Source: Stygiobacter sp. RIFOXYC2_FULL_38_25
GTDB taxonomy: Bacteria > Bacteroidota > Ignavibacteria > Ignavibacteriales > Melioribacteraceae
NCBI GenBank assembly: GCA_001803165.1
Contig: MHAZ01000022.1
Coordinates: 1 to 64,000 of the forward strand
DNA length: 64,000 nucleotides
Direction of reading: 5' to 3'
In this document: in pieces, positions 1 to 64,000 of the stretch
Position numbering within the stretch: the stretch's first letter is position 1
Layout of the letters: each line of letters opens with the position of its first letter
Notes under the pieces: generated by a model
The model's input: only the letters and a program-made list of their open reading frames with translations
Database searches by the model: none
Told to the model about the DNA's origin: nothing
Program-made: the position numbers and the translations under genes

Positions 1-406
1 AAGTATGACGTTGAACAATTTTAATGCGGGCACGAAGAGCATCGCGAAGAAGACGGTTATCGTTAGAAATTTTATGAGCGACAGGAATGTAATCCATGCG
101 AAGAAGTTGGGCTAAAGTATGCGAATCAACTTTATCTGTTTTGACTTTAGCATAAGCAATAGCTTTAACATACTTGGCATGAGCAAGAACCATGGGAATG
201 TTAAGAGAAGAAAGCAGATCGCCCAGCCAATACCATGTCATAGTTGACTCGACAGTTGTTATGTTCTCGTTGCCGAGATCAGAGAAATACTGAACGAAGT
301 TATGGTTCACATTTTTAATATCTGCTTCTTTGATAATGTTGCCGGAAGAATCAACTGTGGTTAAGTAAGAAGTGAACTTGTGAAGATCGATACCAGTGTA
401 ATACAT
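1..406 (-). mobile_element. IS110/IS1111-family transposase, N-terminal part (truncated by window edge)
   Basis: Reverse-strand translation from ATG at 406: MYYTGIDLHKFTSYLTTVDSSGNIIKEADIKN...TTVESTMTWYWLGDLL...KYVKAIAYAKVKTDKVDSHTLAQLLRMDYIP; GIDLHK and KTDKVDS are typical DEDD motifs of IS110-type transposases. Not in the ORF track because it has no stop inside the window. Confidence 0.9.
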
Positions 407-470
407 AGATGCCTCCAATAAGCAATTGTTGTTGGAGAAACATTAACTGTTTTTTTACTTATTGGAAATA
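407..470 (-). mobile_element. Short terminal non-coding end of the IS110/IS1111 element
   Basis: Only about 60 nt between the transposase start and attC-like sequence; contains 8-bp inverted repeat ccaataag (415-422)/cttattgg (458-465). Exact boundary is inferred. Confidence 0.5.
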
Positions 471-675
471 TCACGCGCCTCAACAGCGACCGCGTCTATG
501 ACGCAGTCGTTTGATGTAGTTATTGGGTTTAGTTTTTCAGAGTAGGTTTGTTGTTAAAGGTTGATTTGCAGTGCATGACAAAATCCGCTAAGAGCGGTTA
601 ATTATAAATAAAAAGGTTGTTGCTAAAAGCGTCATTGTAGTTATGGGCGGCGCTTTAGTTGCAACGCCGTTATAC
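469..675 (+). other. attC-like site 0 (R'' end disrupted by IS element)
   Basis: 5' half cacgcgcctcaacagcgaccgcgtc...cagtcgtttgatgtag resembles the 5' half of attC5; 3' half gttatgggcggcgctttagttgcaacgccGTTATAC. Confidence 0.75.
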
Positions 676-698
676 TTTTTAGGAATGCTAAAAATTGT

Positions 699-2057
699 AT
701 GTTAAATATTGATGATTTGGCAGTAGGAAAATTCTCGTTAGATTTCCCTAAAATTGTTTTAAGTAACAAGAGTGGGAAAGAATACCTTGGGGCCGGGAAT
801 ATATTCCAAGATTCAGATGGTGATTTGCAATTAAAAATGTATTCATATGATGAGGAAGGTTATAGGCTATTTAACAAACTTGGCAAACCCAAACCTGGTC
901 GTATTATTCCCAACAGTCACTATTTTAAATTCAGTGGCAAGGATACTTTTGATCAAGAATGGAAATCTGAGAGAGTTAATTTTGGTTATGACTTATCCGC
1001 TGATTTTAAAAACATTATTATCAAATCAAATATTCACTACATTAAACAAAAGGTTAAAGGGATTGTAAAATTCAATAGGCCTCAATATGTAATCAGATTT
1101 AAGAAAGATATAAGATTCCCAAAAGTTGATTATTATGGCAAAAGTGCAAAATCATATGAAAAGATTAAAAATGATTTTCGAGTAAATATTATTGCAAATT
1201 TTATTCACAATGATTTGGAATTCCTTTTTTATGAAAACGAAAAATGGTATATCGCAGAAGTATTTTCTAACAAAGGTAGACTCAGCGAAAATATCGTAAA
1301 TTATCTTTGTGAAGCTTTACAATTTGTGCTTTCTGCAAATATTTATTGTGTTGTTATAGAAAAATTTGAAGGATATTATGACAGTATCCAAATCAGAAAT
1401 ATCCGCAAATCTAGTCCATCGCATAGAATCCCTCCACCAATAAGTTTTAATTCTGCAAAAACTTCTGATATATGGAAAATGTTTTGCAAATATTATGATT
1501 TTGTTTCTAAAAATAACTCGGTTAATTACCATCCTATATCGCTAAAACTTCACAATCTCATTCAAGCATCTAGCATTTCCTTGGAATCTCAATCATTATC
1601 CATAACTACATTAATAGAAAGTATTGTTATGAATAATTTTGCCTTATATCTCAAAGCAATCGATAAATACGAAATAGATATCGCTAAACTTAAGAAACAT
1701 CTTGTTTCTGATAATTACCAACAAGAGTTTATAGATAGAATTAATGGTTTCTTCCCCTTATTGGTTCGACCTAATCCTAACAATGTTCTAAGAGCGCTAT
1801 TAAATAAAAGACTAATTAAAAAATATCATATAGATACATGGAATGAATTGCGCAACCCGATAGCTCATGGGAAAATAATTGAGTTCAAGGATTATCAAAA
1901 GTATTTAACATTGTGTTATAAATGTCAGTCGCTTTTCAATTTACTTATTTTCCTTCTGATTGAATATCAAGGATATTATAATGATTTCAGCCAATATGGT
2001 TTTAAAATGAAATCGTTTAAAAAAAGTATAACACGCGTCTCAAGCGGAACGCTGTAG
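699..2057 (+). CDS. HEPN-like C-terminal domain protein (RNPIAH motif), cassette C1; function unknown
   Basis: 452 aa ORF; C-terminal ...YHIDTWNELRNPIAHGKIIEF... matches the R-X4-H HEPN catalytic motif (codons 1851-1868). Confidence 0.6.
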   Translation: MLNIDDLAVGKFSLDFPKIVLSNKSGKEYLGAGNIFQDSDGDLQLKMYSYDEEGYRLFNKLGKPKPGRIIPNSHYFKFSGKDTFDQEWKSERVNFGYDLSADFKNIIIKSNIHYIKQKVKGIVKFNRPQYVIRFKKDIRFPKVDYYGKSAKSYEKIKNDFRVNIIANFIHNDLEFLFYENEKWYIAEVFSNKGRLSENIVNYLCEALQFVLSANIYCVVIEKFEGYYDSIQIRNIRKSSPSHRIPPPISFNSAKTSDIWKMFCKYYDFVSKNNSVNYHPISLKLHNLIQASSISLESQSLSITTLIESIVMNNFALYLKAIDKYEIDIAKLKKHLVSDNYQQEFIDRINGFFPLLVRPNPNNVLRALLNKRLIKKYHIDTWNELRNPIAHGKIIEFKDYQKYLTLCYKCQSLFNLLIFLLIEYQGYYNDFSQYGFKMKSFKKSITRVSSGTL

Positions 2058-2192
2058 TGGGTCGTGGTATTTATAGTTTATCATTGTAGTGATAGTTGAA
2101 GAAAGGAAGTAAATAAAAAAAACATAAACAATAAGTCGTTGTATTTGTAGCGGCAACCTTTTGGCGTCCGCTTAAACGCAACGTCGTTAGTA
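2026..2192 (+). other. attC1
   Basis: R'' GTATAAC (2026-2032) overlaps the 3' end of the C1 ORF; arms ctcaagcggaacgc / gcgtccgcttaaacgcaac are complementary with extrahelical bases; R' GTTAGTA (2186-2192). Confidence 0.85.
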
Positions 2193-2203
2193 GGCTATCA
2201 AAA

Positions 2204-2803
2204 TTGTTAGGGAGATTATATTTGAAAAAGTTAATCCTATTTACATTGTTCTTAATACTTATTCTTGTTTCGTGTAAGAATGAAGATAGTATTGTCAATC
2301 AAAATACTTTACACGAATTAGTTCCATTAAAAATTGGTAATTGGTGGGCATTTCAAAGAATAAATTATGACTCAACTGGTAATGCTGTATCAACATTTAT
2401 AGATACCATGAAAGTATTACGCGATACTGTGATACAAAATGAACGATGGTTTATTACAAATTATTATGGCATCTATAGAAACGCAACAAATGGAGTTCGG
2501 TTTTGGGATTCAACTAATAATTCAAGTTATGTTTATCTATATCCTGTAAAAGAGCATGATATGTTCGTGATGGGAAGTGCAATTGTTGAGGTTATATCTA
2601 CAAACGAAAAGCTGAAAGTCCCATATGGTGATATTTCTTGTGTTCACTATAAAGCAACTTTTAGCTCACTAAACAATTTTCATATAAATTATTATTTGTC
2701 TCCAGGAATTGGATTTGTTAGTCTTGAAGGTCCTGCGAGGACAATTAGTGGCAGAAGTTATCTTTACTATCGTGAACAATTAGTGTCTTACTCATTGAAA
2801 TAA
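2204..2803 (+). CDS. Predicted lipoprotein, cassette C2
   Basis: Signal peptide plus lipobox-like LVSC; real start may be TTG at 2221. Confidence 0.65.
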   Translation: MLGRLYLKKLILFTLFLILILVSCKNEDSIVNQNTLHELVPLKIGNWWAFQRINYDSTGNAVSTFIDTMKVLRDTVIQNERWFITNYYGIYRNATNGVRFWDSTNNSSYVYLYPVKEHDMFVMGSAIVEVISTNEKLKVPYGDISCVHYKATFSSLNNFHINYYLSPGIGFVSLEGPARTISGRSYLYYREQLVSYSLK

Positions 2804-2828
2804 TTATTCGCATTGCTTTATTGTTGCC

Positions 2829-3018
2829 TACTAACCCGCTCTTGCACCCGACCGCATTTTTTCATAGCGGCATTTGGGAAATTATTGAGTTTGGTTAACA
2901 AAGTAAGCGTAGCAATAAAGTTTGTTCTAATAAATAAATTAGTTAAAAATTATTGGCATTGCTTCTTAGTTTCGTCATTGCTGTTATGGGCGGCGCTTTA
3001 GTTGCAACGCCGTTATAT
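2829..3018 (+). other. attC2
   Basis: R'' (gcc)TACTAAC, complement of the C2 start GTTAGTAggc; 3' end tgttatgggcggcgctttagttgcaacgccGTTATAT. Confidence 0.85.
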
Positions 3019-3821
3019 TGTTTGAAGATATGAAAAGAATTTTCAAAAATATTGTTATGGGATTGACAATAATATTGTTCCTTAACTCGTGCAATTCTAT
3101 CACTGAATCAATTCCGTCTCCTCTTGAATACCCAACTAATTTATTCTCAATTGGTAGAGTAAAAGCCGATTCTATCCAAAATTCAATTCGAAGTAATGAT
3201 TTCTTTTCTTACATAGATGAATATGGTTTATTCTCATTCTCTGGAACATTAGGTAGAGGGAACTCAAATATCACTGATAAAAACGTTGCAATCCGCTTGG
3301 CAAAAGAAGCTTTACTCAAATATTCCAAATATTCAAATGTTAGTGATACTACAAAACTAGAATTAAATGAAGCTACTAATTATAATCCTTCACCACTTCA
3401 TTTTACCGATTGGATTGTATCATTCAAGAACCAGAAGTATAATGGAATTGAAGTTTTAAATACTGGCATAATCGTGGTTCTTCATAATCAAGTAAGTCAA
3501 ATAATTGGGCATCATTTCAAAGAAATATCAATTCCTATAAATGGCACATTATCAAAAGATAAATTAGAAAATATATTGGTTGGTAAAAAATTAGAAATGA
3601 TGTGTAAGACTAAAATAGAAATAACAATAACTCATGAAATGATACTAAAAAATAAAATTGCCCAAAATATTATTTGGCGTGAGCTAAATGGTATTATAGA
3701 ATTAAGACTTACTTGGAATATTCCTATATCAACTTCTAATGATGATAATGTTAGTTGGAATGTATGGGTAGATATATTAAGCGGTGAAATATTATTCTAT
3801 AGCCCAACTTTTATATGTTGA
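3018..3821 (+). CDS. Predicted lipoprotein, cassette C3 (real start probably ATG at 3030)
   Basis: 267 aa; MKRIFKNIVMGLTIILFLNSCNS signal peptide/lipobox. Confidence 0.65.
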   Translation: MFEDMKRIFKNIVMGLTIILFLNSCNSITESIPSPLEYPTNLFSIGRVKADSIQNSIRSNDFFSYIDEYGLFSFSGTLGRGNSNITDKNVAIRLAKEALLKYSKYSNVSDTTKLELNEATNYNPSPLHFTDWIVSFKNQKYNGIEVLNTGIIVVLHNQVSQIIGHHFKEISIPINGTLSKDKLENILVGKKLEMMCKTKIEITITHEMILKNKIAQNIIWRELNGIIELRLTWNIPISTSNDDNVSWNVWVDILSGEILFYSPTFIC

Positions 3822-3827
3822 AAAACA

Positions 3828-4015
3828 GTATAACCAGTTCTTCAAGACCGACCGCTTTAAACGTAGCGGCATTTGTGTAGTTATAAAGCTACGTTGTAAA
3901 AGTTAGTAGCTCTTTGAGTGTAGTTAACAAAATGAAATAATAAATAATTATTGGCGTTGATTTTACAAAGCTGCAAAGTTGTGCTGGGCGGCGGCTTAAA
4001 ACAATGCCGTTATAC
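3828..4015 (+). other. attC3
   Basis: GTATAACcagttcttcaagaccgaccgc ... tgggcggcggcttaaaacaatgccGTTATAC; arms complementary with an extrahelical base. Confidence 0.88.
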
Positions 4016-4026
4016 GTGCAAGATTA

Positions 4027-4661
4027 TGAGTGAAATAAAATATCATAGATTGTTTTGGTGGATAGAAGGCATATCAGCTATTCTACTCTTTATTGCCTTA
4101 TATACAAATTTAATACACAAAGTTGATTTGATAATTAGTATTGGTATTTATCTATTATTATCATCAATCTTTTATTTCGCCCTTGACTTACGTGTTGTTA
4201 CAAAAGTATCTGATAAGTTAAAAGACGAGCTAAAAGATTACAACAACCCCAATATAGAGCGATTAAACAAAGCTTCTGTCTTTATTAATCTAATAAAAGT
4301 CCTAGTACTGTTATTTATTATAGTTATTGGTAATAAATCCATGGTACAGTTAAATCATTGGATTAATGCAGTTGTGATCGTTATGTTTTTCGGTGTATTA
4401 TTAATTCTAATATACCTCTACCTAAAAAACGTATTGTTGTCTTACAGTTATCCAAATACATCATTAATGCATTTAATTAAGAACTTTATTTTTTATTATA
4501 ATAAAAAGGATAATAGATCAATAGTAGATAAACCTATAGGCATAGGTTCAACAATAAATTTTGCTACAAAAGAAGGTAAGTTCATTTTTTTATTGTTGCT
4601 TTTTCCACCAATTGTAATAGTAGTATCAATTTTAATTCTCAAATCACTTGGTAAAATATAA
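4027..4661 (+). CDS. Hypothetical multi-pass membrane protein, cassette C4
   Basis: ATG at 4027 (MSEIKYHRLFWWIEGISAILLFIALY...); several hydrophobic segments. The track ORF begins at 3951, but that start lies within attC3. Confidence 0.6.
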
Positions 4662-4667
4662 ATGCAC

Positions 4668-4817
4668 GTATAACCTGCAACTCAAACCGACTACTGTATT
4701 CGGCTTATTATTTGCTGTTTAGCTTTGCAGTGTTTTTTGAAAATAAGAAGTAACTAGATAATATAATCAGTAAAAGAAAAAACGTTGGCAGCGTAAACCT
4801 TTTGGCAGCCGTAGTGA
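4668..4817 (+). other. attC4 (3' core degenerate)
   Basis: R'' GTATAAC with 12-nt complement to the C4 start; 3' arm aacgttggcagcgtaaaccttttggcagccGTAGTGA is not a consensus core. Confidence 0.6.
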
Positions 4818-4883
4818 ATAATAATTGACACAAAATTTGAAAATAAGGAAGTCCAATTAAGCTATTAAAAAAACGAGACTATT

Positions 4884-5372
4884 ATGTTTGTTAAAGAAGC
4901 GACTGTTGTAATTTTGGTAGTAGCATTTTTTTCAGTAGCGCTAGCAGAAAATAATTCTGATTTCTATTATTCTAAAGGAGATTCAACAAAAATGACACCG
5001 CAAGAAATAATAATTGCAAAAGAAAAAGCAATACTAGACAGATGGATAACCGGCGATACATTCGGATTTATTGAAGCTGCCGCCGAAGAAATAACCTATT
5101 TTGATCCCGGTTTAGAAAAACGCTGTACAGGTAAAAAAGAATTTTATGATTGGATTGCCCCTTTCAATGGGACATTCAGCTTTCCCAACTATGAATTTAT
5201 TGATCCGCAGGTTCAAATGCATGGTGATGTTGGTGTTCTTACTTTTAATTTTATTGGGTTTATGCAGGATGGCAGTAAAGAGTATTTTAATACAACTGAA
5301 GTATACAGACTGATTGATGGGGATTGGAAGCTAATAAGTTCTCACTGGTCACAAACTAAACCTAAAAGATGA
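4884..5372 (+). CDS. Exported NTF2/SnoaL-like (DUF4440-type) protein, cassette C5
   Basis: 162 aa, signal peptide; ILDRWITGDTFGFIEAAAEEITYFDP...TTEVYRLIDGDWKLISSHWS is typical of the fold. Confidence 0.65.
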   Translation: MFVKEATVVILVVAFFSVALAENNSDFYYSKGDSTKMTPQEIIIAKEKAILDRWITGDTFGFIEAAAEEITYFDPGLEKRCTGKKEFYDWIAPFNGTFSFPNYEFIDPQVQMHGDVGVLTFNFIGFMQDGSKEYFNTTEVYRLIDGDWKLISSHWSQTKPKR

Positions 5373-5464
5373 TATTTGATTAAAAAGAAATGTTCATTTA
5401 CTATATGATTAGTCAAAGAAAATATATTTATTACATAGGCAGTAGTTAAATAAAGTACAAAACG

Positions 5465-5585
5465 GTATAGCCCTTTATTTAAGCCGACCGCTTCTTCGAT
5501 ACAGTTGTTTGAAGTAAAATAACGTTGCTTTGATAATTGCTGGTCTGTTGTTATGGGCGGCGGGTTAAGCGCAACGTCGTTGGGC
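5465..5585 (+). other. attC5
   Basis: GTATAGCcctttatttaagccgaccgcttc ... gttatgggcggcgggttaagcgcaacgtcGTTGGGC. Confidence 0.75.
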
Positions 5586-5603
5586 ATCATATTAATAACA
5601 AAT

Positions 5604-5718
5604 GACCTCTGAAATATTAAGACTAAGTCATGGTGAGCTTGTCGAACCATGACAATACAAACTAAATTGTCACACTTCGACAGGCTCAGTGTGACACTAA
5701 ATTAATTATTCAGAGGTC
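5604..5718. repeat. Dumbbell palindromic repeat (outer inverted repeat plus two hairpins)
   Basis: gacctctgaa (5604-5613)/ttcagaggtc (5709-5718) enclose gtcatggt-gagcttgtcga-accatgac (5627-5653) and gtcacact-tcgacaggctc-agtgtgac (5669-5695); the two 11-nt loops are complementary at 10/11. Confidence 0.85.
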
Positions 5719-5776
5719 TCAACAAATGAATCTGTAATAAATTATTCTATGTTTTTTAATTAAAAGGTAGGTAGAA

Positions 5777-6637
5777 ATGTCAAAGTTCAGAAAATTAGCC
5801 CCCCTTATTTTTGTCATTTTGTTTCCCTCTTTGTCATTATCTCAAGTAAGAGAATCGTCAGAAAAAATCACGGTAATGACACTAGGGGTTTTTCATTTCA
5901 ATTTTCCTAATCTGGATGTACAAAAAGTTGATGATAAAGATAAGATTGATGTTTTAGAAGAAAAGTATCAAAAGGAAATTGTCAAGATTATAGGTGCACT
6001 AAAAAAATTCAAGCCAACCAAGATTGCGATTGAGGCAAATCCTGCTTCCCAAAAAAAAATTGATTCATTGTATAAAGCATATAGGTTTGGCAAACATTCA
6101 CTTGGAAGAAATGAAATTGAACAGTTGGGATTCCGCCTAGCGAGTGAACTGAAAATTGAGAAGTTGGAATGCGTTGATACATGGGGCAAAACTTATGAAA
6201 GTCTAAACTATTTGCTTATTGATAGCTCTTCCAGGGCGAAAGCGTTTGAGCAATATTATTTCAACAATCCAGATACTATATATAAGAAGAAAAGCTCCGG
6301 TAAAAGTCTTTTAAAAATTGAAGGGATTACAAATAATTTACTATACTTGAATGATTCCCAAATTATAAAAGAAAGTTTGGGACCTTATCTCATTGGACAT
6401 TTTAAGTATGAGGAAAAAGCAGATGATTTTACCGGAGTTGATTTTGAAACTGGGAGATGGTTTAATCGTAATCTGAGAATATTTCGTAACATACAAAGAA
6501 TTACAAAAAGTACTTCTGATAGGATCCTCGTCATTTTTGGAGCTGGGCATATGAACATACTAAACTATCTTTTTGAATGTTCACCTGAATACAAGTTAGT
6601 TAGTCCGGAATCATTCTTAAGAAAAGCAAAAAAATAA
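5777..6637 (+). CDS. DUF5694-like exported protein, cassette C6
   Basis: 286 aa; VMTLGVFHFNFPNLDV N-terminal and FGAGHMNILNYLFECSPEYKLVSP C-terminal motifs; signal peptide. Confidence 0.65.
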   Translation: MSKFRKLAPLIFVILFPSLSLSQVRESSEKITVMTLGVFHFNFPNLDVQKVDDKDKIDVLEEKYQKEIVKIIGALKKFKPTKIAIEANPASQKKIDSLYKAYRFGKHSLGRNEIEQLGFRLASELKIEKLECVDTWGKTYESLNYLLIDSSSRAKAFEQYYFNNPDTIYKKKSSGKSLLKIEGITNNLLYLNDSQIIKESLGPYLIGHFKYEEKADDFTGVDFETGRWFNRNLRIFRNIQRITKSTSDRILVIFGAGHMNILNYLFECSPEYKLVSPESFLRKAKK

Positions 6638-6647
6638 ATAGGAAAAT

Positions 6648-6904
6648 GCCTATCCGCCGCTCAATACGGACAGCCCCGCAATACTACTGCAGGGTAAACT
6701 ATTTTCAGTGCGGTGTCCGCCAGAAAACTGCGAACAGGTTTGTGTAATTGAAAAGTTGTGTAAAAAAGTAAATTGCTTTTTGAATGTTGTTAAGTAATCA
6801 AAGTTATTAATGAATTATAGTCGTAGGTTTTTCCTCCGAAGGAGTCCCTTCGGGAAAAGCTGCATTGATGTGTTGGCGGCGGCTTAAAAACAACGCCGTT
6901 ATTC
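6648..6904 (+). other. attC6 (R'' degenerate)
   Basis: atGCCTATC compared with expected atGCCCAAC; 3' end gttggcggcggcttaaaaacaacgccGTTATTC. Confidence 0.65.
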
Positions 6905-7004
6905 CGTAAAAGGAAAGATTGAGCTGTAATTCTTTTCTTAGCAAATTTATTCTGGTAAGTGAGCTTAATGGAGGCTCGCTTCTGTCCGGAGGTATCTGAA
7001 CGTT

Positions 7005-8069
7005 ATGTCACATAATCGTGCGAATAAACCTCAAGGAAAATATATTATGAAAATAATTAACCAAACAAGGCGTAACTTCCTTAAGATGGCTGGCTTTGCG
7101 GCATCAGCATTGACATTTCCCACTAAGATTTATCCAACACATCTCATAGAGCCCAAGAATCAAGGAGACAAGTTTCCGATAAGTTACCAGCTCAGATTGT
7201 ACAGCGGACTCTTGCGGTTGTATGATGATTTCGATCCCTTTCAAGACGAACAAGCACCCAACTTTGAATACGAGTTTTCCCACCCTGAACTCGAGCGATT
7301 GCGCGAAAAGTATCAGCTCGATCTTATCGCCGGAGCCGGGGATGAATGGTCAAAGGCTCTTAACTTAATGAAATGGATATCAGAGCACGTAGGATATAAA
7401 GCAGACATAACAAGTTCACTGCCGGAAGTCTGTAAAACGCTTCCAATGAATTCAATTGGGCTATTAGAGTACTCATTCAATAAGGGTCAAGATTATGGAA
7501 TTAACTGCTACATGCATTCTATCGTGCTTACAGAGGTCTGCTTATCTATAGGATTGAAAAGTCGTATTGTGTCACTAAATCCTCTTAATCCATATGATTA
7601 TGATAATCACTTGGTCACAATAGTTTGGATTACTAGATTCTCAAAATGGGTGATGCTTGACTCCTCATACCATGGGTATCTACGCGATTCCGGGGGAGAG
7701 ATTCTCAACCCTTGGGAAGCAAGAGATCTGCTTTGTCGTCATAAGACCATTGTTTGCAACGAAGAGCTAGTATATAATGGTATTAAAAATAATTCAGAGG
7801 ATTACCTGCGTTACCTAGCTAAGAACTTATTCTACATGCATTCGCCATGCTTCAGCGGGTTCAACAGCGCCACGACTTCAGAAAAACCGTGGCTCACACT
7901 TACTCCCAAACATTTCGATGTTTGCAAAAGAGAGACATATAACATGAAATGGCGCGCGGAAGGAAAAAATGGCAATTGGGAAAAAGATGAACTTGAGCGG
8001 TTACTGAAGGATGAATGCTACGTTGTTGGCACTTCATCTATCGCATCATTCTCCCAAAAGCCTATTTGA
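7005..8069 (+). CDS. Transglutaminase-like protein with Tat-type signal, cassette C7 (start may be 7047)
   Basis: TRRNFLKMAGFAASALTF twin-arginine signal; GINCYMHSIVLTEVCLSIGLKSR...DNHLVTIVW...WVMLDSSYHGY pattern of transglutaminase-like Cys/His/Asp. Confidence 0.7.
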   Translation: MSHNRANKPQGKYIMKIINQTRRNFLKMAGFAASALTFPTKIYPTHLIEPKNQGDKFPISYQLRLYSGLLRLYDDFDPFQDEQAPNFEYEFSHPELERLREKYQLDLIAGAGDEWSKALNLMKWISEHVGYKADITSSLPEVCKTLPMNSIGLLEYSFNKGQDYGINCYMHSIVLTEVCLSIGLKSRIVSLNPLNPYDYDNHLVTIVWITRFSKWVMLDSSYHGYLRDSGGEILNPWEARDLLCRHKTIVCNEELVYNGIKNNSEDYLRYLAKNLFYMHSPCFSGFNSATTSEKPWLTLTPKHFDVCKRETYNMKWRAEGKNGNWEKDELERLLKDECYVVGTSSIASFSQKPI

Positions 8070-8133
8070 GCAGTCCTCTGATAATGACTATGGGTTTTTA
8101 TCAGTAACCACTGGTGCTGTGCAATATTTTGCG

Positions 8134-8343
8134 GTATAACCCGCAAATCAAAGCGACTGCCTTAAACGTTGTGGCATCTGCCAGGAAACTGCGGACAGGT
8201 TTGTGTAATTGAAAAATTGTGTAACAAAAGTAAATTGCTTTTTGAATGTTGTTAAGTAATCAAAGTTATTAATAAATTATTGGCGTTGGCTTTCAGTGTT
8301 GCATTGTTGTTCCGGGCGCGCGTTAGCCACAATACCGTTGGTT
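8134..8343 (+). other. attC7
   Basis: gcgGTATAACccgcaaatcaaagcgactgcc ... gggcgcgcgttagccacaataccGTTGGTT. Confidence 0.8.
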
Positions 8344-8397
8344 GCTAAGTATAATGAATAATATTTGTAACTGAATAATAATATATCATTAAAAGCT

Positions 8398-8859
8398 ATG
8401 GCAAAAGTTAAAATTGATGATGTGGTAGAGCATTTAGAATTTGCAAGTGATATGAACAAATCTTTCTTAAATAAAAAGACCGGTAAAATCCATTTAATTC
8501 CGGAAGAATTAGAGAGATATGCTGAACCGGATTTTGAAGATGAAGATTTCATTCCGGAATGGGAAAAAGAAATTATACCAGTAATAAAGGATATTAAACA
8601 GAATCCAAATGATTATATAGAAATCCCGGACCGGTTTTATATAAATGAATATGCAATTATGGAAAGATTTTGCTTGTCCTTAGAAGAAGCTCTTCGTGAT
8701 AAAATGTATGCTGCAATAAAAGGAAGTGGTGCATTCCGAAGATTTAAGGATAGCATTCATAATTATGGAATTGCTGATGATTGGTATAAATACAAAGAAG
8801 AATCTTTTAGAGAAATAGCTATAGAGTGGTGTAAAGATAATGATCTTGAATACTATTGA
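8398..8859 (+). CDS. UPF0158 family protein, cassette C8
   Basis: 153 aa; EDFIPEWEKEIIPVIKDI...YIEIPDRFYINEYAIMERFCLSL...AFRRFKDSIHNYGIADDWYKYKEESFREIAIEWCKDNDLEY. Confidence 0.75.
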   Translation: MAKVKIDDVVEHLEFASDMNKSFLNKKTGKIHLIPEELERYAEPDFEDEDFIPEWEKEIIPVIKDIKQNPNDYIEIPDRFYINEYAIMERFCLSLEEALRDKMYAAIKGSGAFRRFKDSIHNYGIADDWYKYKEESFREIAIEWCKDNDLEYY

Positions 8860-8879
8860 TGATCAATTACAAAAGAAGC

Positions 8880-9083
8880 AACTAACCCATTCTTCAAACC
8901 GACCGCTTTATAAGTTGCGGTATTTGTAATGGTAGAGATGTATTGGAAAGTAGTTGCAATACAACCAAGTTTATAAATAATTATTAGTATTGGTTTTCCT
9001 CCGAAGGAGAATATCTGCATAGCAAAAAACGCAGGACTGGTTGTACAAAACCGTTATGGGCTGCGCTTTAGCATCAGTAATTA
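8880..9083 (+). other. attC8, terminal site of array A (degenerate 3' end)
   Basis: agcAACTAACccattcttcaaaccgaccgc, complement of C8 start gttGgttgct (9/10); 3' arm gttatgggctgcgctttagcatcaGTAATTA lacks a consensus core. Confidence 0.65.
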
Positions 9084-9166
9084 GAATTTTGAAATAATTT
9101 ATCGCATATAGTATCTATAAATTTACTTCTGAACGCAAAAAGTCCAACATAATTACCGGGATAGAT

Positions 9167-11623
9167 ATGAAATTTTTTCTTTTGTTCTCTTTAATAACAT
9201 TTTCTTTATTAGCCCAGCAGGATATAAACCTCCGGTTATGGTACGACCGACCGGCAGCAAATTGGAATGAGGCATTACCCATTGGAAATGGAAAACTGGC
9301 AGCAATGGTATTTGGCGAACCGGCGAAAGAACAACTGCAGCTTAATGAAGAATCGGTTTGGGCCGGGGGTCCGAATAATAATATTAAGCCGGATGCGAAT
9401 TCAATTATCCGGCAAGCAAGAAAATTGATTTATGAAGGAAGATATGTTGAAGCGCAAGAATTAGTTAATAAGGAAATGACCCCTTATGGAAACAGTGGAA
9501 TGCCATATCAACCGATTGGAAATCTTTATCTCAAATTTCCCGGGCACGAACAGTATTCTAATTTCTACAGGGAACTGGATATTCAACAAGCGACAACAAC
9601 TACTTCCTACAAGGTAGGCGGAGTAGAATATCGTCGCGTGATATTTGCCTCTCTTCCAAATAAAGTCATAGTGGTTCGCCTCGAAGCAAGTCAACCGGAA
9701 AAAATATCTTGCACACTTAGCATGGATTCACCGCAACAAACACAAACAACACTCAAGGATGGAGTTCTTATTCTTTCCGGTATTGCCGGCGATCATGAAG
9801 GACAAAAGGGATCTGTAAAATTCCAGACTTGTGTTGATGTAAAGACAGAAGGCGGATCAACGCGGGCATCGGAATCTACCATCGAAATTGTGAATGCCAC
9901 GGCGGCTACAATCTATATCTCTATCGGAACCAATTTTAAGAATTACAATGATCTATCCGGCGACCCAGCATCTTCTGCGCATGAACTGCTGACAAATGCA
10001 ATGCAGCAAGACTACAATGAAGTTCTGGCAGAACATATTAGGCTGTATAGAAATTATTTTGATCGAGTATCGCTGCGGCTCAGTCAAACAGATTCAGTCA
10101 AAAATACAACCAAGCAACGAATACAAGATTTTAAGAAAGGAAATGATCCGCAGCTGCTTTCTTTATATTTTCAGTATGGCAGATATTTATTGATTTCAAG
10201 TTCTTTTCCCGGGTCGCAGCCGGCGAATTTGCAAGGGAAATGGAATCCCAAAATGCAACCACCATGGGACAGCAAATACACGATTAATATAAACACAGAA
10301 ATGAATTACTGGCCTGCTGAGGTTACCAACCTACCTGAGATGCATCAACCGCTATTTGATTTACTAAGCGATCTCTCGATAACCGGAAAGCAGAGCGCCG
10401 GAGTGATGTATCATGCCCGTGGCTGGATGGCGCATCATAACACAGATATCTGGAGAATCACAGGGCAAGTTGATCCGGCATTTTATGGTCTTTGGCCTAT
10501 GGGTGGCGCATGGTTGAGCCGGCATTTATGGGAACATTATCTTTTTACGGGAGATCGTAAATTTCTCAAGTGGGCATACCCAATCTTGAAAGAAGCGGCA
10601 TTATATTTTGTTGATGCATTGCAGGAAGAGCCAACTCATCATTGGCTTGTAGTTTCGCCATCCATCTCACCGGAAAACAGTTATATCAAAGAAAAGAAAG
10701 TTTCCGTAACGGCAGGGTGCACAATGGATAATCAAATTGTGTTTGAGCTTTTCTCAAATGCTATCCGTGCTGCGGAAATACTTGGTATTGATGCGCGTTT
10801 TACCGACACACTCACAATCAAACGCAAACAGCTGCCTCCCATGCATATAGGTAAGTATGGACAACTGCAAGAATGGTTAAGTGATTGGGATGATCCTAAC
10901 GATAGGCATAGGCATATTTCACATTTGTTTGGTTTGTATCCCGGGAATCAAATTTCGCCGTGGCGAACGCCTGCACTTATACAAGCAGCCAGAACAACCT
11001 TAGAACAACGAGGTGATTTATCAACAGGCTGGTCAATGGGATGGAAAGTAAACTTTTGGGCAAGAATGCTTGATGGTGATAGAGCCTATAAGTTGATACG
11101 AGATCAGCTCTCACTGGTAGAAGAGGATAACTCAAAAGGTGCCGGAGGAACATACGCAAATATGTTTGATGCCCACCCGCCCTTTCAAATAGATGGAAAC
11201 TTTGGATGCACAGCGGGAATTGCTGAAATGCTGCTTCAAAGTCATGATGCTGCTATTCAGATATTGCCGGCACTTCCGGAAGCGTTGCCGGAAGGTAATG
11301 TAAAAGGATTAGTTGCTCGCGGCGGGTTTGTAGTTGATATAGTATGGGCAAAAGGAAAAGTTCAAATGCTCACTATAAAATCCCGGTTGGGAGGCAATTG
11401 TCGTTTGCGTACATATACGCCACTATTCACAACGAATAACCAAGAGCTGCCAATCGCCAGTGGAGAAAATACAAATCCATATTTTAATATTGATGATGTT
11501 CCGGATGTTGTTATTTCTCCCAGTGCCTCGTTATTAAACTTACCCCAAAAACGTAGTTACATTTATGATGTAACTACACAGGAGGGTAAGGTTTATACTT
11601 TTAAAAGTTTGGAGATTGATTAA
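9167..11623 (+). CDS. Glycoside hydrolase family 95-like alpha-L-fucosidase, exported
   Basis: 818 aa; LRLWYDRPAANWNEALPIGNGKLAAMVFGEPAKEQLQLNEESVWAGGPNN...; FQIDGNFGCTAGIAEMLLQSH. Confidence 0.92.
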   Translation: MKFFLLFSLITFSLLAQQDINLRLWYDRPAANWNEALPIGNGKLAAMVFGEPAKEQLQLNEESVWAGGPNNNIKPDANSIIRQARKLIYEGRYVEAQELVNKEMTPYGNSGMPYQPIGNLYLKFPGHEQYSNFYRELDIQQATTTTSYKVGGVEYRRVIFASLPNKVIVVRLEASQPEKISCTLSMDSPQQTQTTLKDGVLILSGIAGDHEGQKGSVKFQTCVDVKTEGGSTRASESTIEIVNATAATIYISIGTNFKNYNDLSGDPASSAHELLTNAMQQDYNEVLAEHIRLYRNYFDRVSLRLSQTDSVKNTTKQRIQDFKKGNDPQLLSLYFQYGRYLLISSSFPGSQPANLQGKWNPKMQPPWDSKYTININTEMNYWPAEVTNLPEMHQPLFDLLSDLSITGKQSAGVMYHARGWMAHHNTDIWRITGQVDPAFYGLWPMGGAWLSRHLWEHYLFTGDRKFLKWAYPILKEAALYFVDALQEEPTHHWLVVSPSISPENSYIKEKKVSVTAGCTMDNQIVFELFSNAIRAAEILGIDARFTDTLTIKRKQLPPMHIGKYGQLQEWLSDWDDPNDRHRHISHLFGLYPGNQISPWRTPALIQAARTTLEQRGDLSTGWSMGWKVNFWARMLDGDRAYKLIRDQLSLVEEDNSKGAGGTYANMFDAHPPFQIDGNFGCTAGIAEMLLQSHDAAIQILPALPEALPEGNVKGLVARGGFVVDIVWAKGKVQMLTIKSRLGGNCRLRTYTPLFTTNNQELPIASGENTNPYFNIDDVPDVVISPSASLLNLPQKRSYIYDVTTQEGKVYTFKSLEID

Positions 11624-11736
11624 TTTCTCAATTAAAGATTTTAACTCAGCAACTTGAAAGAGAAAAGAATTATCAAAACAACAAGCTTTATTGGAAAACC
11701 GTGCACTTGTAATTTGTTCCGGAAATAAGAGGCTTA

Positions 11737-12444
11737 ATGAAAAGTGTAAAAGAATATTATGACGAAATTGGCTGGACGAAGCAGAAAGGCAAGTATGTTG
11801 ACTCTTTATCATTTACCACTGATAAGGGGGCGAAATACAAATTAGCATGCAACGAGAGACTCCGGGAAATGATTGGCAGTCCTGAACTATTGCTTGATGT
11901 TGCCTGCGGTGCAAGTCCGTTTAATTCCAAAGCAAAGAAACAATTGTGCATTGATTTCAGCATTACGGCAATTAATGAAGCAAAGAAAAACAGACCGGAC
12001 GGATTTTTTGTATTGGGTGATATTACTTCCCTTCCATTAAAAGATAACTGTGTTACAGATACTGTTTCAATGCATACAATTTATCATGTTGATAAAGACA
12101 GGCAAGCCACTGCAATTGCAGAAATTAAAAGAGTAACTAAGAACAAATGCTTTGTAGTTTACAATGCAGGCAAGCACGCTAAACTTGTGAACATTTTGAC
12201 TCTTCCTTTACAGCTATGGAATTGGTCTGAGAAAAGAATAAATCCCAACAGCAAAAGAAAGATTTACTTTTACGCTCACAGCTACAAATGGCTGGAACAG
12301 TTTGGCGAGATAAAAACTTACCGGTTTCTTAATGAGAATGGAATAAAACTCTACAGTAAGTTATTATGGCTTGTTAGTAAAATCGAAATGCGTTTGCCCA
12401 AACATTCTTATCATCCTTTATTGGTGATTGATAAGAATAAATAA
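11737..12444 (+). CDS. Class I SAM-dependent methyltransferase
   Basis: LLLDVACGASPFNSKAKKQLCIDFS ... TDTVSMHTIYHV. Confidence 0.8.
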   Translation: MKSVKEYYDEIGWTKQKGKYVDSLSFTTDKGAKYKLACNERLREMIGSPELLLDVACGASPFNSKAKKQLCIDFSITAINEAKKNRPDGFFVLGDITSLPLKDNCVTDTVSMHTIYHVDKDRQATAIAEIKRVTKNKCFVVYNAGKHAKLVNILTLPLQLWNWSEKRINPNSKRKIYFYAHSYKWLEQFGEIKTYRFLNENGIKLYSKLLWLVSKIEMRLPKHSYHPLLVIDKNK

Positions 12445-12482
12445 ACTTTTCACTTCCCTTATAGAGCAACTCGAATCAGAGA

Positions 12483-13595
12483 TTACTTAACAGCAATCAT
12501 CTCGCAAGATTTTAAGAATGCCGGGTCAACATCAGCACCATGACCGGGAGTATCAGTAATTGTTATCTCACCAATATTATATTGAGCGCCGCCGATTATC
12601 GGATCTTCCTTCATAAATAAATATCCATCAAGATCGGCATACTGAATATTCGGTCGTGCAGAAACAAGATGTGCTGCGGCGGAAAGTCCGAGGCGCGTTT
12701 CAGTCATACAGCCAACCATACATTTAATTCCGGCACCTTCAGCAATTGCGTTTATCTTTAGCGCGTTATGTATTCCGCCCGACTTAGCAAGCTTGATATT
12801 GAAATAATCGCAGCATCCGCCTACTGCAAGTTTGTATGCGTCATGATGATCGAAAAGAGATTCATCCGCCATGATTGCAATTGTTGTGCTTTCTCTTACT
12901 CTGCGCAGATTATCATAATCCCAGTGAGCAATCGGCTGCTCGCAGTATTCAATTCCAAATGGTTCTAACGCCTTGAGCGTATTTACAGCAGTATGAAAAT
13001 CCCATCCTTGGTTTGCGTCAATTCGGATCGGAAGTTTATCACCGATAGCAGCGCGAATACTTTTAATCCTAGCTACATCAAGTTCTTTTGTTGTTCCAAG
13101 TTTCACTTTAATTGCTTGAAAACCTTGCTTCTTGTAATCAACAGCTTTCTTTGCAACATACTCCGGCTCGCCAATGCTGATAGTGTTGTCCGTCCAAAAA
13201 GAACGCTTGCCGCCGCCAAGAAGCGCGTACAGTGGAAGTCCGGCAGCTTTGCCCGCAATATCATAAAGAGCCATATCAAACGCGCTTCGTATTGTACTGT
13301 TGAACGCAAGATACTTGTTCATTTCCTTGTTGCGTTCTTCTATGTTTAGCGGGTCTTTACCAAGAATTAGTTTAGCCAAATCAACAGCGCCTGCAATATT
13401 AATTGATTGAGTTTCACCGGTAATTCTCCAGTAAGGATTTGCTTCCCCCATTCCATAAATTCCTTTGTCAGTAAAAATTTTTACAAATACACTTTGCGCG
13501 CAAAGGATTTCCATGATTGCAATTCTAAAAGGTTCGTGAAAAGGAATATCAGCTTTGTAAATTTCTATGCCGGTGATTTTTAGATTTTCGCTCAT
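12483..13595 (-). CDS. Mandelate racemase/muconate lactonizing family, dipeptide epimerase-like
   Basis: 370 aa; AIKVKLGTTKELDVARIKSIRAAIGDKLPIRIDANQGW ... EYCEQPI ... MADESLFD. Confidence 0.85.
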   Translation of the reverse strand: MSENLKITGIEIYKADIPFHEPFRIAIMEILCAQSVFVKIFTDKGIYGMGEANPYWRITGETQSINIAGAVDLAKLILGKDPLNIEERNKEMNKYLAFNSTIRSAFDMALYDIAGKAAGLPLYALLGGGKRSFWTDNTISIGEPEYVAKKAVDYKKQGFQAIKVKLGTTKELDVARIKSIRAAIGDKLPIRIDANQGWDFHTAVNTLKALEPFGIEYCEQPIAHWDYDNLRRVRESTTIAIMADESLFDHHDAYKLAVGGCCDYFNIKLAKSGGIHNALKINAIAEGAGIKCMVGCMTETRLGLSAAAHLVSARPNIQYADLDGYLFMKEDPIIGGAQYNIGEITITDTPGHGADVDPAFLKSCEMIAVK

Positions 13596-13606
13596 GGTGT
13601 TCTCCT

Positions 13607-14632
13607 TTATAAATTCTTTTTATAGAACTCATCAACTTTTTTAATCAACAATTCCTTTTCTTCATCAGTTAGAAAAGTTGCTTCAAAGGAATACTTAGCC
13701 AGCTGGCAAACTTCTTCTTTTGTCAGTCCGATTGATTCCGCCAAAGCGAGATAGTTCTCATTTACATAGCCTCCAAAGTAAGCCGGATCGTCGGAGTTCA
13801 AAGTTATATGCAAACCCTTCTGAAGCATCTTTCTCAGCGGATGATCTTTTAGATCTGATACAACTTTTAATTTTAGATTTGAGATGGGGCAAACGGTAAG
13901 TGGAATTTTATTCTCACTCAAATATTCTACAAGTGTTGTATCACCAAGCGAATGATTGCCATGATCTACGCGGGAAACTTTAAGAAGATTTATTACTTCC
14001 CAAACATATTCAGCTGGTCCTTCCTCGCCGGCGTGCGCAACAGTTAAAAAGCCTTTCTCGCGAACAGCATCAAACACATCCTTGAATTTGGATGGCGGAT
14101 TGCCTACTTCGGCTGAATCAAGTCCAAAAGCCGTAATCCAATTCTTGTAAGCACAAGCTTGGTTAAGTGTTTCCATTGCAGCATTTGCATCTAAGTCTCG
14201 TAAGAAACAAGGAATGAGTTTGGTTGTTATTCCAAACTTTTCTTTGGCGTCATCAAGCGCTTTATGAATTCCGTTGATAACAGTATCGAAGCTGATGCCA
14301 CGGCTTGTATGTGTTTGCGGATCGAAGAATATTTCAGCATGAAGAACATTTTGCGAATGAGCTTTTTCAATATAAGCCCAGGTCATATCGTAAAAATCTT
14401 GCTCGGTAATAAGAACCGAAGCGCCTTCATAATAAATATCGAGAAACTCTTGCAGATTGTTGAAGTTGTATGCGTCGCGCAAAGCCTGAACAGATTTATG
14501 TTTTATTTCGAAATTGTTTCGCCGCGCAATTTCAAACATCAATTCCGGCTCTAACGTACCTTCAATGTGCAAATGCAGTTCTGCTTTGGGAATTCCTTTT
14601 ATGAATTCCTCGAATGATTTATTTATGCTCAT
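13607..14632 (-). CDS. add: Adenosine deaminase
   Basis: PKAELHLHIEGTLEPELMFEIARRN ... TVAHAGEEGPAEYVWEVINLLKVSRVDHG ... LTVCPISNLKL ... LNSDDPAYFGGY. Confidence 0.92.
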   Translation of the reverse strand: MSINKSFEEFIKGIPKAELHLHIEGTLEPELMFEIARRNNFEIKHKSVQALRDAYNFNNLQEFLDIYYEGASVLITEQDFYDMTWAYIEKAHSQNVLHAEIFFDPQTHTSRGISFDTVINGIHKALDDAKEKFGITTKLIPCFLRDLDANAAMETLNQACAYKNWITAFGLDSAEVGNPPSKFKDVFDAVREKGFLTVAHAGEEGPAEYVWEVINLLKVSRVDHGNHSLGDTTLVEYLSENKIPLTVCPISNLKLKVVSDLKDHPLRKMLQKGLHITLNSDDPAYFGGYVNENYLALAESIGLTKEEVCQLAKYSFEATFLTDEEKELLIKKVDEFYKKNL

Positions 14633-14662
14633 TAGCTTTCTTTCTTTTGGTGCTCAAGTAAA

Positions 14663-16375
14663 TTAATCCGGATTTTTCACTAAGTAACGCTTAATCTTTT
14701 GAGTTGTCGTCTTCTCAAATTCATTATCACGAATGTAAAACTTCTTTATCATCTTGTGCGCAGCAAGCTCTTTATTGGCTTTCTCAATTTCTTCAGAAAT
14801 CTTTTTGCGAATCAACTCTTCTGTGATTTTAACTTTCTGCGTTTCCGAAAGTTCTATGAATGCTTCGGCATCAACTACAATCTGAGCAGAAATAATTTCA
14901 CCTTGCTTCGGGTCATCTTCACCAAAGACTAAGCATTCCAAAACAAAGGGACTGCGAACGAGCACGTCTTCAATTTCTTCCGGGAAAACATTCTTGCCGC
15001 TCTTAGAAATAATTACATTTTTCTTTCTACCGTTTATATGCAAGAAGCCATCTTCATCATAGAACCCAATATCGCCGGTCTTTAACCAGCCATCATCAAA
15101 TGTGTCTTGTGTTGCTTTTTCATTTTTATAATAGCCAAGCATAACGCTCGGACCTTTAGCCCAGATTTCTCCAATTCCAAATTCATCCGGATTATTGATT
15201 TTTATCTCTACGCCGGGCAAAGGTAAACCCGCAGCGTTATCTTTGAACGCATCGAGGCGGTTTAGAGCTAATATCGGAGACGTTTCAGTTAATCCGTAAC
15301 CTTGGACAAAATTAAATCCAAATTCACGCAAACCCTTTGCTACCATTGGATCCGGTGCAGCACCGCCGGCAATAAACAACCGAACAGAGCCGCCGAACTT
15401 TGCGTGTAATTCATGAAAAACTTTTTTCTTGAATTCTTTGAATCCGACAAGTGTAAAGAGGTTGGTAAACTTAACGAGCGGCGGAACGATTACAGATTTT
15501 ACTTTGTCTTCTTGTATTCCCTTCATAATACGTTTGAACATTTTATCGTAGAGTAGCGGAACAGCAAGCAAAATTGTTGCTTGTACTTTCTGCAAATCAT
15601 CAACAACAGTTTTTAGCGAGCGGGCGTAATGTGCGCTGGCTCCGGCAAAAAGCGGGCACAACATTCCGCATGTACATTCGTAAGTATGATGAATAGGCAG
15701 AACAGATAGAAAGCGGTCTGTCTCAACAATGTTTATCATCATTGTCATCGCCATTAGGTTAGATGCTAAATTACGCTGCGATAACATTACACCTTTTGCT
15801 CTTCCAAGCGAACCGGAAGTAAAAATTATTTCTGCTAAATCATTCGGATTGATAATCGGCATCTTGCTCGGATCAAGCGGACTCGCCTTCCTTATCATCT
15901 CCGGCATGATGTTAAATTCTTTGTCTTCCTTAGTTGCATCCATGCAAATGTAATGGTTCAAATTTTTCAGCGAGTTTTTTGCATCTGCAATGATGCTGGC
16001 AAAACTCCCGGAAAAGATTATCGCTTCGGAGTCAGATTCATGAATGATATTCATGATTTCATTCGTCGTCAAGTTTTTATCAATCGGAACAATCACATAA
16101 TTGAAGCACATCAGAGTTAAGTAGCTCAACGACCATTGAACGCGGTTCTCACCAATCAGCGCTACATGGCTTCTCTCTTTAAGACCAAGTTGTTTCAGCG
16201 CTGAACCAAAAAGTAAAATGTTATCAAGAAGTTCCCGGTAGGTTAAACTTTTGAGCGGCGTGTCGTTCAAATCTTCTAATGCAATTTTAGGTCCGTACTT
16301 TCTTGCAGATTGAAGAACCATATCTTGCAATGATTCAATCTTCGGCACTTCATACATTTTTAGTTCTTTTTTCAT
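14663..16375 (-). CDS. AMP-binding long-chain acyl-CoA synthetase
   Basis: AEIIFTSGSLGRAKGVMLSQRNL; GYGLTETSP; DGWLKTGDIGFYDEDGFLHINGRKKNVII. Confidence 0.9.
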   Translation of the reverse strand: MKKELKMYEVPKIESLQDMVLQSARKYGPKIALEDLNDTPLKSLTYRELLDNILLFGSALKQLGLKERSHVALIGENRVQWSLSYLTLMCFNYVIVPIDKNLTTNEIMNIIHESDSEAIIFSGSFASIIADAKNSLKNLNHYICMDATKEDKEFNIMPEMIRKASPLDPSKMPIINPNDLAEIIFTSGSLGRAKGVMLSQRNLASNLMAMTMMINIVETDRFLSVLPIHHTYECTCGMLCPLFAGASAHYARSLKTVVDDLQKVQATILLAVPLLYDKMFKRIMKGIQEDKVKSVIVPPLVKFTNLFTLVGFKEFKKKVFHELHAKFGGSVRLFIAGGAAPDPMVAKGLREFGFNFVQGYGLTETSPILALNRLDAFKDNAAGLPLPGVEIKINNPDEFGIGEIWAKGPSVMLGYYKNEKATQDTFDDGWLKTGDIGFYDEDGFLHINGRKKNVIISKSGKNVFPEEIEDVLVRSPFVLECLVFGEDDPKQGEIISAQIVVDAEAFIELSETQKVKITEELIRKKISEEIEKANKELAAHKMIKKFYIRDNEFEKTTTQKIKRYLVKNPD

Positions 16376-16411
16376 GGCATTTATTCTTGTTTATGGATAG
16401 TTCATCCTGAA

Positions 16412-16440
16412 ATAAAAAATCCCGAGTTAATCGGGATTTA
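16412..16440 (-). terminator. Rho-independent terminator downstream of pepD-like gene
   Basis: Stem aaatcccga/tcgggattt followed on the minus strand by a T-rich run. Confidence 0.75.
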
Positions 16441-16444
16441 ATTT

Positions 16445-17917
16445 TTAGCGTCCTGCTATTTCTGTCAGAATAGATTTCAGCAGCCGGTAAAATTTATCAA
16501 CATCTTCAATCTTAACCTTTTCATCCGGCGAGTGAGCTCCTACAATAGTAGGACCGAATGAAATCATATCAAGCCCGGGATACTTATCGCCGAGAATTCC
16601 GCATTCAAGTCCGGCGTGAACAGCTTTTATTTCCGGTTCTTTGCCAAATAATTTTTTGAAAACTCTTTTGGAAAGTTTTAGAATGTTTGAGTCAACATTC
16701 GGCTGCCAGCCGGGGTAGCCATCGCCGGTGGTAACTTTAGCGCCGGCTAATTCGAAAACAGAGCGAACGCTGAGAGCAACATTTTTCTTTGCACTTTCAA
16801 TCGAGCTGCGCTGGCTTGTTCCAATTGTTAATTCGTAAGATGCTGTGTTAAGTGTAGCTAAGTTAGTCGAAGTCTCAACCAAACCCGGAATGTTTTGGTT
16901 CATTGAGATAACGCCATGCGGCATTGCCAAAATTGTTTCTATAATTTTCTTTTTAAAGGAATCTTTGTATGCATTCATTATTGTAACCGATGAATGAGCT
17001 TTCTTTTCGAACTGAACTCTAATTTCCGGATCGGAATATTTGTATTCGAGCGAACACTCTATCGAAAATTCGTTAATCAGTTCCCGGATTGCGGACTCAT
17101 TCGCTTCATCAATAAAAATTATTGCTTCGGCTTCTCGGGCAATTGCATTACGTTTAGAACCGCCTTGCATGTAAACCAATTGGTAATCATACTTTTGCAA
17201 ACGGGAAAGTAAAATTCCCATGAGTTTAATTGAATTCGCTCTCCCTTCGGCAATGTTTATACCGCTGTGCCCACCTTTCAATCCACTGATAAAAATTAAA
17301 TACGGTTCATAGCTTGTAACAATGTCCTCATATTCAACTCTAAAAGTACCGGCTGAGTCCATTCCGCCGGAACATCCAACATAGAAAGCTCCATCTTCTT
17401 CTGTATCTAAATTCAGCAAAATTTTTCCGCTGATGAATCCTTTCTGTAAATTGTTGGCGCCGGTCAGCCCGGTTTCTTCATCAACTGTAAAAAGTAATTC
17501 AAGCGGACCGTGATCAAAATCGTGTTCGGTTGCAATTGCTAATGCAGCGGCTGCTCCAATTCCATTATCGGCGCCAAGTGTAGTTCCATTCGCTGTGATC
17601 CACTCGCCGTCTCTCACTAATTCAATCGGGTCTTTAGTAAAATCGTGTTCGGTTCCTTTATTTTTCTCGCAAACCATATCAACGTGGTTTTGAATAACAA
17701 CAGTTGGTTTGTTTTCGCAGCCCGGAGTTGGGGGAACAAGAATTACAATATTGCCGGTTTCATCTTCCCGGAAATCAAAATTGTTTTGCCCGGCAAAGTT
17801 GCGGAGAAACAACCTTATTCTTTCTTCGGACTTTGATGGACGGGGAACCTGGCTCAAATCATAAAACCGTTTCCAAACTATAGATGGGTACAAACCTTCA
17901 ATTGCTTTTAAAGACAT
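16445..17917 (-). CDS. pepD: Aminoacyl-histidine dipeptidase / cytosol nonspecific dipeptidase
   Basis: 490 aa; VIQNHVDMVCEKNKGTEHDFTKDPI...TLGADNGIGAAAALAI...KGGHSGINIAEGRAN...HAGLECGI. Confidence 0.92.
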   Translation of the reverse strand: MSLKAIEGLYPSIVWKRFYDLSQVPRPSKSEERIRLFLRNFAGQNNFDFREDETGNIVILVPPTPGCENKPTVVIQNHVDMVCEKNKGTEHDFTKDPIELVRDGEWITANGTTLGADNGIGAAAALAIATEHDFDHGPLELLFTVDEETGLTGANNLQKGFISGKILLNLDTEEDGAFYVGCSGGMDSAGTFRVEYEDIVTSYEPYLIFISGLKGGHSGINIAEGRANSIKLMGILLSRLQKYDYQLVYMQGGSKRNAIAREAEAIIFIDEANESAIRELINEFSIECSLEYKYSDPEIRVQFEKKAHSSVTIMNAYKDSFKKKIIETILAMPHGVISMNQNIPGLVETSTNLATLNTASYELTIGTSQRSSIESAKKNVALSVRSVFELAGAKVTTGDGYPGWQPNVDSNILKLSKRVFKKLFGKEPEIKAVHAGLECGILGDKYPGLDMISFGPTIVGAHSPDEKVKIEDVDKFYRLLKSILTEIAGR

Positions 17918-18038
17918 AATTTCTCCTAATTAGTTTCTTTTAACCAGCGCTTAAGAACAAGATTCAGATTACTTGCCGGTTATAAGCGTTTTCCGATTAT
18001 TCGAACAAATGAAATTTCGATTTATGAATTAAGAAATC

Positions 18039-18284
18039 TTATTCTTCTTCGGGTAAATCTTCGAACTCTTTTCTTTTGTTTTCAAGCCAATCATTCATTA
18101 TTTCTTGTGATTTCATAAGTTCTTGCATTTTCGCCATTGCCTTAAGATGTTTCTCATCACCCTTTTGATACATTTCCATTCCATGCCTTTTGCTCATCTC
18201 TGCAATTTCTTCAAAAGTTTTGGCACGGAATGTTTCCTCACAAGCTCCGCCTAATTGTGAGCAACTCATAGTTTTCATAATCAT
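18039..18284 (-). CDS. DUF1059-like small protein
   Basis: MKTMSCSQLGGACEETFRAKTFEEIAEMSKRHGMEMYQKGDEKHLKAM. Confidence 0.75.
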   Translation of the reverse strand: MIMKTMSCSQLGGACEETFRAKTFEEIAEMSKRHGMEMYQKGDEKHLKAMAKMQELMKSQEIMNDWLENKRKEFEDLPEEE

Positions 18285-18387
18285 ACCATTATTTTATTAA
18301 AAAAATATTTTCTTTTCTTGTAAAAAGCCAACTCAATATCCTTAGTAAGAGTATAATTTACAACTGTTAATCTCTATCGTTAGCTGT

Positions 18388-18599
18388 TTGAAACGCTGCG
18401 TTCAGCTCGCCGCTTATTACAATAATGCTAACTCTTTCAACGCAACATTATTCTTAAAACCTGCCCGCCGAGCTTAGGTCGGGCGGGAACAAAACCGGGT
18501 AAACTCGCTACGACCGAGTAGAAGAAAGTTTACCTCGTGCTTTTTTATTTGGCTGTCTGCGTTGCCTGTCCGATGTTTTTATAGGGAATAGAGTTTTAT
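18388..18599 (-). other. attC-B (degenerate cores)
   Basis: Minus strand: tatggTATAAAAC ... agcggcgagctgaacgcagcGTTTCAA. Confidence 0.55.
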
Positions 18600-18616
18600 A
18601 CCATAATCCAATTGTA

Positions 18617-18991
18617 CTAAGTCCTTTTGTTAAATTTCACTCCATCTAAATCCTTGAAATGTGCATCTTGTGTCCATACAATTGAATCACTCATTTTGGC
18701 GGTTGTATAAATTATACTATCTGCCATTGGTATTTTAAACTCATAACTGAATTTTGCTGCCTGAATAGCTATTGAAGGAGTTACATCAATAACTTTAGCT
18801 TGCTGCATTAAACCTACTACTTGTAGTGCCGTGTTTTCATCTTTTTCCAACAATACCTTCTTATATATTTCATAAATATTAATGACAGATACAATCAATT
18901 CATCCGTATTCTCAATTACATGAGCAAAGAATTTTGCGTTTTTGCCGTCTGCTAAATATTCCAACCAGCCTGAAGAGTCAACTAAATTCAT
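18617..18991 (-). CDS. PIN-domain toxin (VapC-like)
   Basis: MNLVDSSGWLEYLADGKNAKFFAHVI...PMADSIIYTTAKMSDSIVWTQDAHFKDLDGV. Confidence 0.88.
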   Translation of the reverse strand: MNLVDSSGWLEYLADGKNAKFFAHVIENTDELIVSVINIYEIYKKVLLEKDENTALQVVGLMQQAKVIDVTPSIAIQAAKFSYEFKIPMADSIIYTTAKMSDSIVWTQDAHFKDLDGVKFNKRT

Positions 18992-19194
18992 AGTCTATCC
19001 TCCTCCCTTTCAATACTTGTATCTATACCCTTAAGAAAACCACGAGCTTCTTTAATATTTTTTAAGAGAATAAACTCTATTCTTTCACCAAATTGTAAAA
19101 TTTGCATTCTTTGACCGGGCTTCAATTTTAATTTATTCCTAATTTCCTTGGGAATCACAACCTGGTATTTGGGTGATATTTTTACTGTTGTCAT
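18988..19194 (-). CDS. AbrB/MazE/SpoVT-type antitoxin
   Basis: MTTVKISPKYQVVIPKEIRNKLKLKPGQRMQIL; overlaps the PIN gene by 4 nt. Confidence 0.9.
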   Translation of the reverse strand: MTTVKISPKYQVVIPKEIRNKLKLKPGQRMQILQFGERIEFILLKNIKEARGFLKGIDTSIEREEDRL

Positions 19195-19291
19195 TACATT
19201 TTCCTATTCATCTTACGATGTAATATATCGTTAAATTTTTTGCACACCAAATATTGTCGATAGCAACAACTCGCCCATAATTTGCAGTATG

Positions 19292-19543
19292 GTATAACGC
19301 ATTGTTGTAAGCAGCACCACAGAACAGCTATGACGGTTCTGCCAACGCAACTTTAATTTCGAATACTTGCCCGCTGTCTTCTGGCGGGAATCAGTTTTGT
19401 ATTACAAGCAACTTTTAAGAACAACTTACTTTGTTCCGAAGGAATCCCTTCGCGAAAAACCAAACCCGTAAAACCACTATGACCGAGTAGAATTTATCTG
19501 CCGAGGGCAGAGAAGAGGTCGGGTGCAAGAGTTGGTTATATTG
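19292..19543 (-). other. attC-A
   Basis: Minus strand: ATATAACcaactcttgcacccgacctc (resembles attC2 taacccgctcttgcacccgaccgc) ... gctgcttacaacaatgcGTTATAC. Confidence 0.8.
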
Positions 19544-19589
19544 CAATTTCTCATTTAAAACAATCTATAAATATTATTTTCCTCGCCAA

Positions 19590-19964
19590 TTAATTAACCT
19601 TACCCAGATTTGAAAATATTATCAAATATAATAGCAATAATATCCCACCAACAATTATGAACGTATTAAGGAATAACTTTATTAAGTCAAATTCACGAAC
19701 AGAAATATCTTTCACTTTATCTAGTAGTATTTTTTTTTCTCCTAATCTGTTATCAACAAATACTATATACTCCTCAATAGTTTTTATATCAATAATATTT
19801 TCAAGATAGACAATTTCATTATTACGCAAAACAATCTTCAATTGCATTGGCTCAGCATCTTTCATTGTATAGTTGTTGCCAATCGTCCTATTCGAAAAGC
19901 AACCGTTTATCGAAAAAAACATAAATGCTACAATGACACATGAAAGATAATTTTGTTTTTTCAT
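19590..19964 (-). CDS. Predicted small lipoprotein with C-terminal TM segment, cassette of cluster B
   Basis: MKKQNYLSCVIVAFMFFSINGCFSN signal/lipobox; FIIVGGILLLLYLIIF near the C-terminus. Confidence 0.65.
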   Translation of the reverse strand: MKKQNYLSCVIVAFMFFSINGCFSNRTIGNNYTMKDAEPMQLKIVLRNNEIVYLENIIDIKTIEEYIVFVDNRLGEKKILLDKVKDISVREFDLIKLFLNTFIIVGGILLLLYLIIFSNLGKVN

Positions 19965-19982
19965 TACTTTGCAATATAACTT

Positions 19983-21062
19983 CTAGTTATGCCGAATATT
20001 CAAAATGTCGCCATCTAAGACAATGTATTCTTTTCCTTCTAAGCGCCAGGCGCCATGGTCTTTGCATTTTGCAAATGAGCCATGCTTCATAAAATCATTA
20101 TAAGAAACCACTTCCGCACGAATGAAGCGGTTAAAGAAATCTGTATGAATAACGCCCGCAGCTTGCTGCGCCGTGTAATTCTTTCTAATTGTCCACGCGC
20201 GGCATTCATCTTCCCCAACTGTAAAGAAAGACTGCAACCCGAGCATCTCATAACTTGTGCGTAAAATTTTGCTGAGCGCAGATTCTTTAATTCCATAATC
20301 TTGCATAAACACAGCCTGGTCTTCCTCACTCATTTTGGAAAGCTCAAGTTCAATCTTTGCGAAGAATGGAATAATTACGGCGTGAGATTTTCCAATTTTC
20401 GCTTTTATAGCCTCAACTTCAGCATCAACATTAGCGATGGAGTTTTCATCAAAGTTAATTGCGATTGCCAGCGGCTTTAATGTTAATAGCTGGTAACCGG
20501 AAAGTAGTTTCAGCTCGTTTTCGTCCAGCTTCAAGGAACGTAGCGGCAATTCTTGCTCTGCGTGTGCATAGCATTTTTCAATTACCGGCATTTCTCTTTT
20601 CAACCGGTCATCTTTCGATTTCAGAATTTCCTTTTTGATTTTTTCAATGCGTGTTTCAAGAAATGCTAAATCCGTGAAGAGAAATTCGGTTTCTAAAAAT
20701 TCTATATCGCGCAAAACATTAATCGAATTCATCGGGTGCATCACGGAATCTTCCTGAAATCCCCGAACCACATAAAACAAAGCGTCGTTGTTTTTAACCG
20801 CGTTCAAAAATGTAGATGTGATTTTCACTTTATTGTCATCGGACATTTTGAGTCCGGGAATATCGTAAACTTCTATTGTAGCGTTAACGTGTTTCTTAGG
20901 ATTAAAAATCGCGGAGAGTTTATCTAAACGGTCATCCGGCACTTTAACCACTTCAATCGAGGCTTCTTCCTTGCCGGCTTGCGAATGTGAACTCCCCCGA
21001 GCTAATGTTTCGAATAATGTACTCTTACCGGAATACTGGAGACCGACCAAACCAATTTGCAT
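19983..21062 (-). CDS. ychF: Redox-regulated ATPase YchF
   Basis: MQIGLVGLQYSGKSTLFETL; FFTVGEDECRAWTIRKNYTAQQAAGVIHTDFFNRFIRAEVV; EYIVLDGDILNIRHN. Confidence 0.93.
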   Translation of the reverse strand: MQIGLVGLQYSGKSTLFETLARGSSHSQAGKEEASIEVVKVPDDRLDKLSAIFNPKKHVNATIEVYDIPGLKMSDDNKVKITSTFLNAVKNNDALFYVVRGFQEDSVMHPMNSINVLRDIEFLETEFLFTDLAFLETRIEKIKKEILKSKDDRLKREMPVIEKCYAHAEQELPLRSLKLDENELKLLSGYQLLTLKPLAIAINFDENSIANVDAEVEAIKAKIGKSHAVIIPFFAKIELELSKMSEEDQAVFMQDYGIKESALSKILRTSYEMLGLQSFFTVGEDECRAWTIRKNYTAQQAAGVIHTDFFNRFIRAEVVSYNDFMKHGSFAKCKDHGAWRLEGKEYIVLDGDILNIRHN

Positions 21063-21335
21063 GTTTTACTCTATTTTTATGATTAAGATTTACCCGCAAA
21101 ATATAATCAAAAATAAGAGGAAGAATTCTTATGACAGCTCATTTAGCTGCAATGTTGTCTGATTAGATTGTGGGCTATCCAAAGGATCCCTTCGGTAGCT
21201 GTCGCATAATTAATATTTTGATAATAAATAGCCCGCGGATGACGCGGATTTAACAGATTAACACTGATATATTTTTGATTCATAAATTATGCGACTGCAA
21301 TCTTCGAGAAAGCCCTTTATTATTTTATTTGCCTC

Positions 21336-21482
21336 AACCCCACGCTTAAGAGCCCGTGCTAATATTAAAATCTTAATGGTAGCCGCAAGCTTCAGCTTGC
21401 GCTTCTTAAATAAAACCGCAACTTGAAAGTTGCGCCTACCAACTTTTTTGTAATTTTCACACAACCTTTTAAGCGTGGGGTT
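21336..21482. repeat. Dumbbell palindromic repeat (nested inverted repeats with two hairpins)
   Basis: Outer 14-nt perfect inverted repeat aaccccacgcttaa (21336-21349)/ttaagcgtggggtt (21469-21482); inner ggtagccgcaa/ttgcgcctacc; hairpins cgcaagct-tc-agcttgcg (21384-21401) and cgcaact-tgaa-agttgcg (21417-21434). Confidence 0.85.
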
Positions 21483-21583
21483 ATTCAACAATCACCTATC
21501 ATTGGACTTTTCCATAGGAATCCTTCGGATAGTCCTAAACCTTTTTGCTCTTAACCTGACGCATTTCTAAGCCGCATAAATTC

Positions 21584-21871
21584 TTACGAAAGAATCTGGG
21601 TATGAAGCTCAATTTCTTCAAGAATAGATGAAACCTTCAGACATTCATTAAGAGTACCGTTAAAGACGATAGCTTTCCCTTTCACATGCGCTTCAAAAGC
21701 AAAATCGCGCGCGGCTTCAAAGCCGCATTTAATAGCTTTAATAATCTGGTTAATCACTTCATCAAAAGAATGGAAATCATCGTTGAACAAGACAACCTTG
21801 AACGGCTGTTGAATGTTCACCTCTTCATCTTTCTGAATTTCGGTTATCTCTTGCGGTTTTTGTTCTGCCAT
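21584..21871 (-). CDS. clpS: ATP-dependent Clp protease adaptor ClpS
   Basis: FKVVLFNDDFHSFDEVINQIIKAIKCGFEAARDFAFEAHVKGKAIVFNG. Confidence 0.92.
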   Translation of the reverse strand: MAEQKPQEITEIQKDEEVNIQQPFKVVLFNDDFHSFDEVINQIIKAIKCGFEAARDFAFEAHVKGKAIVFNGTLNECLKVSSILEEIELHTQILS

Positions 21872-21977
21872 GTCAATCCCAAATCCAATAAGAATTTATA
21901 AAATTGTACCGCAAAAATAAATTTGATTATATTTGATTTGTAAGTGTTCATGTTCACAAAAAGTTTTAGGAGGTTTG

Positions 21978-22724
21978 ATGAAAATTGCTGTGTGCGTAAG
22001 TCACGTACCGGATACAGCAGCTAGGATTAACATTGGCGCAGATGGAAAAAGCATAGACGCCGCCGGTGTTACCTTTGTAGTAAATCCATACGATGAATTT
22101 GCAATTGAAGAAGCATTAAAAACAAAAGAAAAATTAGGCGGTGAAACCGTTGCAATTAGCCTTGGCGGAGACGCAAACAAAGAGACTTTGCGCAAAGCCC
22201 TTGCAATGGGAATAGATAATGCCGTTTTGTTGAAAGATGATTCCTACCGCGATTCTCTTTCCGTTGCCAAAGCTTTAGCAGAAGAAATTAAAGCTCAAGG
22301 TGCGGAATTGGTTTTCTTTGGTAAGCAGTCTGTTGATTACGATAATTCTGTTGTTGGACAAATGACATCCGAGCTACTTGGATATAATTGTATCTCAGTT
22401 GCAGTTAGCTTTACTCTTGATGGAACAAAAGTTACTTGCGAGCGCGAAATTGAAGGCGGAAAAGAAGTTGTCGAAACTTCACTTCCGGCTGTAGTTACGG
22501 CTCAAAAAGGTTTGAATGAACCCCGTTACGCTTCATTAAAAGGAATTATGGCTGCAAAGAAGAAAGTGATTGAAGAGAAGCAGCCGGCAGCATCAGTAAA
22601 CTATGTTGAAGTTGCAGCTATGAAGCGTCCGGCGGCTAAACAAGCCGGTAAAATTGTGGGAACCGATTCCAGCGCTGTTCCGGAATTAGTTCGTTTATTA
22701 AGAGAAGAAGCTAAGGTAATATGA
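21978..22724 (+). CDS. etfB: Electron transfer flavoprotein beta subunit
   Basis: MKIAVCVSHVPDTAARINI...FVVNPYDEFAIEEAL...; ATG at 21978 preceded by aggagg. Confidence 0.93.
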   Translation: MKIAVCVSHVPDTAARINIGADGKSIDAAGVTFVVNPYDEFAIEEALKTKEKLGGETVAISLGGDANKETLRKALAMGIDNAVLLKDDSYRDSLSVAKALAEEIKAQGAELVFFGKQSVDYDNSVVGQMTSELLGYNCISVAVSFTLDGTKVTCEREIEGGKEVVETSLPAVVTAQKGLNEPRYASLKGIMAAKKKVIEEKQPAASVNYVEVAAMKRPAAKQAGKIVGTDSSAVPELVRLLREEAKVI

Positions 22725-22731
22725 GGTTGAC

Positions 22732-23697
22732 ATGGCAAAATTTTTAGTTTTTATAGAACAAAGAAACGGACAAATAAAAAAATCTTCCTTCGAAGCCGCA
22801 AAGGCTGCGTCGGATTTAGCCGCTAAACTTGGCGGAACGGTTGAAGCTGTTGCAGTTGGAAATGAAATTGCAAACTTAGATTCGCTCGGCGGATTTGGAG
22901 TTAGCAAAGTTTATCACTTAAAGAATGATGCTTTAGCTGATTATTCACCTTCAGCATACACAGAAGCTGTATCAAAGTTTGCTTCTGAAAATGGAAGCGA
23001 AATTATTCTCTTCGGCGCTACCTCGATGGGCAAAGATCTAGCTCCGCGCATTTCATCTAAACTAGATGCCGGTCTCGCAATTGACTGCGTTGCTCTAAAT
23101 GTAGAAGGTTCGGAGATAGTTGCTACTCGCCCGGTTTATGCCGGAAAAGCTTTAGTTGATGTTAAGGTTACCTCAGCTAAAAAAGTTTATGCACTACGCC
23201 CAAATGTTTTTGCAGCCGGAATTCCAACTGAAGTAAAAGCAGAAGTTGTGGTTTCGAGTGTTGATTCTCCAAACATGAATGTGAAAGTTATTGAAATAAA
23301 GAAAGCCGAAGGCAAATTGGACGTAGCCGAAGCAGATATTATTGTAAGCGGCGGACGCGGAATGAAAGCGCCGGAACACTTTGCAATGATTGAAGAGCTT
23401 TCTCAAGTACTTGGCGCTGCTACAGGAGCTTCTCGCGCAGTTGTTGATGCCGGCTGGAGACCTCACGCTGAGCAAGTCGGTCAAACCGGAAAAACTGTTT
23501 CACCAACTCTTTATATCGCTTTGGGAATTTCGGGCGCAATCCAGCATTTAGCCGGAATGCGTTCTTCAAAATACATTGTTGCCATCAACAAAGATAAAGA
23601 CGCTCCAATTTTTCAAATTGCAGATTACGGAATTGTCGGCGACGTTTTTGAAGTTCTTCCGAAGTTTATTGAAGAAGTAAAAAAAATTAAAGCATAA
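22732..23697 (+). CDS. etfA: Electron transfer flavoprotein alpha subunit
   Basis: [71 protein letters not shown]. Confidence 0.95.
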
Positions 23698-23699
23698 AC

Positions 23700-24302
23700 G
23701 TGCAAAAGGTTCAAGTAGAAATATTAGGACTTTCAGCAAGTCCATCGGCTGGCGGCGCATACGCATTATTACTAAAAGAAATTTACGGCGTTCGCCGCTT
23801 GCCAATTATTATTGGTTCTTTCGAAGCTCAATCAATTGCGCTGGAAATGGAAAGCATAAAACCGCCCCGCCCATTAACACATGATCTTTTAAAAAACGTG
23901 ATAGATAATCTTGGCGGAACAGTAGTTGAAATTGTTATAGACGAGCTGAAAGACAATACATTCTACGCTAAGATTAAGCTCGAATACTCAACTATGACTA
24001 ACGATATTGATTCCCGCCCGAGCGATGCTATTGCACTTGGTGTTAGAACCGGCGCGCCGATTTTTGTTGCAGAAGAAGTAATGAAAGTTGCAGCATTTGT
24101 ACCTTCAACCGAAGATGCTGATGAAACTCAACACGCTTTTGAAAATGAAGAAGAACCTGATATGACGCCTAAAGGCAGTCCGCAAGAAACTAAGTTAGCT
24201 AGTTTGCAAAACCAGCTCCGTGAATCATTAGAAAAGGAAGACTACGAAAGAGCAGCAAAGCTCCGCGATGAGATTAACCGCCTTTCCGGTTTGCAGAATT
24301 AG
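23700..24302 (+). CDS. Bifunctional nuclease (DUF151) family protein with C-terminal UVR motif
   Basis: LPIIIGSFEAQSIALEME...SRPSDAIALGVRTGAPIFVAEEVM; SLEKEDYERAAKLRDEINRL. Confidence 0.9.
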   Translation: MQKVQVEILGLSASPSAGGAYALLLKEIYGVRRLPIIIGSFEAQSIALEMESIKPPRPLTHDLLKNVIDNLGGTVVEIVIDELKDNTFYAKIKLEYSTMTNDIDSRPSDAIALGVRTGAPIFVAEEVMKVAAFVPSTEDADETQHAFENEEEPDMTPKGSPQETKLASLQNQLRESLEKEDYERAAKLRDEINRLSGLQN

Positions 24303-25780
24303 CTAAAAACCGTTTTCCCTATTTCACATTCCAAGCATTTATTTTTAGAACAAAGATTTCTGAAGAGCTCAATCATTCCTTGTGCAATGATTGTTTTCTT
24401 CATTGATTCGGCAAGATTTAACGAGCCCGCAACATCAGTTATGATTTGGTTTTCTGCTTTCTGCTGAAAGATTGTGTACATCTTGAAAACCTTCTTAGAT
24501 AGATTTTTATTGCCGAAGACATCAAAATAAACCGCAAAGAAAGGTATTAGCACGTTCACTACAATTTCATCTGCACGTGAAGCACCTACAAAATATTTAA
24601 TTTCAGAGCTTGCCGGCTCATCAAAAATGTAATGGTTGCGCCAGTAGCCATCGGCTCTAACAACAAACATTGAACGAAGCGAATTGATTAGCACAGTGAG
24701 ATTATGAATCTCGGTAATTTTCTTAATCATTATTTTGATTATTTCGCCGTGAAGCAAATCGAACAGGAGTTTTGCGCCGCCGGCAATTCTTACAGTTGGA
24801 AAGTTTTGCGGACGCAAACGGAAGAAATGCCATTCGGTTTCATCCATTAAAGCGCCGTCGTAAAGCGCACGCACTGAGTTCCAGTGCAAGTTAAGCCTTT
24901 CCAAATATGCTTTTGTCTGCTCCTCACCAGCCACTGTTGAATTCTGAATTAACCCGCTAACATGAAACAAAACGGATTCATATTTTTCAATAATTACACC
25001 ATCCTTTTCAATCCGGGACAAAAATTTAACGTTTGCATGTTTGGCAAGTTCCATCATTTGCGTTTTGTTTTTAGAGTAGCCAAGCGCTTCAAAAAGTAAT
25101 TCATAAAGAAGCTGCTGCCAAATTTCTTTTGAACCAAAATCCTTATGTGTAAAATTTTTCTCATGGAATTGATTCGAAAGATCGTATGAAACAACCGGCT
25201 CTTTAATTTTCATTTCCCGTAAGAATTCAAGTTCCTTCAACCGCGAAAAAATCTTTTTGCATTTCTTCTCAAACCGGTGAACACCAAGCTCGTAAAGTAT
25301 TTTTTCTTTTTGTTCCGGCGTAATGGCGTCATTTATTGAATGGCATTTTAAGGATGTTCCGCCGTTATTTTCTGTTTCTTCAAGTTCACTTTTCATTCCT
25401 TCAATCAACTTCGGATCAAGAAAATCATTCAGACAAACAGAGGGTACTTTTCTCCCATCTCTAGTATAAACATGAGAGTAGTTACTTTTATTGATAAAAG
25501 AGGCGTGAAGTATAACCTTATTGTATTTGCTATCTAAATGATGACCGTGTGATTTCCAATCGGTATAAGCGCAATCAATTTCGATATCGCCTATATAGGT
25601 AAGATTACCAATTCTTATTCTAGCATTTCTAAAATCCGGTCCGGCGTGTTCGTGATTTAATGTCCCCCGTTCAAGTATTACTACATCTTCCCCATCTGGA
25701 GTTTTTAAAGTGTTCTTAAAATCTTGATGTTTCCAAACTTCATACAAAGCACTTTCTTTAATTTTGGTTTCCCTTCCCAT
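24299..25780 (-). CDS. DUF2851 family protein
   Basis: ESALYEVWKHQDFKNTLKTPDGEDVVILERGTLNHEHAGPDFRNARIRIGNLTYIGDIEI. Confidence 0.85.
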   Translation of the reverse strand: MGRETKIKESALYEVWKHQDFKNTLKTPDGEDVVILERGTLNHEHAGPDFRNARIRIGNLTYIGDIEIDCAYTDWKSHGHHLDSKYNKVILHASFINKSNYSHVYTRDGRKVPSVCLNDFLDPKLIEGMKSELEETENNGGTSLKCHSINDAITPEQKEKILYELGVHRFEKKCKKIFSRLKELEFLREMKIKEPVVSYDLSNQFHEKNFTHKDFGSKEIWQQLLYELLFEALGYSKNKTQMMELAKHANVKFLSRIEKDGVIIEKYESVLFHVSGLIQNSTVAGEEQTKAYLERLNLHWNSVRALYDGALMDETEWHFFRLRPQNFPTVRIAGGAKLLFDLLHGEIIKIMIKKITEIHNLTVLINSLRSMFVVRADGYWRNHYIFDEPASSEIKYFVGASRADEIVVNVLIPFFAVYFDVFGNKNLSKKVFKMYTIFQQKAENQIITDVAGSLNLAESMKKTIIAQGMIELFRNLCSKNKCLECEIGKTVFS

Positions 25781-25878
25781 CGCATTACCAAAACTTAGTG
25801 GTTGATATTTTGCACTATGCTGTCTCCCCCATTCCGTTTTTAAATTACAATTAGATTCTAAAAATTCCTATTAGAAAA

Positions 25879-26688
25879 TTAATTGCTCAGATTAAAAACG
25901 GATTGGTTATAGCTTTTTATTAATTCGGTAACGTGTTTATTAAATTCTTTGCTACCATCGCAATAAAGTAAAGCACGACTAATATTAACCAGATAGTTTT
26001 TGTTCTCGTGCTGATTGAATGTAGCAGCGACATCTTCTAAACTTCCTCCTTGGGCACCAACACCCGGAAGCAGCACAACTAAATCCACAAATGATGTGAT
26101 GTTTTCTTTTAATTCATCAATTTTTGTTGCGCCAAAAACTATTCCACAATTCTTATTTTCATTCCATTGGCTGGCTTTCTCAATTACTTGCTGAAATAAA
26201 AACTTTTCATTTTCAAGTTTTTGCTTTTCAAAATCAATGGCGCCTTTGTTGGAAGTAAGCGCTAGTATGAAATTCAGCTTCTCTTTGTAATCAAGAAACG
26301 GCTGTAGCGAATCAAATCCCATGTAAGGATGAAGTGTAATTGAATCAAACTTAAGTTCATCGAAAACTGCCTTAGCATACATTTCTGACGTATTTCCAAT
26401 ATCACCCCGCTTTGCATCTGCAATAACAAGAATATCTTTTGGGATTAGCTCCAATGTTTGTGCTAGTGCAGCAAAACCTTTAGCTCCAAATCTTTCGTAA
26501 AATGCAAAATTTATTTTATAACATGCAGCAAATTCAGCGGTACTCTCAATAATAATCTTGTTGAATTCCAACACCGGATCTGTTTCGGAAAGTAAATGCT
26601 TTGGAATTTTGTTGATGTCTGTATCTAACCCAACGCAAATGTGGAAATTCTTATCAAATTTTTTCTCTAACTTTTCACGTGCCGTCAT
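25879..26688 (-). CDS. pyrF: Orotidine-5'-phosphate decarboxylase
   Basis: CVGLDTDINKIP; VIADAKRGDIGNTSEMYAKAVF; LLPGVGAQGG. Confidence 0.93.
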   Translation of the reverse strand: MTAREKLEKKFDKNFHICVGLDTDINKIPKHLLSETDPVLEFNKIIIESTAEFAACYKINFAFYERFGAKGFAALAQTLELIPKDILVIADAKRGDIGNTSEMYAKAVFDELKFDSITLHPYMGFDSLQPFLDYKEKLNFILALTSNKGAIDFEKQKLENEKFLFQQVIEKASQWNENKNCGIVFGATKIDELKENITSFVDLVVLLPGVGAQGGSLEDVAATFNQHENKNYLVNISRALLYCDGSKEFNKHVTELIKSYNQSVFNLSN

Positions 26689-26704
26689 TTTATCCTCATC
26701 TAAA

Positions 26705-27934
26705 TCAAGTGTGTAATTTTCTGTTACGGTAAATATTTAAAACGAGCCCCATTAACAGCATGTTAACCATTAATGAACTTCCGCCGTAGCTTAGAAACGG
26801 CAGAGGCAGTCCAATTACAGGAGTTATTCCCAAATCCATTCCTATATTTAATGCAAAGTGGGAAAACAAAAGAGTTAAAACTCCTACTACGATAAGCACA
26901 CTAAATTTATCCTTAGCTAAACTTGCAATGTTCAATAGGCGGATAAAAATAATGGCAAAAAGAATAACTACTGTAACACTTCCTAAAAAGCCAAATTCTT
27001 CTCCTATGACACTATAGATAAAATCTGTCCATTGTTTTGGAATGAATCTAAGCTGCGTTTGATTGCCGTGAAGAAATCCTTTGCCATATAGTCCTCCGGA
27101 GCCAATAGCTACTTTTGCCTGAAGCGCGTTATAACCTGAGCCGAGCGGATCAGCCAATGGATCGAGAAAAGATTCTATACGCTTTTGCTGGTGAGGCTTC
27201 AAAATTTTGAAAACAAAATCGAAGAAAAATCCCGACGATAGATTAATTACAAAAACCGTTACGCTGTTAAATAAATCCCTTTTGAAGAAAAACAATGCGG
27301 CTATTACCAGAAGCAGAGAACCAATTAATGGGATAGTACCGAAAACAGAAGAAAAAATTACAAATCCCGGTGAGAGCACTACAAAAATTCCGAACAAACT
27401 TATTCCACTCCAAAACACCATAACAAGGGTAATTAAAGCAAATACAATTGCTGTACCCATATCCGGTTCAAGCAGAATCAAGAATATTGGAATAAATCCA
27501 ATTCCCAATGCTACAGTTAAATCTTTCATATTGTTTATGTCGCGGTTTTTGTAAGTAAGCCAATAAGCTAACATTAGTATTGTGCCGGCTTTGGCTAACT
27601 CTGAGGGTTGAAAACCAAAACCTCCAATTCCAAACCAGCTTTTAGCACCATAGATGGTTTTACCAATTGCTAAAACAGCTACTAAAAAAAACAAGGACAT
27701 ACTGTAAAACGGAATTACAATCATCTTAATTGTTTGGTGCGGAAGAGAATAAGCAGCTAAGAATAAAACAGCCGAAACAATTACAAAAACTATTTGCTTG
27801 TAAAAATCTCCACGTGCATTCGGTAAATTTAGTGTAGAACTATAAATTGCCAACAAACCAAAACAGATCAGCAAAAGCATAGGAATGAAAACTGCTAAAT
27901 CAAAACGGTCTTGTAATTTGTAGTTAATCTTCAA
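26705..27934 (-). CDS. rodA: Rod shape-determining protein RodA
   Basis: SEDS family; FQPSELAKAGTILMLAYWL; FIYSVIGEEFGFLGS; LPLPFLSYGGSSLMVNMLLMGLVLNI. Confidence 0.93.
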   Translation of the reverse strand: MKINYKLQDRFDLAVFIPMLLLICFGLLAIYSSTLNLPNARGDFYKQIVFVIVSAVLFLAAYSLPHQTIKMIVIPFYSMSLFFLVAVLAIGKTIYGAKSWFGIGGFGFQPSELAKAGTILMLAYWLTYKNRDINNMKDLTVALGIGFIPIFLILLEPDMGTAIVFALITLVMVFWSGISLFGIFVVLSPGFVIFSSVFGTIPLIGSLLLVIAALFFFKRDLFNSVTVFVINLSSGFFFDFVFKILKPHQQKRIESFLDPLADPLGSGYNALQAKVAIGSGGLYGKGFLHGNQTQLRFIPKQWTDFIYSVIGEEFGFLGSVTVVILFAIIFIRLLNIASLAKDKFSVLIVVGVLTLLFSHFALNIGMDLGITPVIGLPLPFLSYGGSSLMVNMLLMGLVLNIYRNRKLHT

Positions 27935-27945
27935 TTCAATTCACC

Positions 27946-29736
27946 TTAATGATCTTCTGCAATTGTTAACGGCTGATTTGGTAAAGACTTTCTTAAGTAA
28001 GCAGCAATTACATCACGCGCAATTGGAGCAGCGGCAACACTGCCAAACCCCGCGTTCTCTACAATTACTGCAATTGCAATTTTAGGATTATCATACGGAG
28101 CGAAGCCAACAAAAATTGCGTGATCTTTTCCGTTTGTGTTTTGTGCTGTTCCGGTTTTCCCGGAAATATCTAATTCCGGATTTCGGATATTACCGGCAGT
28201 TCCGGCACCATTAACTACTCGCCACATAGCATGGCGGACAATTTCAAACGAGTGTCTGCTGATACCAATATCATAATACTGCGGCTTTACATCTGTGCGC
28301 TGTTTTGTTTTTGAATCAACATACGCTTTAAGAAAATGTGGTTTTGCAGACTTGCCGTAATTAGCAAACAAAGCTGCATACTGAGCTATTTGCAAAGGTG
28401 TAACACTCAGTTCACCTTGCCCGATGCCTAAACTTATTACAAAGCCTTTAGTCCAACCCCGCTTACCATAACGGTTGTTATAATACTGAGTTGATGGCAC
28501 TGTGCCGCCACCCTCTTCGCCAAGATCAAGACCGGACTTTCTACCAAAACCAAATTTCTTTGCGTATTTAGACCAGGTCTCAAGACCAAGTTTATTTACA
28601 AGTGAATAGTAAAATGTGTTACACGATTTTTCTATTGAAGTCTCAACGTCAATACTTCCGTGAACATGTAAACATTTAAAGAAGCGGTCTCCAAACTGAA
28701 ATCCACCGCTGCAGCTTGTTCTACTTGTTTCATCAATTAAGCCTTCTTCTAATCCGGCAATTGCAGAGATCATCTTGAATGTTGAACCGGGAGAATAGTA
28801 ACCGGTTGTTGCTCTGTTCAGCATTGGCTTATCCGGGTTATCGCGCAGAAGTCTATAATTTTCGTAAGATGTTACCTTCGCAAAATCTGCAAGATCGTAT
28901 TGCGGCGAACTTGTGAATGCAATTATCTCTCCGGTTGCAGGTTCGATTGCAACAACAGCGCCTCTTCGTTCCTTAAAAGCTTCTTCTGCAGCTTTTTGTG
29001 CAGGTTTATCAATTGATAAAATTAGATCATAGCCCTTAACTGCCGAGAAATCTTCTTCACCGCTTTTATATCTGCCGATTGTTTTTTGGCGCGAATCTAC
29101 CAAGACATAATGAATACCTTTTTTGCCGCGGAGAATATCTTCGTAAGTTTTTTCGAGACCGGCAAAGCCAATTTCGTCTCCCATCGAATATTCATTTTTC
29201 CGTTTTTGAAGAATGCTCATCGGGATTTCTCTCGCATAACCGAACATGTGTGCGCCCATTACACCAAAGGAATAGTCTCGCTGTGTTTCCATAACATAAT
29301 CAACACCGGGTAATTTGGAAGCATTCTCTTCGTACCAGGCTATTACTTTGAAATCAACATCTTTGGCAATTCTTCGCGGAATGTATTTCGAATAAGTTGC
29401 ATTAGCTTTAAGAATTCTTCTAACATATCCCGAATCAACACCTAAGATTGTTTCAATGTAAGGCGTAAGAGTATCTTTGTATTCCGATGGCGTTATGCGT
29501 AGGGTGAAAGAGGGTTTGTTACCAACCAGAACTTCGTTATTCCTGTCGAACAAAATTCCGCGCGGGGCTGTTTCATAAATTGGCTTAACGCTATTATCAT
29601 CAGATCGTTCAGCATAGGTAGGAGCGTTTACAATCTGCATATTAAATAACTGGGCAATTGTAAGAGCAACAAAACCAATAATTATGAAAGACAATATTCT
29701 TTTTCTGGCAAGCGAGCCGAAAATATTATCGTTCAT
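27946..29736 (-). CDS. mrdA: Penicillin-binding protein 2
   Basis: PRGILFDRNNEVL; YYSPGSTFKMISAIAGLEEG; DISGKTGTAQN. Confidence 0.93.
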   Translation of the reverse strand: MNDNIFGSLARKRILSFIIIGFVALTIAQLFNMQIVNAPTYAERSDDNSVKPIYETAPRGILFDRNNEVLVGNKPSFTLRITPSEYKDTLTPYIETILGVDSGYVRRILKANATYSKYIPRRIAKDVDFKVIAWYEENASKLPGVDYVMETQRDYSFGVMGAHMFGYAREIPMSILQKRKNEYSMGDEIGFAGLEKTYEDILRGKKGIHYVLVDSRQKTIGRYKSGEEDFSAVKGYDLILSIDKPAQKAAEEAFKERRGAVVAIEPATGEIIAFTSSPQYDLADFAKVTSYENYRLLRDNPDKPMLNRATTGYYSPGSTFKMISAIAGLEEGLIDETSRTSCSGGFQFGDRFFKCLHVHGSIDVETSIEKSCNTFYYSLVNKLGLETWSKYAKKFGFGRKSGLDLGEEGGGTVPSTQYYNNRYGKRGWTKGFVISLGIGQGELSVTPLQIAQYAALFANYGKSAKPHFLKAYVDSKTKQRTDVKPQYYDIGISRHSFEIVRHAMWRVVNGAGTAGNIRNPELDISGKTGTAQNTNGKDHAIFVGFAPYDNPKIAIAVIVENAGFGSVAAAPIARDVIAAYLRKSLPNQPLTIAEDH

Positions 29737-30218
29737 ATTTTTCCCTTCCTCATTTTAAATGCAACTACACCTAAACCAAAAATTGTTGTGTAGATAGCCG
29801 GCAATAGTGCGCCTTCTAGAAGCAAAGAAGTAAAGCGAACCTCAGGATTAAAATTTCCGGCAAAGGAATAGATAAGAGAATTGATAAACTCAGCGATAAA
29901 TAATATTACTAAGAAAAAATAACTTGCAGTGTTTGTATCAACCCGGTTTTCATTATAGAAATAGCCGGCGATAAAAGAAGCAATGGTCATCGAAAGCATT
30001 GAGGCACCTAGAACTCCGCCGGAAAATAAATCGAAAAAAAAGCCGGCTAAGAAACCGAGTATCATTCCGTAAATTTGTCCGCCAAGCAATAAATAATAGA
30101 TAACCATAATGAATATTACATTTGGCACCGTCCCAAATACAGAAATTAGAGGAACAACTACAAGCTGTATGAGCAGCAACGGAATGAAATACAATATGGG
30201 CTTTAGATAATTGCTCAT
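29733..30218 (-). CDS. mreD: Rod shape-determining protein MreD
   Basis: Small hydrophobic protein between mreC and mrdA. Confidence 0.88.
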   Translation of the reverse strand: MSNYLKPILYFIPLLLIQLVVVPLISVFGTVPNVIFIMVIYYLLLGGQIYGMILGFLAGFFFDLFSGGVLGASMLSMTIASFIAGYFYNENRVDTNTASYFFLVILFIAEFINSLIYSFAGNFNPEVRFTSLLLEGALLPAIYTTIFGLGVVAFKMRKGKI

Positions 30219-31048
30219 GGTTTCTTTAATAGGTTCATTTCAAGATGATTAACTTGCTTGCTGGGAACAATACCAATCACAAAAAGATTGTTGGTTGCTT
30301 CAATATCAGCGAAAGGTTTTACTGTTAAACTATGAAGGAGTCCAAGCTCGTTGGTTTCTTTTTTCAGAACAACACCAACCGGGACTGATGGCGGAAATAG
30401 CGAACTGAAATCGGAAGTTTCAATTCGGTCCCCAATTTTTACATCGTACGTGGTGGGAATATTTTTAATCACCAAATCTCTTCCATCAAAACTAAGAATA
30501 CCATCAACATTAGAGCGCTGCAAAGTAACGGCAATGTTAAGGCTACTATTCTGTAATGTTCTAACAACCGAGTATTCTTCAGCAACATCCATAATCAAAC
30601 CAACGAGCCCTTGATGATTAATAACAGGCATCCCTTTAACCAAGCCGGAACCTGAGCCCCGGTTAACTATAAAATTTCCTTGAATCTTAGTAATTAGTTT
30701 AGAAACAATTCTAACCGGAATTAGGGGTGAAGAAGATGTATCCCGCATATTAATCATTGCGCGTAATTCTTCGTTCTCGGCAGCTACCTTCTTAAGCTTG
30801 CTAAGTTGAAGTGATATTTTCGCATTCTCGAGCTTGAGTTCTTCTACGGAAACATCACCAGAAAATATTGAAGCAACTGATTCCGTTATCTCGCTTAAGA
30901 CGGCAAAATTTGCAATAGCTAATGCTTTTAGTTTTTTTGCTTGCGGTTTTTCGCTGAGAGAAATTGAGATTAAACTTACGATGACGAGAATTACGAGCAG
31001 TACGTATTCTTTGAATTGATATCCAAGTCTTTGAAATATTTTTATCAT
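30215..31048 (-). CDS. mreC: Rod shape-determining protein MreC
   Basis: NFIVNRGSGSGLVKGMPVINHQGLVGLI; position in cluster. Confidence 0.92.
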   Translation of the reverse strand: MIKIFQRLGYQFKEYVLLVILVIVSLISISLSEKPQAKKLKALAIANFAVLSEITESVASIFSGDVSVEELKLENAKISLQLSKLKKVAAENEELRAMINMRDTSSSPLIPVRIVSKLITKIQGNFIVNRGSGSGLVKGMPVINHQGLVGLIMDVAEEYSVVRTLQNSSLNIAVTLQRSNVDGILSFDGRDLVIKNIPTTYDVKIGDRIETSDFSSLFPPSVPVGVVLKKETNELGLLHSLTVKPFADIEATNNLFVIGIVPSKQVNHLEMNLLKKP

Positions 31049-32073
31049 TAATAAGTTCTTTTACGAATGAAGACCTTAGAATACTTGTTAATGTTTTCTA
31101 TTGCTTTGCCGGCGCCTCGTACAACAGCTGTTAGCGGATCATCGGCAACGTGCACAGGTAAGTTGGTTTCCATTCTAATTCTTTCATCCAACCCTTTTAG
31201 CAAAGCACCGCCGCCGCTAAGCAAAACTCCTCTATCCAAAATATCGGCAGATAGTTCAGGCGGAGTTCTTTCTAAAGTTTGTTTTACAGCCTCAACAATT
31301 TGAGAAATATTTTCATTGAGCGCTTCGCGGATCTCAACTGAGCTAACTTCGGCAGTTTTAGGAATACCGCCAACCAAATCTCTTCCCTTAACTTGGATAG
31401 TTACTTCCTCTTTAAGCGGTACAGCGCTTCCCACTTCACATTTGATTGATTCAGCAGTACGTTCACCAATAAGTAAATTGTAATTCTTTTTGAAGAACTG
31501 CATTATCGCGTTATTCATTTCATCGCCGGCAATACGTACGGATTCTTCATTAACAATTCCAGCAAGGGCTATTACAGCTATTTCAGTAGTACCGCCTCCA
31601 ATATCAATAATCATATTGCCAACCGGAGCTTCGACATCAATCCCAATCCCAATTGCAGCAGCCATTGGCTCAGCAATCAAATGCACTTCCTTCGCACCGG
31701 CGTGTTCTGCCGCATCACGAACCGCGCGCTTTTCTACTTCTGTTACTCCGCTCGGTACAGCAATAACAATTCGTTTACTTTGGAAATTGTTTGGAGTAAC
31801 CATTTTTATAAACGCTCGAATCATACCCTCTGCAATTTCAAAATCTGCAATCACACCATCGCGCATCGGGCGTGTAACACGAATCTCTCTGTGCTCGCGA
31901 CCTTGCATTTCCTTTGCTTTATTTCCCAGTTCAATAATCTTTTTTGTATTTCTATCAAACGCAACAATCGAAGGTTCGTTCAGAACAATACCTTTCCCCT
32001 TGATGTAAATAAGAGTGTTAGCTGTTCCTAAATCTATTGCAACGTCGGTAGAGAAAAAATCTAGAATTCCCAT
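31048..32073 (-). CDS. mreB: Rod shape-determining protein MreB
   Basis: DVAIDLGTANTLIYIKGKGIVLNEPSIVA; MIIDIGGGTTEIAVIALAGIV. Confidence 0.96.
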   Translation of the reverse strand: MGILDFFSTDVAIDLGTANTLIYIKGKGIVLNEPSIVAFDRNTKKIIELGNKAKEMQGREHREIRVTRPMRDGVIADFEIAEGMIRAFIKMVTPNNFQSKRIVIAVPSGVTEVEKRAVRDAAEHAGAKEVHLIAEPMAAAIGIGIDVEAPVGNMIIDIGGGTTEIAVIALAGIVNEESVRIAGDEMNNAIMQFFKKNYNLLIGERTAESIKCEVGSAVPLKEEVTIQVKGRDLVGGIPKTAEVSSVEIREALNENISQIVEAVKQTLERTPPELSADILDRGVLLSGGGALLKGLDERIRMETNLPVHVADDPLTAVVRGAGKAIENINKYSKVFIRKRTY

Positions 32074-32081
32074 GTAGTTCC

Positions 32082-33599
32082 TTAGTGCTTAAAATTTCTA
32101 ATTCCGGTAAATACCATTGCTATATTTTTTTCGTTTGCTGCGTTAATAACTTCTTCATCGCGTACAGAGCCGCCAGGCTGGATTACCGCGGTAATACCTT
32201 GCTCGGCAATCTGAATCAATCCGTCGGCAAATGGGAAATATGCATCAGAAGCAGCAACAGCGCCATTCAGATTGTGGCCAAATTGTTTTGCTTTTTCGGA
32301 AGCTAAGCGAGCTGAATCCACGCGTGACATTTGTCCGGCACCAACTCCAATAGCCTTTTTATCTTTCACAAAAACAATTGCATTGGATTTTGTATGCTTA
32401 CAAACAGTCCATGCAATTTTCAAATCTTCAAGTTGTGATTGTTCTACTTGTTTTGTTGTAACAACTTTTAACTCAAGCTCAGAGACTTTTGAATTATCTT
32501 TCTCTTGAACCAAAACTCCACCAGGCACAGATTTGATTTGAAAATCAGTCTCTAAAAGTTGCGCCTTTTGTTTTACTATTCTACGGTTCTTCTTTGTCCC
32601 TAAAATTTCCAAAGCTTTTTTTGTATAAGAAGGTGCTACAACTATTTCCAAGAATATTTCGTTTAGCTTTTCAGCTGTAGCTTCATCAACTTCACCGTTG
32701 AAAGAGACAATACCTCCAAACGCAGAAACGTTATCGCAAGATAAAGCTTGCACGTACGAATCAAGTGTATTAGCGCCAATTGCAACACCGCACGGATTTG
32801 TATGCTTAATAATCGCACAAGCGTTTGGCTCTAAATCATTCACTAACTCAACCGCCGCTACTAAATCTACTATGTTGTTATAGCTTAATTCTTTGCCATG
32901 TAGTATTTCAAAATATTTTTGGAAGTTTCCAAATAGAAAAGCTTTTTGATGAGGATTCTCGCCGTAACGCAAATGGAAATTAGCTTGTAAGTTCAAGCGA
33001 AAATCAAGTTTCGGTTGTTCAAATTCTTTTTCTAAATAGTTCGCAATCAATGTGTCGTAGTAAGAAGTATATGCAAACGCTTCGTAAGCAAGTTTTTTCT
33101 TCGTCTCTAAACTAACTCCGCCACTTTTAATTTCTTCTAGGAAAGATTTGTATTGAGAAGAATCTGTAAGGACGCTTACATATTTATAATTCTTTGCTGA
33201 TGCACGGATTAAACTCGGTCCGCCGATATCAATGTTTTCAATTTTTTCTTCCAGCGATATATCTTCTCTATCAACAACTTTTGGAAAAGGATAAAGATTA
33301 ACGCAGATGATATCAATCGGCTCAATTTCGTTTTGCTCAGCTTCGCTATGATCCGTTAGATGATTACGGCGCATTAGAATTCCGCCGAAGATTTTTGGAT
33401 GAAGAGTTTTCACCCTTCCGGAAAAAATTTCCGGGAATTTTGTAAAATCTTTAATCTCTATACAACTGACGGCATTATCCATCAGCAGTTTGTAAGTATT
33501 GCCGGTTGCAATAATTTGATAATTAAGAAGAGTTAATTCGCGGGCAAACTCCACAACGTTAGACTTATCCGATACACTAATTAAAGCGTACTTACTCAC
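32082..33599 (-). CDS. purH: AICAR formyltransferase/IMP cyclohydrolase
   Basis: [44 protein letters not shown]. Confidence 0.95.
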
Positions 33600-33633
33600 A
33601 CTCCGTCCTTTTTACTCGCTGCTCTATGCAGCA

Positions 33634-34221
33634 CTAATTTATCTTGATTCTTCCTTCAGAAAATTTTCGTACAACATCCGGTAACAACTCATGCTCAATC
33701 TTCAATACTCTTGCAGCAATTTCTTCTGCCGATTTTACATCATCAATGTTCACACTTCTCTGCGAAATAATCTTGCCGTTGTCATATACCTTATCAACAA
33801 AATGAACAGTTGCGCCGGAAATTTTATCTCGAGCTTCAAAAACTGCTTTGTGAACATTCAATCCGTACATTCCTTTTCCGCCATAAGAAGGTAGCAGTGC
33901 CGGATGAATATTAATAATCTTGTTTTCAAACTCGTCAACAAATTCATCCGGAATTTTTTTTAAGAATCCGGCAAGAACAATTAAATCAACAAACATTTTT
34001 TTTAGTTCTTCTGCAACACTTTTGTAAGAACTAAATCCATCAGCAATTTTGCTGCTTACAAAAAAAACGGGGATAGAATTTTCTTTAGCAAATTCCGCGG
34101 CCCCGCAATCTTCTTTGTCGCTAACAACAGCGCAAACTTTAACGCTTTCTCCCGAAACCTTTTCATACAAAGCCCTTAAATTAGAGCCTCGTCCGGATAC
34201 GAAGACAGCAATGTTAAACAT
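33634..34221 (-). CDS. purN: Phosphoribosylglycinamide formyltransferase
   Basis: NIAVFVSGRGSNLRAL; IINIHPALLPSYGGKGMYGLNVHKAVFEA. Confidence 0.94.
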   Translation of the reverse strand: MFNIAVFVSGRGSNLRALYEKVSGESVKVCAVVSDKEDCGAAEFAKENSIPVFFVSSKIADGFSSYKSVAEELKKMFVDLIVLAGFLKKIPDEFVDEFENKIINIHPALLPSYGGKGMYGLNVHKAVFEARDKISGATVHFVDKVYDNGKIISQRSVNIDDVKSAEEIAARVLKIEHELLPDVVRKFSEGRIKIN

Positions 34222-34319
34222 AGATTACATTTTTTGGTGGAAAAAATTATCTAAATGAGGATAAATAAGCAATTAAAAGCCGCGTTTTTATTCAGATTTT
34301 GTAAGGTTTTTCTAACTTT

Positions 34320-37477
<3,158 letters not shown>

Positions 37478-37506
37478 CTATTTCATGGCAACTCGTTTGC
37501 CGGAAA

Positions 37507-38463
37507 TTATTGCTCTTCTACGATTTTTATCTCGCCAGGCTTAGGAATTTTAATAGTGTAAGTTTTTTTTGCTTTATTAGGAAGGAAATTATCCCTCAGC
37601 CAAGGATTGAAAATTTTGAGCAATTTGTAATTAATTTCGTTCTGCGCGGCAAATTTCATCAAATCTTTGATTGGATAATTCACCTTAATTTCACTCGTCT
37701 CAATTCTAGGATAGAGTTCTTCTTCAATAAAATAAAAGCCATATTTCTTCGGGTCTTTGAAAATTTCTTTTAGCGCTACAATACGGGCAACGAAGCGGTA
37801 AGTTTCATCATTGAGATATAGATTGTAATAATTCCGGCTGTTCTGACGCTGCATTTGCTTGGTAATTCCCGTTACACCGTAATTGTATGATGCACCGGCT
37901 AAAGTCCAATTGCCAAGTTTTGCTTTAGCCTCTTTAAGATAGTCACAAGCTGCTTGAGTTGATTTCTCCACATTGTAGCGCTCATCAACTACGCCGGAAA
38001 CTTCGAGTCCATAACGTTTAGCTGCACTTTCCATAAACTGCCAGAAGCCGGATGCACCGTCCGGCGAAACTGAATTTATCAATCCGCTTTCCGCAACTGC
38101 CATATACTTAAAATCATCCGGAATTCCATTCTTTTTCAAAATTGGTTCGATGATTGGGAACCAGCGGTTTGCTCGCTTCAAATAAAGTAAAGATGCTGAA
38201 TGCCAATAAGTGTTAACTAAAAATTCTCTCTCAATTCTTTCACGAACATCAAAATCTTCCATCGGAACTTTCTCTCCGCAAAAATCTAATTCATCCGGTA
38301 TTGGCGGTGTGTAAATTCGTCTTTCGTTCTCAGTAATAATTATCGGCTGTTGATGAATTGCAGCGTTTATCTTAGCACTCAAATAGAAATAGGTAAATCC
38401 AATAGCTCCGAATAGTACAATTAAAATAGCTATTAGCGTGAACGTAGTTTTTCTTTCTAACAA
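37507..38463 (-). CDS. Lytic transglycosylase (MltD-like)
   Basis: GIPDDFKYMAVAESGLINSVSPDGASGFWQFMESAAKRYGLEVSGVVDERYNVEKSTQAACDYL. Confidence 0.88.
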   Translation of the reverse strand: MLERKTTFTLIAILIVLFGAIGFTYFYLSAKINAAIHQQPIIITENERRIYTPPIPDELDFCGEKVPMEDFDVRERIEREFLVNTYWHSASLLYLKRANRWFPIIEPILKKNGIPDDFKYMAVAESGLINSVSPDGASGFWQFMESAAKRYGLEVSGVVDERYNVEKSTQAACDYLKEAKAKLGNWTLAGASYNYGVTGITKQMQRQNSRNYYNLYLNDETYRFVARIVALKEIFKDPKKYGFYFIEEELYPRIETSEIKVNYPIKDLMKFAAQNEINYKLLKIFNPWLRDNFLPNKAKKTYTIKIPKPGEIKIVEEQ

Positions 38464-38600
38464 GAGACTCTCCTAATTGAAAAAATCAACAGATAATGAA
38501 TACACAAAACTTACCAACAAATATAACTTCTCAAAATTTTACTTGATAATTATGAATTACATACATAATTTATAATAGAAAATATAATAGACTTTATAAA

Positions 38601-38846
38601 ATGAGCAAAGCAACCACATATCTCATCAAATTCGATGAAGAAACAAATATCATCCTCAACAAAATGTATAAAAAACTTGGTTGGGGAAAGAGAGAAGCGC
38701 TACTAAAATCTCTTAATCTAATTGAAGATGTAGTCGAAAAACTAGATAAAAATTTAGAGCTTGTAATATCAGTTCGTGATTCTAAAGATAAAAGCATCAT
38801 TGTTGAGAAAACTTCTTCTTATGATGGATTAAGAACACCAGTATGA
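38601..38846 (+). CDS. Hypothetical small protein, ribbon-helix-helix-like
   Basis: 81 aa; TTYLIKFDEETNIILNKMYKKLGWGKREALLKSLNLIEDVVEKL resembles a beta-helix-helix (RHH) pattern; first gene of an overlapping operon. Confidence 0.55.
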   Translation: MSKATTYLIKFDEETNIILNKMYKKLGWGKREALLKSLNLIEDVVEKLDKNLELVISVRDSKDKSIIVEKTSSYDGLRTPV

Positions 38847-39886
38847 TGTTTGATGAAGACCAAATATTACCAATTAAAGTAAGCGGACTCGCTGTTAATA
38901 CTTCTCATAAATACTCGGGACTTGAGAATAGCCTACATGCATATTTGCCCTCTTCAGCAACTTTAGATTTTTCACACTCTACCACAACTAGGTTTAGTTC
39001 TGAGACTGTTGTTTTTGGCTCAAGCCAACCACCTACTCTCAACGGAATATCTGACATAAAATTAGCAACACAAAAAATCGATTTATCTTCAATTCCTAAT
39101 TATACTGCAATTCCCATTCAACAGAATTCAGTTTGTCTCGAAAAACCTTTAGTAGGCTATCGATCTCTTGAGATTTTTGAAGGAACAAATTCAGTTCATC
39201 TTGTTGATACAAGAGCATATTCTACTTCAAGAATTGATTATGGGAATAAGTTCTCAAATAATTATAAAGTAAATGAAGACTATTGTATTCCAATAACCAA
39301 ACACAGTCTGTCAGTATTAGCGATTAACAATTCTACTACAATTAATATCAACAATGTTATTGATTTTCGAAAAAGCATAAATGAACAAGCAAAGCAGTTT
39401 ACGACTAATCATAAATTTGTTAATTACGATAATAGCCTTCCAATTGTTATTGACTCGAATTCACTTTTTAAAGAAATAAAGACCTCAATTAACAAAACAG
39501 CAAAAGGTTTACTAGGTAAAAATGAAGTTGACTTTTCAGAATACATCGAAGTTTTGTCTCAATATTTACCATCTTATAGTTATTTCGACTACCTACATTC
39601 CGCAGAATTTCTAGTCACCCGAATAGTAAATTCTCTCAGAGCAATATATCTTGCCTATACATCTCGCAGATTTTTTTCGAATTCACTTAATGTTGCTGTT
39701 GCAATACTTTTGCATAATCACGAAATAAAACAAAATACTTTTTTTCAAAATTACTTTTTAATCATTTCCCACAAAGGGTTCTATTCCTCACTATATCTTC
39801 ATGATCAAGTGATAAGTACTACTTATAACTATTACTTATTACTAAAAAATTACGAGAATGATCATGAAGAACATATATCAAGTTAA
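38843..39886 (+). CDS. Hypothetical protein, no recognised family
   Basis: 347 aa; start overlaps the previous stop (ATGATG). Confidence 0.6.
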   Translation: MMFDEDQILPIKVSGLAVNTSHKYSGLENSLHAYLPSSATLDFSHSTTTRFSSETVVFGSSQPPTLNGISDIKLATQKIDLSSIPNYTAIPIQQNSVCLEKPLVGYRSLEIFEGTNSVHLVDTRAYSTSRIDYGNKFSNNYKVNEDYCIPITKHSLSVLAINNSTTININNVIDFRKSINEQAKQFTTNHKFVNYDNSLPIVIDSNSLFKEIKTSINKTAKGLLGKNEVDFSEYIEVLSQYLPSYSYFDYLHSAEFLVTRIVNSLRAIYLAYTSRRFFSNSLNVAVAILLHNHEIKQNTFFQNYFLIISHKGFYSSLYLHDQVISTTYNYYLLLKNYENDHEEHISS

Positions 39887-40097
39887 ATACAAGACTAAGA
39901 ACGAAAAGAAATCCATCAAAGACTCAGAAATTGAGTTGCACGAAACTACAGTTCAATTCTACAAATTTATTTACCGTAATAAAAACTCATCCAATTCAAA
40001 TTCATTTGACATTCAAAAAGTTACGGAGATTGGAGTTGCTATGATAAAGGTAATTGAATTCTGTATGAAAATTTTTGGTGGGATATCTGGAAAGTAG
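39858..40097 (+). CDS. Hypothetical small protein
   Basis: 79 aa; overlaps the upstream ORF by 29 nt in the same direction. Confidence 0.5.
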   Translation: MIMKNIYQVKYKTKNEKKSIKDSEIELHETTVQFYKFIYRNKNSSNSNSFDIQKVTEIGVAMIKVIEFCMKIFGGISGK

Positions 40098-40131
40098 AGA
40101 GGCGAACTCTTAATTCGCCTCTCTGCATAAA

Positions 40132-41439
40132 TTATTTCTTTCCGAAAGCAATATCTTCCAACATTTTTGTTGTGAGAGATTTTGGTCTTTCGAGCGGATA
40201 ACCAAGCGCTCTTGACCAAATGATGTTTGAGCAAACACCAAGTGCGCGTCCAATTCCAAATAGTACTGTATAGAATTCATATTCTTGAACGCCATAATAC
40301 CATTGGATAACTCCAGATTGAGCGTCAACATTTGGCCATGGATTTTTTGCTTTACCTTTTTCAAGTAGAATATTCGGAACAACTTTGTAGAGAAGATCAA
40401 CATACTTGAAGAGAGGATCTTCCGGCAAATGCTTTAAACAGAATTCGCGTTGAGCTGTATAACGAGGATCAGTTTTACGAAGCACTGCGTGTCCAAATCC
40501 CGGAATAACTTTGCCGCTGTCTAAAGTATCGTAAACGAATTTTTTCATTTCTTCTTCTGTCGGAACTTTACCGCCCATTCCATTATAAACACTATGCAAC
40601 CAACGTAAAACTTCTTCGTTAGCTAAGCCGTGCAATGGACCGGCAAGACCATTCAACATAGCGCTGATTGCATAATACATATCTGAAAGCGCACTTGCTA
40701 CCAAATGACCGGTATGTGCACTTACGTTTCCGCTTTCGTGATCACTGTGCAGCAAGAAGTACAAGCGGGCAATATCATCGTAAGGTTTAGCAATTCCCAT
40801 CATATGGGCAAAGTTTCCGCCAAAGTCCAAGGTTGGATCAGCAGGAATAATTTCGCCATTTCTATATTTCAAACGGTAAATGAATGCTGCAATTTCCGGA
40901 AGCTTTGCAAGAAGATTCATTGCGTCTTCATAATAAGCATCCCAGTAATCACCCTTCTTCAAATTTTCGTGATATTTCTTGGCGAAGATTGATTCTTTCT
41001 GCATAGACATGATTCCGGTAGCAAACATTGTCATCGGATGAGAATCAATTGGCATCGCGCGGATTATTCTAAACACATAATCCGGAACTGTTTTCCTCTT
41101 ATCGAACTCGGCGCGAACATCAGCTATTTCTGCTTCTGTTGGCAAATCACCGGTTAATAAGAAATAGAAGAAAGCTTCAACAGTTGGCATTTCAGCGCCG
41201 GGATAGTTTGGCAATTTCTCCAGCACTTCGGGAATGGTAAGTCCTCTGAAACGAATTCCTTCGAAAGGATCGAGGTAAGACACATCAGTAACAAGGCTTT
41301 TAATATCACGCATTCCGCCGATAATTTGCCCGATAGTCACTTCATCAACTTTTACGTTACCATACTCTTTGTTTAGTTTTTCTGTACGGGGACGTTCTAC
41401 AAGAATTTTTTCTTGCAGTTTTTGTTTTAGCAAGGACAT
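40132..41439 (-). CDS. gltA: Citrate synthase
   Basis: GPLHGLANEEVLRWLHSVYN; VIPGFGHAVLRKTDPRYTAQREF; YEFYTVLFGIGRALGVCSNIIWSRALGYPLERPKSLT. Confidence 0.94.
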   Translation of the reverse strand: MSLLKQKLQEKILVERPRTEKLNKEYGNVKVDEVTIGQIIGGMRDIKSLVTDVSYLDPFEGIRFRGLTIPEVLEKLPNYPGAEMPTVEAFFYFLLTGDLPTEAEIADVRAEFDKRKTVPDYVFRIIRAMPIDSHPMTMFATGIMSMQKESIFAKKYHENLKKGDYWDAYYEDAMNLLAKLPEIAAFIYRLKYRNGEIIPADPTLDFGGNFAHMMGIAKPYDDIARLYFLLHSDHESGNVSAHTGHLVASALSDMYYAISAMLNGLAGPLHGLANEEVLRWLHSVYNGMGGKVPTEEEMKKFVYDTLDSGKVIPGFGHAVLRKTDPRYTAQREFCLKHLPEDPLFKYVDLLYKVVPNILLEKGKAKNPWPNVDAQSGVIQWYYGVQEYEFYTVLFGIGRALGVCSNIIWSRALGYPLERPKSLTTKMLEDIAFGKK

Positions 41440-41505
41440 AATTTCCTCCGAGACATTTATTCAATCAGTGAGTTACTTGCTAAATCGTTACTTCTAAAAA
41501 AGTTT

Positions 41506-42852
41506 TTAACAATTTAGAAAAGAACACGATTTTTGAGCCGCAATTTTTCCGCTTAACACGGCTCCTTCAATAGTAGCCGGTAATTCAGTATCAGTCCAGT
41601 CTCCGGCGAAGAACATATTTGGGAATGGTGATAAAATGGATTTCCGTAACTCATTTGATGCACAATCTGGTACAAATGTCGCACGTTTTTCTTTAATTAT
41701 CTTCCATTCCACAACATTTTCTTTTAGGAAAATAGGAAAAAATATCTCTAACTCCGAATAAAAATCTTCGATTAGCTCATCATTTTCCACTTCGCATAAG
41801 GCGTCCGCAGAGCTGACTGTCAAACTAATATGCTTTCCATGATTAAATAGCCAATGGATTTCCGATTCAATAAGTCCATAGAATTTCTCTTTGAATGGAT
41901 TTTCTTTTAGCCAAATGTGAACATTTAGAATTGATGAATACTTGAACTCATCAAGAGAAAGTTGAAACCGGTGAGAGGTAATTCTTTCGTCCAGATCGAG
42001 GAATGAAATTTTATCCAAAGCATATGGTGGAATTGCAAAAACAACCGCATCAAAATCCTCATAAACAAATTTGTTTGTTTTGATTTTAACGACCCTATTC
42101 TTATCAACTATTACACTTTCAACTCTTTCTGATGTTTGAATTGAGCAATCTCTCTGTTCAAGATATTTTTGGGAGGGAACAGAAAACAATTCGCTCAATC
42201 CAACCTTAGGCAAAATGATCCTACTTGCACGGCTGCCGCCAAGAAAAACTTCACGCAGAACTTCATCAAAAACTTGAGCGGAAGCTTTTTCCGGAGTTGT
42301 GTTCATTGTTCCAACAATTAAAATTTCCCAAAGCTTTTTAATTGTTTCATCATTCTGATCTTTCTGCAGAAGCCACTCAATCACAGTCAAGTTTTTCAAG
42401 TCTTCATCAGCACAACAGCCAAGATCAAGAATGAAATCAACAATGCGTAATCTGTCTTTCCAACTAAGGACTTTAAAATTAAGAATTGCAACAAGCAGAT
42501 TGAGAGGATAAAACAGCTTCGGTGCTCTAAGTTTAGTTTGTTTACCGCCTTCTTCAACAAATAATATTTCCATTTGCTTCTGAATCTCTACCAGATCAAT
42601 CGAACCGATACTTTTTAAAAATGAAAGCGTTTCATCGTAACAGCCCATCATTAAATGCTGACCGTTATCGTAAACATCATTTTGTTTTTCGTTGAGTAAC
42701 GAATAGGTCCTTCCGCCAAGTTTAGGCGATGCCTCAAGGAGAGTTACTTTAATATTTTTTTCTGAGAGGTAAACTGCTGAAGATAAACCGGCTAATCCCC
42801 CACCAATAACAACAACATGTTTCATCCGTACACTAAACGATATTTTGCCCAA
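41506..42852 (-). CDS. hpnE: Hydroxysqualene dehydroxylase HpnE
   Basis: FAD-binding GGGLAGLSSAVYLSEKNIKVTLLEASPKLGGRT; clustered with two squalene/phytoene synthase genes. Confidence 0.85.
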   Translation of the reverse strand: MGKISFSVRMKHVVVIGGGLAGLSSAVYLSEKNIKVTLLEASPKLGGRTYSLLNEKQNDVYDNGQHLMMGCYDETLSFLKSIGSIDLVEIQKQMEILFVEEGGKQTKLRAPKLFYPLNLLVAILNFKVLSWKDRLRIVDFILDLGCCADEDLKNLTVIEWLLQKDQNDETIKKLWEILIVGTMNTTPEKASAQVFDEVLREVFLGGSRASRIILPKVGLSELFSVPSQKYLEQRDCSIQTSERVESVIVDKNRVVKIKTNKFVYEDFDAVVFAIPPYALDKISFLDLDERITSHRFQLSLDEFKYSSILNVHIWLKENPFKEKFYGLIESEIHWLFNHGKHISLTVSSADALCEVENDELIEDFYSELEIFFPIFLKENVVEWKIIKEKRATFVPDCASNELRKSILSPFPNMFFAGDWTDTELPATIEGAVLSGKIAAQKSCSFLNC

Positions 42853-43670
42853 ACGCCAAGAGAGATTGCAACTTTTTCAAATTTACCAACTTTAATTCTC
42901 TTGCTAAGAACATCATAGTTTTCTGCTTCAAGTCTTTTTAGCAAACGATAGTAAATGTGCTGCATTGCTCTGGCGGCAAACATTGAATGTTTGTCTTCAT
43001 AATTTAGCGCATCGTTCGCGTTTTGGAAATAAACTTTTGCCCGTTCAGCTTGATAGCTCATCAGATTGACGAAATGTTCGTTGTAAATTTTATTCTTTAA
43101 CTCAGCTTCAGTATAGCTAAAAGATTGCATATCATTTTGCGGCAAATAAATTCTTCCGGACTCGTAATCTTTGCCAACATCGCGTAAGATATTGGTAAGC
43201 TGCATGGCCAAGCCGAGATTAACAGCATAATCTTTAGCAGAACTGTGTTTGTAGCCAAAAATTTCTATACACATCAATCCAACAGTTGAAGCAACTAAGT
43301 AGCAATACTGCGAAAGATCATCAAAGGTTGGAAAGCGCTTGCGCTGAAGATCCATTTCCACACCGGCAATTAGTTCAAAGAATGGATCGAGAGGAATGTT
43401 AAACTGCTTGATGTATGTTACAAGTTTGTTAAGTAACTGTATATCGGAACCGCTACCGCGCAAGGCTTTTTCTAACTCGATTCTCCATCGGCGTAATTTT
43501 TCGTATTTGAGATCATCCGGTTCGTTCCCCAAGTCAACTATATCATCGGTCTTGCGGCAAAAAGCATAAACAGTATTCATTGCTTCTCGCTTCGGCTTAT
43601 CAAGTAAAGTAAATGCATAATAAAAACTGCTTTTACTTTCTTTCGCAATTAATTTGGATTCATCTTGCAT
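42822..43670 (-). CDS. hpnD: Presqualene diphosphate synthase HpnD
   Basis: Squalene/phytoene synthase family: FCRKTDDIVDL; LGLAMQLTNILRDVGKDYESGRIYLPQ. Confidence 0.85.
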   Translation of the reverse strand: MQDESKLIAKESKSSFYYAFTLLDKPKREAMNTVYAFCRKTDDIVDLGNEPDDLKYEKLRRWRIELEKALRGSGSDIQLLNKLVTYIKQFNIPLDPFFELIAGVEMDLQRKRFPTFDDLSQYCYLVASTVGLMCIEIFGYKHSSAKDYAVNLGLAMQLTNILRDVGKDYESGRIYLPQNDMQSFSYTEAELKNKIYNEHFVNLMSYQAERAKVYFQNANDALNYEDKHSMFAARAMQHIYYRLLKRLEAENYDVLSKRIKVGKFEKVAISLGVWAKYRLVYG

Positions 43671-44508
43671 TGGTTAATAAACCTTTCGCAAATATTTGCA
43701 AATAATCTACTTTGCTCAATTTAGGTCTTGTTTCTATTACGCCGTAATCTATCGCTTCAATTTTATCTAAGATTTTTTCGCCGCCAAGCATTGTCATCTT
43801 TATCTGAACGAGCAATGAACTTGGCAGAAAAGGTAGCAACTTTCTTCCATCAACAAAAAGTTCTCTCGTACGCTCAAGTTGAAACTTCAATAACGATTTA
43901 AAGTTAGCATTATTTTGTTTTTCGTCAAATAGATTTTCGGTAACCCCAAATTTTTCCATTTCATCTTGCGGTAGGTAAATCCTCCCTTTTTGCCAATCAA
44001 CAGAAACATCCTGGTAAAAATTTGTTAACTGCAACGCAGTGCAAATTGAATCGGAATGTAAGAATGCTTCTTCACTTCTAACGCCGCAAATTTCGACTAC
44101 AATTCTTCCAACCGGGTTAGCAGAACGCTTGCAGTAATCTAACAACTGTGTATAGCTTTGGTAGCGCGTAGTAAAAACATCTTGTTTGAAAGCGCTAATA
44201 AGATCATAAAAATATTGTGTAGAAAGATTGCACTCATTGATTGTGTTTTTGAGAGCCATCCAAAAATCAGTAATGAATTGACCGCAAAGACAATCGCTGA
44301 ATCTTTTTTCATACAATTCTAAATTCTGAATTCTCTTTTCTGGATTGACAATTCCTTCATCTGCTAAATCATCAGCCTGGCGGGCAAACTGATAAACAAC
44401 AGCAATATGCTTCTTTGCTTCTTTAGGAAGTGTTATAGAAATGACCGGGAAATTTTCGTAGTGAGACTTTGCAAATTCCTCGGCAGACTGATAGGCATCT
44501 TTTAGCAT
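43660..44508 (-). CDS. hpnC: Squalene synthase HpnC
   Basis: QFARQADDLADEG; TALQLTNFYQDVSVDWQKGRIYLPQDEMEKFGV. Confidence 0.85.
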   Translation of the reverse strand: MLKDAYQSAEEFAKSHYENFPVISITLPKEAKKHIAVVYQFARQADDLADEGIVNPEKRIQNLELYEKRFSDCLCGQFITDFWMALKNTINECNLSTQYFYDLISAFKQDVFTTRYQSYTQLLDYCKRSANPVGRIVVEICGVRSEEAFLHSDSICTALQLTNFYQDVSVDWQKGRIYLPQDEMEKFGVTENLFDEKQNNANFKSLLKFQLERTRELFVDGRKLLPFLPSSLLVQIKMTMLGGEKILDKIEAIDYGVIETRPKLSKVDYLQIFAKGLLTNAR

Positions 44509-44571
44509 AGAGAATAAATTGTTTAACCTAAACTAAGTTAACAATTTATTTCGAAAAAATGCCTTAGTTGC

Positions 44572-44781
44572 TCATCCAAACCAATTTTCCGGTGTTTGAG
44601 AGACTTTTGGTTTTTTCTCCGTCTGGTTTTTAGGAATGGGGAACTTATTCGTTTCCTCTAAGGAAGATTCGGTTGTGAATCTTAATGGATTAGGTGTTTT
44701 TTTAATAGCATCATGAGGAGAACCAAACAAAGAAGGAATCTTCAACTTGGACATATTTTGGTCAATCGTGTGTACGCTCAT
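44572..44781 (-). CDS. Hypothetical 69-aa protein
   Basis: ATG preceded on the minus strand by aagaaaggagattgct (strong Shine-Dalgarno). Confidence 0.5.
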   Translation of the reverse strand: MSVHTIDQNMSKLKIPSLFGSPHDAIKKTPNPLRFTTESSLEETNKFPIPKNQTEKKPKVSQTPENWFG

Positions 44782-45086
44782 AGCAATCTCCTTTCTTTAA
44801 CATAGGGCACAATGTAGCGCATGTAATTATCGGAAATTTGCAGTTTTTTTTCACTACAAATGTTGCTAATGGCTAAAAAATGTTGCTGGATTGCACACTT
44901 ACTATCCTAGTTTTCTAAGGCTGATTCCAGAACTTTGGTCCATCAATCAAATATCGTAAACCAAGTTGTAGCCCTAAAAAGTAGAATAACTACCGGTTGA
45001 ACTGTTCTCCTTCAGGAGTAATTACTTTTGCGCAAAGTTTGATTTAGCAAATCCATTTCAAACGCACGTATTTAATTATGAAAACT

Positions 45087-48000
45087 TTACTTCACCAGAA
45101 TCATTTTCTTGCTTAGAACAAAATCTTTAGCCTCTAACCTAAAAAAGTAAATTCCATTGGATAATTGAGAAGCATCAAAATTTTTGGAATATTTTCCAGC
45201 GCTTAATACTTGATTCACCAGTATTTCAACCTCCTGCCCCAGCGAATTATAAACAGTTAAACGCACCATTCCTTCTTTAGGCAAATCAAATTGAATTTTT
45301 GTAGTTGGATTAAACGGATTAGGATAATTTTGGTACAACTTATAATCTATTGGGATAGCATCAGAAATTTTTTCGACACTAACTATAACCGGGTTCGTTG
45401 TTAGTGAAGAAATTTTTGTTTCGAAGAATTTCCCATCAGTAATCGTAACCACAAGCAGAAACTGTTTACCTGCCTGGCTGGTTTTAGGTACCCAACTAAA
45501 CAATCCGCTACTACTCAGCGTCGCGCCATCAGGACCGGAATCTAAATTATATGTAACAACATCGCCATCGGGATCAACTGATAGATACTGATAGTTAAAT
45601 GCAACTTGAGTACTATGCACATTTATTGTGGTGTCCGGCAAAAATCTAACAAACACAGGAGGATGATTTACTTTTTCATAGACAGCAGTTAAAACTCTGT
45701 TGCTAATTATTTCGAACTGCAAAACTGAATTAGTAGTGAGTGTATTTCCATTTTCAATCCATTGCGAAAATTTATATCCATCAGACGGAATAGCTGTTAA
45801 CTTAACTTGTGTACCGTGATTATAATTAGTTAGATCCGGTTCTTTAGTTACTGTTCCATTTACCGAAGTAATTGCAATAGTGTATGTATTAATAGAATAG
45901 TTTGCTGTAATGTTTTTATCTCCATCCATATTAATAGTTACCGGATTAACTGCTCCACTTGCGTCTCCGCTCCAATTGGTAAAAGAATACCCGACAGTTG
46001 GTGTAGCAGTTAACTGAACTTGCGAACCATAATTGTAACTTGCTTGGTCAGGACTTTTTGCGACAGTACCATTAATTGAAGTGATAGAAAGCGTAAACGT
46101 ATTAATAGAATAATTTGCCGTTATGTTTTTGCTGCCATCCATTATAACAGTTAGCGGATTTTCAGAACCGGTTGCGTCTCCACTCCAACCTATAAATGAG
46201 TAACCTGTTATAGGTACAGCTGTAATTTGGACTTGTGCACCATGAGCATAACTTACTTGATCAGGATTCTTTGTAATTGTTCCATTTACAGATATAACAG
46301 TTAGTGCATAAGTACTAACAGAATAATTTGCAGCGATGCTCTTATTTCCATCCATATTTATAGTAATGGGATTTGCCGAACCGCTAACATCTCCGCTCCA
46401 CCCAACAAATGTATAACCAGTTATAGGTGAAGCCGTTAACTGAACTGTTGAACCATGGTTGTAGTTTTCTTGATCCGGGTTCTTGATTACCGATCCATTT
46501 TCCGAAGTGATTGTGAGTGAGTAAGTATTAATAGAATAATTTGCAATTATGTTTTTGTTGCCGGTCATTGTAACAGTTATTGGATTTGCAGAACCACTCG
46601 CATCACCACTCCACCCGGTAAACGTATAGCCTGCTGATGGTGTAGCCGTAATTTGTACTTGTGTACCATGAGTATAACTAGCCAGATCCGGGTTCTTGAT
46701 CACTGTACCATTAACAGAAGTTATTGTAAGCAAATATGTATTGATAGAAGCTGTAAAATTTTGATCAGTCAGATTACATGTAATGTTGCTGCATGTTCTA
46801 CATGATGGAGAGAAAGTAACTCCAAGTGCATTAGGAGTGATAGTTCCACACCACCCGTAACTAACTGAAATCGAAAAGTTACCAGCACCATCCGCGCTAA
46901 CCGTCTTATCAGTTACATCGTGATAGCTTAACACAGCATTGCTTATTCCGGCATTACCAGAAATAATTAGGTAACTCGGCAGAGTTTTAACCAAAATTCT
47001 ATTAGAATTGGAAGTTGCCCCGCTTGCATTAAATGCTCTAATCCGGTAATAGTAGGATGTATTTTCAGTTAGGTTTGAGATAGATAAGGTTGTAATATTT
47101 CCAACATCTCTATTATTAAAACCACTAACAAAACTTGTGAACAAACTATCAGTAGCCAAATCAAGAAAATATTTATCTGCACCAATGGATGCACTCCAAT
47201 TTGCTACAAAACTTGTCTGGGTAATGTTAGTAGCATTTGCGGCGACAGGTACTGTGGACATCGTTATTAGACCTACAATATTGGAATTATTACTTGTTCC
47301 ACTATTATTATAGGCTCTAACTTGATAATAGTAAGTAGCTCCGGGGGTTAAGCCGGTTATATTCAAGGAGGTAACATTCCAAACATCTTTGTTTTGATAA
47401 CCAGCGACATAACTTGTAAATCCGTTATCAGTTACCACATCAAGAAGGTAACCCGCAGCTCCGGTAGTAGGATTCCAATTAGCTTCAAAACTGGTTTGAG
47501 TAATATTTATTGCGCTATTGGCTATTGGCGCTTGAGATACGGTTATTAAACTAATTGTGTTGGAATTATTACTAGTACCGCCAATATTAAAAGCCCTCAC
47601 TCGGTAATAATAATTTGTTCCGGCAGTTAATCCGTTTATGTTATAAGTAGAAACATTTCCTACATCTCTATTCTGATAACCAGCGACATAACTTGTAAAT
47701 CCGTTATCTGTGGCTACATCTAAATAATACTTTGCCGCTCCTACAGATGCGTTCCAGTTTGCATCAAAACTACTTATCGTAATTGTAGTTGCAGATGTAG
47801 CTACCGGTGCTGCCGGCAAAGTTATCAATCCTATTATATTTGAGTTGACACTAGTTCCGCTAGCGTTAAAAGCTCGCACTCGGTAATAATAATTTGTGCC
47901 CGAGGTTAAACTTGCTATAGCTAAAGTTGTTACATTACCAACATCTTTGTTTTGATAACCGGCTACATAACTTGTAAATCCAATATCTGTAGCTACATCT

Positions 48001-51000
48001 AAATAATACTTTGCTGATCCTACCGATGTATTCCAGTTTGCATCAAAGCTACTTGTGGTAATTGTTGTGGCGTTCGTAGCAACCGGTGCTATTGGCATTG
48101 TTATTAAATTAATCACATTAGAGTTGGAACTTGTTCCACTCACATTAAAAGCTCTTACTCGGTAATAGTAATTTGTCCCGGCAATTAATCCGTTTATGTT
48201 AAACGTAGAAACATTTCCTACATCTCTATTCTGATAGCCAGCGACATAACTGGTAAATCCGTTATCTGTCGCCATATCCAAGTAATACTTCACCGCTCCT
48301 ACCGATGCATTCCAGTTTGCATCAAAACTACTTATCGTAATTGTCGTTGCATTTGTTGCAACCGGTGCCGCCGGCAACGTTATCAACCCAATCGTATTTG
48401 AGTTGCCACTTGTTCCACTTGCATTAAAAGCTCTTACTCTGTAATAATAATTGGTCCCGGACGTTAATCCGTTTATGTTATTCGTTGTTACATTGCCTAC
48501 ATCTTTATTCTGATAACCGGCTACATAACTTGTAAATCCATTATCCGTTGCTACATCCAAGTAATACTTCTCTGCACCTACCGAGGCGTTCCAGTTTGCA
48601 TCAAAACTATTTGTCGTTATCGTTGTTGCATTCGTTGCAACCGGTGCACTTGGCAATGTTATTAAACTGATTACGTTGGAGTTATTTCCGGTCCCACTTC
48701 CATTATAGGCTCTCACCCGGTAATAATAATTTATACCCGGAAGTAGCCCCACAACATTATGTGTTGTTACATTGCCTACATCTTTGTTTTGATAACCTAC
48801 CACGTAACTCGTAAATCCGTTATCTGTCGCTACATCCAAGTAATATCCGCTTACTCCTACTAACGCATCCCAGTTTGATGTAAAGCTTGTCGTTTGTATC
48901 GTGGTTGCTGATGTCGCTACGACCGCACTTGGTGTTGTTAATACTGTAATTACTCCAGAGTTTTCACCGGTTCCATAATTATTGTATGCCTCTACCCGGT
49001 AATAATAGGTTGTGTTGGAACTCAGTCCAGTCACCGAATATGTGGTTACGTTGCCTACATCCAGGTCATCAAATCCGGCTACATAACTCGCAAAATTGGA
49101 TACTGTGGATACATCCAATTTGTATCCGGTAGCTCCGGTAACTGCATTCCAGTTGGCGCTAAAGCTCGTTGATACAACTAATGTTGCTGCTGTTGATGTT
49201 GGAGCTCCCGGTATCGTTGCTAATGCTATTGTGTTAGAACTTCCGCTTGTTCCTCCAGCATTATTTGCTCTCACTCGGTAATAATAATTTGTTCCCGATG
49301 TTAATCCATTTATGTTATACGTTGTTACATTGCCTACATCTTTATTTTGATAACCTACCACATAACTCGTAAATCCGTTATCTGTCGCTACATCTATAAA
49401 ATACTTTGCCGCTCCTACAGATGCGTTCCAGTTTGCATTGAAACTGCTTGCAGTAATCGTTGTGGCTGCTATTGCAACTGGAATCGTTGGAGCTGTAAGA
49501 ACTGTAATAATTCCGGAATTGCCGCTAGTGCCGCTTACATTATAAGCCCTAACACGGTAATAGTAATTAGTATTTTCACTCAATCCAGATATTGAGAATG
49601 TAACAACGTTTCCGACATCTTTATTTTCGAAACCATCTAAGAAGGCACCTGCACCAAATGCATTATCGGTTGAAACATCTAATTTGTAGCCAGTTGCCGA
49701 AGCAGCCACATTCCAGTTTGCATCAAAACTAGTTCCTGTTACATTAGTCCCGGCTGCTGAAATTGGATTAGGGGGAACAGTAACCAAGCTAATTACATTT
49801 GAGTTACTGCTGTTACCAGAGACGTTAAATGCACATGCCCGATAATAGTATGTTGTTCCTGCTGAAAGATTTGTATTAACCGAATAAGTAGTAACGGCTC
49901 CAACATCTTTGTTCTGATAACCGGCTACATAACTGCTAAATGTGTTATCAGTAGCTACGTCTAGATAATACTTTTCTGCACCTACCGATACATTCCAGTT
50001 TGCGCTAAAACTAGTTTGAGTAATTGAACTGGCTGATGTTGCCACAGGAGCTGTTGATAGCGTCATTGTTGTTATCACTGCAGAATTGCCACTCGTACCG
50101 CTCATGTTGGTTGCCCTGACGCGGTAGTAATAAGTTGTTCCTGCCGAAAGATTAGTATTGATAGTGTATGTAATTACATTGCCCGCATCCAAATTTTCAT
50201 AACCGGAAACAAAAGTTCCGGCAGCAAATGCAGCATCGGTAGATACATCCAAATAATATTTTGTAGCTCCGGTCGAGGCATTCCAATTGGCATCAAAACT
50301 CGAAGTAGAAAAATTTGTCGCAGCAATACTAACCGGATTGGGAGGAATTGTGATTAAGTTTATTGCATTTGAATTTCCACTTGTGCCTGTAGCGTTATAA
50401 GCTCTCACTCGGTAATAATATGTGGTGCCTGCAGATAGGTTTGTATTAACAGTATAGCTTAGAACGTTGCTAACATCAATATCTTCGTACCCGGTAACAA
50501 AGTTACCAGCAGCAAAAGTTGCGCTAGTTGATACATCTAATCGGTATCCTGTTGCGGAAGTAACAGCTTGCCATCCTGCGACAAAACTAGTCTGAGTTAA
50601 CGATGATGCTGCCAAAGCTATTGGCGGAATTGGAATTGTTAATACTGTGACAGTGCCTGAACTTGCACTTTCACCGTTTGCATTATATGATCTAATCCGA
50701 TAATAATAAGTTGTACCACCAGTCAAACTAGTGACGGAATATGTTGTAACATTACCAACATCTTTATTTTGAAATCCAGCTACAAAACTTCCGGCTCCAA
50801 AATTTAAATCTGTCGAAACGTCAAGCTTATATCCTGTAGCTCCTACCGAACTATTCCAATTAGCGCTGAAACTCACTTCGGCTTTATTTGTTGCTGCGGT
50901 TTCAACAGGACTAGGCGGCGCAAGTGTTACAATTATTACGTTTGAATATCCGGTAATACCATCAATATCATATGCTCTTAGGCGATAATAATAAGTTAAA

Positions 51001-51377
51001 CCCCCAGATAAGCCCGAGTTTACATTTAAAGTGTTAACATTTCCTACATCCAAATTTTGATATCCGGTTATGAATGAGCCAAAGTTTGGATCGGTAGATA
51101 CATCAAGTTTATAACCATTAGCACCGGCAGATGCATTCCAATTTGCATTAAAGCTTATTGAGGTAATAGATGTAGCCGATATAGCTACAGGATCTAACGT
51201 TATAGACCTTGAGTTAAAAGTACCGGCACTCATCAGTGTTCCGTCTCTATTTCCGGCATTAACATCGGAACCGTTACTTATGCTTATTGATGAGCCTCTA
51301 CCTATCGTAATCGAACTCTGTGCATATAGATGGGTTACTGTCACAAGCAGTACGAATAAAATCCTTAGATTTTTCAT
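45087..51377 (-). CDS. Giant secreted/surface protein: about 15 FN3 repeats, 5 InlB-B-like repeats, T9SS type A C-terminal sorting domain
   Basis: 2096 aa; repeated SFDANWNASVGAxKYYLDVATDNGFTSYVAGYQNKDVGNVTT...NYYYRVRAFN; repeated ITSVNGTVxKNPDxxxYxHGxxVxITAxPxxGYxFxGWSGDxSG; C-term YQNYPNPFNPTTKIQFDLPKEGMVRLTVYNSLGQEV...KDFVLSKKMILVK. Confidence 0.92.
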   Translation of the reverse strand: MKNLRILFVLLVTVTHLYAQSSITIGRGSSISISNGSDVNAGNRDGTLMSAGTFNSRSITLDPVAISATSITSISFNANWNASAGANGYKLDVSTDPNFGSFITGYQNLDVGNVNTLNVNSGLSGGLTYYYRLRAYDIDGITGYSNVIIVTLAPPSPVETAATNKAEVSFSANWNSSVGATGYKLDVSTDLNFGAGSFVAGFQNKDVGNVTTYSVTSLTGGTTYYYRIRSYNANGESASSGTVTVLTIPIPPIALAASSLTQTSFVAGWQAVTSATGYRLDVSTSATFAAGNFVTGYEDIDVSNVLSYTVNTNLSAGTTYYYRVRAYNATGTSGNSNAINLITIPPNPVSIAATNFSTSSFDANWNASTGATKYYLDVSTDAAFAAGTFVSGYENLDAGNVITYTINTNLSAGTTYYYRVRATNMSGTSGNSAVITTMTLSTAPVATSASSITQTSFSANWNVSVGAEKYYLDVATDNTFSSYVAGYQNKDVGAVTTYSVNTNLSAGTTYYYRACAFNVSGNSSNSNVISLVTVPPNPISAAGTNVTGTSFDANWNVAASATGYKLDVSTDNAFGAGAFLDGFENKDVGNVVTFSISGLSENTNYYYRVRAYNVSGTSGNSGIITVLTAPTIPVAIAATTITASSFNANWNASVGAAKYFIDVATDNGFTSYVVGYQNKDVGNVTTYNINGLTSGTNYYYRVRANNAGGTSGSSNTIALATIPGAPTSTAATLVVSTSFSANWNAVTGATGYKLDVSTVSNFASYVAGFDDLDVGNVTTYSVTGLSSNTTYYYRVEAYNNYGTGENSGVITVLTTPSAVVATSATTIQTTSFTSNWDALVGVSGYYLDVATDNGFTSYVVGYQNKDVGNVTTHNVVGLLPGINYYYRVRAYNGSGTGNNSNVISLITLPSAPVATNATTITTNSFDANWNASVGAEKYYLDVATDNGFTSYVAGYQNKDVGNVTTNNINGLTSGTNYYYRVRAFNASGTSGNSNTIGLITLPAAPVATNATTITISSFDANWNASVGAVKYYLDMATDNGFTSYVAGYQNRDVGNVSTFNINGLIAGTNYYYRVRAFNVSGTSSNSNVINLITMPIAPVATNATTITTSSFDANWNTSVGSAKYYLDVATDIGFTSYVAGYQNKDVGNVTTLAIASLTSGTNYYYRVRAFNASGTSVNSNIIGLITLPAAPVATSATTITISSFDANWNASVGAAKYYLDVATDNGFTSYVAGYQNRDVGNVSTYNINGLTAGTNYYYRVRAFNIGGTSNNSNTISLITVSQAPIANSAINITQTSFEANWNPTTGAAGYLLDVVTDNGFTSYVAGYQNKDVWNVTSLNITGLTPGATYYYQVRAYNNSGTSNNSNIVGLITMSTVPVAANATNITQTSFVANWSASIGADKYFLDLATDSLFTSFVSGFNNRDVGNITTLSISNLTENTSYYYRIRAFNASGATSNSNRILVKTLPSYLIISGNAGISNAVLSYHDVTDKTVSADGAGNFSISVSYGWCGTITPNALGVTFSPSCRTCSNITCNLTDQNFTASINTYLLTITSVNGTVIKNPDLASYTHGTQVQITATPSAGYTFTGWSGDASGSANPITVTMTGNKNIIANYSINTYSLTITSENGSVIKNPDQENYNHGSTVQLTASPITGYTFVGWSGDVSGSANPITINMDGNKSIAANYSVSTYALTVISVNGTITKNPDQVSYAHGAQVQITAVPITGYSFIGWSGDATGSENPLTVIMDGSKNITANYSINTFTLSITSINGTVAKSPDQASYNYGSQVQLTATPTVGYSFTNWSGDASGAVNPVTINMDGDKNITANYSINTYTIAITSVNGTVTKEPDLTNYNHGTQVKLTAIPSDGYKFSQWIENGNTLTTNSVLQFEIISNRVLTAVYEKVNHPPVFVRFLPDTTINVHSTQVAFNYQYLSVDPDGDVVTYNLDSGPDGATLSSSGLFSWVPKTSQAGKQFLLVVTITDGKFFETKISSLTTNPVIVSVEKISDAIPIDYKLYQNYPNPFNPTTKIQFDLPKEGMVRLTVYNSLGQEVEILVNQVLSAGKYSKNFDASQLSNGIYFFRLEAKDFVLSKKMILVK

Positions 51378-51400
51378 GCTAAAATTCTTCTAATTTTAGT

Positions 51401-52609
51401 TTAGTTATCCTTGTGAGTAAGTTGCGTCCTGCCTTTCTCATTCTCTGTTTTTACAATGTTTAACTGATCTTGTAATTCGGCTTTCAGCTTTCTTAACTCT
51501 AATAGCTCATCGTTAATTTTACTTACATTCGAAAGCTGCTCTTTCAATTTTCTGTTTTCGTCAATTAATATTTGAAGAGTGGCTTTTATTTCGGAAGTTC
51601 TTTTTTCAAGAGCTATAACTCCAGCCATATTAACGCCATCAATACTGATTGAGTTAATTCCCAAACTATCCGTTCCGTTCAACTGAAATGCTGCGTAAAA
51701 ATCCTGCGCCATAGGACCTATATACTTTTCATTTGGATCAGTTTTTTTATAACTCCATTTTGTAATAGGTATGTTTTTAATTTTTCCTAGAACCCATTCG
51801 CCGTTGACAGGTTCAAAGTTTTCTTTTTTATTCCTATCGCAATAATTTGACCATCCACTTTGACCATGCCTCATATAAACACCTGCTGTCGAATCCGGGT
51901 AAGAACTCCATAAACGGTAACCGCCTATAAAACGCATTGTTAATGAATTATCTTGAGCAGAATAAGCAGTTTGAAAATATGCATCGTCTCCAACAACCAT
52001 AGCACCATCTTTTCCATTTGTATTTGCACCGCTGCCAATTGCAATAGAATAAATTCCCGTTGCATAAGCCTGTGTACCAATTGCAATTGCATGAGATTGA
52101 GTTGCCTGACTGTAGGAACCAAGCGATAGAGAATAATCTCCGGTTGCTTGATTATATGCCCCGATGGCAGTTGATGCAACAGCAGTGGCACGTGGTTGAT
52201 ATCCCATAGCAATAGAATACAAAGAAATTTTAGGATTAGCTGTACCATCATCGTCCCAGTAAGAGGATTCAGCAGCGCCAACTCTAAACGCACCTTTACG
52301 TGGATACCAATGCATTCTTACCCCAGCTCCTAGCGCTCGTATAGTGCCGCTGTTAACTGTTCCGCGTACAAGTAAACCATCTGTTCCCCCAATTTCCAAT
52401 TGTGCCCTTGGGTCTGTTGCATTGGTTCCAATTCCTATTAGACCAGTACTTTGTTTAACTGTGAAATAGGTATTAGCTCCATTAATAATGGAATATATTC
52501 CACCGGTTGCTAGAGTATTGGTAATATTCTGCGCAGAGACGCCATTTAACAAACCTGTGGCAAAAATTGCCAGAATCATTAAAACTATGTGAGATTTTTT
52601 TTCCATCAC
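51401..52609 (-). CDS. YadA-head-repeat protein with C-terminal S74 intramolecular chaperone (endosialidase-type) domain
   Basis: SIAMGYQPRATAVASTAIGAYNQATGDYSLSLGSYSQATQSHAIAIGTQAYATGIYSIAIGSGA; CDRNKKENFEPVNGEWVLGKIKNIPITKWSYKKTDPNEKYIGPMAQDFYAAF. Confidence 0.88.
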   Translation of the reverse strand: MMEKKSHIVLMILAIFATGLLNGVSAQNITNTLATGGIYSIINGANTYFTVKQSTGLIGIGTNATDPRAQLEIGGTDGLLVRGTVNSGTIRALGAGVRMHWYPRKGAFRVGAAESSYWDDDGTANPKISLYSIAMGYQPRATAVASTAIGAYNQATGDYSLSLGSYSQATQSHAIAIGTQAYATGIYSIAIGSGANTNGKDGAMVVGDDAYFQTAYSAQDNSLTMRFIGGYRLWSSYPDSTAGVYMRHGQSGWSNYCDRNKKENFEPVNGEWVLGKIKNIPITKWSYKKTDPNEKYIGPMAQDFYAAFQLNGTDSLGINSISIDGVNMAGVIALEKRTSEIKATLQILIDENRKLKEQLSNVSKINDELLELRKLKAELQDQLNIVKTENEKGRTQLTHKDN

Positions 52610-53225
52610 TCATTCTCCATTTTTCAATTAACAATTATTAATCTATTCAAATTTATTTTAGGACATATGTGTATTTGAATAATCCAAAGGAATAGCTTTT
52701 CCTTTTGAGTCAAATTTTGTTTGTTGTGGATTTAGTTGTTATGCACAAAAAATTGCTTTGGAATTATTGCAGAAATCTCTTGGCGCGGTTGAAATAAACA
52801 CCCCAAGAATTTCCTTACTTTACATAGAAAACCAAATCTATTTTTTTGTACATCTAATCGAGGTAAGAAATAATTTTACAGTTGCATCAAGTACAAATTT
52901 GATAACTTCTGATACAGATCAGACACGAAAAAAATTTCACTTTGGAACATCTAGAGTTAACTCAAAAATGAAATTTTTATATTATCAAAACAAGAAACAT
53001 ATAGTTACAAGAGACTTTGAATCGTGTTGTGCACGTAAGCATTAAAAGTCAAATATACTCTAACCGGGTTAATTCTTGTTGAAAAATATTGCTATCCTAC
53101 AAAACCGGCAATAGATAATTTGTACAGACTATTGTAAAGTGACACAAAACAAGTTGCCGAAAAGTGAAGACTCTTTACAAAAAATTCTTTCAAGAAAGAG
53201 CTTTCTATATTGATAACGGCATGTG

Positions 53226-53253
53226 GTACCCGGGACAGTCCGCCAGGGCGGAT
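53226..53253 (-). pseudogene. Partial duplicate of the tRNA-Leu 3' end
   Basis: gtacccgggacag...ggatttaacctgcaag parallels gtacccgggacaggatttgaacctgcacg at 53275 onward, with an 11-nt insertion. Confidence 0.6.
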
Positions 53254-53275
53254 TTAACCTGCAAGATTAATTTTG

Positions 53276-53359
53276 TACCCGGGACAGGATTTGAACCTGC
53301 ACGACCTCGCGATCACTAGCTCCTGAAGCTAGCGTGTCTACCAGTTCCACCACCCGGGC
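53276..53359 (-). tRNA. tRNA-Leu(CAG)
   Basis: Minus strand gcccgggtggtggaactggtagacacgctagcttCAGgagctagtgatcgcgaggtcgtgcaggttcaaatcctgtcccgggta; class II with variable arm. Confidence 0.95.
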
Positions 53360-53432
53360 AAATTTAATTAAGAACATTTACTGAACAAACTTAAGGAAGA
53401 AGTATTTCTTTTACAAAATAGAGACTTGGTTT

Positions 53433-55739
53433 TCAGTCCTTTCGTTTAATTCCAGATGTATCATTATAAGGGAAAGCATTAAATCTCGGTTCAAATTCGT
53501 CATTAGGATCGTAAACTGGCGGTAAATCTTTTACATTAATTATGTCTGTTACAGTTCCGGTTCTACAATCTGGGGAAACTAATCTTGGTCTTCCGTTCTC
53601 GTAAATAGATTCCCTACAAAACGCAGCTTGAATTATTTTACCGCTAGGCGGTGTTTGAAAATCTTCAACCGGCATATTTATTTGCTCATAAATATCATGC
53701 ATAAAGATTGCCCAGATAGGAAGCGCGGCAATAGCACCCTGTCCGTATGTTCCGGTAAATGTAACTCTCTGATCATCAAAGCCAACCCAAACACCGGCAG
53801 TAATTTGCGGAGTAAAGCCAATAAACCATGCATCGGCATAATTAGTATTCGTTCCGGTTTTACCCGCAGCAGGGCGCTGGAAATTGTAAACTGAACGAGC
53901 TGATGTGCCGGTTCCACCGCCGTCCATTACTGTTCTCATCATATCAGTTACAATGTAAGCAGTTTCTTCAGATATGGCTTCGTTGGCTTGAGTATTAAAC
54001 TTTTCAATAACAACTCCATCTTTATCTTCAATCTGTAAAATAGAAATAGGTTCGTTATAAACTCCTCTGTTGCCCAAAGTAGCATAGCCGCTAACAATCT
54101 CTAAAGGAGTAACAACAGAAGATCCTAACGAAATAGCTGGAGTTAGATCCAATCTTGTTTTAATTCCCATACGTGCAGCAAAACGACCAATATCGGGAAG
54201 TGGTGCAAAATCTTCTATTATCAACCGAGCAGCAACTAAGTTGTAGGATTCAGCTAGACCCCAACGTAATGTCGTATAACCTCCGGAACTATGATCAAAA
54301 TTAGCCGGACTCCATAGTTTTGCGGAGCCATCGTTGAATGCAAATGGCTGATTCAAAATTGGGAATGCCGGATATAAGCCTCTATCAATTGCAACTGTAT
54401 AAACAAATGGTTTGAAAGCTGAGCCCGGCTGACGGCGGATTTGTGTGGCGTGGTTTAATCCATACATAAATTTGTTATCGCGTCCGCCAACCATAGCTCT
54501 AATTTCGCCGGTTCTAGTATCGAGCGCAACAAAACCAACTTCAATTTTCTTTTCTTCATTCTTAACAGAATCAATAAAAGTTTTGTCCTTCACTATGCGG
54601 TTATAAAACGCAAGACGCTCTCTTTGAGAAGTAGCCGATTTATATTCGGGACGATTCTTGATCGCCTTATCAAGTACTTCACGAAGAATTGAGCTATATC
54701 TATTCCAATTCCAGCTCGCATCAAATTGCTTTTGAAATCTATCCAGATGCAGTTGAGCAGCATGGTTTGCAATTTTCTGCATTCTGCTATCAAGCGTAGT
54801 ATAAATTCTTAATCCGCCTTGATAAAGGTCGAAGCCATATTTATCGGAAAGTTTTTCCATTTGCTGACGAATATATTCCAAGAAGTGAGGAGCGATTGAG
54901 CCGTAAATTTTCTCCTGGACTTTTTTATAGGAAAGTTTAATCCGCTCAAGTTTAAGTCTTTCATAAGTTTCTTCGGATAAATAATCATCATTAACCATAT
55001 TCTGCATTACAATATTTCTTCTGCGGAAAGCGTTTTCATATTTATTAAACGGATCGTAACCACCGGGAGATTTGAGAAGAGAAACTAGAATTCCGGCATC
55101 CGGCACAGTTAAGTCTTTTACATCTTTATCAAAATAGATACGGGAAGCCATGCTTATTCCATAAGCGCTTCTTCCGAAATAGGAAATGTTGAAATACATT
55201 TCAAGAATTTCCCGCTTAGTATAAGTCTTCTCAATCTGAACTGCTGTAATCCATTCGCGTATTTTTCTAATAACCGTTCCGGCTTTACTCTCGTGTTTTG
55301 CTTTGAAGCCATACAGATTTTTTGCAAGCTGCATGGTTATTGTACTAGCGCCTTCTCGTCTGAAAAGAAGAACATTCTTAATCATTGCTTTAACAAATCT
55401 TTGAAGATCAACTCCCCAATGGTCGTAGAAATTTTTGTCTTCGGTAGCAATTAACGCATTTATTACATGGGGCGGAATGGTGTCTATACTAACTTCAACA
55501 CGATTCTCTTTATAGAATTGCCCAATCAGTTCGCCATCGGTACTATAAACATTGCTTGCAAGCTGCGCTTTGGGGTTTTCTAATTCTTCCAGCGAAACTA
55601 ATCCTTCAAAAACATATAGGAAGAAGAGTACCGTTGCAATTACGAAAAGTGAAGCTGCACCAAAAATTATATATCGAAAATTTTTCTTCTTTGGATTTTT
55701 CGCGTTCTTTAATAACTGATTTGGTCTTTTGATAACCAT
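53433..55739 (-). CDS. mrcA: Penicillin-binding protein 1A
   Basis: IATEDKNFYDHWGVDLQRFVKAM; EGASTITMQLAKNLYG; RRQPGSAFKPFVYTVAID; AAGKTGTNTNYADAWFIGFTP. Confidence 0.94.
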   Translation of the reverse strand: MVIKRPNQLLKNAKNPKKKNFRYIIFGAASLFVIATVLFFLYVFEGLVSLEELENPKAQLASNVYSTDGELIGQFYKENRVEVSIDTIPPHVINALIATEDKNFYDHWGVDLQRFVKAMIKNVLLFRREGASTITMQLAKNLYGFKAKHESKAGTVIRKIREWITAVQIEKTYTKREILEMYFNISYFGRSAYGISMASRIYFDKDVKDLTVPDAGILVSLLKSPGGYDPFNKYENAFRRRNIVMQNMVNDDYLSEETYERLKLERIKLSYKKVQEKIYGSIAPHFLEYIRQQMEKLSDKYGFDLYQGGLRIYTTLDSRMQKIANHAAQLHLDRFQKQFDASWNWNRYSSILREVLDKAIKNRPEYKSATSQRERLAFYNRIVKDKTFIDSVKNEEKKIEVGFVALDTRTGEIRAMVGGRDNKFMYGLNHATQIRRQPGSAFKPFVYTVAIDRGLYPAFPILNQPFAFNDGSAKLWSPANFDHSSGGYTTLRWGLAESYNLVAARLIIEDFAPLPDIGRFAARMGIKTRLDLTPAISLGSSVVTPLEIVSGYATLGNRGVYNEPISILQIEDKDGVVIEKFNTQANEAISEETAYIVTDMMRTVMDGGGTGTSARSVYNFQRPAAGKTGTNTNYADAWFIGFTPQITAGVWVGFDDQRVTFTGTYGQGAIAALPIWAIFMHDIYEQINMPVEDFQTPPSGKIIQAAFCRESIYENGRPRLVSPDCRTGTVTDIINVKDLPPVYDPNDEFEPRFNAFPYNDTSGIKRKD

Positions 55740-55740
55740 A

Positions 55741-56460
55741 CTATTCCCAGTCTATAATCTCAAATTTGTTTGTGAATTTACCATAACACGGTTTCTTTAG
55801 CCAAGTGCCAAGATTAACATACATCCCATTATCTATTTTTTCAATTGTTCTTCTATGTGAATGACCGAAGACAACATAATCATATTCTTTGTTGATTAGC
55901 ATTTTTGCAGTGTCAAGTAATCCGCTAAACTCGCCATAGTTTTTTGTTGATGTATAATCTCTGCTAGCCTTGCTCGATCCGCTTGCAATTTTAATTCCTA
56001 AATCGGGATGAATAATAGAATAAACTCGTTGAATGAATTTATTCCGAAGAACTTTCTTCAGCATTTTGTAACCGTTATCGCCAGCCATTAATCCATCGCC
56101 GTGAGCAATGAAGAATTTGCTTCCGTTAAGCTCAGTGATGATTTCTTCTTCGTAAACCTTTGCACCAATTTCTTTTTCAAAAAAATCTTTATGAAGAAAA
56201 TCGTGGTTGCCGATTATGTAGTGAATATCTTTTCCGGTATCTCTAAACGAAGCAAGCGCGCCAAGTGTGCGGATAAATCCTTTCTGGATTACACGCTTGT
56301 ATTCAAACCAGTAATCGAACAAATCGCCAACAATAAACAGCTCGTCGCAATTCGATTCGGCAAACTTCAGAAAATCCACAAGGAGTTTTTCCTTTCCCCT
56401 CTCAAGATTTTCATTCTGCAAGCCTAGATGTACATCCGATATAAAGAAATATGTTTTCAA
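55741..56460 (-). CDS. lpxH: UDP-2,3-diacylglucosamine diphosphatase
   Basis: FISDVHLGL; FIVGDLFDYWFEY; YIIGNHDFLHKDFFEKEIGA; VVFGHSHRRTIEKIDNGMYVNLGTW. Confidence 0.88.
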   Translation of the reverse strand: MKTYFFISDVHLGLQNENLERGKEKLLVDFLKFAESNCDELFIVGDLFDYWFEYKRVIQKGFIRTLGALASFRDTGKDIHYIIGNHDFLHKDFFEKEIGAKVYEEEIITELNGSKFFIAHGDGLMAGDNGYKMLKKVLRNKFIQRVYSIIHPDLGIKIASGSSKASRDYTSTKNYGEFSGLLDTAKMLINKEYDYVVFGHSHRRTIEKIDNGMYVNLGTWLKKPCYGKFTNKFEIIDWE

Positions 56461-56463
56461 ATA

Positions 56464-58170
56464 TTAATCATTCCTCGATTCAAAAGTAGCTAAAAGCCAT
56501 TTATCCGGATCAAGCAAAATTTCTTTTGGTTTTCTCTTCAAAGTGAAACTAAAGCGCTGCTGTCTTTCAGTAATCCGCAAAGTTTTAACCTCGCTTTCGT
56601 CTCCTTCATAAATAAATTTTACTCCCACCGGAAATTTATAAATATCGTAGCCATTTTGTAACTGTTCTGTGTTTAATACTAAAGAAAAATCTGCTCCTTT
56701 TAGCTCCGAACTCCAGTCGTAAGCAAGCTCAATTATTCCTTCACCATTAAAAACCCATTGGTCGAAAAATTGTGTTAGGTTTCTACCGCTCACTTTTTCA
56801 CAAAGTTTTTTGAAATCATAAGTAGAAGCATTCCCATATTTGTAGAGTCTTAAATATTCATGTAATGTTTTGAAAAAATTTGTATCTCCAACTTCATTCC
56901 GCAGCATGTGTAAAACCCAGGCACCTTTGCTGTAAACTAAATTCCCAAATAATGCGTCGCCGGGATTGTACAACTTACCATTTTCAAATGATCCAAATCT
57001 TCCGCTCATTGTGCTTTGAAGAGCGCGCGGTCCGGCTTTCTTTTCCCAATACAAAGCTACTGAGTATGTGGCAAAACCTTCATTAAGCCAAATATCTTTC
57101 CATGTTTTTGGACCAACAGCATTACCCCACCAATGATGCGCCAGTTCATGAATCAGCATATCAGTAAAAAACTTATGCCCGCCAACAAAAATGGAACCGA
57201 CACCGGTCAAAGTCTGGTGTTCCATTGCACCGCTTTGCCAAAGTATTTCCGCAACAAAGTATTTTTCTTTGATGAACGGATATGCGCCAAAGATTTCCTC
57301 GAATACTTTTAAGTACTCAGGATGATCGCCGAAATCTTTCTTAGCGTTTTCAAGATCGCTTTCAAAAGCAAAGTAGGCAAGATCAAGCGAATCTTTTGTT
57401 ATGGAGAGATACTTTTGCGAAAACGATTTGTACTTCCCGGAATAAATGGCAATTAAATATGTAGAAATTGGATAAATAGTTTTCCAGTGATAAGTCTTCT
57501 TGCCGTCGGTAATTTTTGTATCAACAAGTTTTCCGTTGGAAAGTGAAACGCAGCATGTATCGTTGGTGATGAACATATCAACTTGCGCTTTATCATCCGG
57601 CAAATCTATGCATGGCAGCCAGGTTGATGCAAAAACCGGTTCATTAAGTGAATAAACAAAAGGATGATTTTGGTGAGTCTCAAAATTGAATGAGCCAAAT
57701 CCTAAACTTTTTGGGGTACCGCTGTAAACAACTCTCACCTCTATGGAATCCAAATCTTTATTCTTCTTTTGAATTGAGAGAATTTTATCATCCAACCCGT
57801 AATCAGCATCTATTCCGTTAATCTGCACGAGTTTAACTTTCATATTATCATAAAAATTAAGAGGGATTGATTCGGCATTCTTGTCATTCAATTTCATGCT
57901 TATTGTTACGTCGCCGTCTATCCTTTTCTTTTTTGTATCAAGATTAATTTTAATCGTGTAATGCATTACATCAACCGAACGCTGCGTTTTGGGATTGTAC
58001 TCTTCAAGTTTATCGTTGCTAAATTCTTTTAGCTGAAGTGCAACAGAAACACCTTTACTAATTCCAAGCGGAAATCTGTTTTGGAGAAAATCGTAAATTG
58101 AATAAACGCCGACGATAAAAAGGCATATCAAAAACGATACAACAAGGTAAGCAATGTTTCTTTTTTGCAT
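56464..58170 (-). CDS. M1 family metallopeptidase
   Basis: GAMEHQTLTGVG; LIHELAHHWWGNAVGPKTWKDIWLNEGFATY. Confidence 0.93.
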   Translation of the reverse strand: MQKRNIAYLVVSFLICLFIVGVYSIYDFLQNRFPLGISKGVSVALQLKEFSNDKLEEYNPKTQRSVDVMHYTIKINLDTKKKRIDGDVTISMKLNDKNAESIPLNFYDNMKVKLVQINGIDADYGLDDKILSIQKKNKDLDSIEVRVVYSGTPKSLGFGSFNFETHQNHPFVYSLNEPVFASTWLPCIDLPDDKAQVDMFITNDTCCVSLSNGKLVDTKITDGKKTYHWKTIYPISTYLIAIYSGKYKSFSQKYLSITKDSLDLAYFAFESDLENAKKDFGDHPEYLKVFEEIFGAYPFIKEKYFVAEILWQSGAMEHQTLTGVGSIFVGGHKFFTDMLIHELAHHWWGNAVGPKTWKDIWLNEGFATYSVALYWEKKAGPRALQSTMSGRFGSFENGKLYNPGDALFGNLVYSKGAWVLHMLRNEVGDTNFFKTLHEYLRLYKYGNASTYDFKKLCEKVSGRNLTQFFDQWVFNGEGIIELAYDWSSELKGADFSLVLNTEQLQNGYDIYKFPVGVKFIYEGDESEVKTLRITERQQRFSFTLKRKPKEILLDPDKWLLATFESRND

Positions 58171-58274
58171 TAATTAGAGCTGGTATTTGATTCCGGTTCT
58201 AAATTAACAATTTCATTGTTTGCCAATCAATTGTTAATTAAATATATTTTAAATAACACTACATCGAGAAAAAT

Positions 58275-59510
58275 ATGGTTTATACAGGATCGACCACTTT
58301 AAGAAAAACCCTTACTATGATTCTTGCCGGCGGACAGGGCGAACGGCTTTTTCCTCTAACAAAAGTAAGAACAAAACCTTCCGTTCCCTTCGGCGGAAAG
58401 TACAGAATTATTGATTTCACTCTTTCAAACTGCTTAAACTCCGGGCTTCGCAAAATCTTTGTGATAACCCAATATAAATCCGATTCACTCAGCCGCCATC
58501 TTTACGAAGCATGGAATATTTTCAATCCGGATTTAGGAGAGTTTATCTATTCCATTCCGCCGCAGTTTAAGACTAGTAACAATTGGTATCTGGGCACAGC
58601 AAACGCCGTTCAACAAAATCTAAATTTGATTGAAGATGAGAATTATGAACAACTGCTTCTTCTCTCCGGCGATCATATTTACAAAATGGACTATTTGAAA
58701 ATGCTTCAATATCACACCGAGAAAAAAGCAGCGCTAACTATTGCAAGTATCGAAGTGCCCAAATCCGTAGCAGATCGTTTTGGTGTGATAGACATTGATG
58801 AGCATTATAAAGTAAAATCATTTGTTGAGAAACCAAAAAATCCCCCTACGATTCCCGGTAAACCGGCTTTCTCTTTTGTTAACATGGGAATTTATGCATT
58901 CAACGTTAACGCTTTGAAGGAAGTACTTAGCAAAATGGAAAAAGAGAAAATCCCTAATCACGATTTTGGAAAAGATGTTATTCCTTATATGATTAAAAAC
59001 GGCTACCATGTTCAGTCCTACCGTTTTATTGATGAGAACAAAAAAGATGAACCTTACTGGGTAGATGTTGGAACGATTGACAGCTACTATGCAGCCAGTA
59101 TGGATTTAATAAATGTAAGTCCTCATTTTAATCTGTATGATTTCGATTGGCCATTGAGAACACGTCAACTTCAATATCCACCGGCTAAGACTATTTCTCA
59201 CGAAGGAGAGAGAGTTGGTCGTGCGTTTAATTCTCTTATTTCCGACGGTACAATTGTTTCCGGCGGTTTGGTTGAAAGATCAATCGTTGGTTTTAATGTG
59301 CGTATAAATAGTTACTCTTATGTTACCGACTCAATTATTTTTGATAATTGCAAGATTGGCAGACACGCACGAATACGTAGAACAATTATTGATAAGAATG
59401 TTAACGTTCCGGAGGGAATGGAGATTGGATTTGACATAGAAGCGGATAAGAAACATTTTACAGTTTCAGAAACCGGTATTGTGATTATTCCAAAGAATTA
59501 TCAATTCTAA
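58275..59510 (+). CDS. glgC: Glucose-1-phosphate adenylyltransferase
   Basis: MILAGGQGERLFPLTKVRTKPSVPFGGKYRIIDFTLSNCLNSGLRKIFVITQYKSDSLSRHL. Confidence 0.95.
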   Translation: MVYTGSTTLRKTLTMILAGGQGERLFPLTKVRTKPSVPFGGKYRIIDFTLSNCLNSGLRKIFVITQYKSDSLSRHLYEAWNIFNPDLGEFIYSIPPQFKTSNNWYLGTANAVQQNLNLIEDENYEQLLLLSGDHIYKMDYLKMLQYHTEKKAALTIASIEVPKSVADRFGVIDIDEHYKVKSFVEKPKNPPTIPGKPAFSFVNMGIYAFNVNALKEVLSKMEKEKIPNHDFGKDVIPYMIKNGYHVQSYRFIDENKKDEPYWVDVGTIDSYYAASMDLINVSPHFNLYDFDWPLRTRQLQYPPAKTISHEGERVGRAFNSLISDGTIVSGGLVERSIVGFNVRINSYSYVTDSIIFDNCKIGRHARIRRTIIDKNVNVPEGMEIGFDIEADKKHFTVSETGIVIIPKNYQF

Positions 59511-59531
59511 CTTACATAGTTAATTCTCTGA

Positions 59532-59557
59532 AAAGCCGGGCTACACCGGCTTTTTTA
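59532..59557 (+). terminator. Rho-independent terminator after glgC
   Basis: aaaagccgg-gctaca-ccggctttttta. Confidence 0.85.
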
Positions 59558-59602
59558 TTTTCCGCTTGAGTTGTTATTTTACTTCCAACTAAATCGCAGA
59601 CT

Positions 59603-61444
59603 ATGAACGAGACACTAAAAGAAAAATTAGAAAATTTGCCTTCGCTTCCGGGCATTTATCAGTATTTCAATGATAAAGGCAAAGTGATTTACGTGGGCAA
59701 GGCGAAAAACTTGAAGAACCGTGTCCGTTCTTACTTTCATAAAAATATTGATTCGCCAAAGACAGAAATTCTTGTTTCAAAAATTGAAGACTTACAGATT
59801 ATTGTGACCGATTCCGAAATTGAAGCTTTGGTTCTCGAAAACAATCTGATAAAGGAATTAAAACCACGTTACAATGTTCTACTTAAAGATGATAAATCCT
59901 TTCCTTACATCCGCGTAACCAATGAGCCGTTTCCGCAAATTTTTCCAACCCGAAATATTGTAAAGGATGGATCGCGCTACTTTGGACCTTACACAGATGT
60001 AAAGAACATGAAATCGTCTCTACGGTTGATTACCAAAATTTTCAAAATAAGAAGCTGCAAGTTTGATATTACTGAAGAAGCTGTAGAAAAGAAGAAATTC
60101 AAAATCTGCCTGGATTACCACATTAAAAAGTGCGAAGGACCATGCGAAGGTCTTGTTTCAAGGGAAAGATATAATTCGATGGTGAACCAGGCAGTAAAGG
60201 TTTTCCGCGGCAAAACCGAAGAACTTCTTGATGAATTGAAGAAGCAGATGGCTGAAGCTTCTTCTAATCTTGAATTTGAAAAAGCAGCCGAACTGCGAGA
60301 TAGGCTTGAGCAATTGCAAGTTTATACTTCCAAGCAAAAAGTAGTTTCGGCAGATTTGGAAGACCGTGATATTATCAGCGCTGCTTTTGAAGGGAAAGAA
60401 GTTGCAGCAACTATTCTAAATATTCGCGCCGGTAAACTTGTTGGCAAACGCCAGCTAACTTTAGCTGCTGAAGAAAATACAGAACCACCGCAAATCTATT
60501 CAGCAATTATTAAATTTTACTACACGGAATTTGTGGAAGTGCCAAAAGAAATTATTTTGGAAGTTGAGCCGGAAGATTCCGAATCACTATTGGAATGGCT
60601 TAACACTAAAGCTGTGAAGAAAACAAATTTTATAATTCCTCAGAGGCAAAGCGAGGCTAAATCTTTGCTCGTAATGTGCAAGCAAAATGCAATACTCGCG
60701 CTTAAAGAAATCCAGTTGCAGAAAATGAAGAAGGAAGGAAATGTTCCGTACGTTCTTTCGGCTTTGCAGAGAGATTTACGCTTGAAGAAATTACCCCGCT
60801 TAATAGAGTGTTTTGATAACAGCAACTTGCAGGGCAGCGACGCTGTTGCAAGCATGGTAGTTTTTGCCGACGGCAAACCAAAGAAAAGTTTGTACCGCAA
60901 ATTCATCATAAAAACTGTTGAAGGTCCCGACGACTTTGCGAGTATGAGAGAAATTATCCACCGCCGTTACAGTAGAGTGATGGAAGAAAAACTTCCCTTC
61001 CCGGATTTGATTATGGTTGATGGAGGTAAAGGGCAGCTGAGCAGCGCAATTGAAACTCTTGATGAACTTGGAATTAAGAGTTACGAAATTATCGGTTTGG
61101 CAAAAAGATTGGAAGAAGTTTTTCTTCCCGGAGAATCCGAAGCGCAGTCAATTCCCAAAACTTCCAGCAGCCTTAAATTGCTTCAGCATGTACGCGATGA
61201 AGCTCACCGCTTCGCAATCACTTTCCATCGCGAAAGAAGAAGTAAACGCACCTTTGCCACTGAGCTTACAGAGATAAAAGGTATCGGAGAAAAAGTTGCT
61301 CAAAAATTGTTAGCTGAGTTAGGAAGTTTGGAAGCTATAAAAACTGCTTCAGAAGAATCATTAGCAAAAGTTATAGGCGCGGCAAAAGCAAAGTTAGTTT
61401 ATGAGCATTACCGTTCATCAGAAAATGAAGTTATCTCCAATTAA
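59603..61444 (+). CDS. uvrC: Excinuclease ABC subunit C
   Basis: LPSLPGIYQYFNDKGKVIYVGKAKNLKNRVRSYF; GDDFASMREIIHRRYSR-like region; C-terminal HhH. Confidence 0.96.
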   Translation: MNETLKEKLENLPSLPGIYQYFNDKGKVIYVGKAKNLKNRVRSYFHKNIDSPKTEILVSKIEDLQIIVTDSEIEALVLENNLIKELKPRYNVLLKDDKSFPYIRVTNEPFPQIFPTRNIVKDGSRYFGPYTDVKNMKSSLRLITKIFKIRSCKFDITEEAVEKKKFKICLDYHIKKCEGPCEGLVSRERYNSMVNQAVKVFRGKTEELLDELKKQMAEASSNLEFEKAAELRDRLEQLQVYTSKQKVVSADLEDRDIISAAFEGKEVAATILNIRAGKLVGKRQLTLAAEENTEPPQIYSAIIKFYYTEFVEVPKEIILEVEPEDSESLLEWLNTKAVKKTNFIIPQRQSEAKSLLVMCKQNAILALKEIQLQKMKKEGNVPYVLSALQRDLRLKKLPRLIECFDNSNLQGSDAVASMVVFADGKPKKSLYRKFIIKTVEGPDDFASMREIIHRRYSRVMEEKLPFPDLIMVDGGKGQLSSAIETLDELGIKSYEIIGLAKRLEEVFLPGESEAQSIPKTSSSLKLLQHVRDEAHRFAITFHRERRSKRTFATELTEIKGIGEKVAQKLLAELGSLEAIKTASEESLAKVIGAAKAKLVYEHYRSSENEVISN

Positions 61445-61710
61445 TTCTCGTAATGAGTCCACATACGTAAAATCTTTATGGTCTTTTCCTCCTCGAGCAC
61501 TTCGTAAACGAGGCGGTGCTGTTTATTTATCCTTCTGGAAATAAATCCTTTAAGATTGCCGGAAAGGAATTCGAACTCGGGTGGGAATTGATAAGGATTT
61601 TTAGAAATGATTTCTAAAAGAACTTCTACTTTGGGCTTTAGGTTAGATGAAGCAATTTTCTTTGAATCTTTTAGCGATTGAGGCGAAAAGAGAATCTTAT
61701 ACATCACCAA
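61441..61710 (-). CDS. Txe/YoeB family toxin
   Basis: YKILFSPQSLKDSKKI...FISRRINKQHRLVYEVLEEEKTIKILRMWTHYEN. Confidence 0.92.
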   Translation of the reverse strand: MVMYKILFSPQSLKDSKKIASSNLKPKVEVLLEIISKNPYQFPPEFEFLSGNLKGFISRRINKQHRLVYEVLEEEKTIKILRMWTHYEN

Positions 61711-61970
61711 TCAAGTTTGTCTTTATATTCATTTATATCGGTGTTGGCTTCTTTAACTATCGAAGTTGTCATTCCCGGAATACTGCTTAAATATTCGGTA
61801 TCGCTCAACTCTCCCTTACTTGCTTTTAGACTGATTACTTTGGCGTATTCCAAAATTGTAGCCCAATACTTATCGGGAATTTTTTCTAAAATACTTTTTA
61901 ATTCGTTTTGATTTGATATCATAAAAATACTTTTATCATTTGCTAATAATATATTCAAAATTGTTTTCAA
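61704..61970 (-). CDS. Cognate antitoxin of the YoeB-like toxin (start may be at 61920)
   Basis: Overlaps the toxin start by 7 nt; 72-88 aa acidic protein. Confidence 0.7.
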   Translation of the reverse strand: MKTILNILLANDKSIFMISNQNELKSILEKIPDKYWATILEYAKVISLKASKGELSDTEYLSSIPGMTTSIVKEANTDINEYKDKLDW

Positions 61971-62024
61971 TTAACATAGGGTTGCAAGGTGTTATGTTGA
62001 ACAAGAATGGGTGAAATAAAAAAT

Positions 62025-62116
62025 GCCAGACTACCAATCACCCAAGTTAGATACTGACCGTTGCTTCCTTCCGGACCTGGCGGGGTTGGGTATTAACTTG
62101 CCGATTAGAGCCTGGC
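62025..62116 (-). ncRNA. ffs: SRP RNA (bacterial small type, 4.5S-like)
   Basis: Minus strand gccaggctctaatcggcaag...ccccgccaggtccggaaggaagcaacggtcag...; conserved AGGTCCGGAAGGAAGCA tetraloop domain. Confidence 0.93.
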
Positions 62117-62163
62117 AAAAATTTGGGGCGGAAATATAGAAAAAAATCCCGCAGTTAAAAACT

Positions 62164-63291
62164 TTATATATGGTCGAACAAATCGCTTCTAAATCTTTGA
62201 TATTCCGCTTGCCAATTCAATTCTTTGGAAGCCGGTAAACAGTTTTTCTTGTAAGCCGCCAGCAGTTCCTTATCAGCAGACCATTTATTAAGTACATGAA
62301 TCAGCTCTTCAGCATTTTCTAAGTTGATTACTTCCCCAACATTGTATTTCTCAACAATATTTTTCATTTGCGGAAGATTGCTGGAAAGAACCGGCAACTC
62401 TGCCATGATGTACTCAAAAAGTTTGTTTGGCAGTGCGTGATAATAACTAATGCTGATGTTCTCTATTAGCGAAAGTCCAACATCGGCGGCGGCGGTATAA
62501 TTTATTAGCTCATTTTGTTTGAATGAACCCGCAAAAATTACTCTGTCCTCCACTCCAAATTTCTTTGCATGGTTTTGATAATTCTCTTTCTGGTCGCCAT
62601 CGCCAAGCAACAGCAAAACCGCGTTCGGAATCTTGGCTAACGCTTCAATGATTATCGGAATTCCGCGGCCGGGAATGATGACTCCCTGATAAAGCAAGAT
62701 TAGTTTCTCGGAAGAAATTCCATATTGCTTTCTGAAATCTACTTTTGAAGTTGGCTTTTGATAGAGTGGAATGTTTCTAACAACCGAAGTTTTGGGAAGC
62801 GAATAAAATTTTTCCAGAAATTCCGAATCCATTTCTCCGGTCGTCATTACCAAATCAACTTTCTTGATGAAGAATCTTTCTATTGAAGTGATTACTCTTT
62901 GCAGATGCGGACGGCTATGTAGACCGCCGATGTAAGCGTAAATTTCACGACTATTATAAAATACTTTAGCGGATTTAAGTTTTGCAAAAAATGTAACAAG
63001 CGGTAAAGTGTAAAAATCCTCCGCAAAGAAAATGTGAGCGTCTGCTTTCAAAAGTTCTTTGAAAAGAATGAGATTATACTGGAGATAAAACAAAAAACTG
63101 AACTTAGTTTTATATATCCGAAATATCTTTAAGCCTTTTTCAACATGATTTTCTTTTAGCGAGAACCAATCGAATCCGATTACGGAAACAGAAAAACCGT
63201 CTTCGCTGAGAGAGTTGCTAAGGTTTGTAAGACGGGAATCTTGAAATGGGTTGCCGAGAAAAACCAGACAAATTTTCTTGTTCGACGCCAT
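62164..63291 (-). CDS. Glycosyltransferase family 4-like protein
   Basis: ILLYQGVIIPGRGIPIIIEAL; VIFAGSFKQNELINYTAAADVGLSLIENISISYYHALPNKLFEYIMAELPVLSS. Confidence 0.9.
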   Translation of the reverse strand: MASNKKICLVFLGNPFQDSRLTNLSNSLSEDGFSVSVIGFDWFSLKENHVEKGLKIFRIYKTKFSFLFYLQYNLILFKELLKADAHIFFAEDFYTLPLVTFFAKLKSAKVFYNSREIYAYIGGLHSRPHLQRVITSIERFFIKKVDLVMTTGEMDSEFLEKFYSLPKTSVVRNIPLYQKPTSKVDFRKQYGISSEKLILLYQGVIIPGRGIPIIIEALAKIPNAVLLLLGDGDQKENYQNHAKKFGVEDRVIFAGSFKQNELINYTAAADVGLSLIENISISYYHALPNKLFEYIMAELPVLSSNLPQMKNIVEKYNVGEVINLENAEELIHVLNKWSADKELLAAYKKNCLPASKELNWQAEYQRFRSDLFDHI

Positions 63292-63296
63292 GAACG

Positions 63297-63992
63297 TTAC
63301 AGCTTTATGTGAAGCGTGTTGCGCATAATTGTCTTCGCGTCAAACTTCTCTTTGAAGTCAATCAAACTCATGCTTGGCGTCATCGGGTTTTCAGCTTTTG
63401 TGTCTTGAGAAACTCCAATATCAACGTATTCAAAACCGGCTTCGGTGTAATGCTTCACAACTTCATACATTACGCGCTGAATCGGCTTGTACTTTTCATA
63501 TTGATAGTAAAGCATGTTGTAGAAGCAAACAGCCACAGTTTTGTTAGCAACAAACATCAGCGAACCGCCAATGGGTTTGTCTTCTAAGTAAACCATAAAT
63601 AATTTTAGATTATCCGGAAGCAGCTCTTTCAGCTTAAGCAAATCTTCGTAGGAGTGAGTTGGCTTTACATTGTGGCGGGATTTATTTTCCAAAAGTATCG
63701 GATAGAATTCATCGTATCTATCGTTTATTTCAACACGTAGTTTGAAATCACTAATTGTCTTGCGGACATTGCGGCGCGTGGTTGGCGCGAATCTTTCCAA
63801 AATATCTGTGTATGGATTAAGCTTTATCGCGCTGGAAATATAATGGAGCGAATAGCTAAACCCTTGCCAGAGCATGGCAAAATCTAAATTTTGATTTTGA
63901 TGACGCTCGTAAACCATCGGCGCCGAGGTTAGAATAATTTCGTTCAAGCCAATTTGTTTGCAATAATCTTTCAGTGTAGAAACAATTTCCAT
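63297..63992 (-). CDS. GNAT/FemAB-like peptidoglycan-bridge acetyltransferase family protein (5' end probably outside the window)
   Basis: KPIGGSLMFVANKTVAVCFYNMLYYQYEKYKPIQRVMYEVVKHYTEAGFEYVDIGVS. Confidence 0.65.
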   Translation of the reverse strand: MEIVSTLKDYCKQIGLNEIILTSAPMVYERHQNQNLDFAMLWQGFSYSLHYISSAIKLNPYTDILERFAPTTRRNVRKTISDFKLRVEINDRYDEFYPILLENKSRHNVKPTHSYEDLLKLKELLPDNLKLFMVYLEDKPIGGSLMFVANKTVAVCFYNMLYYQYEKYKPIQRVMYEVVKHYTEAGFEYVDIGVSQDTKAENPMTPSMSLIDFKEKFDAKTIMRNTLHIKL

Positions 63993-64000
63993 CGCGGTTG

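Follow-up and report, generated by a model that had tools for sequence, protein, structure and literature searches.

A gene-cassette array in a Stygiobacter genome and intI-free attI platforms in the Melioribacteraceae

We found that a stretch at the left end of the window (466-9086) is a true integron gene-cassette array. The window here means the whole 64-kb stretch of DNA that was analysed; its base 1 is the first base of contig C22 of the Stygiobacter genome, an assembly of 4.4 Mb in 22 contigs. We give a probability of about 75% to the reading that this array is part of a Stygiobacter-like chromosomal integron, that it likely continues an integrase-bearing array on contig C8 from which an insertion sequence has broken it off, and that it belongs to a family in which many attI platforms have lost intI by deletion.

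Cassettes and attC sites of the window array

A covariance model of the attC sites (R1) was built from 11 sites of the Stygiobacter genome and contains 23 base pairs. In the alignment of these 11 sites, 82.6% of the cells are paired, compared to 30-42% when the alignment is slid by one to three columns. Its covariation score was reached by none of 500 shuffles, and ten base pairs show changes on both sides. The bottom strands fold into a stem of the R and L boxes, with an unpaired G in 9 of the 11 sites and an unpaired T in 10 of them. Extrahelical, unpaired G and T on the folded bottom strand are typical of attC. Both the folding and a covariance search had been proposed with the original prediction of a cassette array, which was made from the sequence alone. 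The folding yielded the attC-type stem with its extrahelical bases, and R1 marked eight sites between 466 and 9086, a detection that is partly circular in that seven of these eight are training sites. R1 also finds sites on which it was not trained, adjoining intI in related genomes.

The boundaries of the units provide a test that is independent of the covariance model. When the GTT and AAC ends of the window units were permuted, only 1 of the 5040 permutations matched or exceeded the observed same-unit pairing, and this was the true order itself. Across 12 units, comprising those of the window and of C8, same-unit pairing reached 85, compared to 49.7 (s.d. 5.7) in the permutations, none of which attained it (0 of 100,000); the end of unit 8 was misplaced in this test, which makes the result conservative. 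Such pairing had been claimed for six of the eight units. This count is right (units 1, 2, 3, 4, 7 and 8), because pairing is weak in cassette 6 and unit 5 has no recognisable start. The common 3' end ascribed to the sites held only in part: the full 29-nt gttatgggcggcgctttagttgcaacgcc occurs in only two sites, which end at 668 and at 3011, while the others have a GGGCGGCG...AACGYC core. Boundary pairing that is specific to each unit rules out ordinary intergenic repeats.

Single-ORF units alternate with sites along the array as described in the original prediction, the sites being 121-257 bp long. In the following, cassettes are on the plus strand and attC sites matched by R1 on the minus strand. 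The leftmost site, attC 0 (466-675, 124 bits), has had its R'' side replaced by an insertion sequence and ends at G^TT 669. There, cassette 1 begins (669..2032), bounded by GTTATACTTTTT ... AAAAAGTATAAC with a pairing of 12/12. It encodes a 452-aa protein of unknown function (ORF 699-2057), for which a Pfam search returned no family over the cut-off. After attC 1 (2026-2192, 109.7 bits), cassette 2 (2186..2835; pairing 10/10, GTTAGTAGGC/GCCTACTAAC) encodes a predicted lipoprotein of 199 aa (2204-2803). It is followed by attC 2 (2829-3018, 151.7 bits) and by cassette 3 (3012..3834; pairing 11/12), which encodes a predicted lipoprotein of 263 aa (3030-3821) whose weak match to a T9SS M36-like NCBIfam model is far under the cut-off. 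Beyond attC 3 (3828-4015, 179.6 bits), cassette 4 (4009..4674; pairing 12/12) encodes a DUF5808-like membrane protein of 211 aa (4026-4661), the DUF5808 match being just under the cut-off.

Unit 4 is set off from unit 5 by a degenerate attC (about 4663-4830), recognised by its sequence, which retains only the R'' side, is without a GTT end and has no R1 match. Unit 5 (4884..5372) encodes a SnoaL-like protein (SnoaL_3, 40.3 bits) and is followed by the short attC 5 (5465-5585, 121 nt, 77.2 bits). Cassette 6 (5579..6655) carries a gene for a DUF5694 protein (5777-6637, 174.6 bits) and is followed by the long attC 6 (6648-6904, 257 nt, 119.8 bits). Cassette 7 (6898..8140; pairing 10/12) encodes a transglutaminase-like protein with a Tat-like N terminus (7005-8069), with Transglut_core over the cut-off, and precedes attC 7 (8134-8343, 156 bits). 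Cassette 8 (8337..8886; pairing 9/10) encodes a UPF0158 protein (8398-8859, 45.6 bits). The last attC (8880-9086, 56.1 bits) has lost its right end and GTT and forms the boundary of the array, to the right of which lies a chromosomal GH95 gene (9167-11623).

The cargo is mostly unannotated, as had been noted from the sequence: only the SnoaL-like, DUF5694, Transglut_core and UPF0158 matches were over the Pfam cut-off. PADLOC found no match in the eight window cassettes, and we rejected defence islands, for which it gave no convincing match. Rfam had no match in the window array or in L018.

The interrupting element and the integrase locus on C8

If present, attI and intI had been expected to the left of base 1. 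C22 starts inside an IS110/IS1111 element that splits an attC. Positions 1..470 (minus strand) hold the 5' (left) end of this IS1111-type element (Pfam DEDD_Tnp_IS110, 44.8 bits; NCBIfam transpos_IS110, 61.8 bits), including the N-terminal part of a DEDD/IS110 transposase that reads leftward from a start codon at about 406. The subterminal inverted repeat of the element, TTTTTACTTATT (452-463), is matched by a partner repeat, AATAAGTAAAAA, where contig C8 ends (55648). At that end, the opposite IS end lies just past R'' of a fifth cassette and splits an attC. In relatives, complete copies of an IS1111-type element carry exactly the TTTTTACTTATT/AATAAGTAAAAA ends, and several of them lie inside attC. 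The place and orientation of insertion in attC are fixed, adjoining R'', in the two copies here and in several in relatives.

The IS1111-attC group includes ISKpn4 and ISPst6, according to PMC11187229 (citing Tetu and Holmes 2008, Post and Hall 2009). The present element resembles this group in its DEDD transposase, its subterminal inverted repeats, its short left and long right ends and its insertion in one orientation at one end of attC. It differs from the known members in being found in the Melioribacteraceae. The assembly holds its right end only in incomplete form.

The integrase profile search found a single integron integrase in the genome, on C8 (C8:48919-49853), with a TIGR02249 match of 328 bits over residues 76-313 and an additional N-terminal piece. 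The order on C8 is leader, intI, attI and five cassettes, all in the same direction toward the contig end. The attI is located at about 49999, where the first cassette is joined at G^TT with a pairing of 10/10 (GTTATACGCT/AGCGTATAAC). The reading of this intI is spread over two overlapping frames; unless the assembly is in error here, the full protein is probably not made. The C8 intI is probably inactive, and present activity in this strain is doubtful unless there is a sequence error.

The expectation of an attI and intI left of base 1 is supported by the two contig ends, one starting in the element and the other, with the intI array, running into its opposite end. The simplest reading is that C8 and C22 are the two sides of one attC split by one IS, and we consider this likely. 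In this case, the break in array and assembly alike, between C8 and base 1 of the window, would be due to an attC-targeting IS1111-type element. We infer this adjacency rather than prove it, because C19 has the same 87-base IS end at its contig end, where it splits another attC array with an orphan attI. On the strength of this shared end, the window array might instead belong to the intI-free orphan platform on C19. GC skew is negative on both C8 and C22 and positive on C19 when this contig is turned round, however, so that joining C19 to the window would require a reversal of the skew precisely where the two meet. We regard a C19 origin as unlikely. An IS copy on C16 was rejected as the missing partner; it is 77% identical over the matched stretch to the window's end and is a different element.

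The original prediction had also allowed for an integrase-less attC cluster (CALIN-like), that is, an array with no partner attI. This is correct insofar as the 64-kb window contains no intI; the truncated last attC and the degenerate inner site also fit such a cluster. Conversely, the genome does have an intI and attI on C8, apparently linked to the window by the IS, and C22 starts inside an IS within an attC while attI arrays end in the opposite IS end. Because the C8 array with intI and attI ends in this opposite IS end, in a split attC, a CALIN is not the best reading of the window array, and we consider it very improbable. CALINs are defined as two or more clustered attC without an integrase nearby (IntegronFinder, PMC9024848), regardless of attI (PMC9024848, PMC12444791). 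Elsewhere in the Stygiobacter genome there are similar attC clusters without an adjacent intI. Unlike CALINs as defined, many of these clusters have their own attI and leader, which are invisible to attC-only searches, and the window cluster itself is probably part of an intI platform.

Dispersed attI platforms in the genome and the family

The R1 search identified 36 attC genome-wide (E<0.001), 24 of which lie outside C8 and C22, on C1, C2, C3, C4, C9, C12, C16, C17, C19, C20 and C21. The left end of every first cassette was sought solely by complementarity to its own R''. Nine of the best boundaries obtained in this way have [GT]TAATA^GTT, or a sequence close to it, in front of them; this motif forms the attI core on C8. 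Over the 60-140 bp upstream, these orphan junctions show homology to the attI of C8 or to one another. Farther upstream a leader is conserved, consisting of TTGAT, about 17-20 bases, TAAGTTG and then GGTTCC...GGAACC; on C8 this leader precedes intI. Because they combine attI homology with a C8-type leader upstream, the orphan loci have the appearance of a C8-type platform without intI. A few scattered attC, for example on C3, are without a recognisable attI; these could be insertions at attG sites.

A model of the leader (R2) revealed further copies, such as C16:1400, C4:108986, C4:136572, C21:133660 and C21:319259, and several of these have attI-like junctions. The R2 matches total 25, which we do not count as 25 platforms because those below about 50 bits, mostly without hairpin and attI, resemble ordinary promoters. 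An attI model (R3), used alone, counted at least nine copies in this genome and missed weaker ones on C9, C12, C20, C21 and C4. We estimate the number of orphan platforms in this genome, with leader and attI and without intI, at roughly 12-15. Although the sequence of the leader hairpin (GGTTCC...GGAACC) is conserved, a covariation test gave it no support, and the sequence could be a protein site.

Among 81 genomes of the family, which belongs to the phylum Ignavibacteriota, 40 have an integron integrase match. The attI of the family lies about 110-190 bases 3' of intI and has a core that hardly varies (17 of 30 loci), GCAGcATAAtTAATA^GTTA. An attI matrix was made from 17 intI-adjacent sites of relatives, none of them from the Stygiobacter genome; one row was mis-cut and makes no contribution. 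Applied to 37,146 GTT/ATT positions, this matrix placed the C8 and C16 junctions first, followed by those on C17, C19, C4, C2, C12 and a second copy on C16. An attI model made from these intI-adjacent sites detected more than one attI in many genomes of the family: S. electus (G067) has 12, and G031, G021 and G048 have 14, 9 and 6.

For 51 orphan attI sites of the family, attC were sought within 3.5 kb downstream. An attC in the same orientation follows in 33 of the 51, and one in the wrong orientation in none. At these orphan attI, same-unit pairing of the first cassettes with R'' amounts to 174 of 208 positions, compared to 86 +/- 7.7 when permuted (0 of 100,000 permutations). This orientation bias and boundary pairing indicate that the orphan attI are attI sites that have been used.

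Origin and possible use of the platforms

Parts of intI remain beside some of the orphan attI. The last 25-35 codons of intI persist at orphan attI in three relatives (G059, G067 and G068), as do residues 187-312 in a fourth (G009). Because such fragments lie beside attI, some orphan attI are deletion derivatives. In G068, the orphan attI and the attI adjoining intI are closely alike. The single contig of G052 has two platforms in which the promoter region and the initial 35-40 codons of intI are kept and are directly followed by attI. The two have matching deletion boundaries and the same leader, which means that copying involved the platform in its deleted form.

We tentatively propose a multi-site integron, in which one integrase would act in trans to fill and reshuffle a dozen or more scattered attI platforms that each have a promoter of their own, while the intI-deleted platform would multiply in a MITE-like, non-autonomous manner. 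The bottom strand of attC, once folded, would be cut by IntI at G^TT, and through this folded attC the circular cassettes would become joined to attI, again at G^TT. Transcription from the leader promoter would serve intI on C8, and at the other platforms it would reach the first cassettes. A single integrase in the cell could fill every attI of matching type. The orphan platforms scattered through the genome carry cassettes of their own, so that landing sites are many in a genome of this family, and integrases number one or two at most.

Only slightly less probable is that each platform was once a complete integron that lost intI by deletion, in which case the cassettes would predate this loss and nothing would now act in trans. 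The intI remnants at orphan attI speak for this history, and it accords with the two-frame reading of the sole intI here, with a likewise broken intI copy in a relative of the genus (G070), and with four genomes (G031, G021, G048 and G036) that have many attI and no intI over the family cut-off. Several observations are harder to reconcile with it. Many orphan first cassettes keep a near-perfect pairing of 10-12 nt, which suggests recent insertion or use; leaders and attI cores remain conserved without intI; and the G052 pair, with its shared deletion, points to copying of the already deleted form. That the dispersed cassettes sit at attG, chance genomic sites reached off target by IntI, would account for their scatter at single sites, and insertion at scattered chromosomal G^TT unrelated to attI is known for E. 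coli from PMC12444791 (citing Loot et al. 2024), but the sites here are attI copies with a promoter-like leader and sometimes intI remnants, and because the junctions have 60-140 bp of attI sequence and the leader in common, a chance origin is scarcely credible.

The integron system of this genome resembles the sedentary chromosomal integrons of the Vibrio type in its TIGR02249 integrase, its attI beside intI, its array of attC that fold on the bottom strand and its mostly single-ORF cassettes of unknown function. It differs from them in the place of attI, 3' of intI, in cassettes that run in the direction of intI, and in the number of attI platforms in a genome, which is one in those integrons and many here. 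The atypical integron of Treponema denticola likewise has intI transcribed toward attI and cassettes in the same direction (PMC3607928). According to that work an integron has a single attI, whereas here orphan attI platforms with a common leader are dispersed. The host group is not new, because IntegronFinder has already reported complete integrons in Ignavibacteriae (PMC9024848). The apparently new part is the presence of many leader-bearing, intI-free attI platforms per genome, recurrent in the Melioribacteraceae; the open-licence literature, which most subscription papers fall outside, contained no report that we could find of dispersed, multiple, orphan or intI-free attI platforms.

The established model gives an integron a single integrase, attI, promoter and array, with good expression confined to the first cassettes. 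If a genome does carry many attI platforms with leaders, this limit would be lifted, and cassettes could be expressed from many places at once. Part of the integrase-less attC clusters would then be attI platforms overlooked by current searches for attC and intI. The core GCAGcATAAtTAATA^GTTA provides a means of finding attI in the Melioribacteraceae, and the intI-free genomes of this family make service in trans testable.

Integrase genes and platforms in relatives

A broken intI was also found in a genus relative, G070 (contig C220, L151). Its lesions differ from those in the intI of the window's own genome, and the leader upstream of it is the same in both. In the relative G052, which is assembled as a single contig, one cassette region (C1:654000-668500, L268) contained three consecutive platforms. 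All three had an attI, while intI was full in one and shortened to roughly 40 codons in the other two.

Interrupted attC sites and an array at a contig start

Elsewhere in the window's genome, G000, a second copy of the IS1111-type element splits another attC at the same insertion point (C19:1-1250, L095). The C19 array begins at an orphan attI, an attI without intI, at about C19:1695 and its final cassette is HNH-like. An attC at C16:9480 (L063/L067) is also interrupted, here by a different IS1111-like element whose transposase is 61% identical to that of the window's element. The start of contig C1 falls within a cassette array (C1:1-3600, L092), with attC at 1252 and 3360; its left partner is missing.

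Repeats, RNA genes and cassette products

Upstream of its ORF, cassette 6 holds two imperfect palindromes (window 5604-5718) in which GTCATGGTGAGCTTGTCGAACCATGAC and CACTTCGACAGGCTCAGTGTGAC occur. Their 53-nt arms are 72% complementary, and they look like a REP-type repeat. Two minus-strand RNA genes, a bacterial small SRP RNA (window 62021-62117) and a tRNA gene (window 53276-53359), have no relation to the array.

The proteins of two cassettes on C8 (L018 2825-5554), the contig with the genome's only intI, carry a C-terminal sorting domain of the type IX secretion system. Based on these domains, some cassette products are probably secreted.

Follow-up and report, generated by a model that had tools for sequence, protein, structure and literature searches.

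Probable integration of a small gene cassette array at a secondary chromosomal site between ychF and pepD in a Stygiobacter genome

How did a predicted lipoprotein gene, a putative toxin–antitoxin pair and a DUF1059-like gene come to lie between two genes that adjoin each other in related bacteria? The question arose in a window of 64,000 nucleotides, the whole stretch of DNA analysed, from Stygiobacter sp. RIFOXYC2_FULL_38_25 (contig MHAZ01000022.1). Cassette-like units had been described here in an initial annotation, which attributed them either to off-site cassette integration or to inversion of part of a larger array.

The ychF–pepD interval in Stygiobacter and its relatives

The insert extends from 17944 to 19979 on the minus strand (2,036 bp) and comprises a lipoprotein cassette, an AbrB/PIN toxin–antitoxin cassette and a third unit with a DUF1059 gene. 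Its upstream chromosomal neighbour is ychF (19983..21062, minus strand; Pfam YchF-GTPase_C), which is syntenic in relatives and whose 3′ end is the target. Downstream lies pepD, an M20 peptidase gene identified by Pfam (16445..17917, minus strand), which adjoins ychF in relatives. We took the order of ychF and pepD from the 18 same-family genomes for which the retrieved stretch covers both genes. In all 18, ychF is followed directly by pepD, with a spacer of 14–62 bp in 17 of them and of at most about 200 bp in the remaining one (G006). The closest relative with an intact site, G003, whose YchF is 91% identical, has a spacer of 21 bp, compared with 2,065 bp in the Stygiobacter window. A copy of the DUF1059 ORF was looked for in G003 and was not found.

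These 18 relatives with ychF beside pepD provide the empty sites expected of a secondary-site (attG) insertion. The toxin–antitoxin and lipoprotein units thus sit between genes that are adjacent elsewhere; the order pepD-DUF1059-PIN-AbrB-lipoprotein-ychF is not conserved in the 18 relatives, and the proposal of off-site integration is supported by the uninterrupted ychF–pepD junctions, including that of G003. The extent given initially to the cluster was right as to its repeats and units, but it missed the DUF1059 unit and the true right edge near 17944.

Cassette units and attC sites of the insert

Cassette 1 (19298..19979, minus strand) encodes a predicted lipoprotein of 124 aa (19590-19964), for which no Pfam match was found, and is absent from this position in relatives. 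It starts with GTTATATTGCAA at 19969-19980, and the complement, TTGCAATATAAC, forms its end at 19535-19546 on the minus strand, with 12 of 12 positions matching. Cassette 2 (18394..19297, minus strand) carries genes for an AbrB/MazE-type antitoxin (18988-19194; Pfam MazE_antitoxin, 34.4 bits) and a PIN toxin (18617-18991; Pfam PIN, 51.9 bits), a plausible toxin–antitoxin system judging by these domains. It starts with GTTATACCATA at 19288-19298 and ends with TATGGTATAAAAC at 18593-18605 on the minus strand, matching at 11 of 11 positions apart from a 2-nt AA insertion. Both pairs of complementary R″ copies lie where the initial annotation had placed them, at the two ends of the same unit.

Cassette crossover takes place between G and TT, so that the start of a cassette was once paired with its own R″ in a single stem. 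Units 1 and 2 behave as integron gene cassettes in this respect: each begins with the TT of G|TTRRRY and has an R″ that pairs with that beginning, not with the ends of its neighbours. The same matching was assessed in 12 cassettes from array A, at the beginning of the window, and from the integron on contig C8 of the host genome, where own pairs scored 77 against a mean of 40.7 for swapped pairs (permutation p <= 1e-5). Among 3,000 dinucleotide shuffles of the insert, 21 (~0.7%) produced a 12-nt inverted repeat beginning no more than 25 nt from the left end; such a repeat is therefore only moderately unlikely by chance when taken alone and needs outside support. A homologous AbrB/PIN cassette recurs in genome L140 between GTTATACCGTA and TACGGTATAAC, with a PIN part that is 87% identical. 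The ends of the two cassettes differ by a paired (compensating) R′/R″ change, as expected if the ends pair. The closest PIN homologues come from Melioribacter and Ignavibacteriales records. Only one attC model match was detected near PIN homologues at ten loci of other genomes, indicating that most of these homologues lie outside a recognisable cassette.

Unit 3 (17944..18393, minus strand), with a DUF1059-like ORF at 18039-18284, is absent between ychF and pepD in relatives. Its start and end match at 4 of 12 positions, failing the own-end test, and no attC model match was found in it; an R″ was sought at GTTTCAAAC, where complementarity fails. By eye, GTTGTAA and TTATAAC give a 7-nt match with one G-T pair. 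At the right edge (17937..17986, minus strand), the inverted repeat CTTATAACCGGC...GCTGGTTAAAAG is a candidate short attC (b3), with a fold z-score of only -1.3, and the right junction reads GG|TTAAAAG. Of the DUF1059 homologues in two relatives, one occurs in an ordinary setting and the other follows a stretch that by eye resembles attC. Unit 3 is inserted DNA; a cassette nature and an attC of its own are candidate assignments, not proven ones. A PADLOC search found no defence gene in the insert.

The attC sites were assessed with two covariance models: R1, a first and narrower one built from 10 sites, and R2, built from 50 sites, none of them from the ychF–pepD insert. Ten sites from array A and the C8 integron align and form R″/R′ and L″/L′ stems, the latter with one unpaired base. 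Over the 50 sites, the covariation score was 0.320, against 0.125 +/- 0.012 in shuffles and <= 0.071 when the partners were slid. The site of cassette 1, b1 (19288..19546, minus strand), consists of R″ at 19535-19546 and the R′ of the next cassette at 19288-19298. It is the top R2 match (19290-19543, minus strand; 31.1 bits, E 1.2e-4 over the remaining 54.8 kb), followed by a match of 14.1 bits; R1 gave it 7.2 bits, which is not significant. According to R2, b1 has the R and L boxes and the covarying stems of an attC site, with several L-stem pairs mismatched. The site of cassette 2, b2 (18386..18605, minus strand), was not found by R1 or R2; it shows local similarity to b1 and to attC sites of the family. 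It has a 36-nt stretch in common with b1, a length reached in none of 2,000 shuffles, and a similar stretch of 68 columns with an attC of relative G095; its similarity to family sites was reached in 0 of 200 shuffles. From these resemblances, b2 is best read as a site of the same attC family that has decayed. In plain folding, the attC sites of the insert were weak in array form; when folded as circles, with their own R′, they have predicted terminal stems.

Array A (466..9088, plus strand), with nine or so sites matched by R1, runs in the direction opposite to the insert. The initial annotation had assigned both arrays to one attC family, and the attC-A arm on which it relied is 91% identical over 22 nt to the array-A arm at 2832-2853. 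Common membership stands for b1, recovered by R2, whereas for b2, a decayed site without a model match, it is supported by local similarity; the minus-strand covariance search recommended there was accordingly successful for the first site and not for the second. Weak R2 matches recur in the window at 47393-49952 in steps of ~279 bp, and probably reflect the internal repeat of one gene. An Rfam scan of the window returned an SRP RNA and a tRNA only. Two long imperfect inverted repeats were observed in intergenic DNA, at 5604-5718 and 21336-21482 (arms of 53 and 69 nt), possibly repeat elements.

The attI-like junction and the origin of the insert

In integrons of this family, the attI sites adjacent to intI end in a core like CATAAgTAATAG|TT. 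We built a weight matrix from ten such intI-adjacent cores and scored all 2,641 G|TT sites of the window on both strands. The best match was the left junction of the insert, CGGCATAACTAGAAG|TT, located at the stop codon of ychF (19980..19994, minus strand; crossover after the G at 19980). The crossovers at both edges fall at G|TT outside any attI or attC, as AAG|TTATATT at the ychF stop codon and as GG|TTAAAAG on the right, and the rejoined target reads CATAACTAGAAGTTAAAAG. The last YchF codons appear to read like an attI core, a resemblance seen at this one site; it would explain both the place and the direction of the insert. The locus is not a complete integron: intI lies on contig C8, and only an attI-like core is present here, flanked by ychF coding sequence.

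The cassette cluster at ychF–pepD is real, and we consider it very probable, from the junctions, repeats and empty sites taken together, that a small cassette array was put at a secondary chromosomal site by an integron integrase. The IntI of the family would have acted in trans, with its integron located at another place in the genome, capturing the cassettes as single-stranded attC hairpins, and the attI-like core would have set their direction, which is that of ychF and pepD. The first cassette would have entered at ychF, and later ones would have joined at attC or come together with it as one circle; subsequent decay of b2 and b3 would have fixed the insert in place. Weighing against this account are the lack of a covariance-model match for b2, the failure of unit 3 in the own-end comparison and the division of the host intI between two frames. 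Cassettes usually lack promoters, making read-through the likely source of expression, and those of the insert may be read from the ychF–pepD transcript. Across the attC places surveyed, the gene before the first cassette was co-directional at 30 of 35 (p 2e-5, with a crude gene call).

Inversion of part of a larger array, the other origin proposed initially, would mean that two or three cassettes of array A were flipped or moved by ~9 kb through homologous recombination. Array A and the insert do belong to the same attC family and run in opposite directions 9 kb apart, but ychF, pepD and their neighbours keep their usual order around the insert, its flanks are contiguous in relatives and nothing else in the interval was seen inverted. 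Moreover, on the left the insert is bounded precisely by a G|TT crossover that has an attI-like core, and the own-end rule of independently inserted cassettes holds for cassettes 1 and 2, leaving this origin very unlikely. We hold just as little for a former complete integron or attI platform that lost its intI and attI, even though other places in the genome have attI-like sites without intI, because ychF coding sequence occupies the left side of the crossover, where a platform would have no room, and relatives have none at ychF–pepD. Slightly less credible again is that each unit is a transposon- or MITE-like element with its own terminal inverted repeats. Units 1 and 2 each have such repeats, of 11–12 nt, yet these differ between the units, sit at the R boxes of attC sites and are of a kind also present in 12 array cassettes, and a Pfam search found no transposase in the insert. 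Chance repeats around ordinary conserved genes could in principle yield the inverted-repeat feature alone, as in the ~0.7% of shuffles, but the empty sites refute this reading, the gene set being absent at ychF–pepD in 18 relatives, and b1 was found by the attC model; we regard it as the least probable of all.

Integration by an integron integrase at a secondary site is a known kind of event; here the recipient would be a natural genome and the target a host sequence that resembles attI. Most of what is known of off-site cassette insertion comes from laboratory systems and plasmids, and the origin of CALIN elements (at least two attC sites with no intI nearby) is often unclear. Secondary-site (attG) integration has been reported by Loot et al. 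2024, as cited in PMC12901181 and PMC12444791, and by Recchia and Hall 1995 and Francia et al. 1993, as cited in PMC10127599; PMC12901181 describes attG sites as unlike classical sites. The ychF–pepD insert resembles such events in having cassettes outside attI and attC, a G|TT crossover, host genes on both sides and no intI nearby. It differs from the attG reports in that it was found in a natural genome whose relatives have the site empty, consists of several units in a row and occupies a target that resembles the attI core of the family. It is in part like a CALIN, with several units carrying attC, of which b1 is clear and b2 decayed, and with no intI on this part of the contig. Only b1 was found by a covariance model, and the empty site shows that the units originated by insertion, not by integron decay. 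The program used to find CALINs does not report single-attC places by default.

Scattered cassettes and attI-like sites in the genome and family

The host IntI (TIGR02249) is encoded on contig C8 (C8:48919-49853; L020:10857-11856), where the gene breaks at a T/A run into two overlapping frames. In relatives, intI is intact, in one open frame; the split may reflect either genuine loss or an error in sequencing. The C8 intI runs in the same direction as the cassettes and towards them, with attI located after its 3′ end. The usual description of an integron is of a single attI next to a single intI (PMC3607928), and chromosomal integrons with intI running towards attI are known as the Treponema type (PMC3607928). 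The C8 integron shares this arrangement, while the family differs in having further attI-like sites without intI at other places. Integrons had earlier been reported in Ignavibacteriae (PMC9024848). Array A (window 1-9130) begins at the contig start, and the C8 integron, of the same attC family, runs to the contig end (55,648); they may be one array broken in assembly. IS110-family transposase genes were observed beside or inside attC sites (window 2-406 and L095:5484-6500 by Pfam; L142 by eye), as if an IS110-family element targeted attC.

R1 retrieved 37 matches at E <= 1 in the host genome, at ~16 places; the two clusters initially recognised both exist, but they are only part of the attC places of this genome. 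R1 matches were present in 63 of 76 genomes of the family. Besides intI and an array, the single-contig genomes G072 and G013 contain distant solitary attC sites, and G091 has 31 attC sites at ~20 places, with no IntI at E <= 1e-40. Two further inserts were found in the host genome by comparison with relatives. Between pheS and pheT, 648 bp replace the spacer of 26–27 bp of three same-genus relatives, and the cassette-like unit (L101:4914-5560, C1 near 125 kb) has a weak attC (29.2 bits, E 0.0027); at a C3 locus, ~5.7 kb correspond to 8 bp in G003.

At many attC places, the first cassette is preceded by sequence ending in an attI core. Such attI-like sites without an intI gene were found before scattered cassettes at L086, L087, L088, L092, L093, L094 and L095, and at loci of G072, G091 and G095. 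The likeness to the C8 attI extends over ~130 bp at some places (84% over 135 bp at L095; 74% at L139), and the leader at several sites resembles the sequence that precedes the C8 intI on its 5′ side, including a promoter-like TTG..TAAGTT and a GGTTCC...GGAACC hairpin. Significant IntI remnants were detected upstream of 2 of 22 attI-like sites. The exact attI core pattern has six occurrences in the host genome, of which five lie at intI or attC places; the reversed pattern has one. A literature search, in whose coverage most subscription journals were not included, found no paper on dispersed attI-like sites without intI.

The surprising part of this case is its setting, a family with scattered cassettes and attI-like sites. 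The insertions described here are recognised in wild genomes by the empty sites of relatives, and the one at ychF–pepD lies at a target resembling attI. If the proposed origin is true, it can be asked which host sequences the integrase accepts, whether host operons give expression of the cassettes placed in them and whether an attI site lacking intI can function in trans. We tentatively suggest, as a possibility that we do not yet favour, that the normal state across the family is a distributed integron, in which a single integrase acts in trans on many docking points around the chromosome. The docking points would be integrase-less attI platforms, several with a conserved promoter-and-hairpin-like leader, together with attI mimics in host sequence, the end of ychF among them. 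In that event, the cassettes of these bacteria would be spread over the whole chromosome and not kept in one array.
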